Shown piece by piece: positions 1 through 43,724 of a DNA stretch of 43,724 nucleotides. Source of the stretch: a virus. The DNA lies in IMG/VR virus record IMGVR_UViG_3300001356_000005, positions 1-43,724 of that record; one strand, given 5' to 3'. Made by a program: the position numbers and the translations under genes. Numbering within the stretch: position 1 is the stretch's first letter; the number at the start of each line of letters is the position of its first letter. The notes beneath the pieces are model-generated. The model was not told the origin of the DNA. It saw only the letters and a list, made by a program, of their open reading frames with translations, and made no database searches.

Positions 1-147
1 GGAAAAATCGAGCCGCTCGAATTGACGCTCCTCGAAGCCAAGCCGGTGTACGTGTCCCATTGGGAAACGTGCCCGCGAGCCGGCGAGTTCAAACGCCCCG
101 AAAAGAAAAAAGCACCCGATCCAGAAAGCGGGAAGCTGTTCGGATAA
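1..147 (+). CDS. C-terminal end of an unknown protein, cut by the window edge
   Basis: An open frame runs from the first base to a TAA at 145-147 and gives 48 residues. The tail contains YVSHWETCPRAGEF followed by a lysine-rich stretch. The frame looks coding and leads straight into the next gene, but the domain that would identify it lies outside the window. I do not recognise the family. The next gene's TTG start at 60 would overlap it by 88 bases. Confidence 0.55.
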   Translation, partial: GKIEPLELTLLEAKPVYVSHWETCPRAGEFKRPEKKKAPDPESGKLFG

Positions 148-419
148 ATTCGCTGCGAATCCTGGGGCACAGGGTTGACATTGAGCGGGTCGATTCGACC
201 TGGGCGCTCGGCGAGAAAGTGGGAGAGTCCAACGCGGATGGTGGGCTGATTCGAGTCTTGCGCGGGCTCGAAAAAAGCGTGGACGATGCCACGGTGCTGC
301 ACGAAGCGATTCACATTATTTCCGATCATTTAAGCTTGGACCTGGACGAGCATGAAGTGAGCGGACTGTCGCAAGGGCTGTTCGCTCTGTTCAAGGACAA
401 CCCGGAGTTTCTGCGATGA
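60..419 (+). CDS. Small HExxH metallopeptidase-like protein
   Basis: This is a protein of about 119 residues. Its C-terminal half carries the zinc-metallopeptidase motif HEAIH (residues about 82-86), followed by a helix rich in acidic residues (DLDEHEV) that could supply the third zinc ligand. Short HExxH proteins related to the ImmA/IrrE and SprT groups are common in phages, but their substrates are mostly unknown. The start is uncertain. TTG at 60 and GTG at 69 both lie inside the previous gene, and the conserved-looking part begins only around residue 28 (INSLRILGH). The basic N-terminus may therefore not be translated. Peptidase activity is inferred from the motif alone. Confidence 0.65.
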   Translation: MGNVPASRRVQTPRKEKSTRSRKREAVRINSLRILGHRVDIERVDSTWALGEKVGESNADGGLIRVLRGLEKSVDDATVLHEAIHIISDHLSLDLDEHEVSGLSQGLFALFKDNPEFLR

Positions 420-450
420 GAAGAGCCGTGATTTGAAAGGGAGGGAAGCA

Positions 451-1068
451 ATGAAAGAAACGTATCCATTGGTTTGGCCGGAAGGTTGGAGGCGAATTCC
501 GTTGGGAGACCGCAAGTTGCGGCCAGGCTGGAAGAAAACGGAGCGTCAGACGATTGAGGCGCTGGAAGTCGAGTTGAAACGATTCGGGGCCATCGCTCCG
601 GTGATCACGCGGCGCGATCCGGGAGACTTCCGAACTGCCCCCGACCCTTCGATTGCCGTATGGTTTTCCAGAAAGCGCGAAGAAGAGGATTTCAGTTGGC
701 AGAGCGTCCTCGGTATCGACAATCCGGCTCCCACCATCGAGGAAATCGAGACGGCGTTCAAGCGCAAGGCTCTGCCGTTCCACCCGGACAAGGGCGGCGA
801 CATCGAGACCTGGCACGCATTCGACAAGCACAAAAAGAACGCCATCGCCTATGTGAATCAGATGTCCGGCAAGACGCGGGACTTTTGCATCCCGTGCGAC
901 AATTTCAAAGAGGCCAGGTGGAATATCAACGCTGTGCGGATGACCGTCCATTCCTTGCGGCAGATGGAACGCGACGGGACATCCGGTTTGCTTGAACGGG
1001 CCATGAAGGGATTCACGGCTCTGCCGGAGCACAGGGAGGCGTCCGATGTCGTCGCGGCCTCTTCTTAG
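451..1068 (+). CDS. J-domain (DnaJ-like) phage protein
   Basis: The product has 205 residues. The N-terminus (YPLVWPEGW) matches a segment often found at the front of phage J-domain proteins. A J-domain follows at about residues 82-135, with the diagnostic HPD at 111-113 in the context FHPDKGG. J-domains stimulate the ATPase of DnaK/Hsp70, so this protein probably recruits the host chaperone to a phage process; that role is inference. The start is ATG 451, preceded by a strong Shine-Dalgarno sequence (GGGAGGG, about 440-446). The longer TTG start at 433 is less likely. The gene overlaps the next one by 23 bases, which suggests translational coupling. Confidence 0.8.
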   Translation: MKETYPLVWPEGWRRIPLGDRKLRPGWKKTERQTIEALEVELKRFGAIAPVITRRDPGDFRTAPDPSIAVWFSRKREEEDFSWQSVLGIDNPAPTIEEIETAFKRKALPFHPDKGGDIETWHAFDKHKKNAIAYVNQMSGKTRDFCIPCDNFKEARWNINAVRMTVHSLRQMERDGTSGLLERAMKGFTALPEHREASDVVAASS

Positions 1069-1522
1069 CGCCGGCTCCGAGGCCGATGAAGCCACCAGAC
1101 TGCGCCGGGAGATTGCCGGACTCGAACAAGAATTGCAGGACGCTAAAAACGAAGCGGTGAAAGCGAAGCAGGGCGCCTCGGACGCCGCGCAAGCGATTCG
1201 CGCGCTGAGAGCGCAACTCGAGCCGCTTCACAAAGCCCTGAAGATGATTTTTGGGGAAATTTCCAGAGTCGATGCGGAGCAAGTGTCACAGGCAGGCGGG
1301 AATCCCTCGGGTTTAAGCCCACGTTGGGAAATGCTCAAGAAACGTCTCGGCGCCCGCCAATCGGAAATTATCGACGTGCTGCAACATGGGCCGATGACCT
1401 CCGCGCAGATGAGCGCGGCATTGCATTGGGACGTTCGCACAACGCAGAAGCACATTTCCGCAATGAAGGTGGCCGGCTACCTGAGCAAGAACGGAAACCA
1501 ATTTTCGCTTCGTGAAAGTTAG
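1046..1522 (+). CDS. Coiled-coil plus winged-helix DNA-binding protein
   Basis: The 158-residue product has two visible parts. Residues about 12-75 are a heptad-rich coiled coil with alternating charges (EATRLRREIAGLEQEL). Residues about 95-155 look like a winged helix: GARQSEIIDVLQHGPMTSAQ, then a recognition-helix-like RTTQKHISAMKVAGYL and a short wing. The combination suggests a dimeric DNA-binding regulator or replication accessory protein. Its target is unknown. It overlaps the J-domain gene and is followed by 44 non-coding bases. Confidence 0.6.
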   Translation: MSSRPLLSAGSEADEATRLRREIAGLEQELQDAKNEAVKAKQGASDAAQAIRALRAQLEPLHKALKMIFGEISRVDAEQVSQAGGNPSGLSPRWEMLKKRLGARQSEIIDVLQHGPMTSAQMSAALHWDVRTTQKHISAMKVAGYLSKNGNQFSLRES

Positions 1523-1566
1523 CGGCCCTGTCTGTTTTTGGAATAACTCTCGACGAAAGGACGACA

Positions 1567-1887
1567 ATGGCTAAAAAAGAAAAGAAAGCGAGAAAGGCTC
1601 CGAAAGAAAGGAAACCTTCACGCCCGAAACAGCCCGACCTTCCGGGAATGGAATCCCGGATGTATTCGGACCTGCACGAAGAGGCCCGCAAGTACGCCGA
1701 AATCCGCGATGAGCGCATGGACTTGAACGAGCAGGAATCCAAGCTCAAGGAACGCGTCAAGCGCATGATGCACGAGCACGGCCTGAACGTCTATCGCTAC
1801 GAGGAAGTAGAGATCACCCTCGAACCGGGCGAGGAAGACGTGAAGGTGCGCATCAAGAAACCGAAGGCGGAAGCAGCCGCAGCCTGA
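1567..1887 (+). CDS. Conserved-looking small charged phage protein
   Basis: The product has 106 residues. A very basic N-terminal tail (MAKKEKKARKAPKERK) is followed by a predicted helix (ARKYAEIRDERMDLNEQESK) and a short beta-like segment (YRYEEVEITLEPGEEDVKV). The N-tail could bind nucleic acid. The helix plus strand arrangement is common in phage genes near recombination functions, but I cannot name a family. An AAAGGACGACA Shine-Dalgarno region lies just before the ATG. The gene ends one base before the RusA start. Confidence 0.6.
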   Translation: MAKKEKKARKAPKERKPSRPKQPDLPGMESRMYSDLHEEARKYAEIRDERMDLNEQESKLKERVKRMMHEHGLNVYRYEEVEITLEPGEEDVKVRIKKPKAEAAAA

Positions 1888-1888
1888 C

Positions 1889-2338
1889 ATGGCCAAGGGC
1901 GAACAACTCGCGATGGGGACGGTGGACGTGGTGCCGAGCATCTCGTTCACCGTTTACGGCACGCCCGTTCCACAGGGATCGATGAAGGCGTTTCTGCGTC
2001 CCGGCTCGAAGTTTCCCGTGGTCACAAGCGACAACAAAAAACTGAAACCCTGGCGGCAGGAAGTCACGCTATGTGCCATGAAGGTTTTTCGCGCGCCCGT
2101 GCTCAAGCCGCGTGCCCTATGGGTGAACGTGCTATTTTTTCTTTCTCGCCCGCCAAGCAAGAGTGTGAAAATTGAATATCCTGGCACCAAACCGGATATC
2201 GATAAACTCTTGCGTGGCGTGCTGGATGCGCTGACCGGCGTGGCCTACGAGGACGATTCGCAAATCTGCCGCGTGAGTGTGCAAAAAAATTACGGGCGCC
2301 CGGAACGGGCCGAGATTACAGTCGGAGTGATTGGATGA
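1889..2338 (+). CDS. rusA: RusA-family Holliday junction resolvase
   Basis: RusA nucleases cleave four-way DNA junctions symmetrically. Phages use them in recombination and to remove branches before packaging. The 149-residue sequence shows the family layout: a first strand with GTPVPQGSMKAF, a K/W segment, then the hallmark KPDIDKLLRGVLDALTG (residues 101-117) and EDDSQI (121-126). D103, D105 and D122 or D123 are the likely metal ligands, matching D70, D72 and D91 of the Escherichia coli enzyme, and K107 is in place. The ATG follows the previous stop after one base. The end overlaps the next gene as ATGA. The fold assignment is firm; activity is assumed from intact residues. Confidence 0.9.
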   Translation: MAKGEQLAMGTVDVVPSISFTVYGTPVPQGSMKAFLRPGSKFPVVTSDNKKLKPWRQEVTLCAMKVFRAPVLKPRALWVNVLFFLSRPPSKSVKIEYPGTKPDIDKLLRGVLDALTGVAYEDDSQICRVSVQKNYGRPERAEITVGVIG

Positions 2339-2565
2339 GCGATGCCCGATTCTTTCAAGGGGACGTTACCGAAACGCTCATTAAGGCGACCGAGCTCGTC
2401 TCCGAGGTGCATCCAACCGATGTGTTGGTGATTCTCTACGGCAGGGAAAAAGACACGGACAGTTGTTTCATAAAAATGATAGGCTCTAATGAAGTCACCA
2501 TCGAAACAGCCAACTGGCTACTGGACAAAGCCAAGAATTTTCTAATTGCCGAGGACCCGGAGTGA
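2335..2565 (+). CDS. Small unknown protein
   Basis: The product has 76 residues and starts with an ATGA overlap on the RusA stop, which is typical of coupled phage genes. It has a beta-like segment (TDVLVILYGREKDTDSCFIK) followed by a helix (TIETANWLLDKAKNFLIA). No motif identifies it. The overlaps at both ends and a normal composition make it a likely real gene. Confidence 0.55.
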   Translation: MSDARFFQGDVTETLIKATELVSEVHPTDVLVILYGREKDTDSCFIKMIGSNEVTIETANWLLDKAKNFLIAEDPE

Positions 2566-2816
2566 GAACCAATCCTACACAGAAGGGCGAACTCGTCCTG
2601 ATGGAAAAGGCCATTCCCGAGTCCGAGGACGAGCGCACCGAGGAAGCGCGGCGCCTGTGCGCCCTGATTTCCGACGACGACGGTCCGAAGCTGACCACCT
2701 GGGAGTTGCAAACGATTCAGGACGTGCTCGGCGGCAAAGCCGCAACCAAGATTCGGCTGCGCGAAATCCGCGCCGTGGTGAAGCGATTGCAGGAGAACGA
2801 AAAATCCAGAGGATAG
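2562..2816 (+). CDS. Small unknown helical protein
   Basis: The product has 84 residues and starts at GTG 2562, overlapping the previous stop by four bases. An internal ATG at 2601 is a possible alternative start. The sequence is mostly helical and highly charged, with a tail (RLREIRAVVKRLQENEKS) that could form a short coiled coil. The function is unknown. Confidence 0.5.
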   Translation: MRTNPTQKGELVLMEKAIPESEDERTEEARRLCALISDDDGPKLTTWELQTIQDVLGGKAATKIRLREIRAVVKRLQENEKSRG

Positions 2817-2825
2817 GAGAAATAC

Positions 2826-3443
2826 ATGGGAAGTCCCACTCTCAGGCCGTTCAATGCGCTCAACGGACTGGAACTGAAGAAAATCATTCTTAAGGAAATC
2901 GAGAACTATTTGGATAACGATTTTCACTTTCGCCAGAGCGCGGCTTATCCGCTCATCTCCTGGGGCTGGAAGGCCGCTTTCAATATGTATCCGAACGAGC
3001 CGGGACACTTCGAGGTAAGTATCGGCCCGAAAGAGATTCGCGCCCCCGGCTACGAAGGAACTCCCGAAGCCGACCCCGTGCAGGTCGATATCGGAGCGAC
3101 GCGTGACGTGACGGCGCCGGCAGGACAAAGCGCGGACAGCGCTCGCCGCGACGCGAACTTGCCGATCCCGGCGACGCGCGTGGTGAAAGGGCCGGGGGGC
3201 CAACGCATGGTCGTCGATGCGCCGTCGATTGGGCCGGGCGCGGCGGCGGTTTCTTCCGCCGGCGAGGAGCCGGCTGTGCAGACCAACGCCGACAAAGCGG
3301 GACACATTTTTGCCCGCTCCGCCACGGTCAAAACCAAGGCCGCACCGGACGGTGTGGAAGTGCTGCCGGCGGCGGGCACCAAGCCGGGCATCGAGGAAAC
3401 GCAGCAGATTCTGGAGCGCGAGGCGAACGCGCCGAAGGAATAA
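2826..3443 (+). CDS. Unknown protein with a structured N-terminus and a disordered tail
   Basis: The product has 205 residues. Residues 1-70 look folded (LNGLELKKIILKEIENYLDN, then FNMYPNEPGHFEVSIG). The rest is rich in Ala, Pro, Gly and Thr and probably disordered. The ATG sits behind GGATAGGAGAAATAC, a good Shine-Dalgarno sequence. I cannot assign a function. The same frame stays open for 31 codons beyond the TAA. Confidence 0.6.
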   Translation: MGSPTLRPFNALNGLELKKIILKEIENYLDNDFHFRQSAAYPLISWGWKAAFNMYPNEPGHFEVSIGPKEIRAPGYEGTPEADPVQVDIGATRDVTAPAGQSADSARRDANLPIPATRVVKGPGGQRMVVDAPSIGPGAAAVSSAGEEPAVQTNADKAGHIFARSATVKTKAAPDGVEVLPAAGTKPGIEETQQILEREANAPKE

Positions 3444-3538
3444 GCGACGACATTCAAATTCTCAAGGGTGACGCCCGACATCTGCCGCTGGCCGCAAGAC
3501 CCGAGCATTCTGGTCGAGAAATATCCGATGAGGGCAAG

Positions 3539-3751
3539 TTGAGTCTAATTACACTGCAAATAGAGCCGAAGTTGCTGCTCCGGCTACTCGCCGTGCTGGA
3601 ACGTATCGCCTCCGCGCTTGAACGCGAGTATCCTGACGTTGCGGTCCGGCGGGGACCGCCGGCGGGAGTCGAAAATCTAACTGTCTTCGATCCAGAGAAG
3701 GAATTCGATCTTGAGCAAGAAGAAGAACGACAGCGAGAAGCCGGACTCTAA
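3539..3751 (+). CDS. Small unknown protein before the terminase genes
   Basis: The product is 70 residues from TTG 3539. It has a leucine-rich amphipathic helix (LLLRLLAVLERIASALERE) and an acidic tail. The same frame is open upstream to about 3443 and carries a methyltransferase-like stretch without a usual start codon (see findings), so the true N-terminus is uncertain. It overlaps the next gene by 41 bases. Confidence 0.45.
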   Translation: MSLITLQIEPKLLLRLLAVLERIASALEREYPDVAVRRGPPAGVENLTVFDPEKEFDLEQEEERQREAGL

Positions 3752-4265
3752 GGCGCTTGCCAAGCGCGAGCCGTTTGGACCCATCTCGTCCGTCTGCCGC
3801 TACATCCAGGGCGGCAAGCAGGAGTTCATGCGCCTCGCCGTGCTGGCCGGGCAGATCGAGCCGGAGCTGATGTGCGTCGTCGAGGATTGGGAAAAACTTC
3901 GCGTGCCCGCGCAGCAAGTGACGACGATTGAATCCCTGTGCCTCGCGCGCGAGATCGATCCGAGCCACTTCTGCGGCGTGGTGGTGGAAGCGGCTGTCAA
4001 GTTCAGGGACAACGCCACCTACTTGATCGCGGCGCTAAATATGCCGGACGTGGTGGAAAAATCCGTGAAGTTCGCCAAGAGCAAGGACGGATTCAAGGAC
4101 CGTGAGGCGCTGATGAAGCACGCGCGGTTCGTGCCGGTCCCGGTAGGTTCGCACATTTCGGTCTCGGCGCAGGCGGCGGCCAAGGCTAATTCCGAGTCCG
4201 ACGCGAACGCCGAGCGCGGACTGCCGACCTTCGAGCGCACGATGACCGAGTTGGAAGACGAATAG
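3711..4265 (+). CDS. Candidate small terminase subunit
   Basis: The product has 184 residues from TTG 3711, with AAGGA about 10 bases upstream. It ends in a TAGTG overlap with the large terminase start, the position where phages usually keep the small subunit. The N-terminus is basic. A helical core follows (FMRLAVLAGQIEPELMCVVE, then a segment with CLAREIDPSHFCGVV), and the C-terminus is acidic (MTELEDE). Small terminase subunits bind pac or cos DNA and regulate the motor. I see no clear helix-turn-helix signature, so the call rests mainly on position. Confidence 0.45.
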   Translation: MSKKKNDSEKPDSKALAKREPFGPISSVCRYIQGGKQEFMRLAVLAGQIEPELMCVVEDWEKLRVPAQQVTTIESLCLAREIDPSHFCGVVVEAAVKFRDNATYLIAALNMPDVVEKSVKFAKSKDGFKDREALMKHARFVPVPVGSHISVSAQAAAKANSESDANAERGLPTFERTMTELEDE

Positions 4266-6418
4266 TGTATTCCCCCAAAGTAACCGCCGAGAAGATCAAG
4301 GCCGCCTCGAAGAAACTAGGCCACGAACTCACCCCGCACACCGTCCACGAGGTATCCCAACAGAATCGCCGCCTGAACGAATTGCTTGGAGAGGATGGAC
4401 GCCTGATTCGCGCGCTCACCACGCAGGAAATGGAGTGGTGCCTGAACGAGCGCTTCCTCTGCAAGCTGGATTTCCGCTACTACATCACGCGCTATTTCTT
4501 CATCCGCAACTGGTCGGGAAAGCTCGTTCGCTTCGAGCCCAATGTCGCTCAAAACATCGTCGTCGATATTTGGGGAACGCTCGAAGAGCAGGAACGCGCC
4601 ATCTCGATTCAGGAACTCAAGGCGCGCCAGCTCGGTGTCTCGACCGTCACCGAAGCGGCCGTCGCGCACCGCGTCCAGTTTTACAGACAGGTGAACGCCG
4701 TCGTGGCCTCGTCCGATCCGGCCAAATCGGCGAAGATGGCCGAAATGATGGAGCGCGGCTGGCAGAACATGCCTTGGTGGATGCTGCCGGTGCAGACTTC
4801 CTATAATGCCGGCGAGCTGATCGAATTCGGAGAGATGAACTCTGGTGTTTCCATCCAGCACGGCTCGCAGTTTACTGGCATCGCCCGCGGCGACACGCCT
4901 ACGGTCGCGCACCTTTCGGAACTTGCCGATTTTATTTCTCCCGAAGAACTCGTCGATGCTTCCCTGCTTCGCGCCATGCACGAGTCGCCTCAGATGTTTC
5001 TCGTTCTGGAATCGACGGCCAAGGGGAGAAAGAACTGGTGGCACCGGACGTGGGAATACTCCAAGCAATACTGGGCCAGCGGCATGGCCAAGCTCTATCC
5101 GATGTTCTTGCCCTGGTTTGTCGGTCGTGACATCTATCCCACCGAAACCTGGCTGCGCTCGCATCCGATTCCCGCCGAGTGGGAGCCGGCCGAACTTACC
5201 CTCCATCACGCCGAGCGCGCCGCCGCCTACACCAAGAGCGACGATATTCTCCGCCGCTTCCTCGGCGAAGGCTGGAAGATGCCTCCCGAGCAGATGTGGT
5301 GGTGGGAAGTCAACCGCCAGGAGTACGCGGCCAAGAAAGAACTCCCTCAATTTTATTCCGAGACGCCGGCGGACGATCTCGAAGCCTTCCAGTCCACCAA
5401 CGTCTCCGCGTTCGACACGGACACGCTGACAAGCTACCGCGAGCACACCAGGGAACCGCTCGCCGTGTTCGGCTTTGTCGGGCGCGGCGACCAGATCCCG
5501 GTGCGCATGCAGCCGGATCGAAGGGAGATCGACCATGACCTGCCCCCTATCAATATTCGAGCCAGATGGAGCCCCTCTGTCGAACCCTTCGAGTGCCAGA
5601 TGGTTCCGCTTAAATTTCGCGGCTATCCGAATACCGACCCTAACGGAAAATACTTCATGTGGGAAATGCCCGAGGACGACGAGTCCTACGGCCTTGGCGT
5701 CGATACCGGAGACGGAGTTGGCCTCGATCGGAGCTCCCTGGAGGTTCTACGTAAGGGAACTTTGGAGCGAAACGACGCCCAGGTCGGGGAGTTTGTAAAT
5801 CCCTACGTCAATGCGTTCGATCTGTGGTCCATCTGCATGGCGATAGGCTCACTCTACTCGACGAACGTGGATGGACACCGCCGGCAGGCCAAAATGGTGA
5901 TCGACTGTCTGAAGAATGGCGAATCGACGCAATGGGAACTCCGTAAACGGGGATGGACCAACTTCCATATTTGGGTACGATTCGACAATAAGAGAGTGCA
6001 AGCTGCAAAGGCCAACAAGATCGGTTGGTTCGCGAATTCCTGGGCGCGCGCAATGATGATGGATTACGCGCTCAAGGCTCTGCGCGACCAATTCGTGGAC
6101 ATCAATTCGCCGTGGTTTGTCGATGAAATGGCCGACCTCGAACGCGACGAGTTCAAGCAATCGCTCAAGGCCGTGTTTGGCGGGCACGACGATCGCTTCG
6201 TCGCCTTTGGACAAGTGTTTATTTCCCTGCACATCATGGAAATTCGCAGCAACACGATTCCGACGCTCTCGCGGCGCGTGGCCCTGCGCGAAGCCAACCA
6301 GATCGATCCCGTCTACCAACCTGGATTTCAGGCGAGCGACGAGGTACGAGATTGGTCAACTTTGGAAGAGTTGGAACGGCAGGCGTTGATTCTGGACACC
6401 GAGGAAGGATACAGTTAG
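4265..6418 (+). CDS. terL: Terminase large subunit (packaging ATPase and nuclease)
   Basis: This is the motor that pumps DNA into the prohead and cuts the concatemer. The 717-residue product starts at GTG 4265. A Walker A-like motif of the terminase kind (KARQLGVST, residues about 119-127) is followed by a Walker B-like segment (VAHLSELADF, about 214-223). A coupling region (FLVLESTAKG) comes next. The C-terminal RNase H-like nuclease has its first acidic strand in YGLGVDTGDG (about 474-483) and a last acidic cluster in GGHDDRFVA (about 639-647). The loop after Walker A lacks the usual GKS/GKT, as in several divergent terminases. The portal gene lies downstream. Confidence 0.92.
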   Translation: MYSPKVTAEKIKAASKKLGHELTPHTVHEVSQQNRRLNELLGEDGRLIRALTTQEMEWCLNERFLCKLDFRYYITRYFFIRNWSGKLVRFEPNVAQNIVVDIWGTLEEQERAISIQELKARQLGVSTVTEAAVAHRVQFYRQVNAVVASSDPAKSAKMAEMMERGWQNMPWWMLPVQTSYNAGELIEFGEMNSGVSIQHGSQFTGIARGDTPTVAHLSELADFISPEELVDASLLRAMHESPQMFLVLESTAKGRKNWWHRTWEYSKQYWASGMAKLYPMFLPWFVGRDIYPTETWLRSHPIPAEWEPAELTLHHAERAAAYTKSDDILRRFLGEGWKMPPEQMWWWEVNRQEYAAKKELPQFYSETPADDLEAFQSTNVSAFDTDTLTSYREHTREPLAVFGFVGRGDQIPVRMQPDRREIDHDLPPINIRARWSPSVEPFECQMVPLKFRGYPNTDPNGKYFMWEMPEDDESYGLGVDTGDGVGLDRSSLEVLRKGTLERNDAQVGEFVNPYVNAFDLWSICMAIGSLYSTNVDGHRRQAKMVIDCLKNGESTQWELRKRGWTNFHIWVRFDNKRVQAAKANKIGWFANSWARAMMMDYALKALRDQFVDINSPWFVDEMADLERDEFKQSLKAVFGGHDDRFVAFGQVFISLHIMEIRSNTIPTLSRRVALREANQIDPVYQPGFQASDEVRDWSTLEELERQALILDTEEGYS

Positions 6419-6425
6419 GTCCGAC

Positions 6426-6992
6426 ATGCCCGTCTACTCTTACGAATGCCCCGCGCACGGCGTTTTCGAACTCAGCCTGCCTCTCAGTAAATGGGGCGAC
6501 AAGAAAGCGTGTCCGAAGGACGGATGCGGCAAAACGAGCGAGCAGGTCCTCCTGCCCTCGCGCACGGCTGGAGAATTTTCCACACCCATTATTGTTCACG
6601 TCGCAGCGGACGGATCGGTGCGCTTTCCGGGGCGCGGCGACGCTCGCGTGCCGGAAGGTTTCGAGCGCCGCGAACTGCGCACGATTCGTCAGGTTGAGAG
6701 CTTCGAGCGCCAGATGAACACGCGCCTCTCGGCCGAGGCCGATCAGCACAACACCAACGAGGAGCGATACTTTGGCACGATTCGCTCGGAGTTGCGCGGC
6801 GAGCTGCGCCAGCGCATGCAGGGCATGAGCGAAATGGGCCGCGCCTTCGCGCAGTTCGCCATGAAGGTGAACGACGCGCGGAAACGAAAATCCACCGAGG
6901 TTGGCTTTCACACCGAAATCCTGCACTTCGACCAATCCAACCGCGAGGCGCACTCCGACGACCGCACGGATTGGAAGCGGCGCCACGGCTAG
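6426..6992 (+). CDS. Zinc-ribbon (FmdB-like) protein
   Basis: The product has 188 residues. The N-terminus (MPVYSYECPAHGVFEL) matches the FmdB-type zinc ribbon found in many phages beside terminase and portal genes; C8, H11, C29 and C34 are the likely zinc ligands. A long charged helical region follows (RGELRQRMQGMSEMGRAFAQ) and a polar tail. It could bind DNA or protein during packaging, but this is inference from location. It lies between terminase and portal, with short gaps on both sides. Confidence 0.7.
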   Translation: MPVYSYECPAHGVFELSLPLSKWGDKKACPKDGCGKTSEQVLLPSRTAGEFSTPIIVHVAADGSVRFPGRGDARVPEGFERRELRTIRQVESFERQMNTRLSAEADQHNTNEERYFGTIRSELRGELRQRMQGMSEMGRAFAQFAMKVNDARKRKSTEVGFHTEILHFDQSNREAHSDDRTDWKRRHG

Positions 6993-7001
6993 GAGACTGT
7001 C

Positions 7002-7202
7002 ATGGCTCAGTGGATCCAAAAGGCAACGGCCAGAATGAAGCGCAAAGGAACGCTTGGTAGCTTTGGCAAGGCGACGCCGAAAAAGATTGCCGCCGCCAAA
7101 CGTCATGGCGGCAAGGCCAAGAAGAAAGCCATCTTTGCCGAAAACATGAAGAAGGCCGCCGCTCGCCGGCGCCGTCGCGGCGGGCGATCGAGGTCCAGAT
7201 AA
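7002..7202 (+). CDS. Small highly basic protein
   Basis: The product has 66 residues and is extremely rich in Lys and Arg, ending in RRRRRGGRSRSR. The opening MAQWIQKA resembles short basic proteins found near the portal in other phages. The ATG has a good TAGGAGACTGTC ribosome-binding region. It probably binds DNA or RNA, but its function is unknown. It is the first of five such basic proteins in the packaging, head and tail region. Confidence 0.65.
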   Translation: MAQWIQKATARMKRKGTLGSFGKATPKKIAAAKRHGGKAKKKAIFAENMKKAAARRRRRGGRSRSR

Positions 7203-7211
7203 GGATTTCTG

Positions 7212-9254
7212 ATGGCGACTGTTTCGCAGTACATCGCGCCTTCGCGCCTCGAGTCCGAGGATCACCGCCTCGGCTGGATCAAGGAGGCGGACGAGGACGG
7301 CGACAATTATTTGAAATCGCAGCGGTCCTGGCGCGACATCGATGCCGCCATTGACGTTCTTTCGGGTCACATCTCCGAAAAAATTCCGAAGGGCCAGTCG
7401 CAGGTCACGTTGAACATGGTGGCTCGCGACATCAAGGAAGAGATTGCGACCCTCTCGAACATGCGCCCGATCTGGTCCTACAAGAGCGACAATCAGGATT
7501 TTTCCAACCTGACGCAAATCCTCAATAAACTGCTCCTGTCCTGGTACATGCAGACCTTCGCTGACCGCTCCGTGCGCTCGGCCCTACAGTGGGCTTCCAC
7601 GGGCTGCGGCTATCTTGGCCCGGTCTGGCGCAAGGACTACTGGTGTACGGGCCGCGGTGACATCGTGCTCAAGCCCTACGGCCCCATGGCGGTGAAGCCC
7701 TACCAAATCGGCAGCGATCACGACCTGCAACAAGCCTACGTCGTGACCATCGTCGATGAGGTTCCCTTTGCCAAAGCCTTGGCCATATATCCCACGCAAA
7801 TCGACAAGATCGTGCCCACGCGCTCGACGCCAACCTGGATGCGTAAGGGCATTCGCCGAGTCTCGAAATTTCTTTCTCCCGTTTTGCAGCGCTTTGGACC
7901 CGACTCCAGCAAGAAGAGCGACATCTCCGAATTTCCCACCATCGACATCAAGCGCAGTTACATCCTCGATCTCAGCTACAACGATTCCGAAAAGCCTCTT
8001 CTCATGGGCCAGCCCGGGACGAAGTGGGAGTACACGGTTCCGGTTTACGGTTCGCAAATTCCCACCGGCGACTTCGACGAGCAGAACCGGCCGCTGACCG
8101 TGAAGGCGGGGCTTGACGATTGCCTGCTGTATCCCCTGCGCCGGCTGATCGTTTGGACCGACAACGGAATTTTGTACGACAACTCGGCCACCGACTGGCA
8201 CGGAAAGGTCCCCATCGTGCCCTTCCGTCTGGACGACTGGGTGTGGGACTACCTCGGCGGCTCGCTCGTGCACACAGGGCAATCCATCCAGGAATCGAAT
8301 ATTCGCCTGATGCGCAGCGTGGACGATTCCGCCAACGCGCGGCTCGATCCAGCTTTGCAGTACGATGAAAACACGATCTCGCAATCCCTCATGGACCGCC
8401 TGAAACTTCGCGTGCCCGGCCAGCGCATCAAGGCCAACCTGCAAATGGGCGAGGGCGTGAAGCCAATCCTGCCATCCGCCTACTACGACGTTCCGCAATG
8501 GATCACGGCGTACATGGATGGGAATTGGGAAAAACTACACTACGTGCTCGGCACGCGCGACGTGGCTGGCCTCGCCAAGGCCAAGATGATGAGCGGCGAC
8601 AGTCTGGAAAAAGCCGTCGAGTTGGCAGGGCCGATCGTGACCGACATGTCGCGCAACATGGAACGGTCGATGCGCGACATTGGCGAGATGTGGAAGGGAA
8701 TGGCGCTCCAGTATTACGACGTGCGAAGAAGAGTGCAGGTGCTCGGCAAGGACGGCGTGACCGAAGAGGACTTCGATTACGACCCCGAAAACATGATTCC
8801 TTCGCACCTGCCCGACGAGTTTGCGCGAATTAAAACAGGCCGCATGTCCAAAGAGGCACCCTCCCGCGCAACCATCGTGCAACGAGCGAAGGCCTACGTG
8901 AACGCGTGCTACTTCCACATCACGCCCAACTCGCTGCACCAGATTACGCAGATAACGCGAAAACTTTTGATGCTGCAACTCTGGAAGGCGGGCTTTCCGG
9001 TCGATCCCTGGTCGGTCGCGGACGCGCTCGACCTCGACAACTTCGGCACACCGGACAAAGTGGCCGCGCTGCTCGATGCTGCGGGTAAAACGCCCACCGA
9101 TAAAATCGGCCGCTGGATCATGTGGAAGGAACTAATGGCGAAACTCACGCCGCAGCAGCCGCAGAAGGGGCGTCCGGCCTCCGGGCAGAACCCGCCCGCG
9201 ATTCAACAAAAGGATGGTGGTTCCAGATCGACGGTGAGGGAGAGCCCGCGGTAA
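7212..9254 (+). CDS. Portal protein
   Basis: The portal is the twelve-subunit ring at one capsid vertex through which DNA enters and leaves. The 680-residue product has the expected size for a podovirus-type portal and lies just downstream of the terminase. Features include an N-terminal helical region (YLKSQRSWRDIDAAIDVL), a wing-like region with PYGPMAVKPYQIG, the aromatic segment DDWVWDYLGGSL before a long helix containing SIQESNIRLMRSVDDSANAR, and a crown-like tail. The C-terminus is disordered. The stop shares one base with the next start (TAATG). Confidence 0.88.
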   Translation: MATVSQYIAPSRLESEDHRLGWIKEADEDGDNYLKSQRSWRDIDAAIDVLSGHISEKIPKGQSQVTLNMVARDIKEEIATLSNMRPIWSYKSDNQDFSNLTQILNKLLLSWYMQTFADRSVRSALQWASTGCGYLGPVWRKDYWCTGRGDIVLKPYGPMAVKPYQIGSDHDLQQAYVVTIVDEVPFAKALAIYPTQIDKIVPTRSTPTWMRKGIRRVSKFLSPVLQRFGPDSSKKSDISEFPTIDIKRSYILDLSYNDSEKPLLMGQPGTKWEYTVPVYGSQIPTGDFDEQNRPLTVKAGLDDCLLYPLRRLIVWTDNGILYDNSATDWHGKVPIVPFRLDDWVWDYLGGSLVHTGQSIQESNIRLMRSVDDSANARLDPALQYDENTISQSLMDRLKLRVPGQRIKANLQMGEGVKPILPSAYYDVPQWITAYMDGNWEKLHYVLGTRDVAGLAKAKMMSGDSLEKAVELAGPIVTDMSRNMERSMRDIGEMWKGMALQYYDVRRRVQVLGKDGVTEEDFDYDPENMIPSHLPDEFARIKTGRMSKEAPSRATIVQRAKAYVNACYFHITPNSLHQITQITRKLLMLQLWKAGFPVDPWSVADALDLDNFGTPDKVAALLDAAGKTPTDKIGRWIMWKELMAKLTPQQPQKGRPASGQNPPAIQQKDGGSRSTVRESPR

Positions 9255-9493
9255 TGAGCGCGCGCCGCACAGTCCGCATCAAGACGGAATATCGCGAGGA
9301 AGATTTGATGTCCGTGCTGCGGCGCCTGATGTCGAACTCCTATACTGGGCCAATCACTCTTCATTGCACTCAGGGAATTGTACGTTCCGTGGTGACCGAA
9401 ACAGAGCTTTCCGTGAGCACCTATTTAGAGAACAGTGAGCATGCCAGCAGTAAATCAGAAAAACTACTTGACGCCGTTGTTGTTTCAGATTGA
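9254..9493 (+). CDS. Small unknown protein coupled to the portal gene
   Basis: The product has 79 residues and starts at ATG 9254, which shares its A with the portal stop. The longer in-frame extension lies inside the portal gene and is not supported. The alternating polar and hydrophobic pattern (GPITLHCTQGIVRSVVTETE) suggests a small beta-rich fold. No family is recognised. A pair of hairpins follows the stop. Confidence 0.6.
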   Translation: MSARRTVRIKTEYREEDLMSVLRRLMSNSYTGPITLHCTQGIVRSVVTETELSVSTYLENSEHASSKSEKLLDAVVVSD

Positions 9494-9522
9494 CACTATT
9501 GCCCGGATAGCCCGACCGCAAT

Positions 9523-9540
9523 CTGTCTCCCCCGAGACAG
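9523..9540 (+). other. RNA hairpin before the terminator
   Basis: CTGTCTC (9523-9529) and GAGACAG (9534-9540) form a perfect 7-bp stem with a four-C loop. It ends only nine bases before the next hairpin and may strengthen it or protect the transcript end. No T-tract follows it directly. Confidence 0.6.
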
Positions 9541-9549
9541 GGATTTGAC

Positions 9550-9591
9550 GAGGGCCGAAAGACCTAAAAAATCTTTCGGCTCTCTTTTTTT
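9550..9591 (+). terminator. Rho-independent terminator
   Basis: The two arms at 9550-9562 and 9572-9584 form a 13-bp stem (core GCCGAAAGA/TCTTTCGGC, one G-T pair outside it) with a 9-base loop, followed by a run of seven T (9585-9591). This is a textbook intrinsic terminator on the plus strand. It separates the packaging genes from the head genes. Confidence 0.85.
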
Positions 9592-9601
9592 GGAGAATGA
9601 A

Positions 9602-9802
9602 ATTCCTTGGAAGCCCAAAGACGCCACGCGACACACCAGGAAAGCGAATACGGCGAAGCGTCGCCGTCAGTGGATGCACGTTGCGGAAAGCGTGCGGGCG
9701 CGCGGCGGTTCAGAGGCCAGCGCGGTGATCCAAGCGAACGGAGTTGTAGCTAAAAATCGCGCCGGGAAGAAACGGCGCAGACGAGGAGGAAAAAGCCGAT
9801 GA
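9602..9802 (+). CDS. Small basic phage protein, probable ATT start
   Basis: The reading frame encodes 66 residues whose opening PWKPKDATRHTRKAN resembles a short conserved phage protein that normally begins MPWKP. Here the codon at that place is ATT (9602), with GGAG at 9592-9595 and a 6-base spacer, which is ideal. TTG at 9590 and 9545 are in-frame alternatives, but they lie in the terminator T-tract or stem and have no ribosome-binding site. The middle (RQWMHVAESVRARGG) is probably a short helical domain. The tail is strongly basic. The end overlaps the next gene as ATGA. Confidence 0.65.
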   Translation: MPWKPKDATRHTRKANTAKRRRQWMHVAESVRARGGSEASAVIQANGVVAKNRAGKKRRRRGGKSR

Positions 9803-9870
9803 GGATTCACAGCCGCAAGGGCCGTGGCCGTTCCAAGAAAATGCACAAGGGCGGACGCAAGCGCCGCTAA
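9799..9870 (+). CDS. Basic microprotein, 23 residues
   Basis: A 23-codon frame starts with an ATGA overlap on the previous stop, behind GAGGAGGAAAAAGCCG. It opens MRIHSRKGRGRS and ends GGRKRR; more than half of its residues are Arg, Lys or His. The overlap, the ribosome-binding site and a shared MRIH opening with the product at 10019 argue that it is translated. Its function is unknown; nucleic-acid binding is likely from charge. Confidence 0.5.
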   Translation: MRIHSRKGRGRSKKMHKGGRKRR

Positions 9871-10018
9871 CACTCTCCCGTCAAGAAGTGTCTGGCCGTA
9901 AGGTGTGAAGCTGGGACGGCTAGTTTCGCTCCCCTGACGAGGGTAAAGAGAGACGGGAGGGGCGCCTCGGGGGTTGTCCCTCCCACATTTTCGGAAAAAA
10001 ACGGAAAATGAGGCGGAA
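9871..10018 (+). promoter_or_regulatory. Structured untranslated region with two competing folds
   Basis: This 148-base gap can fold into a branched RNA. A closing stem CTCCCGTC (9875-9882) with GACGGGAG (9952-9959) encloses a 7-bp hairpin, CTGGCCG (9892-9898) with CGGCTAG (9917-9923), and a small CCCT/AGGG hairpin (9932-9943). GGGAGGG (9955-9961) can instead pair with CCCTCCC (9978-9984), which breaks the closing stem. A weaker repeat, CATTTTC/GAAAATG, follows. Such mutually exclusive pairings are typical of attenuators and riboswitches, but no known class is recognised. Confidence 0.4.
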
Positions 10019-10138
10019 ATGAGAATTCACGAACGAGGCGGAAGAAAGCGAAGTGGCGGAAAAGGGAAAACGCGCATCTCCTCGCCCTTCCAGAACGCCA
10101 TCGCGGGACGGGGCCGCAAGCGGGGCAAGACCCGTTAA
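10019..10138 (+). CDS. Basic microprotein, 39 residues
   Basis: The product has 39 residues, opens MRIHERGGRKRS and ends GRGRKRGKTR, with a short neutral centre (ISSPFQNAIAG). It shares the MRIH start and the Gly/Arg/Lys composition with the 23-residue product upstream, so the two may be relatives. The ATG lies behind GAGGCGGAA. The next gene starts three bases after its stop. Its function is unknown. Confidence 0.5.
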   Translation: MRIHERGGRKRSGGKGKTRISSPFQNAIAGRGRKRGKTR

Positions 10139-10140
10139 AC

Positions 10141-10461
10141 ATGGCGACGTCGACCAACGGACTGGGCGATATGCCGCAGCGCGGGGGCAGCGATAACGCT
10201 CCCGCTGGACCTGCGGACCTGGTCGGGCAGGATCAGTCGCAGAGCCAGCCGCGCCAGACTGATCAAGCGCAGCAAGACCGAAATTTTACGTCGAACGTCC
10301 GCAACGCTCACAAGATGCTCGACGACCTGGCCCGCCAGTATCCCGACATGGCCGAAGCGTGCGAGAAGAGCAAGAAACTTCTCACCGACGCGATGGTCAA
10401 GCGCATGGCGAGCCAGAGCCGGCCGTCCGGCAGCGATGTAGCACCACCCATAGCAGCATAA
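10141..10461 (+). CDS. Small hydrophilic protein upstream of the scaffold gene
   Basis: The product has 106 residues. The N-terminal half is rich in Gly, Gln, Pro and Ser and probably disordered. Residues about 50-85 form a likely helix (VRNAHKMLDDLARQYPDMAE). It starts two bases after the previous stop. Its position just before scaffold and capsid suggests a head-assembly role, but no family is recognised. Confidence 0.6.
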   Translation: MATSTNGLGDMPQRGGSDNAPAGPADLVGQDQSQSQPRQTDQAQQDRNFTSNVRNAHKMLDDLARQYPDMAEACEKSKKLLTDAMVKRMASQSRPSGSDVAPPIAA

Positions 10462-10591
10462 GCACCGGGAGAAAGTCCGCCACTAGCGGGTGGAAACTCC
10501 CGAGAACCGGCTGGAAGCCCTGTAAAGGGAAAGGCCAAAAACTTTAACCCACTGGAAACCGCTAAAACGGAAAGGTGGAACGGAGGATCGC
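10462..10591 (+). promoter_or_regulatory. Leader of the scaffold gene with three successive two-part hairpins
   Basis: Three hairpins follow one another. The first is CGGGAG (10466-10471) with CTCCCG (10497-10502), enclosing CCGC/GCGG. The second is GGCT (10509-10512) with GGCC (10533-10536), enclosing CCCT/AGGG. The third is CCAC (10549-10552) with GTGG (10575-10578), enclosing CCG/CGG. Each has a purine-rich 5' internal loop and an AAA internal loop on the 3' side. A GGAGG ribosome-binding site for the scaffold gene follows at 10582-10586. No promoter is obvious. The regular layout suggests translational or processing control. Confidence 0.45.
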
Positions 10592-11536
10592 ATGCCATTC
10601 GGAGCGACAGAACTTCAAGAATGGGTCAAGGGCCTAGACATTTCTCCCGAGGACCAAAGGGTCGTCCTAGAGAAACTGGGCGGCGAGAAGGTAATCGTCA
10701 AGGTCGGCAGTTCGATCATGGCGCAGCGTGACTATAGCCGCGGCATGGACGAACTGAAAGCCGAAAAGACCCGCCTCGAAACCGACTTTCAGAGGAAGGT
10801 CGCTGAAGAGGAACGAGTGTCGCAGGAATACATGGGAAGCCTCGGAAAGTGGAAAACGGACAAGGAAAAAGTTTTGAACGATGCCGTTCTCGCGCGCGAG
10901 CAGGCCGAACAGCGGGTCACCGCCATCCAAGGCAAGATCAAGGAACTTGCCCCCACCTACGCAATCCCCGAAAGCGAACTCTCCTCGCTTCTTGCCCCTG
11001 TAACCGCCCCTGCGGCACCCCGTCGAGACGACCCGCCACGCGAACCGGATACGGGCAAGTTTGTCAGCAAGGAAGACTTCAACAACACAGTTATGAACTA
11101 CGCCAAACTTCCGGCGATTATCTTCGCGCTCGGACAGGAGCACTTGCAATTGTTTGGCCCGAACGCTCCCCCGCCGGACTTCGTTGCTCTTATGGAGCAA
11201 GCTCCGAAAAACAAACTTAGCCTCCGCCAACAGTGGGAACAGACCTTCAAGGTTCCCGAGCGGCGCACGGAAATTGCCAAGACGGCGCACGACAAGGAAA
11301 TTCTAGAAGCCGAAAAGCGCGGCGGCGAGCGCGTCCGTAGCGAAATGCTGGCCGAGAACCCGGCTGCCGGCGTAACCATCCGGCGCGAAGGCCAACCCGG
11401 CTCTCCCGTCCTGGAAATTTCGCGCAAGCACGTCAAGGACGGAAAACCGAACACGGAACCGTCGCCCATGCGCGGAGTCGAAGCAGCCATCGCTGCCATC
11501 AATCAAGGCACGTACAAAACTGGAACGGGAACATAG
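10592..11536 (+). CDS. Capsid scaffold protein
   Basis: Scaffold proteins guide prohead assembly and leave before or during packaging. The 314-residue product has the expected profile: a soluble N-terminus, a long charged coiled coil at about 48-125 (DELKAEKTRLETDFQRKVAE and beyond), a proline-rich linker, a second helical region and a basic tail. It lies directly upstream of the major capsid gene with a 24-base gap. A GGAGG site precedes the ATG. No protease domain is visible. Confidence 0.75.
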   Translation: MPFGATELQEWVKGLDISPEDQRVVLEKLGGEKVIVKVGSSIMAQRDYSRGMDELKAEKTRLETDFQRKVAEEERVSQEYMGSLGKWKTDKEKVLNDAVLAREQAEQRVTAIQGKIKELAPTYAIPESELSSLLAPVTAPAAPRRDDPPREPDTGKFVSKEDFNNTVMNYAKLPAIIFALGQEHLQLFGPNAPPPDFVALMEQAPKNKLSLRQQWEQTFKVPERRTEIAKTAHDKEILEAEKRGGERVRSEMLAENPAAGVTIRREGQPGSPVLEISRKHVKDGKPNTEPSPMRGVEAAIAAINQGTYKTGTGT

Positions 11537-11560
11537 ACACTTTTTTAAGGAGCGCTCAAA

Positions 11561-12685
11561 ATGGCTGACCCAATCTATGACGAGATCAACCTGACCACGT
11601 TGAAGGAGATATACCCTGTTGTGATCGAGGATAACTTTTTCCTCGACACGCCGTTTCAGGCGTATCTGCGCGCGAAATCGCTCGTGCCCTTCGGCGGCGG
11701 TGCGTTCATGCAGAACACCTTCCTCTACGCTCCGATGATTGGCGGATCGTATGCGAAGGGCGGCAGCTTCAACATCACGAAGCGCCAGACGCTCGCCGGC
11801 ACGCAGTTCGATCCCAAGTACTACGAGGTTTCCGTGCCCGAATACAAGGAAGACATCCAGGTCATCAACAAGGGACCTCTGGCGGTCTTCTCGCTGATCG
11901 ACACGGATCTGCGCAATGCGATGAACACGATGTCCGCGATCATTGCCGTGGCCATGTCCTTGCACGGGCAGGGTTCCGGGACCGGCATCACCGGCAACCG
12001 GCCGAATGACATCAACGGGTGGATCGAGGCGCTGAACGATGGCGTGACGCCCGGATGGGAAGGATCGATCTTTACGGCCTATGGGACGGCGCCGCGCAAC
12101 GGCGTGATTGGCTCGACGCTGAACTCCGTGCCGCAGTATGGAGGGACGTCGACTGGAGCTCTCGCTCCCATCACTTACCAGTTTCTCGAGGAGTTGTATC
12201 AGATTTGCTCGATTGGGCGCGAAGAGCCTGATCTGATCGCATCCAACAAGGCGTTGTACGCCTACGTGAAGGAACGCATCCAGCCACAGCAGCGCTTCGC
12301 CCAGGAACGCGATCCGTACTTCGGCGTTTCCGGCATGCGCATCAACTCCGCGATTTTCTTGAAGGACGATTACTTCCCCTCGCAGAAGTTTGGAGTGAAC
12401 GACGCCAATCTTGGGAACTACCTGACCAGCAGCTTCGCGGGCGCGGCTGGCTACAAAGGCAACGTGCCGACGAGCGGCACGGTCAACGTCGGCGAGGTGC
12501 TCGGCATGTTCAACACTCGAAAGTGGCTGTTCCGCGTCTCGGACGATCCCGAATACGGCTTCGGTTTCGGCGGCTTCGTGCCGGCGCAGGACAACACGCG
12601 CGTCGTCGGGCAGGTGAAGGCAGCCTGCAACCTGGAATGCACCGCGCCACGTTTGAACGGGCAAGCCTTTGGCTTTGGAGGGTAA
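11561..12685 (+). CDS. Major capsid protein
   Basis: The 374-residue product sits between scaffold and decoration-like genes and has a strong AAGGAGCGCTCAAA ribosome-binding region, as expected for the most abundant virion protein. The sequence is consistent with an HK97-type fold: an N-arm (LTTLKEIYPVVIEDN), an extended-loop region (SFNITKRQTLAGTQFDPKYY), a long middle helix (LIDTDLRNAMNTMSAIIAVA) and a C-terminal beta segment (RKWLFRVSDDPEYGFGF). I rely on size, context and the pattern of secondary structure; no catalytic motif exists to confirm it. Confidence 0.85.
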   Translation: MADPIYDEINLTTLKEIYPVVIEDNFFLDTPFQAYLRAKSLVPFGGGAFMQNTFLYAPMIGGSYAKGGSFNITKRQTLAGTQFDPKYYEVSVPEYKEDIQVINKGPLAVFSLIDTDLRNAMNTMSAIIAVAMSLHGQGSGTGITGNRPNDINGWIEALNDGVTPGWEGSIFTAYGTAPRNGVIGSTLNSVPQYGGTSTGALAPITYQFLEELYQICSIGREEPDLIASNKALYAYVKERIQPQQRFAQERDPYFGVSGMRINSAIFLKDDYFPSQKFGVNDANLGNYLTSSFAGAAGYKGNVPTSGTVNVGEVLGMFNTRKWLFRVSDDPEYGFGFGGFVPAQDNTRVVGQVKAACNLECTAPRLNGQAFGFGG

Positions 12686-12728
12686 GAAACCGGTCTCGGA
12701 AGAATAAAATTTATTCTTGGAGGACAGC

Positions 12729-13367
12729 ATGTCGCCATCCAATTTCGTGCAACAGATCGACCGGATCGTTTCCAAAATTGGAAACGCGAACGATCCGCTG
12801 CCCGGCCAGTCCGTCTCCTCGGGAACGGGCGCCGCTCAATACGGCGGGCAGGTGGGCGCGCGGGTCTGCCTCGGCAACGACGACGTGCAGATTACCAATT
12901 CGTCCAGTCCCACACTCTACGGCGGGATTTACCAGTACGTGCTCTTTGTCTCGACCGCGACCGCCGGAGCCGAGCAGGGCTTAATTGCCTTCTGGAAGGC
13001 TGGCTCGGACAAGACCTACGTGGTGACGAATGACGAACCCACGGGAGTCTCCGACGTGGCGGGAATCTGCCTGAACTCGGTTTCCAAGGGGAGTTACGGG
13101 TGGATTCAGATCGCTGGAAAAGTTCAGGTAATGTACCGCACCGTGGTCACCAAAGTCACCCCTGCGATTGGCGATTTGGTCCTCTGTGCGGGGGCGGGCG
13201 CCGGAGCCGACGTGGCGACGGCCGACATTCTGGTCGATACGACGAACCTTACGTCCACCCAGGCCCGCCGCATCCTCGGCATCGCCGTGGATTCCGTTCC
13301 TGCCGTCAACATCGCGGCGCAGACGCTGGGCAACGTGCGTCTGAGTTTCGGACGCTACAACTTCTAG
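12729..13367 (+). CDS. Probable head decoration protein
   Basis: The product has 212 residues and directly follows the major capsid gene. It is beta-rich, with many Gly, Ser, Thr and Val and few charges. The segment YGWIQIAGKVQVMYRT followed by VTPAIGDLVLC resembles capsid decoration (cement) proteins of the DUF2190 type. The start is ATG 12729, behind TTGGAGGACAGC. The in-frame TTG at 12717 is upstream of that site and is rejected. Confidence 0.6.
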   Translation: MSPSNFVQQIDRIVSKIGNANDPLPGQSVSSGTGAAQYGGQVGARVCLGNDDVQITNSSSPTLYGGIYQYVLFVSTATAGAEQGLIAFWKAGSDKTYVVTNDEPTGVSDVAGICLNSVSKGSYGWIQIAGKVQVMYRTVVTKVTPAIGDLVLCAGAGAGADVATADILVDTTNLTSTQARRILGIAVDSVPAVNIAAQTLGNVRLSFGRYNF

Positions 13368-13376
13368 GAGGGACTC

Positions 13377-13742
13377 ATGCCACCGCTTTCCTCGACCGCC
13401 GTTCTGCCGGGGTTTCCTGCCCCGAGCGGCGGGGACCGCCTCGTCAGCATCGTGGACCACAAAGGACCGGCCTCGTACACCACGGTTACTGCTGGAACCA
13501 ACCCGCCGAGCGGTGGCGACATACTGACAGCAGCCGAGTGCGGCCTGAAGTACATTACGGCCGTCTCCGGACAACTCTCCGACGATGGCACCTACCTTGC
13601 AGATGCTTCTCCCGGGGCGGGAGGCGGAGCCGAAGCAACCTCAGTTGTGCTGATTTGGTCCACCGCCAACACAGGCGCCCAGGTTTCGGGTGCGACGAAC
13701 CTTTCGGCCCGCACCGTGCGCTTCATCGTTTACGGGCGATAA
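13377..13742 (+). CDS. Small beta-rich structural protein
   Basis: The product has 121 residues, is rich in Gly, Ser, Thr and Ala and almost uncharged. It has a good TAGGAGGGACTC ribosome-binding region nine bases after the decoration gene. Composition and place suggest a virion surface or decoration component. It ends the head block; a hairpin follows. Confidence 0.55.
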   Translation: MPPLSSTAVLPGFPAPSGGDRLVSIVDHKGPASYTTVTAGTNPPSGGDILTAAECGLKYITAVSGQLSDDGTYLADASPGAGGGAEATSVVLIWSTANTGAQVSGATNLSARTVRFIVYGR

Positions 13743-13762
13743 TCGGCAGGACAAAAAAGAAA

Positions 13763-13795
13763 ACAGTCGGACACTTTCCGACACTGTCCGACTGT
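13763..13795 (-). terminator. 11-bp perfect inverted repeat, terminator-like on the minus strand
   Basis: ACAGTCGGACA (13763-13773) and TGTCCGACTGT (13785-13795) form a perfect 11-bp stem. On the plus strand no T-tract follows, but an A-rich run precedes it (13752-13763). Read from the minus strand, the stem is followed by TTTCTTTTTTG, the layout of an intrinsic terminator. It could block antisense transcription, or act on the plus strand as a processing or stabilising hairpin. Confidence 0.5.
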
Positions 13796-13864
13796 GGCAC
13801 ATCATTGTCTCAAGAGTTTTCATTTCACTGGAAAATTCCAATTAAATAGTGGAAACTCTCCCGC
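13796..13864 (+). promoter_or_regulatory. AT-rich spacer before the glycan cassette, candidate promoter
   Basis: This short stretch is clearly AT-rich compared with its surroundings. It contains TTTTCA and TTAAAT separated by 19 bases, a weak sigma70-like pair, and nested inverted repeats (GAGTTT/AAACTC and TGGAA/TTCCA). The spacing is longer than ideal, so the promoter call is tentative. Confidence 0.3.
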
Positions 13865-15868
13865 GTGAAACCACTCTATACGATCTGCGTGCTTTGCCAC
13901 GACAACCTTGAGTTGACCAAGAAGTGCTTGGACACGGTCTTTCGTTCCAGTGCGATCGAGCGCGCCGAAGTCATGGTGATCAACAACGGCTCGACGGACG
14001 GAACCTCGGAATACCTACGCGAACTCTCCGAAAAGAACAGCATCGGCGTCGTTGAACTGGACACCAATAACTGGATTGGACCCGCCTACAACGTCGGGCT
14101 TCAGCTCGCGCATGCACCTTACTTCGTCACCCTGAATAACGACATCGAAATTCTCGACATGGACTGGCTCGCTAAATTGAGGAAACCCTTTCTTGATGAT
14201 CCAGACATGGCGCTCGTCGGAATTGCCGATACCTGCGGCGAGTTGACCGCCGAGGGCTTGGGCTTTCAGGGAAGCAACCTCGACTACATCGAGGGTTCCT
14301 GTATGATGGCGCGCACGAACCTCCTGCGGCGCTACGGATTCTTCGATCCAATTTTCCGGCTCGGGTACTGCGAGGACACCGATCTCTCCCTCCGATTCCG
14401 AAAGCGCGGCTACCACATTGCCCAGGTAGATGTGAAGCTCTCCCACGTGCGCGGAGCAACCTCGAAGATCGTTCAGGAGCGCGGCGTGGACCTTGCGGGC
14501 TACGAACTGATGAACCATGTCACACTCAACAGGCGGTGGGGCACCTACCTGAAAAACCGGAACTTCAGTGAGCGAATTGCCATCCTGCGCACCGGTGCGT
14601 TTGGCGACGTGATTCAGGCCACGCCGCTACTTCGCCAGATCAAGAAGGAAAACGCGCATGCGAAGATTTATTTCTTCACGAACTGCGGGGAGGTCTTGCG
14701 CGGCAACCCGGACGTGTTCGCGGTGCTGCCGGCATCGGACTATGCGCTGTTCTACAAGGGCTGCGACAAGGCCGTAAACCTGGATTTGGCCTATGAATTG
14801 CGCCCGGAAATGTCGATTATCGACGCCTACGCCGCGTGCGCCGAGGTGCCCACGCCTGACCATCGAATGCACCTTTACCCGGGAGTAGAAGAGCGCGGGT
14901 GGGCCAAAGAGCGCCTGTCCGGAAAGAAGTGGATGGCGATTCATCCCCACACCGGGCAGCCGTGGGTGGGAAAAAATTGGCAGCACTTCGACGACCTCAC
15001 CCATCGTTTGCGTCAAAGGGGTTGGAAGGTTGTGCTCGTTGGGAACGAGAATACGCTGGTCGAATGCGACTTGGACCTGCGTGGAAAAACCAGTTTCCAT
15101 CAACTCGCGGCCGTCATTGAGCGCTGTGAGTTTTTTGTCGGCGTGGACTCCGCGCCTATGAACATCGCGCAAGCCTCGCTCGTGTCCACCGTGGGAATCT
15201 TCGGCTCGACCAATCCCAAGAACATCCTGCTTCCCATTCCCTTCTTCCAGCCGGCCAGCGTACCGATGGATGCCTGCGGTTGTCTTGGCTGCCATAGCAT
15301 GTACGCCCCGCCGCGACTCACGCCGTTGTGCATTCGCGAGACGGACCTCTGCATGGAGCGGTTAAAGGTGGACCGCGTGGTGGAAGTCATTGCCGAAGTT
15401 TTGCGGGTGCACACGCCCTACTCGGAAACGGGAAAGTTTCGGCACCTCGTCGAGCGCTGGTGCACAGGCAGGGGAATTGACATCGGCTGCCACCGCGACC
15501 CGCTGAACGATACGTGTGTGGCCTTTGACGACGATCCCTGGCCAGAGGTAACGGTGCGAGGGGACGCTCGCAGGTTGCCCTTCGAGGCAAATCAGTTTAA
15601 CTACGTCTATTCCTCGCACTTGATCGAAGACGTCGACGACACCGAAGGACTGCTGGCCGAGTGGGTCCGCGTGCTCACTCCAGGCGGAAGAATCATTATT
15701 GCCTGCCCCTATCCGGGACGTTTTACCGGATTCAACGCGGAGCATGTGCACGACGGATTCACGCCGGATCAACTCGCGGAGTATCTGGCCGCTGCCGGGT
15801 GTTCCGTGATCGAGAAGATGGAGTACGATTATTCCAGCATCGTGGTAGCGAGAAAGGACAAGCAATGA
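13865..15868 (+). CDS. Triple-domain GT2 - GT9 - methyltransferase
   Basis: One 667-residue frame joins three enzymes. Residues about 4-215 are a GT2 glycosyltransferase: YTICVLCHDNLELTKKCLDT, VINNGSTDGT, a DXD-like LNNDIE, and the acceptor-side EDTDLSLRFRKRGY. Residues about 235-510 are a GT9, ADP-heptose-transferase-like domain: RIAILRTGAFGDVIQATPLL, AIHPHTGQPWVGKNW, and VDSAPMNIAQA. Residues about 530-660 are a class I SAM methyltransferase: GIDIGCHRDP, GDARRLPFEANQF, VRVLTPGGRIIIACPYPG. It probably builds and methylates a glycan. The acceptor may be a virion protein or the host surface. The start is GTG 13865; the stop overlaps the next ATG. Confidence 0.8.
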   Translation: MKPLYTICVLCHDNLELTKKCLDTVFRSSAIERAEVMVINNGSTDGTSEYLRELSEKNSIGVVELDTNNWIGPAYNVGLQLAHAPYFVTLNNDIEILDMDWLAKLRKPFLDDPDMALVGIADTCGELTAEGLGFQGSNLDYIEGSCMMARTNLLRRYGFFDPIFRLGYCEDTDLSLRFRKRGYHIAQVDVKLSHVRGATSKIVQERGVDLAGYELMNHVTLNRRWGTYLKNRNFSERIAILRTGAFGDVIQATPLLRQIKKENAHAKIYFFTNCGEVLRGNPDVFAVLPASDYALFYKGCDKAVNLDLAYELRPEMSIIDAYAACAEVPTPDHRMHLYPGVEERGWAKERLSGKKWMAIHPHTGQPWVGKNWQHFDDLTHRLRQRGWKVVLVGNENTLVECDLDLRGKTSFHQLAAVIERCEFFVGVDSAPMNIAQASLVSTVGIFGSTNPKNILLPIPFFQPASVPMDACGCLGCHSMYAPPRLTPLCIRETDLCMERLKVDRVVEVIAEVLRVHTPYSETGKFRHLVERWCTGRGIDIGCHRDPLNDTCVAFDDDPWPEVTVRGDARRLPFEANQFNYVYSSHLIEDVDDTEGLLAEWVRVLTPGGRIIIACPYPGRFTGFNAEHVHDGFTPDQLAEYLAAAGCSVIEKMEYDYSSIVVARKDKQ

Positions 15869-17100
15869 GCGTGGCCGAGTTGGAGCACGTAGGCGCGGAT
15901 CGGGAGGTGGGGTTGGCCAGTTGCCGGGTGTGCCAGTCCTCGGGCCTTGTTGAGGTTCTGTCGCTTGGTAATTTACCTCTTGCGAACTCTCTCTTGAATT
16001 CGCCCGAGGAGGAGTACGAAACCTACCCGCTCAACTGGATGCTCTGCACGCATTGCTCGCTCGTGCAACTCGACCGCGTGGTGCCACCCAAACTGCTATT
16101 TGACGATTACAACTATTTGACCTCCTGCTCGCCGCCGATGGTCGAGCACGCGCGCGCTCTCGTGGAACTGGTTCTGAAACGCTTCCAGCCAGACGAGCAA
16201 GGCCTGGTCGTGGAACTCGGATCGAACGACGGCTATCTCCTGCAGCACTATCCGTCCTGGGTGGACATCCTTGGCATGGACCCGTCGAAACAGGCGATTC
16301 TTGAAGCGGCCAAGCGCTACATCCCCACGCTGCACGGCTACTTTGGACTGTCTGAGGTGGCGAAGTTTGGCAGGAAGGCGTACGTGGTCCACGCGAACAA
16401 CGTGCTGGCACATGTGCCGGACGTGCTCGACTTTGTATCGGGCATTCGGGAACTCTTGAGCCCGGACGGCGTGGCCATCATCGAGGTTCCCTACCTGTGC
16501 GACCTAGTGAGCAGGGCGTCATTCGACACGATCTACCACGAGCACGTCTACTACTTTTCGCTCACTTCGCTTGTCGATCTATTTGGGCGCTGCCAGCTCT
16601 ACGTGAACGAGGTCGAGCGCATCCCGACGCATGGCGGCTCGTTGCGTATCTTCGTTTCCAAGAAACCCATTGTCGAACACAACGTTTCGGAACTGCTCGC
16701 GGAAGAGCGTCCCTTCATCTACCACGCTGACTACTTCGCCGAACTCGCTGCCCGAGTAGGGAATGTCCGCGGCGAGGTTCTGCGCGCGCTCGGACGAACC
16801 AAGACGGTTGGCTTCGGCGCGGCGGCCAAGGCCACCATCCTGCTGAACGTCTGCGGAGTAACCAGCGAGCAGATGGAGTATGTTGCTGATGACACCCCGA
16901 CAAAACAAGGCAAGTTTATTCCCGGCACAGGGATTAAGATAGTGAAGGTCGAGGAATGGCTGAAACGACAGCCGCCGCAAACCATGATCCTGTGCTGGAA
17001 CTTCGCCCACGATGTTGCCAACCGATACGCCAAGGACTATCGGGGGAAATTTTGCACGCCCTACATCTTGCCGGAGGAAGCCCATGCCCACGGTCAGTGA
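15865..17100 (+). CDS. Sugar C-methyltransferase-like protein
   Basis: The 411-residue product starts at ATG 15865, overlapping the previous stop as ATGA. It has the three-part build of NDP-hexose C-methyltransferases (TylCIII-like): a zinc-binding N-domain with C20, C23, C61 and C64; a SAM-binding core with VVELGSNDGYLL (115-126) and the conserved IYHEHVYYFS (about 222-231); and a C-terminal domain with GFGAAAKATILLN. These enzymes add a methyl group to a ring carbon of a nucleotide-linked sugar to make a branched sugar. Members of the broader family have other substrates. Next to two glycosyltransferase genes, a sugar role is the best guess. Confidence 0.8.
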   Translation: MSVAELEHVGADREVGLASCRVCQSSGLVEVLSLGNLPLANSLLNSPEEEYETYPLNWMLCTHCSLVQLDRVVPPKLLFDDYNYLTSCSPPMVEHARALVELVLKRFQPDEQGLVVELGSNDGYLLQHYPSWVDILGMDPSKQAILEAAKRYIPTLHGYFGLSEVAKFGRKAYVVHANNVLAHVPDVLDFVSGIRELLSPDGVAIIEVPYLCDLVSRASFDTIYHEHVYYFSLTSLVDLFGRCQLYVNEVERIPTHGGSLRIFVSKKPIVEHNVSELLAEERPFIYHADYFAELAARVGNVRGEVLRALGRTKTVGFGAAAKATILLNVCGVTSEQMEYVADDTPTKQGKFIPGTGIKIVKVEEWLKRQPPQTMILCWNFAHDVANRYAKDYRGKFCTPYILPEEAHAHGQ

Positions 17101-18349
17101 CGCGAGTTCGCGGAAATTGCCTCCGGAGATCGTACTCCTACAGAACGGGCACGCGGATTTGGCGATTCCGATGCTGGAAGAGAAACTGGGAAAGACGCCG
17201 AACGATTGGAAGCAACACGTCAACATCGGCATTGGCTATCGTCTGACCGGGCAATACCTTCTGGCCTTGTTGCACCAAAAACTCGCCACGCAACTGCGGC
17301 CCGACAACGCGGCAACCTGGCACAATCTTTCCGTGACGCAAACGGAAATCGGTTCCTTCGAGGAAGCGTTTCTCTCCGCGCAGCAGGCGCACTCGCTCGC
17401 TCCGCACCACCCGCAAACTCTCCTGTCCTACGCCTGCGCGCTGATGCGCGAGGGCAAGATTCATCTGGCATGGCCCTACTGGGAGGAAGCTCGTTATCGC
17501 TCGACCTTCGCGGAGTTTCCGGGAGTCCGCCTCTGGACCGGTGAGGAAGATTTGAAAGGCAAGCGGGTGCTCGTCATGCGGGAGGGCGGGTTCGGCGATT
17601 CGATCATGTTCCTGCGCTGGTTTCCGGATTTAATCGAGCGCGGCGCCGTCGTTTACTTCCAGTGTTGGGACGAGCAAGTGGAACTGTTCAGTGGCAATCC
17701 GTGGGTTCCCTTCCTGATCCCGCAATCCCAGGCCATCGCGCCCAGGGACTTCGATTTCTGCGTTTCCCTGCTTTCCCTGCCGGCGCTCTTGAATTGCCAG
17801 CCGGACGCGATTCCCTGCGCAGAGCACTACATCGAGGCGAACCCCAAACACATCGCAGAGTTTAGCAAGGTGCTCGGAAGAAAGAAAAATCATATTTTGG
17901 GAATCTGTTGGGGAGCGGAAGAAAAAGGTTCGCAGAAACTTACCCGCACGATTCCGGATAAAGAAATTGAAATATTGAAAAGTTGCGCCTTTGATTGGGT
18001 TTCGCTCTGGCCGGAACATGATACGGATTGGATAACCGGCAGGACGGGAACACGCTTAGGCCCATGGCACATGACCGCAGCTTTGATTGCCAATTTAGAC
18101 GCCGTGGTGACGGTGGACACGGCTGTTGCTCACATGGCCGGGGCGATGGGCAAGCCCACCTTTCTGATCTTGCCGGCGGGAAGCGATTGGCGATGGTTCC
18201 GCGATACCCGGCCGCGCATTCATGGCGAAACCTTGCCGATCGAGACGAGCGTGTGGTATCCCTCGATGAAGGTTTTCCGCAGCCAGAAGCCGGGAAGTTT
18301 TGCGGACGCGATCGAGGCCGTCGTTCACGAAATCAACGCGGGGAGTTGA
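17084..18349 (+). CDS. TPR repeat protein with a GT9-like glycosyltransferase domain
   Basis: The 421-residue product starts at ATG 17084, behind CCGGAGGAAGCCC, and overlaps the previous gene by 17 bases. Residues about 18-125 are tetratricopeptide repeats (WKQHVNIGIGYRLTGQYLLA, then WHNLSVTQTEIGSFEEAFLS). The C-terminal part is a GT-B domain with VLVMREGGFGDSIMFLRWF, ICWGAEEKGS, and the signature VTVDTAVAHMAGAMGKP followed by SDWRWF. TPR-GT fusions often glycosylate proteins, which would fit a virion protein acceptor. Confidence 0.8.
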   Translation: MPTVSDASSRKLPPEIVLLQNGHADLAIPMLEEKLGKTPNDWKQHVNIGIGYRLTGQYLLALLHQKLATQLRPDNAATWHNLSVTQTEIGSFEEAFLSAQQAHSLAPHHPQTLLSYACALMREGKIHLAWPYWEEARYRSTFAEFPGVRLWTGEEDLKGKRVLVMREGGFGDSIMFLRWFPDLIERGAVVYFQCWDEQVELFSGNPWVPFLIPQSQAIAPRDFDFCVSLLSLPALLNCQPDAIPCAEHYIEANPKHIAEFSKVLGRKKNHILGICWGAEEKGSQKLTRTIPDKEIEILKSCAFDWVSLWPEHDTDWITGRTGTRLGPWHMTAALIANLDAVVTVDTAVAHMAGAMGKPTFLILPAGSDWRWFRDTRPRIHGETLPIETSVWYPSMKVFRSQKPGSFADAIEAVVHEINAGS

Positions 18350-18350
18350 G

Positions 18351-19355
18351 TTGGCATACGTCGATTACTACACGGAGCTCATGGGCCACGTACCGGAGCT
18401 TGACGTCGGCCTCGCGCAAATTCTTGTCAACCGAGCGTGGAAGGATATCAAAGAAGCGCGGCTGTGGAGCTGGCTGCGCGGATTCGGTGTGCTCTTTGCG
18501 CCGCAAAACATTACCACCGGCACCGTGACGGTTACGCAATTTTCGGCAACCGTGAGCCTGAACGCGGGCGCCAATGCCGCGCTGAACAATCTAACGAATC
18601 CACTCATCATGCAGCGTCAGTTTCGCAGCGGGCAAGGACCCGTCTATAACATCGCGGGCTACAGCAATGGCGGATCGACTTTGACGCTGGACCGTCCCTA
18701 CCTGGAGGGCAGCGCCAGCGGACAGTCCTATCAGGTCTATCGTTGCTACTACCAGCCGACCGACCCCTCGGGAAACCTGCTGACTGACTTCCTGATGATC
18801 AAGGAACTGTTCAACCCCGTCGACGGCTACGCCGTGATTGGCGGCAACTTGCGGATTACCCGCGCCGAACTGGATGCGCGCGATCCGACGCGCGGCGCTC
18901 AGGACCTTCTGTACTGCCTGGCCTCATTCACTGTGGATGCGACCGGCCTACCCGTGTTTGAAGCGTGGCCGCATCCGACCTCCCAACGCGCCTATCCGTT
19001 CCTGTACCAGAAGCGTGGCGTGGACCTGTCGCCGACCGTGGATATTCCCGCGACACTTTCCAAGCATTTACTCATCAACCGGGCGCTCAATTACGCGTAT
19101 GATTGGGCCATCATCAACGCGTCGCGCTTTCCGACGCTCAAGGGCGTGGACTGGCGCTTGGCAAAGGCGGAAAACGAAAGGCTCTATGACAACCCGCGCG
19201 ATCACCGGGGGCTCCTGCAGGACGCCAAACGAAACGACGACAATCTCCAGCTCGACAATTACCTGCCGGAGTTGCGCGACTATCTCAACTTCCCGCCGAT
19301 TGACGCGAAGTTCTGGCAAAGTCACGACGTGAGTTCTTACTTCGTAGGAGGCTGA
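18351..19355 (+). CDS. Probable head-tail connector or adaptor protein
   Basis: The 334-residue product starts at TTG 18351, two bases after the previous stop, with GGGGAG upstream. The opening helices (YYTELMGHVPELDVGLAQIL, then VNRAWKDIKEARLWSWLRG) resemble the helical platforms of podovirus connector proteins. A beta-rich insertion follows (TGTVTVTQFSATVSLNAGAN), and then a helical tail with RALNYAYDWAIINASRF and a charged C-terminus. The location after the capsid genes and before fibres fits a connector ring. No specific family is certain. Confidence 0.55.
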   Translation: MAYVDYYTELMGHVPELDVGLAQILVNRAWKDIKEARLWSWLRGFGVLFAPQNITTGTVTVTQFSATVSLNAGANAALNNLTNPLIMQRQFRSGQGPVYNIAGYSNGGSTLTLDRPYLEGSASGQSYQVYRCYYQPTDPSGNLLTDFLMIKELFNPVDGYAVIGGNLRITRAELDARDPTRGAQDLLYCLASFTVDATGLPVFEAWPHPTSQRAYPFLYQKRGVDLSPTVDIPATLSKHLLINRALNYAYDWAIINASRFPTLKGVDWRLAKAENERLYDNPRDHRGLLQDAKRNDDNLQLDNYLPELRDYLNFPPIDAKFWQSHDVSSYFVGG

Positions 19356-19357
19356 CC

Positions 19358-19594
19358 ATGAGCAAGAAAGACGCAATCTCTTCGCCGATGCAGAACGCTT
19401 TCGGACATACGGTTTCGGATCGCGGCACCGGCGACGTGGTGAACGATCACAATATGTGCCCCGTGTTCGGCAAACCGCACGACATGGGCCCGGATACGAT
19501 TCCAACCGTGTTCGGGACGACCGTGGGCGGCAAAGGCCCGCACGGTTCGCCCGGCACGGATGCGGCTGTATCCTCGACGATGGGGGAAAAATGA
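19358..19594 (+). CDS. Small unknown structural-region protein
   Basis: The product has 78 residues, is rich in Gly, Pro, Thr and His, and probably has little stable structure. The ATG lies behind TAGGAGGCTGACC. It overlaps the next gene by four bases. Its function is unknown. Confidence 0.55.
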   Translation: MSKKDAISSPMQNAFGHTVSDRGTGDVVNDHNMCPVFGKPHDMGPDTIPTVFGTTVGGKGPHGSPGTDAAVSSTMGEK

Positions 19595-19806
19595 GCAACA
19601 AGAATAGACTTGGCACGCCCATGACGCAAATGAGCAATGTCCCGACCGACACCACCAGTTCCGCCGATGCGCCCTCGATGTACACCGGACCGAAGGGCCG
19701 CGTCGACCAAATCGCTGAGGACATCGTGGCGGGCCCGCAGCAGGGGCCGCGCCGAAGCGCCACCGGCGAGCGGGAATCCGAGCTTTCCAAAAAACAAAAC
19801 TGGTAG
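19591..19806 (+). CDS. Small unknown polar protein
   Basis: The product has 71 residues from ATG 19591 (ATGA overlap). It is polar and mostly disordered-looking, with one short helix (GRVDQIAEDIVAGPQQ). The longer upstream frame lies inside the previous gene and is not supported. It is followed by a strong ribosome-binding site for the first signal-peptide protein. Confidence 0.5.
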   Translation: MSNKNRLGTPMTQMSNVPTDTTSSADAPSMYTGPKGRVDQIAEDIVAGPQQGPRRSATGERESELSKKQNW

Positions 19807-19814
19807 GAGGCTCT

Positions 19815-21341
19815 GTGCGAAAGCTGGCCTGGATCCTCGCGCTCCTCGGAGCACTCTGCCTGTGGACGCCATCCGCTTCAGCGCAAGCGCAGCGGGCATT
19901 TGGCTTCTGCCAGAGCGGGGCCATCGTCGCTGTGGTCTCCGGGCTGTCCGTCACTCCCGACGTGCAAGCCTCCTATCCGGGCTGCACTGTCACCGTGAAC
20001 ATTACGGGCGGGGGCCTCGCAACCCTGTTCACCGATAGCGCGCTGACCATGCCCCTTTCCAATCCCTTTACTGCCAGCCTGACGACCGGCTACTGGTTCT
20101 TCTATGCCGCCAACGGTCACTACGACGTGCAGTTGTCGGGAGCCGGGTTCATCGCTCCGTTTACGCTTGGGGACTACGGCCTGGGCCTCGGCGGCGGAAG
20201 CGGATCGCTTTCTGGAATGACGGCTGGCCAGGTACCGATCGCGGCGACAGCCTCCACAGTGACCTCCTCCAAGCCGATTCAGGGAACGGATGCAGCTTTG
20301 CTTTCCGCCGGCACGGTCAGCGGCACGGCCTCACCTCTCTGCACGGATGCGAACGGCGGCGCGACGACCTCGGGATGTCCAAGTGGCGGGGTGAGTTCCC
20401 TAAGTGGGGATGGAGTAATTATCACAAACGTCTCCTCGACCGGGAACGTGACGCTGGTCATCGCCGGAACGAGCGGGGGTGTCGTCTGCTTTTCCAGTAC
20501 GAGTGCGTGGAAGTCGTCGGCACTGCTTACGACAGGATTTCTGACGAAAGGCGGGGGTGCGGGAAACTGTCCGGGGCCGTCCTTGTTCGACGATGGGGCG
20601 ACCACGGCGAATACCGGGACCTACTCAGGAACGGGCGGGATCGTGGCCTCGCAAGGTCCGGTCGCATCTGGCAACGATGGCGTGCATGCAGCCAGAATGA
20701 CGCTTCCTGGAAACACGACCGTTCCTTCCCTGCCCGCGAACACCCTCAATTGGCTTGGTCCCAATTCCAATTCCTTCACCGCCTACGGGATTCAGTGTCC
20801 CGCGACCGAACCTGGTGCCACTTCGATCCTGGAACTAGCCGCGGCGTCCTCGCACATTTCCGCGTGTAGCTATGCCAGCGTGACAGGAACGGGAGCCGTC
20901 GTCCTAGCAAACTCTCCGACGCTTATCACTCCCACCTTGGGCGTCGCGGGGGCCACTAGTATCAACGGAACGGCGATTCCGACCAGCGGCGCGCTGACCG
21001 ACATCGTTTACACCAATACGATTGCCGGACGCACGACGGCCATCACGGACACGACCATGGTCACGGTGGGTGGAACCTCACTCGCCTACCGCTTCACCGG
21101 ACAACTGGACTGCACGACGAGTTCGGCGGCGGCAACGGCCACACTCAATCTAAAGTGGACGGACACGAGCACCACGGCGCAAACCTTGAGTGCTACGGCA
21201 ACCTGCACGACCCTGGGAGCGGCCAGCTTCGCCGATCTCTTACATTTCATCCGGGCCAAGACCGGAACGGCGATTACGATTGGCGTTACCATCGTCAACA
21301 CTCCGACCTTCGACTACGATGTTCGATTGGAGACCATGTAG
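19815..21341 (+). CDS. Secreted-type fibre or adhesin-like protein 1
   Basis: The 508-residue product starts at GTG 19815, behind TAGGAGGCTCT. Residues 1-24 are a textbook Sec signal peptide: a basic n-region (RK), a hydrophobic core (LAWILALLGALCLW) and an AxA-type cleavage site (PSASA). The rest is Gly, Ser, Thr and Ala rich, almost without charged residues and with about ten cysteines. It contains fibre-type beta segments (SLSGMTAGQVPIAATASTVT, and LANSPTLITPTLGVAGATSI) and a compact C-terminal domain. It looks like a phage fibre or collar domain with an export signal added. The Cys content suggests folding in an oxidising compartment. Confidence 0.7.
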   Translation: MRKLAWILALLGALCLWTPSASAQAQRAFGFCQSGAIVAVVSGLSVTPDVQASYPGCTVTVNITGGGLATLFTDSALTMPLSNPFTASLTTGYWFFYAANGHYDVQLSGAGFIAPFTLGDYGLGLGGGSGSLSGMTAGQVPIAATASTVTSSKPIQGTDAALLSAGTVSGTASPLCTDANGGATTSGCPSGGVSSLSGDGVIITNVSSTGNVTLVIAGTSGGVVCFSSTSAWKSSALLTTGFLTKGGGAGNCPGPSLFDDGATTANTGTYSGTGGIVASQGPVASGNDGVHAARMTLPGNTTVPSLPANTLNWLGPNSNSFTAYGIQCPATEPGATSILELAAASSHISACSYASVTGTGAVVLANSPTLITPTLGVAGATSINGTAIPTSGALTDIVYTNTIAGRTTAITDTTMVTVGGTSLAYRFTGQLDCTTSSAAATATLNLKWTDTSTTAQTLSATATCTTLGAASFADLLHFIRAKTGTAITIGVTIVNTPTFDYDVRLETM

Positions 21342-22670
21342 GTGAGCTACGGATACCTCACTCTCGCCGAAGCGCAAACCGAACTCGCCGGCCGCTTGGG
21401 TGATCCGAAATCGATCTTCTGGACGACCGCCGAATTGACGCTGTGCATCCGCGAAGCCTTGCGGTACTGGAACGCCACGACGATGGCCTGGAAAACCCGA
21501 TTCACGTTCAACACGACGACGGATGAAAGTTGGTACGATTTGACGGCCGGCATCGTCACGCCAATTCCGTTCGACGTGACCGATTCCGAGGTCCTGTCCT
21601 TTCTGCTCTACAATCTCATCGAGCCGCAGTTGAGCGGAGGCAATTACGTCGGCACGGATATGTTTTCGCTCGATGACTTCACGCAAGCCATGCAACGGCG
21701 GCGCGACCAGTTCCTGCTGGAAACCGGCATGGTCACGTCGCAAAGCGTGATATCGCTGCCGCCTCCGCCACAGAACCGGGTCACGCTGGCTGACACGGTA
21801 ATTGACGTGAAGCGCATGGCGTTCATCGACGATAACGGCGTCTATTCCACGCTCTGGCGCACCGATGAGTGGGCCGCGCAAGCGTTTCAAAATAACTGGA
21901 ATCTGAAACCGCAAACACCCAACGGGTTCAGCATCGCGGCCGTCGCCCCGCTGGTGCTTTCGATCATTCCTCCGCCATCCGTGCACGGCACCGCCGAACT
22001 CGTCACAGTGAACAGCGGTGCCGCGCTCAATCCGGCTGCCGGAGTTTCACTCGGCATCCCGGACGATTTTGCCTGGGTCGTTCGCATGGGCGCGCTCGCG
22101 GACCTATTGAACCGGGACGGGCAGGCGCGCGACGCAAAAAGAGCCGAGTACGCGCAGGCCAGATGGACCGAGGGAATCGCGCTCGCCAAGATTTTTAATT
22201 CCGTGGTCAACGCCTACATCAACGGCGTGCAAGTGGTTCCCCAATCCGTGCGCTCGTTCTCGACCTATCGTGCGGGCTGGCAAAACGAGGCGCCGGGTGC
22301 GCCCAATGCAATCGGGGTGATGAGTTGGAACCTCGTGGCAATTGCATCACAACCGGACGCTGGACCCTATTCTTTACTCTTCGATTTGGTGCAAAATGCT
22401 CCCGTGCCGGTGATTGCGGGAGACTTCTTGCAGGTCGGGCGCGAGGATTTGGACGTGATTTTGGACTACGCGCAGCACCTTGCGAGTTTCAAGAGTGGCG
22501 GCGATGAATTCATGGACACGGTTCCGCTTTACCAAAATACGGTGGGCGCGGCCAAAGCCAGAAATGATCGACTGCGGCTCGAGATTCCGTTCTATGATTC
22601 GTTGAGCGACCGCGCCACGCGACAGGCCGCGGAAGCCGATGAAGGACAGGTCAAGCAGACGGCCGCATAG
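21342..22670 (+). CDS. Virion structural protein, possibly tail or connector
   Basis: The 442-residue product starts at GTG 21342, directly after the previous stop. It has no signal peptide and only one cysteine, unlike its neighbours. The N-terminus (YLTLAEAQTELAGRLGDPKS, then REALRYWNATTMAWK) is helical. The middle is beta-rich, and the C-terminus has helices with DVILDYAQHLASFKSGG. The helical parts resemble connector or adaptor components. It may form a lower ring or a tail hub. Confidence 0.5.
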   Translation: MSYGYLTLAEAQTELAGRLGDPKSIFWTTAELTLCIREALRYWNATTMAWKTRFTFNTTTDESWYDLTAGIVTPIPFDVTDSEVLSFLLYNLIEPQLSGGNYVGTDMFSLDDFTQAMQRRRDQFLLETGMVTSQSVISLPPPPQNRVTLADTVIDVKRMAFIDDNGVYSTLWRTDEWAAQAFQNNWNLKPQTPNGFSIAAVAPLVLSIIPPPSVHGTAELVTVNSGAALNPAAGVSLGIPDDFAWVVRMGALADLLNRDGQARDAKRAEYAQARWTEGIALAKIFNSVVNAYINGVQVVPQSVRSFSTYRAGWQNEAPGAPNAIGVMSWNLVAIASQPDAGPYSLLFDLVQNAPVPVIAGDFLQVGREDLDVILDYAQHLASFKSGGDEFMDTVPLYQNTVGAAKARNDRLRLEIPFYDSLSDRATRQAAEADEGQVKQTAA

Positions 22671-22681
22671 AGGAGGCTTTT

Positions 22682-22924
22682 ATGGGAGCAGGAGGATTTC
22701 TCGGCGGTTTGTTCAGCGGCTATGCGGGTGAGGCGAAAGATAGACAGAAGGCCGGCAAGCGGGGCCTGCTTCGACGCAAGAAGAAGGCTCCCGTGGCCGA
22801 CCCGATTGAGTACAAGAAGGGCGGTCGGGTGAAACGGGGCGGGTGGGCCAAGGTCCATAAGGGCGAGGTCGTCGTACCGAAGCGCGGGAAGAAACGCGGC
22901 AAGAAGTCCGGAAAACGGAGGTAG
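22682..22924 (+). CDS. Small basic protein with an AGGFL opening
   Basis: The 80-residue product starts behind AGAGGAGGCTTTT. The opening MGAGGFLGGLFSGYAG is nearly the same as the start of the ejection-like protein at 34735. The middle has KGGRVKRGGWAKVHKGEVVVP, a pattern like the VHxGExVVP motif found at the end of many phage tail proteins. The tail is almost pure Lys, Arg and Gly. It is probably virion-associated and DNA-binding, but the role is unknown. Confidence 0.6.
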   Translation: MGAGGFLGGLFSGYAGEAKDRQKAGKRGLLRRKKKAPVADPIEYKKGGRVKRGGWAKVHKGEVVVPKRGKKRGKKSGKRR

Positions 22925-22926
22925 CC

Positions 22927-23304
22927 ATGGCACCGGTAGGAATGGTCAGTCAGTTTCCTCGTCTTTACGAGGGCGTGCAACAGGATTCGATCACGGGCGC
23001 CACAACTTCCACTGTCGGGCAGGTGTTTGAAATGCCTGCCGACTGGAACGGCCAGCCGACCGTCTTGGATTGGGAAATCCTTTTTCCCGGCTCCGCGCCC
23101 GCTTCCCTGAGCGTACAACTGGAAGGCAGCGACGATTCCAGTTTTCCAACGGCCTCGACCTTCATCCTGGACGGGCCGTACACGACGACAACCGCGACGG
23201 TGCGCTTCGTGATCAACAAGCCCAAGCGTTTTGTCCGAGCCAACCTCACGGCGATCGGCAGCAACTCGGTGACGGTGCGCCTGAAGAATTCGGGGAAACA
23301 ATGA
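22927..23304 (+). CDS. Small beta-sandwich-like structural protein
   Basis: The 125-residue product starts two bases after the previous stop, with GGAGGTAGCC in front. Its strands alternate (SLSVQLEGSDDSSFPTAST, VRFVINKPKRFVRANLTAIG), like small phage beta-sandwich or carbohydrate-binding modules. It has no signal peptide and no cysteine. It overlaps the next gene as ATGA. Confidence 0.55.
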   Translation: MAPVGMVSQFPRLYEGVQQDSITGATTSTVGQVFEMPADWNGQPTVLDWEILFPGSAPASLSVQLEGSDDSSFPTASTFILDGPYTTTTATVRFVINKPKRFVRANLTAIGSNSVTVRLKNSGKQ

Positions 23305-24233
23305 AAAGAAAGATCAACTACTGGGCTGTGCCCCTCTTACTTGCCGCGGCGCTCGGTGGCAGCCTATTGGGAATCGTTCACGCATTCTCGCTACAGGGGA
23401 CATCGACCGTCGTGGGCACTGGCATCATTCCGTCCGGCAACACACTGCCGACGAAGTGCACTCCCTCAACCGTAAGCGATCCTGGCTCGCAAGCGCTGTT
23501 TTACAAGACCACAGCCACGATTGACCTCTATCGCTGCACGGCGACGGATACCTGGACACAGGTTGGATCGGCAAGCGGCGGACCTCCGACAGGTGCGGCC
23601 GGCGGCGACCTGAACGGAACCTATCCGAATCCCGGCGTCGTCAACATCAACGGGACCGCCTTCGCCGGTACGAGCACCCACCTGGTCGCCTTCGGTGCGG
23701 CAAACATTCCCGTGGACAGCGGCATCGTGGACACGGCGGCGGGATTGCTGGCGGCCTGCACGGGCTGCGCTCCGCTTGCTTCTCCTACCTTCACCGGAAA
23801 TCCAGCCGCTCCGAATTTTATTCCCGCGCAAGATGGCTCATTCGGTTCGAATATCAAGTACACCGTGACGGGTTGCGAGACGAGTTTCGGAATCACCACC
23901 GTTAACACTGGTGGCGTGACGACAACGACAGGGGTAACCTGCTTACCGGCAGGCGCGATCATCGATGGGGTCGAGTACCGCATCACCACGACGATCACTA
24001 CGGCGACGAGTTTTACCGTGGGCTACAGCGCTCAAACGTCGCGCTTTTGCGGAGCCCAATCAACGCTGACGGCCGGAACCACTGGGTCCTGCATGGCTCA
24101 ATTCAATAATGGCGTGCCGCAAAACGCTTGCGGAACATGCGCCGTTCTTGTGACGTTCTCTGGTGGGACGCCGGGGGCGGGCGCAATGCGGATCATCGTG
24201 TACTCGCATCAGCCAACACCGCCAACAAGTTAG
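23301..24233 (+). CDS. Secreted-type tail-fibre-like protein 2
   Basis: The 310-residue product starts at ATG 23301. Residues 1-28 are a Sec signal peptide: MKRK, a hydrophobic core (VPLLLAAALGGSLLGIV) and a VHA cleavage site. The mature part contains AGGDLNGTYPNPGVVNI, a motif typical of phage tail-fibre repeats, followed by beta-rich sequence. About eleven cysteines occur, several in close pairs (ACTGC, ACGTC), which suggests disulfide bonds. The longer upstream frame runs through the previous gene and is not used. Confidence 0.7.
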   Translation: MKRKINYWAVPLLLAAALGGSLLGIVHAFSLQGTSTVVGTGIIPSGNTLPTKCTPSTVSDPGSQALFYKTTATIDLYRCTATDTWTQVGSASGGPPTGAAGGDLNGTYPNPGVVNINGTAFAGTSTHLVAFGAANIPVDSGIVDTAAGLLAACTGCAPLASPTFTGNPAAPNFIPAQDGSFGSNIKYTVTGCETSFGITTVNTGGVTTTTGVTCLPAGAIIDGVEYRITTTITTATSFTVGYSAQTSRFCGAQSTLTAGTTGSCMAQFNNGVPQNACGTCAVLVTFSGGTPGAGAMRIIVYSHQPTPPTS

Positions 24234-24261
24234 GAACTAAATCTAAAAGGAGGAAGTGGAA

Positions 24262-24738
24262 ATGCGAAAAAATATTACAGGTGTTTGGATCCTTGCAGTA
24301 TTTCTGGCGTCAATCGCCCTGTCCCTCTTACTGATGCCAACGGGTGCTCAGACTCCGACACCTGTTTACCCGGTCATCAAGGCCAACGTGGAATATCAGA
24401 ATCAGACGAGCACGATTCCCGCAACGGCTTTGTTCACGCCACCGGCAGATGGGACCTATCGGATTTCAGCTTACATGGACTGGATGCCGGGAGACAATGT
24501 GTGGGCGGAAAATTTCAACCTTTCATGGACTGACGATTTCCAGGCTTACTGTTCCGGGTGCGCAACTCAAGTATCCTTCGGCACCGGGATCGGGGGATAC
24601 AACGGCTTTGCCGGAGTAGCTAGTGTCGCGCGCGTTAAGGCAAACACGCCGATAAGTTTCGATGTGGAGAGCATCTCCGGGACGCCTGGTCCCTACAATC
24701 TGTACATCGTGATCGAGAAGCTGAAACCTCTTTCCTAG
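24262..24738 (+). CDS. Secreted-type small beta-rich protein 3
   Basis: The 158-residue product starts at ATG 24262, eight bases after an AGGAGG site; GTG 24256 is too close to that site. Residues 1-30 are a signal peptide (MRKNITG, then VWILAVFLASIALSLLLM, then TGA at the cleavage point). The mature domain of about 128 residues has jelly-roll-like strands (GTYRISAYMDWMPGDN, SFDVESISGTPGPYNLYIVI), similar to small trimeric knob or carbohydrate-binding modules. Two cysteines lie close together (YCSGC). It may be a receptor-binding accessory protein. Confidence 0.65.
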   Translation: MRKNITGVWILAVFLASIALSLLLMPTGAQTPTPVYPVIKANVEYQNQTSTIPATALFTPPADGTYRISAYMDWMPGDNVWAENFNLSWTDDFQAYCSGCATQVSFGTGIGGYNGFAGVASVARVKANTPISFDVESISGTPGPYNLYIVIEKLKPLS

Positions 24739-24764
24739 CGAGGGCGGCAGACGGGCGAGAAGCT

Positions 24765-25862
24765 ATGAAGACAAGATTTATTCACATCCTGGCGCTCGGG
24801 TGCATGCTCATCGCAGGCGTGGCACTCGGGCAGGGCTGGTACGTGGGCAATCACGATACCGGTCCGGGTCCCAACCAGTCGCTTGGCGTCTTGCTGATCG
24901 GCTCCGGCCTGCCCTCTGGAAGCTGTGTTTCAGGTGGTTTGTACGTCGATAGTAGCACAGGAAACATCTGGCCCTGCCAAAATAACGGCTATTCAACCTA
25001 CATGGCTCCCGGAGCATCTACCCCAATTCCATCCGGCTCCATCTTGATGATTTCCTCGGGTTCCTGCCCCTCGGGTTTCACCGAAAACGATTCCTTCAAC
25101 GGTGTCATGCCCTACGGCACGGAAGCGGCCAACGGGGACGTGGGCGGCACCGGCGGGGCGAACACGATCACGCCCACCGTAGCATCACTCACGGCGGCGG
25201 CGCAGAGCTTTACGGGCAGCGCGGCAACATCTAGCGCCACTAGCGCCGGTACTCCTTCGGGCACGAATGCCAGCGGGGGGTTCAGCGAAGGTGCGATTTC
25301 TTATCCGGCGAACGTCCCGACCATCGCTGCCGGGATTTTTACTCAGCCGACAGTTTCCTGGCCTGCTGGCGTGCCGACGTTTGCGGGCAACGCGCTGGCC
25401 ACGCACACGCATACGGTGACGCCTACCGGAACGAATGGCGCGGTTTCGGTGGCCACCACGTCCGGGAGTTTGGCGGGAACCAGCGCCGGAGCGTTTTCCA
25501 AGATCGCGACGGTCTCCCCTGGAAGTTCCTTCACGGTGGGCGCGGAGACCTTTACGGGGTCCCAGGACACGACTTCGGCGGTAAGCGGGGGTACGCCAGC
25601 CGGAACCGTGGCCTGGCCTGCGGGAGTACCTATGAACGCAAGCGGCGCGTTCAGCGAGGGAGCGATCTCCTGGCCGGCGAACCCGCCCACGATTGCGGCA
25701 GGGAACTTCACGCAGCCGACCTTTACCGGGAACGCGCTGGCCACGCACACGCACACGCTTACCGCGACCGGAACGAATGGAACTTCGGCAGTGACCGGTA
25801 CGCTGAACAGTTTCGACAATCGGCCAGCCTATTTGAAAGTGATCTTCTGCCAGAAAACATGA
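24765..25862 (+). CDS. Secreted-type collar-like fibre protein 4 with internal repeats
   Basis: The 365-residue product begins with a signal peptide (MKTRF, then IHILALGCMLIAGVALG). The mature part has IPSGSILMISSGSCPSGFTE, a tail-collar-type motif, then long low-complexity Thr, Ser and Gly sequence with HTHT motifs, and ends NRPAYLKVIFCQK, the usual end of tail-collar or microcystin-dependent-like proteins. A block of about 45 residues (GFSEGAISYPANVPTIAAG through NALATHTHT) occurs twice. No charged surface or enzyme motif is visible. It is a likely fibre or fibre tip. The end overlaps the next start as ATGA. Confidence 0.7.
   Translation: MKTRFIHILALGCMLIAGVALGQGWYVGNHDTGPGPNQSLGVLLIGSGLPSGSCVSGGLYVDSSTGNIWPCQNNGYSTYMAPGASTPIPSGSILMISSGSCPSGFTENDSFNGVMPYGTEAANGDVGGTGGANTITPTVASLTAAAQSFTGSAATSSATSAGTPSGTNASGGFSEGAISYPANVPTIAAGIFTQPTVSWPAGVPTFAGNALATHTHTVTPTGTNGAVSVATTSGSLAGTSAGAFSKIATVSPGSSFTVGAETFTGSQDTTSAVSGGTPAGTVAWPAGVPMNASGAFSEGAISWPANPPTIAAGNFTQPTFTGNALATHTHTLTATGTNGTSAVTGTLNSFDNRPAYLKVIFCQKT
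25276..25437 (+). repeat. First copy of an internal coding repeat in the collar-like fibre gene
   Basis: The first copy runs from the sequence coding GFSEGAIS to that coding THTVTPTGTNG. A matching second copy lies at about 25645-25780. The copies are diverged at the nucleotide level but clearly related, for example in the shared stretch around AACGCGCTGGCCACGCACAC. The first copy has an extra insert coding WPAGVP. Confidence 0.6.
25645..25780 (+). repeat. Second copy of the internal coding repeat
   Basis: This copy codes FSEGAISWPANPPTIAAG and then FTGNALATHTHTLTATGTNG. It matches the block at 25276-25437. Tandem gain and loss of such blocks is a common way for fibres to vary in length. Confidence 0.6.
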
Positions 25863-28800
25863 AGCTCCTTCGGCTACTCGCGCTCGTGCTTTTCGCGGCG
25901 CTCCCCGCGAGCGCGACGACCTACTACATTTCCTTTTCCAGCGGCTCGAATTCGAACAACGGCACGAGCGAATCGACACCTTGGAAGTCTCAGCCCTTCA
26001 TGCAGCCAGCGGCTGGCTGTGGCGGCTCGTTGCCCACCTACACACACGCGGCCGGTGACAAATTCGTGTTCAAGCAGGGCGACTCCTGGCCGAAGGCTTG
26101 CTTTGACATGGTGATCCTTGCTGGCGGGACCTCGAACCTTGTCCAAGACCAGTATACCTTCGATCCCACCTGGGGCAATGCGGGAGGAACAACCGGAAAT
26201 CTCGGCCAGCCGGTCGGAGTCTTTCAGTTCACCGCCGGCGGCGCAGCGATCAGCGGAACGGACGGGCTGAACGAATTCATTCACGATGCTTCTTCCAACT
26301 TCATCAACTTCAACGGCGTCGAGTTCAAGGCCCAGGTTTGGACCGGGACTGGTGTGGCCTACGCCGCCGACATCACGACCACGACGAGCGTCACGTTCAC
26401 CAATATCTATGCGGACGGCTGGACACACAGCGGGGCGACCAAGGACACCTACGTCGTGATCGAGGGGAACAGTGGAACTCCGTTCAATATGGGCGTGACG
26501 CTCGCTTCCAGCGTGATTGACGGCGCCAACAGCGGCGGGAGCGGCGTCGCCGATAGCGGCATGGCCGCGTTTGCCATTCCCGTCTGCCAGAACAACGTGA
26601 TTCGAAACGTGGCCAACGGCTGCCTTCTGAATGCCAACGTCCTTGCCTATGCCAACACCATTGGACCTGTGAACGCTTCCTTTGACGGGACACAGACCTC
26701 GGCGTGCCTCGATGCGGCCGTCATGATTCCCGGCGGCTTCAGTCTGAACTACTTCTACAGCAACGTGGTCCACGACTGCGCGGGGATTACTTTTCTGACG
26801 CAAGGCGCGGCGGCGAACAATGGCCGCGAATTCGATTACCTCTGGAACAACGTGGTTTACGTGGGAAGCTCCGCAACGACGACGCCACCGTTTCAGTTCG
26901 ACTCTATCAGCACGGCCAACAATGGGTCTCAGGTGCATGCGTGGAACAATACCGTGGTGGGCGGCGCGAGCCTCGACTGCATGGCGACGGTGAACCGGGG
27001 CAACGGGAATTTCGGAACGCTGGATCTGCAAAACAATCACTGCATTTCAAACGTGGGCATCATCTCGCTAGCGATCACCGGCAACGTCTTCACCAACAAT
27101 AATAATTTGCTGATGTCCACGACGACGGCCACCGCACAGGGATACACCTCTTCCGAGAGCTTCGTTTACTCGCCGAGCTTGATTACGAATGGCACGGTGC
27201 ACGCGGGGGTCAATCTTTCCTCGCTCGAAACGCTCAATCCTCCCGGCTTTCCGGTTGCCTCGATTGCCAACGACACAACCTACGGGGGAACGCGCCTCGT
27301 GAATATTCGTCCCTCCCTTTGGGACATCGGCGCCTACCAGTTCAAGACCCTGCTGAGCGGCACGTTCTTCGTGGACAACTGCGTCACCGTGGGCGACGAC
27401 ACGAACAGCGGCACTTCGCCAGCGACACCCTGGCTGACCATTGGACAGGTCAACCTCTCCGGGTTCGCCCCGGGCGCCGTCGTTTCCTGCCGAAGCGGAT
27501 GCAGTTGGCGGGAAACACTTACGCCACCGTCGTCCGGCGTGGCGGGAAATCCGATCACGTTCACGGCCTACGGAGCGGGAGCGTTGCCCGTTTTGGATGG
27601 TGCTTTCTTGACCAGCGGGTGGATCAGCGGAGAGCCGACAATCCTGTCCTACAAGGCTTCCACGGCCGCGGACAACGCCTATGACGACGGGCACTTCCTG
27701 ACCGAGAACTCCCAAACACTCAGCGTGTCGCAGTCGAACGCCAATACCTACACATCGGGCACGCGTTTTGAATCCGTGGCGCTGCCGCAGGGGCAAACGA
27801 TTTACTCCGCGACTTGGCAGGGCTACGTCTATCCGGGAGACACGATCAACACGACGATGTACGGCGAGGCTGCCGACAATTCTGCCGCCTTTCCGACCGC
27901 CGGCGGGACCGTCACCTGTCCAGGCTCGAACGCTCAGTGCCCGAACGGACGCGCCAAGACCAGCTCGAATGTGTCTTGGGTAACGAACAACAGCGGCAGC
28001 TATCAGTCCGTGAGCGTGACGCCGATTGTGCAGGAGATTCTAAATCGCGGGGGATGGAGTTCGGGAAACGCCATGACGGTCCTAACCTATTCGCCGGGAC
28101 CTTCCGTGCCGCTGTTTGGCCGCGTGTTCACCAATGTCTTCAATACCGGCGCGCTCCTGCAGATCGTCTATGTCACTCCGGCCACGAACATCTACGCGAT
28201 TCCCTTTACCTGGACCGACAAATATGATCCGACCGGCGCCGTTTACTTCGACGGCGTTAAAGTTCCCCAGGGCGTGGCCTCACTCGGTGCGTTGACTGCC
28301 AACAATGAGTGGTACTACGACTACGCGAATCTTGCGCCCTTCCTTTACATCTACTCGACGACGAATCCGAACACGCGGGTCATCGAGATTGCAGATCATG
28401 ACCGGCTCTATGCGCTCAACTGTTCCGGGCGCAGCTACGTGAACTTCTCGAATCTTTCCGTACAGAGAGCGAGGAACGGCAATGCCTGGATCAGCGCGTG
28501 CGCGAACGTCAACCTGACGAACATGGAATCCACGCTATCGTCCTCTATTGGCGTGGGCATTGAGTTGGGAAGCTCCAACGTGACGGTAACGGGCGGGCAC
28601 ATTCACGACAACGGAGGCTTGCCGCAGGGTGACAGTGACGGAATCGGAATTGGCGGCTACGGAGCCGTGGCGGAAACCGGATTGAACATCAGCGGGGTTG
28701 AAATCGATCACAACGCGAATCTTGGCATCGAATCCTACGCCGTGGTGGGGACCTCGGGAACGCGAAACATCCAGTTCAATTACATCCACGACAACGGCAA

Positions 28801-29470
28801 CTGTTCGGTCGATCCGACGCGCTGCGCTGGTCACGGCGTGATGATCGACGGTCCAGGTACGCAGACAACCTCCGTGGTGGCCAACCTGCTGATCGGGAAC
28901 CTAGGAGACGGGCTGCTGGCCGTGCATCCCTCCGCGCCCATCACGGTCAACGCCTACGGCAACACAATTTCGGCGAACGGCCAGAATGGTCTCGATGCGC
29001 AGGTGGGAACCTGGACGGCAAAGAACAATCTGGTTTTCAATAACAACGTGACCACGGGCTACTTCGAGGTCAACGTGCCGAGCACGGTCACGTCCTGGAC
29101 AAGCGACTACAATGATTACTGGAACACAGGCGGCGGAAATTTCATGCAATGGAGCGGAACGCCGGCGACCTTCGCGGGCTTCAAGACGGCTAGCAGCGGG
29201 GACGCTCACTCGATTAGCACCGACCCGCTCGTGGCGAACGCTGGAGGACGAAATTTTTCCATCGCGGCGAACTCGCCGCTTCTCGATACCGGAGTGAGCC
29301 TCGGCAGCACTTACCAATTCGCGCTCCTACCGACAAGTTTCTGGCCGAACGGGGTCCAAACCGGGACGCAAAATAACTTCAATCAGGGCTGGAACATCGG
29401 AGCATACTTACTCGGGGTTTCCGGCCAGCTTGGCGGGGGCGCGGCCATCAGCGGCGGATCGATTCACTGA
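25859..29470 (+). CDS. Secreted-type giant beta-helix spike, candidate depolymerase
   Basis: The 1203-residue product begins with a signal peptide (MKLLRLLALVLFAALPASA). Two related modules follow, each opening with a DUF1565-like start: YYISFSSGSNSNNGTSESTP near residue 21 and FFVDNCVTVGDDTNSGTSPA near residue 502. Long right-handed beta-helix sequence follows each one. The second helix has typical rungs (GGHIHDNGG, GVEIDHNANLGIE, FNYIHDNGN, ANLLIGNLGDGL). Such folds occur in pectate-lyase-like enzymes and phage tailspikes that cut surface polysaccharide. No catalytic set can be assigned by eye. It has many cysteines. The export signal is unusual for a tailspike. Confidence 0.7.
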   Translation: MKLLRLLALVLFAALPASATTYYISFSSGSNSNNGTSESTPWKSQPFMQPAAGCGGSLPTYTHAAGDKFVFKQGDSWPKACFDMVILAGGTSNLVQDQYTFDPTWGNAGGTTGNLGQPVGVFQFTAGGAAISGTDGLNEFIHDASSNFINFNGVEFKAQVWTGTGVAYAADITTTTSVTFTNIYADGWTHSGATKDTYVVIEGNSGTPFNMGVTLASSVIDGANSGGSGVADSGMAAFAIPVCQNNVIRNVANGCLLNANVLAYANTIGPVNASFDGTQTSACLDAAVMIPGGFSLNYFYSNVVHDCAGITFLTQGAAANNGREFDYLWNNVVYVGSSATTTPPFQFDSISTANNGSQVHAWNNTVVGGASLDCMATVNRGNGNFGTLDLQNNHCISNVGIISLAITGNVFTNNNNLLMSTTTATAQGYTSSESFVYSPSLITNGTVHAGVNLSSLETLNPPGFPVASIANDTTYGGTRLVNIRPSLWDIGAYQFKTLLSGTFFVDNCVTVGDDTNSGTSPATPWLTIGQVNLSGFAPGAVVSCRSGCSWRETLTPPSSGVAGNPITFTAYGAGALPVLDGAFLTSGWISGEPTILSYKASTAADNAYDDGHFLTENSQTLSVSQSNANTYTSGTRFESVALPQGQTIYSATWQGYVYPGDTINTTMYGEAADNSAAFPTAGGTVTCPGSNAQCPNGRAKTSSNVSWVTNNSGSYQSVSVTPIVQEILNRGGWSSGNAMTVLTYSPGPSVPLFGRVFTNVFNTGALLQIVYVTPATNIYAIPFTWTDKYDPTGAVYFDGVKVPQGVASLGALTANNEWYYDYANLAPFLYIYSTTNPNTRVIEIADHDRLYALNCSGRSYVNFSNLSVQRARNGNAWISACANVNLTNMESTLSSSIGVGIELGSSNVTVTGGHIHDNGGLPQGDSDGIGIGGYGAVAETGLNISGVEIDHNANLGIESYAVVGTSGTRNIQFNYIHDNGNCSVDPTRCAGHGVMIDGPGTQTTSVVANLLIGNLGDGLLAVHPSAPITVNAYGNTISANGQNGLDAQVGTWTAKNNLVFNNNVTTGYFEVNVPSTVTSWTSDYNDYWNTGGGNFMQWSGTPATFAGFKTASSGDAHSISTDPLVANAGGRNFSIAANSPLLDTGVSLGSTYQFALLPTSFWPNGVQTGTQNNFNQGWNIGAYLLGVSGQLGGGAAISGGSIH

Positions 29471-29476
29471 GGCAAA

Positions 29477-32400
29477 ATGGCATCGGTTCCAAGCGTAATC
29501 GGGATTCTCAAGAACATGCGCATGCACGCGCCGCAGCAGATCGACTCGCGGCGCGGCATGACGCTGGTGGGAACGACCTCGCCGGGAAACTTTGTCCATT
29601 CCCTGCGGCGCTTGAATAGCGGAGCCAGTTTCATCCGACTCGCTGGCGCGGACACCAGACTGATCGAACTGGTCTCGCCCACGCTCTTCCCTGAAACCTT
29701 TTCCGGCAATCCGCTGTCAATGGTCCCGTTTCGTCCCGAGCAGTCGCCGCTTCCCTGGATGTATATTGCCGACAGCCTGCAAATGCGAAAAATAAGTATG
29801 GCGCTCGAAGACTTCTTGATGGGAGTTGCGCCACCACTCAGTCCTCCTACGACCGGCTTTGGTCCCGTCTCCTTTCAGGACATCTACGACTTCAGCACGG
29901 AGACAAGCGCGGCGGATTGGATTGCAGGGGGAACGGGCGCGGCCATGGCGCCCTCGGTTCAATTTAGTGCAAACGTAACGGCTATCGTTCCCGACGCAGG
30001 CCCCACCTTCCCGCAGTTTGCCTCGGCTTTTCTGTCCGGCTACACGACCGGGAACTTTGCTTCTGTCCTGCCCAACACGATCGCCATGTTTACGGCTGTG
30101 TCTCTGCCCGCCAATCTGCCCATCACGGGAACCATTGCCGCGGCCTTTGCTTCCTCGACGATCAGCAGCATTGTCTTCCAATCCGGAACGACCGGAGCGT
30201 GCACGATTAAAATCCCGTCCTCCGCAGCGTTGCTGACAAACGGTGCGCTGGTTTACCTGAGTGGAACGGAATACGTGCAGGCAAAAGGATGCGTCCAGAA
30301 TCCCGATGGCAGCTTCACTTTCCAGGCTGTCACGACCTTAACGCACGCGAACGGCGACAGCGTGGTGCCCAAGGATACGGTGCGTTTCTACGTTCCCTAT
30401 TCGTACCCTCCGTCGACCTTCGTCGGGGTGGCGCTGACTTCCTGGGCCATGCAGTCGAGCATGACGCCCGGATCGGCCAACTGGGTGCTGACCGCGTTGA
30501 AGGACCTGTCCACCACCTTGACCAATGGCGTCCGGCAGATCCAGACGACGGGCGCGACGCCGGACACGATTTACCTGGCCATGCAGGTAAACCTAAGCTG
30601 GCCAGACATTACGTCGGTCAAACTTGACTTCGACGTTGACTCCACCACAAACAACTTCAGCGTGAACTATTACAGCTACACAAAAAACAGCGGCTTTCCG
30701 TCGAGCGGTTCGGGGTGGTTTGTGATCGCCATTCCAATCACGAGTCTCAGCCGGATTGGTTCCGATGCCACGCGCACTTTGGCCAACGTCGCCGCGATTC
30801 GCATTACGGTAAACGATGTCGGCACTCCGCAGCAGATTTCCTTTAGCTCGTTTTGGGTTGGCGGAAATTACGGACCTTCCAATGGTTCCGCGCCGGGCTA
30901 TCAGTACCGGGTAACCGCGCGCAGCACCGAGACGGGAGCCACATCAAATGGGAGCCCGGCAACACAGACTGCGGTTTCCACGAGCGCCGGCGGCCAGCCT
31001 GTCGCAATCTACATGGGCAACGATTCCGACCTGCAACTGGCGACCTATGGGGTGTACGACGTCTACCGCTTCGGTGGAACCCTGTTGCAGTGGACCTTTC
31101 TTGGAACGATGCCGAATCCAACGATCGGAGCAACCTCAGTATTTTTCGACGTCTATCCTGAATCGGCGATTGCCAGCAACCCGATCCTGCAAACGGACAA
31201 CTTCCAGCCTTTTCCCACCGTGGACACACCGAAGTCCGGCGTCGTGAACGTGAATGGAAGGACCGTCAGTTGGGTTTCGGGCAACGAGTTCAACGTCAAC
31301 TGGTCGCAGGGAACGCAGATCACGATCAACGGCGTGCTCTATTCTTTTTACCAGCAGCCGGCAAACCAGACGACCGTGGTATTGAACCAAGTAGCCGGGG
31401 AATTGACGAATGTCCCCTACCAAATCGAGCAAGCGACCATCCTCGGAGTTCCGCTTCCCTGCCTGTGGGGACCGTTTTCCCAGGGCACGGCTTCCTTCCT
31501 GTTCGCGGTCGGCGACTTAAATCAGCCAGGGGTACTCTTTTTGACCAAGGGGAACAACCCGGACGCCGGACCGGACACGCTGCAAATTGAAATCACCTCT
31601 CCAAGCGAGCCGCTGATGAATGGCTGCATGTACGATGGAACTTCGTTTGTCTGGTCGTCGGATCGCCTCTTCCGCCTCTATCCGCTCTTTGGCTCCAGCC
31701 TGATCGTCGAGAATGGCGTCATCCAGCAGACGACGGGAACCAACCTGTTTACTCCGATCGAGGTGCCGAATGGAAAAGGCCTGTGGGCGCGGTGGGGCAT
31801 CGCCGTGGGCCCGAAGATCTGGTTCATTGGAAGAGACGGAATTTATGAGACGACGGGCGGCGAGCCGAAGCCAATCACCCTGGGCGATTGGTCGAAACTC
31901 TTTCCGCACGAAGGAGGGCCTGGAGTTTCCATAACCCTGCCTGCCGGCTTTGGGGGACCGCTACTGCCGCCGGATACGACTCAGCCGAACAAGTGGCGCC
32001 TCTCCTACGCGGACGGATATCTCTACTTCGACTACCCGGACCCGAATGGTATCCCCAATACGCTCGTCTACGATACAGAGACCGAATCCTGGGGAGTCGA
32101 CGTCTACAATCCTTTCGTGACGCTGCACTATGGCGAGGAAGGCGCGGGCGTGCATTCTATTCTGCTTGGTACCAGCGCCGCGCAGGTCTGCCAGTTCAGC
32201 CAGAGCGGATTCAAAGACCTCGCGAATCCCGTGCAGTTCGGGCTCGCCTACCCGTTGATGAACGAGGGTGGCGGCGAGTACAGTTTGGTTCGGGAGGCGC
32301 TCTTGGGCATCCTATCGCTTAGTTCCGATTTGAATAGCCTCGTTCTCGACGTTCAGGTCGATCTACAGGTCCTCTCAAACGTCCAGCTTTTCGCCCTCAT

Positions 32401-32611
32401 CGGCGGAGTCGGAGTTTACGAACGGATTTACACGCCCGTCCCGGCGGGCAAAGGCAGGCTGCAAGGGTGGTCGCTAATTGGGGATGGCCCCTTCACGCTC
32501 GTCATGCGTGACTGCGAAATGCACGGCCGCAAGTGGGGATCCGATGGACCATGGGAAAAAATCAATCCGTTCAGCTCGCAGCGGCGCGTCCAGACGCCTG
32601 TGATAGGCTAA
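29477..32611 (+). CDS. Large tail protein, probable tail nozzle or hub
   Basis: The 1044-residue product is the second largest and has no signal peptide. It starts at ATG 29477, behind GAGG. The N-terminus is PSVIGILKNMRMHAPQQIDS. The C-terminal half contains beta-propeller-like blades (YDGTSFVWSSDRLFRLYPLF, KGLWARWGIAVGPKIWFIGR, WRLSYADGYLYFDYPDPNG), as in the nozzle proteins that cap podovirus tails (P22 gp10 or T7 gp12 types). Assignment to that role is by pattern and context. Its stop codon lies at the edge of the inserted element that follows. Confidence 0.6.
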   Translation: MASVPSVIGILKNMRMHAPQQIDSRRGMTLVGTTSPGNFVHSLRRLNSGASFIRLAGADTRLIELVSPTLFPETFSGNPLSMVPFRPEQSPLPWMYIADSLQMRKISMALEDFLMGVAPPLSPPTTGFGPVSFQDIYDFSTETSAADWIAGGTGAAMAPSVQFSANVTAIVPDAGPTFPQFASAFLSGYTTGNFASVLPNTIAMFTAVSLPANLPITGTIAAAFASSTISSIVFQSGTTGACTIKIPSSAALLTNGALVYLSGTEYVQAKGCVQNPDGSFTFQAVTTLTHANGDSVVPKDTVRFYVPYSYPPSTFVGVALTSWAMQSSMTPGSANWVLTALKDLSTTLTNGVRQIQTTGATPDTIYLAMQVNLSWPDITSVKLDFDVDSTTNNFSVNYYSYTKNSGFPSSGSGWFVIAIPITSLSRIGSDATRTLANVAAIRITVNDVGTPQQISFSSFWVGGNYGPSNGSAPGYQYRVTARSTETGATSNGSPATQTAVSTSAGGQPVAIYMGNDSDLQLATYGVYDVYRFGGTLLQWTFLGTMPNPTIGATSVFFDVYPESAIASNPILQTDNFQPFPTVDTPKSGVVNVNGRTVSWVSGNEFNVNWSQGTQITINGVLYSFYQQPANQTTVVLNQVAGELTNVPYQIEQATILGVPLPCLWGPFSQGTASFLFAVGDLNQPGVLFLTKGNNPDAGPDTLQIEITSPSEPLMNGCMYDGTSFVWSSDRLFRLYPLFGSSLIVENGVIQQTTGTNLFTPIEVPNGKGLWARWGIAVGPKIWFIGRDGIYETTGGEPKPITLGDWSKLFPHEGGPGVSITLPAGFGGPLLPPDTTQPNKWRLSYADGYLYFDYPDPNGIPNTLVYDTETESWGVDVYNPFVTLHYGEEGAGVHSILLGTSAAQVCQFSQSGFKDLANPVQFGLAYPLMNEGGGEYSLVREALLGILSLSSDLNSLVLDVQVDLQVLSNVQLFALIGGVGVYERIYTPVPAGKGRLQGWSLIGDGPFTLVMRDCEMHGRKWGSDGPWEKINPFSSQRRVQTPVIG

Positions 32612-32618
32612 GATCATG
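32611..32618 (+). repeat. Left 8-bp direct repeat (target-site duplication)
   Basis: AGATCATG at 32611-32618 is repeated exactly at 33361-33368, just outside the two inverted repeats. The first A is also the last base of the TAA stop of the large tail gene. Confidence 0.75.
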
Positions 32619-32640
32619 GGGAATTATATAGATGACTCCC
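32619..32640 (+). repeat. Left terminal inverted repeat
   Basis: This 22-bp repeat reads GGGAATTATATAG and ends TGACTCCC. It pairs with 33339-33360 with a single mismatch at its position 14. Confidence 0.75.
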
Positions 32641-32663
32641 GCAAGTAAACAAAGGAGATACAA

Positions 32664-33050
32664 ATGAGCAATGAGCACGTCCACCCGCTTTTAAGGGAAG
32701 TTTTAGATAATATTGTCGTGGCACACGATAGTCCTTCGATGAATTACTGGCTCGAATGTATTTCTGACGCTTGTGAATCAGCGGGAGTGTTGGCCTCGCG
32801 GGATCAGGTACGTCAAATTGCCGATGACGTGAAAATCTCGCACGACAATTACGGAATGGCATTTCCGGTTCCGAGCGGCAATCCGATGGAGTCTGAATTT
32901 AAACGACTTAAACGATTGTTTGCGGAGGAAAAAGAGAAAGTGTTTTGCATGGAATGTGGCGGACGCGGACGAATTATCTCTCAAGGACCGTCTCACTCTT
33001 CGGATAGTCAGTGCTGGAAATGCCACGGAGAAGGCAAGCACAAGCCGTGA
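32664..33050 (+). CDS. Cassette gene 1: protein with a DnaJ-like zinc-binding tail
   Basis: The 128-residue product starts behind AAAGGAGATACAA, 23 bases inside the left inverted repeat. The N-terminal 85 residues are helical (HPLLREVLDNIVVAHDSPSM). The C-terminus has FCMECGGRGRIIS and CWKCHGEGKH, two CxxCxGxG motifs of the kind that bind zinc in the DnaJ cysteine-rich domain. It may bind a protein or nucleic acid. Codon use is more AT-rich than in neighbouring genes, consistent with separate origin. Confidence 0.65.
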   Translation: MSNEHVHPLLREVLDNIVVAHDSPSMNYWLECISDACESAGVLASRDQVRQIADDVKISHDNYGMAFPVPSGNPMESEFKRLKRLFAEEKEKVFCMECGGRGRIISQGPSHSSDSQCWKCHGEGKHKP

Positions 33051-33056
33051 AATCAA

Positions 33057-33066
33057 GGGAGTCAAC
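33057..33066 (+). repeat. Internal copy of the inner inverted-repeat end
   Basis: GGGAGTCAAC at 33057-33066 equals the first ten bases of the right inverted repeat (33339-33348). In both places it lies shortly after a stop codon. Here it also serves as a Shine-Dalgarno sequence for the small frame at 33067. Confidence 0.55.
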
Positions 33067-33090
33067 ATGAAAAGAGGACACTTGTTGTGA
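33067..33090 (+). CDS. Seven-codon leader-like frame
   Basis: ATG 33067 has GGGAG five bases upstream and encodes MKRGHLL before TGA 33088-33090. The stop overlaps the GTG start (33087) of cassette gene 2 as GTGA. It could couple or regulate translation of that gene, or be the remnant of a deleted gene. Confidence 0.35.
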   Translation: MKRGHLL

Positions 33091-33338
33091 GTGAGTTGAA
33101 AATGGGAGAAGGTGAGTTTTATCGAGGGCGGCAATTCTGTGAGCACATTGTAGGGCAACCACACATTCGGGACACAGATTATCCTTGCGACGTGTTCACA
33201 CCATGCACTTATGGTGCTGGAACTGGTCAATGTAGCGGAGACGGTCACTACATGTGCCGAGAGTGTGAGGAGCACAATGAGGCACTTTTCGTAGCAATCG
33301 AGAGCGGTGAAATTAACGAGTTAGCACATGAATGGTGA
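33087..33338 (+). CDS. Cassette gene 2: small cysteine- and histidine-rich protein
   Basis: The product has 83 residues from GTG 33087; ATG 33102 is an alternative. It has FCEHIVGQPH, then DYPCDVFTPCTY, QCSGDGHYMCRECEEH: six cysteines and several histidines spaced for one or two zinc sites. The stop is at the very edge of the right inverted repeat. The function is unknown. Confidence 0.55.
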   Translation: MSELKMGEGEFYRGRQFCEHIVGQPHIRDTDYPCDVFTPCTYGAGTGQCSGDGHYMCRECEEHNEALFVAIESGEINELAHEW

Positions 33339-33360
33339 GGGAGTCAACTATATAATTCCC
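33339..33360 (-). repeat. Right terminal inverted repeat
   Basis: This 22-bp repeat reads GGGAGTCAACTATATAATTC and ends CC on the plus strand. Reading outward it contains TATAAT (33351-33356), a perfect -10 box nine bases before the ATG of the next phage gene. Confidence 0.75.
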
Positions 33361-33368
33361 AGATCATG
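33361..33368 (+). repeat. Right 8-bp direct repeat (target-site duplication)
   Basis: AGATCATG is the exact copy of 32611-32618. Its ATG is the start codon of the following frame. Confidence 0.75.
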
Positions 33369-33542
33369 GAAGAGGAAGATCTGTACCCACTACTCACTAA
33401 GGGTTGTTCCCTACTTGTACTACTGAGGGGAGAACGCAAGCCGAATTGGACACCGCGACCGATAAAAGCGGATTCGTCCGGTTTATGGTACCGTCTTGGG
33501 AGGACCAGAATTTATCTGCCGATCACCAACTGTCCGCAATGA
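33366..33542 (+). CDS. Small unknown protein whose start lies in the target-site duplication
   Basis: An uninterrupted 58-residue frame starts MEEEDLYPLLTKGCSLLVLL and ends at TGA 33540-33542, just before the next gene. Without the inserted cassette its ATG would lie four bases after the tail gene stop, the normal spacing in this phage. The TATAAT in the right inverted repeat may now provide transcription. The function is unknown. Confidence 0.5.
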   Translation: MEEEDLYPLLTKGCSLLVLLRGERKPNWTPRPIKADSSGLWYRLGRTRIYLPITNCPQ

Positions 33543-33553
33543 CGATCTGACTT

Positions 33554-33742
33554 ATGGCTGCTGCGAGTCCTAATCCGATCAGCCTTCCCGTTGCGCCACA
33601 GCGGTGGTATCCAAACTTTCCCAACAGCAGCGATCGCGACACTCAAAACGTCTACGACGCCATCACGCGGCTTTACGATCTGCTCTACCAACAGCAACAG
33701 CAGATTCAGGTTCTGGCCGCTTATCTCAACAAAAATCCTTGA
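33554..33742 (+). CDS. Small helical protein
   Basis: The 62-residue product has a proline-rich opening (PNPISLPVAPQRWYPNFPN) and a long Gln-rich helix (LYDLLYQQQQQIQVLAAYLN) that could form a coiled coil. It is probably a small virion or assembly factor. The ribosome-binding site is weak. Confidence 0.5.
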   Translation: MAAASPNPISLPVAPQRWYPNFPNSSDRDTQNVYDAITRLYDLLYQQQQQIQVLAAYLNKNP

Positions 33743-33764
33743 AGGCGGGAGTATAATTTGCGGC

Positions 33765-34181
33765 ATGAACGACGAATTGAGATACGGCCTGCTTCCGCAG
33801 ACGACCGAGGACTGGGCGAGGCTTCGGAAATTCTTCCAGGGCGAGCGCGGCTTCGTTCCTCCGACCCACCTGGGAATGGCTTCCGTTGCCGAGACGCCCG
33901 AGGGAGAAATCGCCGGCGCCGTCATTCTCCAGATGGTGTCCTATCTCGGGCCGTTCAAGATCGATCCGCGCTGGACCGGACTGGTCGATTACGCAAAACT
34001 AAAGGAGCCGATCGATGAGACCTTCCGCAAGGGGCTCAAGCCGCATCTCGTGATTCAAGGCTATGTGGCTATCACGTCGGACGAACGGATCGCGCGAATT
34101 GCCGAGGTGGCTGGAATGGAACGCAAAAGAGATGCCGTGCTTTTGGTTCAGGAATTTGGCGAGCATACTGTGATCGGATAG
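33765..34181 (+). CDS. GNAT-like small protein
   Basis: The 138-residue product starts at ATG 33765. The longer upstream frame crosses the previous gene and is not used. Segments such as LGMASVAETPEGEIAGAVIL and GYVAITSDERIARIAEVAGM are reminiscent of an N-acetyltransferase fold, as in small phage proteins placed among internal virion genes. The usual acetyl-CoA P-loop is not clear, so enzyme activity is uncertain. TATAAT at 33752-33757 lies seven bases before the ATG. Confidence 0.5.
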   Translation: MNDELRYGLLPQTTEDWARLRKFFQGERGFVPPTHLGMASVAETPEGEIAGAVILQMVSYLGPFKIDPRWTGLVDYAKLKEPIDETFRKGLKPHLVIQGYVAITSDERIARIAEVAGMERKRDAVLLVQEFGEHTVIG

Positions 34182-34293
34182 CAGGGGGTGCGCCATCTGT
34201 TTCCTGACTGGATGCCAGAACCAGCAGCAAAAAAATCTCGAGACGCAGCAGTCTGCGCTCACGACGCAGCAGATCGCAACGTCGCAATTCGGC

Positions 34294-34725
34294 ATGAACG
34301 AACTTTCCGGCAGCCTTCCGGACGTCCTGAACTTCTTCAAGTCGCTCGTATCTGGCGGCCCGAAGGCGATGGAAGTCTTGCAGCCGGCAATTAGTAGTCT
34401 CACCTCACAGTACGAAAACGCAGCCGTTGCCGGGAATGAATTTGCTCCACGCGGAGGCGGACGTACAGCCGCACTCGAAAACGCGCCTTTCGAGGAAGCT
34501 GGGAAAATTGGCAACCTGGTCGCGTCCGAGCAGGTGGCTGGCGCCGAGGGTCTGACGAGCGTGGATCAACTGCTCGCGGGCCTGACGACTGGATCGGCGG
34601 CGAATGCCTCCAGCTCGAACATCTACCAGCAGGAAATCTTGCAGCAGCAGCAACAGCAACAGCAGCAGGCGGGCGCGTCTCTGGGATCCGGCATCGGCGC
34701 ACTGATCGCACTTTTGGCGGCATAG
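34294..34725 (+). CDS. Small structural protein with a poly-Gln tail, N-terminus probably longer
   Basis: From ATG 34294 the product has 143 residues: a helical front (LPDVLNFFKSLVSGGPKAME), a Gly/Ala middle (NEFAPRGGGRTAALENA) and EILQQQQQQQQQ before a hydrophobic end (LGSGIGALIALLAA). The pattern matches small proteins found before ejection proteins in other podoviruses. Upstream codons 34174-34293 stay open and look coding (LTGCQNQQQ, then SALTTQQIATSQFG), but no ATG, GTG or TTG is available. ATC 34195, six bases after AGGGGG, or CTG 34204 could be the true start. Confidence 0.55.
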   Translation: MNELSGSLPDVLNFFKSLVSGGPKAMEVLQPAISSLTSQYENAAVAGNEFAPRGGGRTAALENAPFEEAGKIGNLVASEQVAGAEGLTSVDQLLAGLTTGSAANASSSNIYQQEILQQQQQQQQQAGASLGSGIGALIALLAA

Positions 34726-34734
34726 GAGCACAGC

Positions 34735-35955
34735 ATGGCGGCTGGCGGGTTCTTAAGTGGATTGATCGGGTCCTACTCCTCGCAAATGCTCCAGAAGATC
34801 GACTTGGAGCATCAGCAGGAGCAGGACGACCGAAAGAACCGCGTGGCCTACCTGCAGGCCGCAATCGGTTCGGGAAAGCTCACGCCCGACGCCATGAACG
34901 CCGCCATCGACGAATTGGGCGAGATCACGTCGGGAGGCGGCAAGAAGGGAGGCGATCACCTTGACATCCTCAAGAAACTCGTCGGAAAGGTTTCGCAAGG
35001 GTCTGCGCCTACCCCGTTTGAACAGCGCGTTCCAGGAGAGGCTGCGTCCCGGCCGCAAACGCTTGGGGACATCCCTGCGGCGACGCGCCGGTCCACGGCT
35101 GCCACGGCGGCAGCGACGCCGGGCGGGGTAGACGCCTCGAAGGCGGGAGTTACATTCGGCGCCGACATGCCCCTGCCACCGAAGCGCGCCAAGACCATGA
35201 AGTCCCAGGAGGACATCGACAACGAGGAAATTGCGTTCGAGAAGCGGCGTTCCCAGGAAGTCACCGAACCGGCGGCGGAAAAAGTGGAAGAGCGGACGGA
35301 AGCGCGCGAACGCCTGCGGCAAATGCACGAGGACGGCCGCGCTGAAGCGAACCGATTGGCTGCCGATGCACGAACCAAGCAAGCCCAGGAACGACAGGAC
35401 GCCAGGGACAAGGCGAGCGCGGCACTCCGCGAGAAGTTGCAATCCAGGAGGGAAGCGGCAGCAACGGCCAAACTGGATGCGACCCAAAAGAAAACTTTGG
35501 ACACGGCCAACCGGAAGGAAATCGACTCCACCCTCACTCTTTACATTCGCACCATGCAGTCGGAACTTGCCGCGGTGCGCGGTGGAATCAAGGCCGCGAC
35601 TGAATATAACGACAAGTTGACCGAGACGGAGCAAAAGTGGGCCAAAGACCACAACCTCCGGTCCTTCCTCGGAGAGTCGGCCAATCTTGGACCTCCCGAA
35701 CAGATTCAAGTCTCCCAGGATCGCGCCGACAATCTGCAACGCGCCATCGATTTCGTGATTGCCAACAAGAACAAAGTTACCGACGAGACTTCGCTTGACC
35801 AGGTGGAAGGTGTGAGGGACAGCATCCTCGCGGGCGAAGGTCCGGAGATTTCCCGCACCGAAGTGAAGGCGCAGTTTCCGAACGCCACAGACCAGGTGAT
35901 CGACCAATTCCTCAGCAAGAAGAAATCGCAGGGCTGGAAAATCTCAAACAACTAA
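34735..35955 (+). CDS. Coiled-coil internal virion (ejection-like) protein
   Basis: The 406-residue product opens MAAGGFLSGLIGSYSS, like the small protein at 22682. It has a long charged coiled coil in the middle (VEERTEARERLRQMHEDGRA, and following) and helices at the end (DQVIDQFLSKKKSQGW). Podoviruses keep such soluble helical proteins inside the head and inject them with the DNA. The assignment is by composition, size and position before the larger ejection-like gene. Confidence 0.55.
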   Translation: MAAGGFLSGLIGSYSSQMLQKIDLEHQQEQDDRKNRVAYLQAAIGSGKLTPDAMNAAIDELGEITSGGGKKGGDHLDILKKLVGKVSQGSAPTPFEQRVPGEAASRPQTLGDIPAATRRSTAATAAATPGGVDASKAGVTFGADMPLPPKRAKTMKSQEDIDNEEIAFEKRRSQEVTEPAAEKVEERTEARERLRQMHEDGRAEANRLAADARTKQAQERQDARDKASAALREKLQSRREAAATAKLDATQKKTLDTANRKEIDSTLTLYIRTMQSELAAVRGGIKAATEYNDKLTETEQKWAKDHNLRSFLGESANLGPPEQIQVSQDRADNLQRAIDFVIANKNKVTDETSLDQVEGVRDSILAGEGPEISRTEVKAQFPNATDQVIDQFLSKKKSQGWKISNN

Positions 35956-38385
35956 ATGCCGCCACAGGGAACCACACTCGACCAGATGGACGCGGCCTTT
36001 GACCCACTGGCCCGGAAAAGCGCAGATGAGGGTTCCTTCGGCAGCATCCCGCCTCCTCCCAAACGATCGACAGCCGCGCCCGTCCCTACCGCTCAGGCCT
36101 CGAACGCCGCGCCTACGCTCGATGAAATGGAGCGCGCCATCGTTCCCAAGCCTCCTACGGACAAAAAAACCGGGCAACCCAAGGCCATGCCACCGGAGAA
36201 AAAAAGCACATGGGACAAATTGTGGACCGGCGTGGTCTCCCCGAAAACTTCCGAGTCGCTCGTTCGGTTCATGCCTGGGATGCTTGTGAGTGGCGGAATG
36301 ATGACGCTTCCCATTCCTTCCTCCAAGGATCTGATGAAGTACGCCGAGCAACAGCCCGGCGACACTCGCTTGCAGCACGCGTACCGTGAACTCGCCGGGT
36401 ACACCGCAGGATGGGAGAAGGGTGCGAGCGAACAGGTTTCCCAGATGACGTCGCTTGCGGGTGGCGCGCTCGAAGCGGCAGAATTACTGAGCGGCATCGG
36501 AGAAGCGAAGGCCGGCGAGCCGGTCGTGGAAGCGCTGACAACTAGAATTATCCGTCACGCGTTGCGTTTTCCAGGACGCGCCACGGGAGCGTACTTTGCC
36601 GTGCAGGGCGCGAAGATGGCGCTTACCCCGCAGCAAGAGGGCGAGAACAAGTACGATTCGTTCTGGCGGCGGATCAACGGGCTCAGCGCCTTCGTGGGGA
36701 CAGCCTATTCCTGGGGTTCGGAGATTCACCGGGTCATGCCGAAATTCGTCCAGCACTATTTCGGATTGAGCGAGGACATGGCGGCCAAGGTTTCTTCCAC
36801 CGTCAAGCAGGTGGAAATCACCAGAAGACAACACGAGGGAAACATCCAAGCGATCGACGCCGAGACTCGTGAGCAAATCGGCGCGCTGCGCGACAACCTG
36901 CAAAAAGAAATTGGAAACATCCACGGCCAGACGCACTCGGCGGTCCAGACGATCCTCACGCAAACTGAGGAGCTAATCGAGAAAAACAAGGCGAAACTGA
37001 CCGACGTTCAAAAGCAATCTCTGCGCGACGGCGCCCGCACCGTCGCCGACACCATGCAGGCATTTCTCCAGGAGAAAGCCCGCGTTGGGGCTCCCTTCGA
37101 CAAGATTGGCGAACAGATCCGTGGCGACGTGGCCTACGCGCCGGAGATTCAGGGAATTGTCGAAGCTGCCTTCAAGGACAACGGTCTCGAACCGGGCGAG
37201 ATTCCACCGAAAGCGGTGTCTCTGCTCAAGATGCCGGAGCCGGACGAAGAAGGCGCTCCTGCCGGAATCACCGTGCGCGGGCCGGACGGAAAGACCGTTC
37301 AGGTCAACGAGAAGTACCTGGCAGGATGGCTCGAAAAGGGCTACGAGCGCGTGGGCGGCATGAGCGGGGAAGGCGGTCTCGACTTCGACCGGCTGACCCG
37401 CGTGCGGGAAGACCTCGGTCAAGCGGCAGAATCGGCGAAGGACACGGCGCAGAAACGAGCGCTGTTCAAGGCTCGCGACGACGTAACCGACTTGCAGGAA
37501 AAGATCGCCACAAAGAATGGGCAGGGCGAAGCCTACCGCAAGGCCAAGAACGATTACCGGGAGTTCGTTCGCGGCATCGGTTCGGACATGGTGCACACCT
37601 TCCTCGATGCCGCGGACGCGGAAGCGCAGACGATGGCGCCAAAGATTTCCGCCATGATGAAGAACCGGGAGATTGGCGATGGCTTGCGCGGGGTGCTGAA
37701 AGCGGCTGGTGTCGACGTTGCCCCCCTGGACAAACTCCTCGAGACGCAAACCGCGATCGAGGAAGCCAGTGCCGAAGCCGAGCGGGTTCAGAAAACGCGT
37801 GTGGCCGAGACCGAAAAAACCGGACGCGCCAAGATCGCCGAGGCGGGCAAAACTGCGAAAGAGGACATCGGCAACGTGAAGACCTACTCGCTCGAACGCA
37901 AGGCCGAGGAAAAGGTTGCGCTTCGCGAACAAGTGCGCAAGGCCAAGGCAACCGAGATACGCGGCAAGAAAACGATTCGGGACCTGTTTGGCAAGGATCC
38001 CGAGGAGTTGTCGGGCCTGGACCGGCAGCGGCTCGACGAAATGCTCATCCGCGAGTCCATGAACCGGGCTAGCGCTGGCGGAATGGGCCAGTGGGCCTAC
38101 TGGACGCTCGGCTACGGACTGCTGAAGCTCGGTATGGGGAGCATCTTCGGCGTGCCAGGCGTGATCATCGGGGGCTCGCGCGTCTCCTTGCCGCGCAGCC
38201 TGCAAAACCCCAAGGTCCAGGATTGGGTGATTCGCCAGAGCGGAATCGATCCGGCCACGCCCGCCGGCGTTCGCGCGCGCCGCGGGCTCACTCACTTGCA
38301 GCGCGCGCTGCGCAGCGGCGTTCCCCAAGCGGCAGCGGCAAAGGCAGCGGAAGATTCTTTTGGAGAGATTCCAAAACGAAGATAA
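35956..38385 (+). CDS. Large internal virion or ejection-like protein
   Basis: The 809-residue product starts directly after the previous stop. A disordered Pro- and Thr-rich front is followed by hydrophobic or amphipathic segments (FMPGMLVSGGMMTLPIP; FVGTAYSWGSEIH), long coiled coils (about 275-350 and 580-680) and a hydrophobic C-terminal segment (WTLGYGLLKLGMGSIFGVPG). Membrane-capable helices joined by coiled coils are typical of podovirus ejection proteins, which build a channel for the genome. A tape measure is an alternative, but no tail-tube or tail-assembly genes are present. Confidence 0.55.
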   Translation: MPPQGTTLDQMDAAFDPLARKSADEGSFGSIPPPPKRSTAAPVPTAQASNAAPTLDEMERAIVPKPPTDKKTGQPKAMPPEKKSTWDKLWTGVVSPKTSESLVRFMPGMLVSGGMMTLPIPSSKDLMKYAEQQPGDTRLQHAYRELAGYTAGWEKGASEQVSQMTSLAGGALEAAELLSGIGEAKAGEPVVEALTTRIIRHALRFPGRATGAYFAVQGAKMALTPQQEGENKYDSFWRRINGLSAFVGTAYSWGSEIHRVMPKFVQHYFGLSEDMAAKVSSTVKQVEITRRQHEGNIQAIDAETREQIGALRDNLQKEIGNIHGQTHSAVQTILTQTEELIEKNKAKLTDVQKQSLRDGARTVADTMQAFLQEKARVGAPFDKIGEQIRGDVAYAPEIQGIVEAAFKDNGLEPGEIPPKAVSLLKMPEPDEEGAPAGITVRGPDGKTVQVNEKYLAGWLEKGYERVGGMSGEGGLDFDRLTRVREDLGQAAESAKDTAQKRALFKARDDVTDLQEKIATKNGQGEAYRKAKNDYREFVRGIGSDMVHTFLDAADAEAQTMAPKISAMMKNREIGDGLRGVLKAAGVDVAPLDKLLETQTAIEEASAEAERVQKTRVAETEKTGRAKIAEAGKTAKEDIGNVKTYSLERKAEEKVALREQVRKAKATEIRGKKTIRDLFGKDPEELSGLDRQRLDEMLIRESMNRASAGGMGQWAYWTLGYGLLKLGMGSIFGVPGVIIGGSRVSLPRSLQNPKVQDWVIRQSGIDPATPAGVRARRGLTHLQRALRSGVPQAAAAKAAEDSFGEIPKRR

Positions 38386-38465
38386 CCCAAAGGTTACCAG
38401 CCCGCACTTGAGTCCTTGAAAAAATACAATACAGGAAGATACTTAGTAGGTCATGTGGGAGCCAT

Positions 38466-38483
38466 AGGGTGGGCCCCCACTAT
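38466..38483 (+). other. Possible hairpin after the ejection-like gene
   Basis: ATAG and TGGG pair with CCCA and CTAT around a GC-rich loop, with a two-base bulge. No T-tract follows. It lies in a 100-base gap (38386-38485) that also has an AT-rich stretch (TTGAAAAAATACAATAC) of promoter-like composition but poor spacing. Confidence 0.3.
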
Positions 38484-38485
38484 AG

Positions 38486-38743
38486 GTGCTTCTGTTGGCA
38501 AAGAAAGTAACCAGGATGGAGCGGTTTGAGTTGCGTCTTGCTCGCGCGGACGGAGAACTAGTGGCGCTTCACGCGCGGTGTTTGGAGGTTCTTCACCTCA
38601 GCTCCCAAGCGAAAGAATCCGCCAAGGTCGAGGGTATTTTCAGCCGTCGCATGCAGAAACTCGTGGAACTCACGGCGGCCTGCGAGGAAGAAATCGCCGA
38701 ACTTAAACGCAAAATTGCCGTGCTGCGGACGCTGGCAAAATGA
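38486..38743 (+). CDS. Small coiled-coil protein of the lysis region
   Basis: The product is about 85 residues from GTG 38486; TTG 38495 or ATG 38516 are alternatives, and none has a strong ribosome-binding site. The frame is a continuous charged helix (ACEEEIAELKRKIAVLRTLA). It overlaps the next gene as ATGA. It has no membrane segment. A spanin-like or accessory role is possible but unproven. Confidence 0.5.
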   Translation: MLLLAKKVTRMERFELRLARADGELVALHARCLEVLHLSSQAKESAKVEGIFSRRMQKLVELTAACEEEIAELKRKIAVLRTLAK

Positions 38744-38943
38744 AAGTAGAAAGCGATTTTTGGGCCGTGGTTGGTTTCAACGCGGGCTTCCTTATTTTCG
38801 GGTTGCGGTGGGTTGCCGGCAGTCTGAAGGGTATCAGTATTGCCCACCGGCGCACCCAGGCCATGCTCAACATGCCGGAATGGGCTGACACGGACGACAA
38901 GAAACGTCTCGCGGCTGAACTGATTCGGCCGGGAGGAAGGTAG
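38740..38943 (+). CDS. Small single-pass membrane protein
   Basis: The product has 67 residues. Residues about 7-27 (FWAVVGFNAGFLIFGLRWVA) form one transmembrane segment, and the rest is polar. It sits immediately before the holin-like gene, so it may be a lysis accessory protein. Confidence 0.55.
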   Translation: MKVESDFWAVVGFNAGFLIFGLRWVAGSLKGISIAHRRTQAMLNMPEWADTDDKKRLAAELIRPGGR

Positions 38944-38951
38944 GAGGACAG

Positions 38952-39350
38952 ATGCACGCACGAATCGTGGTTTCCGTTTCGCTCTTTATCGTGGGAATGG
39001 CGTTGCACACCCTCGCACAAATCGACGCCATTGCTCGCGCGAAAAACAGCCCGCTCAATTCAAGGGTCGCCATCTTTCTGGCCCGTTGGCAGACGGTCGT
39101 GATCCGGTCGGCATGGTCGCTGGCTTTCTTTACGCTCTGGCTGCAGGGCCAGCTCGTGGCCGTGCTGAACGCCGTGAACGTGCCGCTACCGGACATCGCG
39201 CGCGCGGTCTTGGACCTGCACGTCGGCGGCGCCGTCGCCTGGATGGCGGGCTATCTCTTCGACAGCGGCCTGTCTTTCGTTCCCGGCCTGAAGAGTTCGG
39301 TTCCCCCTGCCTTGGACAGCACTTCGGAAACACCGCCAAAGGTGAACTGA
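38952..39350 (+). CDS. Holin-like membrane protein
   Basis: The 132-residue product has three or so hydrophobic segments (RIVVSVSLFIVGMALHTLA; VVIRSAWSLAFFTLWLQG; LHVGGAVAWMAGYLFDSGL) and a polar C-terminus. A holin makes lesions in the inner membrane so that lysozyme reaches the wall. The gene has an AGGAGGACAG site and ends two bases before the lysozyme start, which fits. Sequence alone does not prove holin function. Confidence 0.6.
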   Translation: MHARIVVSVSLFIVGMALHTLAQIDAIARAKNSPLNSRVAIFLARWQTVVIRSAWSLAFFTLWLQGQLVAVLNAVNVPLPDIARAVLDLHVGGAVAWMAGYLFDSGLSFVPGLKSSVPPALDSTSETPPKVN

Positions 39351-39351
39351 C

Positions 39352-39768
39352 GTGGATGCGCTCCAGCAAATTGTGCGCGACGAGGGGTGTGTTCTCCACG
39401 CCTACCAGGATTCCATGGGATTCTGGACCATCGGCTCGGGGATCCTGATTGACGCCCGCAAAGGTGGGGGAATCACCCAGGAAGAATCCGACTACCTCAC
39501 CAAGAATCGGATCGGGCTTGCGGCGCGCGCACTCACCTTCTATCCGTGGTACCAGACGCTCGATGAAGTCCGCCAAGCAGCCGTCCTGAACATGGCCTAT
39601 AACCTGGGCGTCGAGGGCCTGCTCAAGTTTTCCAAGATGCTGAGTGCCATCGAATCGCAGGACTGGAACCGTGCCGCGGTGGAAATGCTCAATTCGGAGT
39701 GGGCAACGCAGGTGAAAGACCGCGCAAAACGGCTGGCCGATCAAATTAGGTTTGGAACTTGGCAGTAA
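39352..39768 (+). CDS. T4-type lysozyme (GH24 endolysin)
   Basis: The 138-residue product hydrolyses the peptidoglycan sugar backbone. The catalytic N-terminus reads RDEGCVLHAYQDSMGFWTIG, with E11, D20 and T26 at exactly the positions of the T4 lysozyme catalytic triad. Later segments (VLNMAYNLGVEGLLKFSKM and WNRAAVEMLNSEWATQVKD) match the helical C-lobe of the family. The start is GTG 39352, two bases after the previous stop. There is no signal peptide, so a holin is needed. Confidence 0.88.
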   Translation: MDALQQIVRDEGCVLHAYQDSMGFWTIGSGILIDARKGGGITQEESDYLTKNRIGLAARALTFYPWYQTLDEVRQAAVLNMAYNLGVEGLLKFSKMLSAIESQDWNRAAVEMLNSEWATQVKDRAKRLADQIRFGTWQ

Positions 39769-39905
39769 CGGCCGGCGCGGCAGCTCTACCAGAGGTCCCT
39801 CCCAGACTCCGCTCACCGCAGTCCGCAGCGCCAGAAACGTTTTTTTCGCGGGATGTAGTGCTTGCGCCTTCCCCTTCCGTTGCGTCGGCCGTCGGAAGGA
39901 TTGTA
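39769..39905. other. Convergent gap between the two gene blocks
   Basis: The plus and minus gene blocks meet here. A run of seven T lies at about 39841-39847, but I see no strong hairpin in front of it. On the minus strand the frame of the gene at 39906 stays open for 30 very basic codons after its TAG (to 39813). Confidence 0.4.
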
Positions 39906-40163
39906 CTACTTCGTGAAGATTCCGGCTTTATTTAGAAGCGCGGTTACCGCATCGACGACGGCCTTGAGTTCCGTCTGGACCGTTCCAAGAGGCACGCCCA
40001 TCGCTTCCAGGGCCTTCTCCACGGCGGTAATCACAATGTTCGCCTTTGCGCTACCCGTTCCGGCGCCGAGGACCTCTTCCGCGAAGGTCATTTGCTTCAC
40101 GACGAAAGTGACTATCTTTACCGCTCCATCTTCCACCGACTTGAAAAATGTGCCAATGCTCAT
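39906..40163 (-). CDS. Small unknown helical protein
   Basis: The 85-residue product starts behind AAGGAGAAAAC on the minus strand. It is composed of amphipathic helices (VKIVTFVVKQMTFAEEVLG; AVEKALEAMGVPLGTVQTEL) with few polar loops. There is no clear transmembrane segment. Its function is unknown. Confidence 0.6.
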   Translation of the reverse strand: MSIGTFFKSVEDGAVKIVTFVVKQMTFAEEVLGAGTGSAKANIVITAVEKALEAMGVPLGTVQTELKAVVDAVTALLNKAGIFTK

Positions 40164-40172
40164 GTTTTCTCC

Positions 40173-40811
40173 TTAGAATCCGAGGAAACGCCCGATCAAG
40201 CGTACGCTGAATAATACCGCCGCCTTGAGCTTGCTTACAGGCTTTTCCAGTTGGTTGACCTCGTAGGTGATACCCTCGTCGGTCTTGGCGAGCGCGTGTG
40301 CGCCGCTGGCGGTCGTCGCTTTCAGGTTTTCCATGGACGACGCGGCGTCGGCTAGGATTTGATCATAGCGCGGGTCCTGGACGCGAAGCGTGAGAGCCTG
40401 GACCGTTCCTCGCGCATCTCGGGCCACGCCGTCCAGAGAATCAACAGTATCGGCACTCCGGTCAAGAACCCGGCGAGTAGCGTCAAGGTCAAGGCCAGCT
40501 TTCGGAAGAAGTCCATCGGGCGCCTCCGTGAGCGAATGGTCGAGTCGTACCACGAATTCCTTGACGGCCGCGCTGGTCTCTAAGACCTCGGTGTCCTCGC
40601 GGTTAAGCGTCTTGATCTGGCCGGCCGTCGCTGCGTTCAACTGCTGGATGGCTGGCGCGAGCTGCGTGGGAATTTGCGCGTAGGAGGCGCTGGCTTGCTG
40701 GATCGACCCTGACAATACATGTAGGTCGTCCGAGGCGCGATGTACGGCCCAGGCCAGCGTGAGAGCCACGCCGACAAGCGCTACGGTGCGGACGTGGCGG
40801 TCGGCGTCCAT
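40173..40811 (-). CDS. Membrane-anchored helical protein
   Basis: The 212-residue product starts at the minus-strand ATG at 40811, sharing one base with the previous stop. The longer frame to 40883 overlaps that gene and is not used. Residues about 9-22 (VALVGVALTLAWAV) are a membrane anchor. A long coiled-coil-like region follows (SIQQASASYAQIPTQLAPAI and further repeats) of the kind seen in DUF948-type or chemoreceptor-like helices. It may form a periplasmic rod. The role is unknown. Confidence 0.6.
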   Translation of the reverse strand: MDADRHVRTVALVGVALTLAWAVHRASDDLHVLSGSIQQASASYAQIPTQLAPAIQQLNAATAGQIKTLNREDTEVLETSAAVKEFVVRLDHSLTEAPDGLLPKAGLDLDATRRVLDRSADTVDSLDGVARDARGTVQALTLRVQDPRYDQILADAASSMENLKATTASGAHALAKTDEGITYEVNQLEKPVSKLKAAVLFSVRLIGRFLGF

Positions 40812-41008
40812 CAGGGCAAGAGTTGGAATCTCACAAACAGCCAATGGAACGCGTAGCCGCAGGCCCATAGAAACAACGTCCAAAATATGCAGCGCTTCAC
40901 GAGGAGACTAATCCGGTCCCGACGTGCAAACTTCTTAGCGAGGTTCGGTGGCGCCTGGTCCTGGCTTCGTACTGGTTCATTGTTCCAAGGCTCGAAGTCT
41001 CCGCTCAC
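40811..41008 (-). CDS. Small single-pass membrane protein
   Basis: The 65-residue product has a polar, basic N-terminus and one transmembrane segment near the end (IFWTLFLWACGYAFHWLFV). It overlaps its neighbours on both sides (ATGA upstream, TGATG downstream), so it belongs to the same transcript. Its function is unknown. Confidence 0.6.
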   Translation of the reverse strand: MSGDFEPWNNEPVRSQDQAPPNLAKKFARRDRISLLVKRCIFWTLFLWACGYAFHWLFVRFQLLP

Positions 41009-41286
41009 GTGGTGGCTCCCTTAAAGTGTTTCTTCCATAGTTCGTCAAGGATCGGCGCGCTCTTCGTACACAGGAAGTACGTTCCTTCCTCGATCGAGGA
41101 TAGGCGCAGCTCGAAATTCTCGAGCCCATGCTGGCGGATGATGGTGTCGTTGACGCGCAGGGCCTCGTGCGGAATTTCGTCGAGCACGGCCATGAACGCT
41201 TGTGGATCGATGACGAAGCAGCGCACGCCGTTGATTTCGCGGCACTCGCCTTCCTCGATCGCGCGGGTGATTCGGTCGATGTTCAT
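41005..41286 (-). CDS. Small unknown protein
   Basis: The 93-residue product starts at the minus-strand ATG at 41286, with GGGGAGGG upstream. The longer frame to 41673 lacks coding character. It is mixed alpha/beta (CREINGVRCFVIDPQAFMAV; RLSSIEEGTYFLCTKSAPI). No family is recognised. Confidence 0.55.
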   Translation of the reverse strand: MNIDRITRAIEEGECREINGVRCFVIDPQAFMAVLDEIPHEALRVNDTIIRQHGLENFELRLSSIEEGTYFLCTKSAPILDELWKKHFKGATT

Positions 41287-41579
41287 TATCTGCTGCCCTC
41301 CCCCTTTTTGGGAACTTCGAGACGGTGATCGCGCAGCGACTTGTACAGTGGCGACTCGGCGAAGAAATTCTCCTCCAATTCCTGATGGAAGCGATACTTT
41401 TTCCCACAACGGATGCATAGGGCTTCCACGCCGTCCTCCAGAAACTGGCGCTGAACATACCACAGACCCAGGCGCCCGATAGGAAGGTGCCCGATGAAAA
41501 AGCAGACGATCTTCTGCAGGGCTGGTTGCACCATATCTCGAATGTGGTCTCGAAACAAACTCCAAGAACATACGATCAA
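41286..41579 (-). CDS. Small protein with a zinc-ribbon-like CxxC
   Basis: The 97-residue product starts at TTG 41579, with AGAGGAG five bases upstream. It has VCFFIGHLP followed by ALCIRCGKKYRF. This histidine plus CxxC layout occurs in short phage zinc-ribbon proteins. The stop shares one base with the next gene (TAATG). Confidence 0.5.
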   Translation of the reverse strand: MIVCSWSLFRDHIRDMVQPALQKIVCFFIGHLPIGRLGLWYVQRQFLEDGVEALCIRCGKKYRFHQELEENFFAESPLYKSLRDHRLEVPKKGEGSR

Positions 41580-41626
41580 GCTGGCTCCTCTCTTGCGCTG
41601 GATGCGCGTGATTGTTCCTTTCGGTG

Positions 41627-41839
41627 CTATGTGAGTATTTGATCTGGCGACTTACCAGATGCCAACCGCTCAAACGCCAAACGCAACTTCACAACGTCAG
41701 CGTAAGCTGGCGACCAGCCATACGATTGCGGGCTTGCAAGCTGTGTTGGATCAACTCCACCTAAAGCTGCAACACCGCAGCCAGCAAGTTGAACTTCCAG
41801 CCTTTCGCAGCGTTCTTTATAATCCTCGTCTCTGTTCAT
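41627..41839 (-). CDS. Small unknown protein
   Basis: The 70-residue product starts at the minus-strand ATG at 41839, behind AAAGGAGACCAA. The opening is charged and helical (NRDEDYKERCERLEVQLAG), and later residues are neutral (SPQSYGWSPAYADVVKLRLA). It overlaps the next gene upstream by four bases. Its function is unknown. Confidence 0.55.
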   Translation of the reverse strand: MNRDEDYKERCERLEVQLAGCGVAALGGVDPTQLASPQSYGWSPAYADVVKLRLAFERLASGKSPDQILT

Positions 41840-42012
41840 TTGGTCTCCTTTGCAGTGTCGGCCTGTTGCGAGCAACTATTCACATGATCCGCTTCAAATA
41901 GTCTCCCGCATTCCCGGCAAGTCCAGCCAACGGTGACGCCTTCGACCGATTTCAGTGGCTTCCATTTCTCTAATTCGTTTGACGGTGGTTCAATGAGTTT
42001 TGGCTGATTCAT
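41836..42012 (-). CDS. Small zinc-finger-like protein, 58 residues
   Basis: The frame opens MNQPKLIEPPSNELEKWKPL and has WTCRECGRLFEADHVNSCSQ: C32, C35, H43 and C47 could bind one zinc. GGAGGAGCC precedes the ATG, and both ends overlap neighbours by four bases, which strongly supports translation. The function is unknown. Confidence 0.6.
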   Translation of the reverse strand: MNQPKLIEPPSNELEKWKPLKSVEGVTVGWTCRECGRLFEADHVNSCSQQADTAKETK

Positions 42013-42596
42013 GGCTCCTCCGGCGCTCCGGCCTGTTGCGAGACAGGGCTGGCAGCGGCGCGAAGTGGCATAATTCTTTCACGGCATTCAGCCTGTGGGT
42101 CTGCTCCCATAGCAGCCATAGCGACCCTTGTGAACCACCACTCCGCTTCCTCCAGCTTCGCCTGCTGCACGCGCTCGGCCACGATTCGTTCAAGATCATC
42201 CATAGCCATTTGAAGCGCGTCGGATAGTTCAGTGATCTTTGCATCGCGTTCCGCATCATGCCTGTCCAGCGCGGGCTGGTCGGTGGAGATGGCGAGGATA
42301 TGATCCGACCAAAGTTTATTCCAAGGTGTGACGCCATCGGCTACCAGTCCCCCGCATGAGCATGCGCCTTTTTCAATAAGCCAACCGGGATCGTCTGGAC
42401 CAGCCTTGATATACATAGGCGTATGCCCAGCCGCCTCCCGCACAATCGCTGCACGCTCCAGCGTCAGTTCGGCGGAGGTGAAGGTGCGCTCCGGCGGCGG
42501 ATCAAATTCACAGTCACCAGGATGTTTCCAATCTTTCTTACAATAGCCTTGGCCCATACGATAAGCAGGGCACATTTCTCTCGTTTCTGCGCTCAT
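42009..42596 (-). CDS. Unknown protein with a cysteine-rich front and a coiled coil
   Basis: The 195-residue product begins with CPAYRMGQGYCKKDWKHPGD, a likely zinc-binding pattern (C9, C19, H25, C29). The middle is polar (KAGPDDPGWLIEKGACSCGG), and the C-terminal half is a long charged helix (ITELSDALQMAMDDLERIVA). The start is the minus-strand ATG at 42596, behind GAAACGAGAG. The end overlaps the next gene by four bases. Its function is unknown. Confidence 0.55.
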   Translation of the reverse strand: MSAETREMCPAYRMGQGYCKKDWKHPGDCEFDPPPERTFTSAELTLERAAIVREAAGHTPMYIKAGPDDPGWLIEKGACSCGGLVADGVTPWNKLWSDHILAISTDQPALDRHDAERDAKITELSDALQMAMDDLERIVAERVQQAKLEEAEWWFTRVAMAAMGADPQAECRERIMPLRAAASPVSQQAGAPEEP

Positions 42597-42607
42597 GGCT
42601 TCCTTTC

Positions 42608-42799
42608 CTACTTGCCGCGCTTCGGGGGTGGGGCGATTGCTCGCATCAAATGCTCTGGGGCCGTCCCGATGCTGACACCTTTAATGCGCCAGTCCCAGAT
42701 TCCTAGCAATTTGTGCTCGCCAATAAGTTCGACTTTCTTATTACAGTCGGTGAGTAAAACAAACTGCCCCACTCGAAACTTCGGCTTCGGTCGCTTCAT
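42608..42799 (-). CDS. Small SH3-like protein
   Basis: The 63-residue product is beta-rich: KFRVGQFVLLTDCNKKVEL then LGIWDWRIKGVS. This resembles small SH3-type or KOW-like domains common in phage early regions. It has a basic end. The minus-strand start at 42799 overlaps the neighbour's stop by four bases. Confidence 0.55.
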   Translation of the reverse strand: MKRPKPKFRVGQFVLLTDCNKKVELIGEHKLLGIWDWRIKGVSIGTAPEHLMRAIAPPPKRGK

Positions 42800-43002
42800 G
42801 GTTTCCTATCCGGCGTGGCGGCAGGCTCGCCCAATCTCGTCGTTCCCAATGCCGTAGCGATAAGCAGGAAGCCCAACAATTGCTCAAAGGAAGAATGCTC
42901 TCGATAGCCACTTTGTTGAAGGTTCACTCCCATTCCCAGACACAGCGCGGGAATGAGCGATTGCATTGTTGCATTTAATTGCCGAAGGGTGGCGTGTTTC
43001 AT
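42796..43002 (-). CDS. Small unknown protein
   Basis: The 68-residue product starts at the minus-strand ATG at 43002, behind AAAGGAAGCC. It has one hydrophobic stretch (FEQLLGFLLIATALGTT) that could contact a membrane. Its last residues (EPAATPDRKP) resemble the end of the next gene product (DPAVTPERKP). It overlaps neighbours on both sides by four bases. Confidence 0.5.
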   Translation of the reverse strand: MKHATLRQLNATMQSLIPALCLGMGVNLQQSGYREHSSFEQLLGFLLIATALGTTRLGEPAATPDRKP

Positions 43003-43649
43003 GGCTTCCTTTCTGGCGTGACGGCAGGATCGGCCATAGATCGAATCGCCTCCCGCAACGACATCGGCTCCCCCAGGGCGGCGCGAAGCCGATGCCATAC
43101 ACCTGATTCTTTTAACTCAAGATAGATTTCTTCTACCTCTTTAGCCAGCGCCCTCACCCGGTCGATCTGCGCTTGCAGGGCGACGACTAAATTCCATACT
43201 GACTTGTATCGGTCACCAGCGAGCCAAACGGAATTGCAATCCTCTCCGAAGCAGCAGCGAATCTCAGACCAGAACGCTTCATAATCGCCTTGGAAGTCTT
43301 CCATCTTAGCGAGTTCGTTGCGGGCCTTTTGCGCTTCCTCGACGGCTTCTCGCAACTCACTAAGACGCGCCTTCTCGTCTGCACGTAGAGGATCAACGCA
43401 AGCCGGAACGTCACTTGTGCAATTTTCTTCGCCAAAGTGCAACCATGCCTCGTGGCGATCCGTGAATGTTTCGCCACAGAAGAAACAACGCCAAGACGCT
43501 TCCAGCGCGGCAATCCTGCGGTCCTTCGCGGCTACCTCTTCGTCGCGGGCGTCCCAACCGCCAAAGTAATCGGATGCGCTGTGAGTTCTCCGAAATTGTT
43601 CAGTTTGACTGTCCCACCACTCCTCAAACGTGCGCGGTTTCTCGGTCAT
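42999..43649 (-). CDS. Unknown protein with a zinc-finger-like segment and coiled coils
   Basis: The 216-residue product starts at the minus-strand ATG at 43649, behind GGGAGAAACAGCC. Its opening EKPRTFEEWWDSQTEQFR is typical of hydrophilic phage early proteins. WRCFFCGETFTDRHEAWLHF followed by ENC provides a CxxC-H-C set that could bind zinc. The rest is coiled coil (KARLSELREAVEEAQKARNE). Its function is unknown. Confidence 0.6.
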   Translation of the reverse strand: MTEKPRTFEEWWDSQTEQFRRTHSASDYFGGWDARDEEVAAKDRRIAALEASWRCFFCGETFTDRHEAWLHFGEENCTSDVPACVDPLRADEKARLSELREAVEEAQKARNELAKMEDFQGDYEAFWSEIRCCFGEDCNSVWLAGDRYKSVWNLVVALQAQIDRVRALAKEVEEIYLELKESGVWHRLRAALGEPMSLREAIRSMADPAVTPERKP

Positions 43650-43724
43650 GGCTGTTTCTCCCGTTTCACTTTCAGCGCCGCAGCTTCTCGAACGTGCATC
43701 CGAAGCTCGCCCCAAGTCATCAGT
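43646..43724 (-). CDS. Short or partial protein at the right window edge
   Basis: On the minus strand a frame runs from the window edge to TGA 43646-43648 and overlaps the next start as ATGA. An ATG at 43720 would give 24 residues starting MTWGELRMHV and ending KVKREKQP. It could be complete or the end of a longer gene outside the window. Confidence 0.4.
   Translation of the reverse strand, partial: LMTWGELRMHVREAAALKVKREKQP

Follow-up and report, generated by a model that had tools for sequence, protein, structure and literature searches.

The insertion that separates two genes in the virion operon of the phage studied here is almost certainly a non-autonomous mobile insertion cassette (MIC) of the IS1595 family. 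The window, i.e. the whole stretch of DNA that was analysed, is a virus record of 43,724 bases with portal and terminase genes. The element is assigned to IS1595 as a non-autonomous derivative because longer relatives with the same ends encode an IS1595-family transposase, and as the window has no transposase, the element is not an insertion sequence itself but only a derivative of one. The kind of element (MIC) and the IS1595 family are known; new is that one branch of the family lives largely in phages and combines a standard leader with exchangeable passenger genes, and this cassette family, which is found mostly in uncultivated environmental phages, was previously uncatalogued.

The original prediction, made from the letters alone, had described 22-bp inverted ends with AGATCATG on both outer sides, and this is exact: the ends pair at 21 of 22 positions, and when extended to 25 nt they still match at 92%. 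Also the predicted AT-richer insert of 742 bp with two Cys-rich genes is found as described, with 47% GC compared with 58% in the window and two co-directional reading frames of 128 and 83 aa, and the predicted lack of a transposase holds for the IS1595 type: the window encodes none, with a best tblastn E of 0.02. Further copies of the 22-bp end with up to three mismatches are absent from the window, and shuffled sequences give an expectation of 0. The duplicated target consists of AT in five of its eight bases, and the first A of its left copy doubles as the final base of the tail-gene stop TAA; the 1044-aa virion structural (tail) gene is left intact by the 742-bp insertion. Without the cassette the joined flanks read TAAGATCATG, in which the stop of the tail gene is four bases away from the next ATG. 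This spacing had been predicted and it stands, whereas the ATG is doubtful as a gene start: the 58-aa ORF that it opens may not be a gene, since it has no match in family searches and since the 15-nt motif CTGTACCCACTNCTC inside it (window about 33381-33395) is intergenic in the related Tunturiibacter phage Tunturi_1 (L105, 12157-12171). The motif is possibly a conserved regulatory element. Read outward, each end of the cassette (32619-32640 and 33339-33360) contains a perfect -10 box, TATAAT, and an insertion could thus yield hybrid promoters for the neighbouring genes.

Table 1. The cassette, its parts and its neighbours in the window
Feature	Position	Strand	Remarks
Upstream neighbour, 1044-aa virion structural protein	29477..32611	+	Tunturiibacter phage virion structural protein, 6e-64
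Left 8-bp target-site duplication AGATCATG	32611..32618	.	From the sequence
Left terminal inverted repeat GGGAATTATATAGATGACTCCC	32619..32640	+	End recurs in viral contigs (83 stretches) and genome contigs (18)
Possible leader peptide MTPASKQRRYK	32632..32667	+	Begins within the repeat; its TGA overlaps the ATG of passenger gene 1
Family leader GCAAGTAAACAAAGGAGATACAA	32641..32663	+	Ribosome-binding site AAAGGAG at 32651-32657; common to other cassettes
Passenger gene 1, 128 aa	32664..33050	+	N-terminal part phrog_27975; C-terminal part CxxCxGxG-like
Truncated internal family right end AAATCAAGGGAGTCAAC	33050..33066	+	Between both passenger genes
Passenger gene 2, 83 aa from GTG	33087..33338	+	Cys-rich, no family; stop directly adjoins the right repeat
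Right terminal inverted repeat GGGAATTATATAGTTGACTCCC	33339..33360	-	From the sequence
Right 8-bp target-site duplication AGATCATG	33361..33368	.	From the sequence
Downstream neighbour, 58-aa ORF, doubtful gene	33366..33542	+	No family match

Behind its left repeat the window cassette runs on as GCAAGTAAACAAAGGAGATA. The short peptide that begins in this repeat may be translationally coupled to passenger 1, and it is not conserved in all cassettes. Passenger 1 matches a phage protein family (phrog_27975, 2.3e-26), and its C-terminal part gives a match below the cut-off to DnaJ_CXXCXGXG; judged by its sequence, this Cys-rich part probably binds zinc. The protein has only insignificant matches among PDB sequences, and its AlphaFold model, calculated without an alignment, reaches a mean pLDDT of 50. 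Passenger 2 gave no match in family searches, and an in-frame ATG at 33102 is an alternative start that would result in 78 aa. The Cys motifs allow the guess that both passengers might have a regulatory or nucleic-acid-binding role. Close relatives turned up for neither passenger, and in the case of passenger 1 neither in viral contigs nor in phage records, so that a benefit of the passengers is unsupported by conservation; they are small phage-type accessory genes and may benefit the phage. Relatives that have the same two genes without the terminal repeats, which the original prediction had named as evidence against mobility, did not turn up.

The short sequence between the two passengers corresponds to the inner part of the right ends of full elements (in L174: AAAATCAAGGGAGTCAACTATATAATTCCC). 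Among the fetched loci, AATCAAGGGAGTNAAC is restricted to this site in the window (33050-33066) and to right ends of the family, where it is carried by L022, L027, L050/L118/L174, L071/L117/L166 and L086. In the simplest reading of these sequences, passenger 1 would formerly have had a right end of its own and passenger 2 would have been joined to it by fusion or deletion, which suggests that the window cassette may have originated through fusion of two cassettes.

The family was defined by scanning viral contigs and 257 billion bases of genome contigs with GGGAATTATATAGWTGACTCCC. The exact end occurs in 83 stretches of viral contigs and in 18 stretches of genome contigs, which corresponds to an enrichment of about tenfold or more in viral sequence per base if the mean viral contig is assumed to have at most 40 kb. 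Pairing of the ends gave 49 elements, including that of the window, whose 8-bp flanks differ at no more than one position. In 48 of these 49 the flanks agree in all 8 bp and never beyond, and they represent 42 distinct insertions, the target duplications of which are 78% AT and weakly palindromic. Two extra end pairs in L012 and L076 have flanks that match over 7 bp, and the unpaired family ends are in part explained by the edges of stretches or contigs. Those members that are 1.3 to 2.2 kb long have a transposase gene, and its product of about 306 aa matches the NCBI IS1595 model NF033547 with E values of 1e-57 to 7e-61 and is above the cut-off for the Pfam families PF12762 and PF12760 (IS1595 DDE and zinc-ribbon). 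Both the recurrence of the ends elsewhere and a full transposon with the same ends, which the original prediction had proposed to look for, have thus been found. Besides the transposase, some full members (L058, L174, L071) also have passenger genes. Cellular copies that are more distantly related end in sequences like GGACATTATATACTTGACAA, which can be recognised as a cousin of the end in the window.

The transposases with these ends form one clade with a support of 99/95, and 19 viral and 7 cellular rows belong to it, a ratio that is biased by the fact that the sample for the tree was picked by the ends. The clade is absent from 50,697 phage records (best match 34% identical) and from 72,556 plasmids (best match 44% identical). 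Among 385 alphaproteobacterial genomes, a sample without this bias, the ends are present solely in the genome that was used as centre, and the transposases of the 384 others are at most 49% identical over the full length, apart from one partial match of 65%. Several carrier contigs hold genes for tape-measure protein, terminase, portal or DNA transfer. L007, L026 and L079 have flanks in common with an Acetobacteraceae MAG, and some of the contigs regarded as viral, namely these three, may actually be bacterial. As for the cellular copies, one contig has a terminase gene and one a ParA gene, ordinary chromosomal sequence is also seen as a location, and in the remaining contigs the few phage genes that were tested for were not clearly present. 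A description of a phage-borne IS1595 group was not found in the searchable literature, which mostly excludes subscription papers.

The leader of the window cassette, with its ribosome-binding site, is found again in L012, L027, L076 and L108 and also in two L071 cassettes; some of these copies differ from it by one to three changes. Including the window there are seven such short leader cassettes, and six of them then carry different passenger genes, which start at element positions 42 to 47. The passengers behind the shared leader are mutually dissimilar, and that of L076 resembles only that of L096, which has a variant leader. The seventh, a 56-bp unit at L108 1270-1325 with the duplication TAAGAATT, consists of the end, the leader and a right-end remnant and has no gene. 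Elsewhere in the family, the passenger takes its start codon (MTP...) or its stop (behind ...ESTI or ...ESSI) from the repeat. A single viral contig of 101 kb carries a full element and two cassettes with the shared leader, which means that donor and cassette can share a genome. The orientation of the passengers agrees with that of the flanking genes in all eight clear cases and is unclear in 14 of 22 cassettes. Cargo elsewhere in the family includes cytosine-5 and N6/N4 DNA methyltransferases and a Mom-family protein; the members in question are L014, L016, L028, L039, L058 and L026/L090. DNA methyltransferases and Mom are known anti-restriction functions of phages, and these cargo genes are candidate counter-restriction genes.

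A base-precise empty site is available for L092, a full copy from a Novosphingobium MAG: when its flanks are joined, they align across the junction with about 15 genomes of the same genus, the best with 84% over 288 bp and unchanged length, i.e. with a single copy of the 8-bp target. The tail protein alone retrieved no relatives of the window phage, and an alignment with the homologue of the Tunturiibacter phage retrieved two (L106/L107), which are the nearest ones and 38% identical in the tail protein. In these, the stop of the tail gene overlaps the ATG of the next virion gene, and there are no repeats and no cassette at this place; in the Tunturiibacter phage, which is more distant, another small gene comes directly after the tail gene. 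The empty site that had been proposed as a check is thus seen base-precisely for L092 and at the level of gene order for the window phage; for the window itself, with nearest relatives at just 38%, a base-precise one was not found, and the joined flanks of the phage members also gave none among all fetched loci. A short match at L055 was rejected as an empty site, as it represents a shared promoter-like motif. The L055 cassette (about 1078-1351) is located just upstream of this motif, TTGAAAATAAGTGTTGACA, which is also found at 13382-13426 of L168, a large phage contig.

Recurrent ends, 8-bp duplications, full elements and empty sites all agree with the mobile-element reading of the original prediction. 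Most likely an IS1595-type transposase, made by a full element of the host, of a prophage or of a co-infecting phage, or by a co-resident copy, would bind the inverted repeats and act in trans. Judging from the ends, the duplication and the co-resident full copies, the window cassette would be mobilised by such a cognate transposase, inserted at an 8-bp target with duplication of the latter, and placed at a gene junction in the orientation of the operon. Read-through transcription of the operon would then cover the passenger genes, and these would be translated from the cassette's own ribosome-binding site, which lies at a constant position shortly behind the left end.

One could also think of a moron, i.e. 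an insertion by illegitimate recombination in which the repeats serve as promoter or terminator and the duplication is coincidental. Accessory genes commonly sit between virion genes, and the TATAAT in both outward-read ends would suit a promoter, but chance copies of the end are expected zero times, the same ends flank a transposase gene, and they occur with 8-bp duplications at 42 distinct sites. This explanation has practically no probability, and the survey of paired ends at the 42 sites rules it out along with mere coincidence. It is improbable, too, that the cassette is a transporter IS that once had a transposase together with the passengers and lost the transposase in place: the full members with passengers exist, and a short copy of the family right end lies inside the window cassette, but the window holds no remnant of a transposase, and the layout of leader plus passenger recurs in short cassettes with different genes. 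Of more weight, though still unlikely, is the view that the cassette transposed only once and is now a fossil, fixed as neutral cargo without any benefit. The missing transposase, the one mismatch between the ends and the passengers without close relatives are in line with this, as is the 56-bp remnant in L108, where ends have persisted without a gene. Against it stand the open frames of both passengers, the match of passenger 1 to a phage protein family, the intact ribosome-binding site and the perfect 8-bp duplication, which indicates a recent insertion; moreover, phage genomes usually shed useless DNA.

With respect to known systems, IS1595-family transposons have 25-bp inverted repeats, 8-bp duplications and AT-rich targets (PMC5704250). 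The IS1595 insertion sequences, as far as they are covered by the sources consulted, are alike in transposase family, repeats of about 22-25 bp, 8-bp duplication and AT-rich targets (Siguier, Gagnevin and Chandler 2009, via PMC3129680, PMC5704250). The window element agrees with IS1595 derivatives in having ends in common with transposase-encoding elements, an 8-bp duplication and an AT-rich target; unlike the autonomous members it encodes no DDE transposase, and the transposases of its partners form a clade of their own, mostly in viral contigs. In the terminology of PMC3129680, IS ends around passenger genes without a transposase make a MIC, and this is the composition of the window element. 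It is no MITE, as 742 bp with two genes are neither short nor non-coding (the 56-bp unit of L108 would fit that class), and lacking a transposase it is no transporter IS (tIS). MIC231 of IS231 likewise has IS-like ends around passengers, no transposase and a presumed mobilisation in trans (De Palmenaer et al. 2004, via PMC3129680), but, in what that source conveys, it is a Bacillus element of another IS family, whereas carriers of the window type are phages, and several cassettes of the window family have a standard leader with ribosome-binding site before different genes. The IS1595 transporter elements tISCpe8 and MTnSag1/tISSag10 share the IS1595-type ends, the 8-bp duplications and a passenger gene, but they have their own transposase, carry resistance genes, occur in Firmicutes and are open to mobilisation through conjugative elements (PMC5704250), whereas the window element has phage-type genes and no transposase. 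Integron gene cassettes, to the extent that they are treated in PMC9892861, are also small gene cassettes that enter phages, but they need an integron integrase and attC; the ends in the window are transposon repeats with target duplications, and the perfect duplications and paired repeats point elsewhere than to an integron cassette.

The gain of accessory genes by unrelated phages is largely credited to homologous and illegitimate recombination. Tentatively, and with slightly less than even confidence, it can be proposed that the IS1595 branch acts as a gene shuttle between phages, in which full copies and leader cassettes circulate among unrelated environmental phages, swap or accumulate passengers, including the DNA-modification genes that counter restriction, and insert at gene junctions for expression with the operon. 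If this is true, a transposon family that brings small genes into phages together with a ready-made translation start would be a defined and testable route to phage mosaicism, the same route could spread counter-restriction genes, and the 22-bp end with the 8-bp duplication would be a searchable signature that delimits such cargo.

Some minor observations concern the other members. At the transposase-side end of full copies (L054, L064, L091 and others), the combination of TTGACT, within the repeat, and TAGTTAT, conserved about 17 bases inward of it, resembles a sigma-70 promoter for the transposase. The six contigs L033, L047, L049, L063, L067 and L083 have one identical junction with AAAGTCAA adjoining the end, and a second end was not found in them; this is perhaps a solo end or one with a very diverged partner. 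In five contigs of the deltaproteobacterial MAG STA_58 (L089, L094, L098, L101, L103), the end lies within about 210 bases of the stretch edge, which suggests a multicopy element that broke the assembly.
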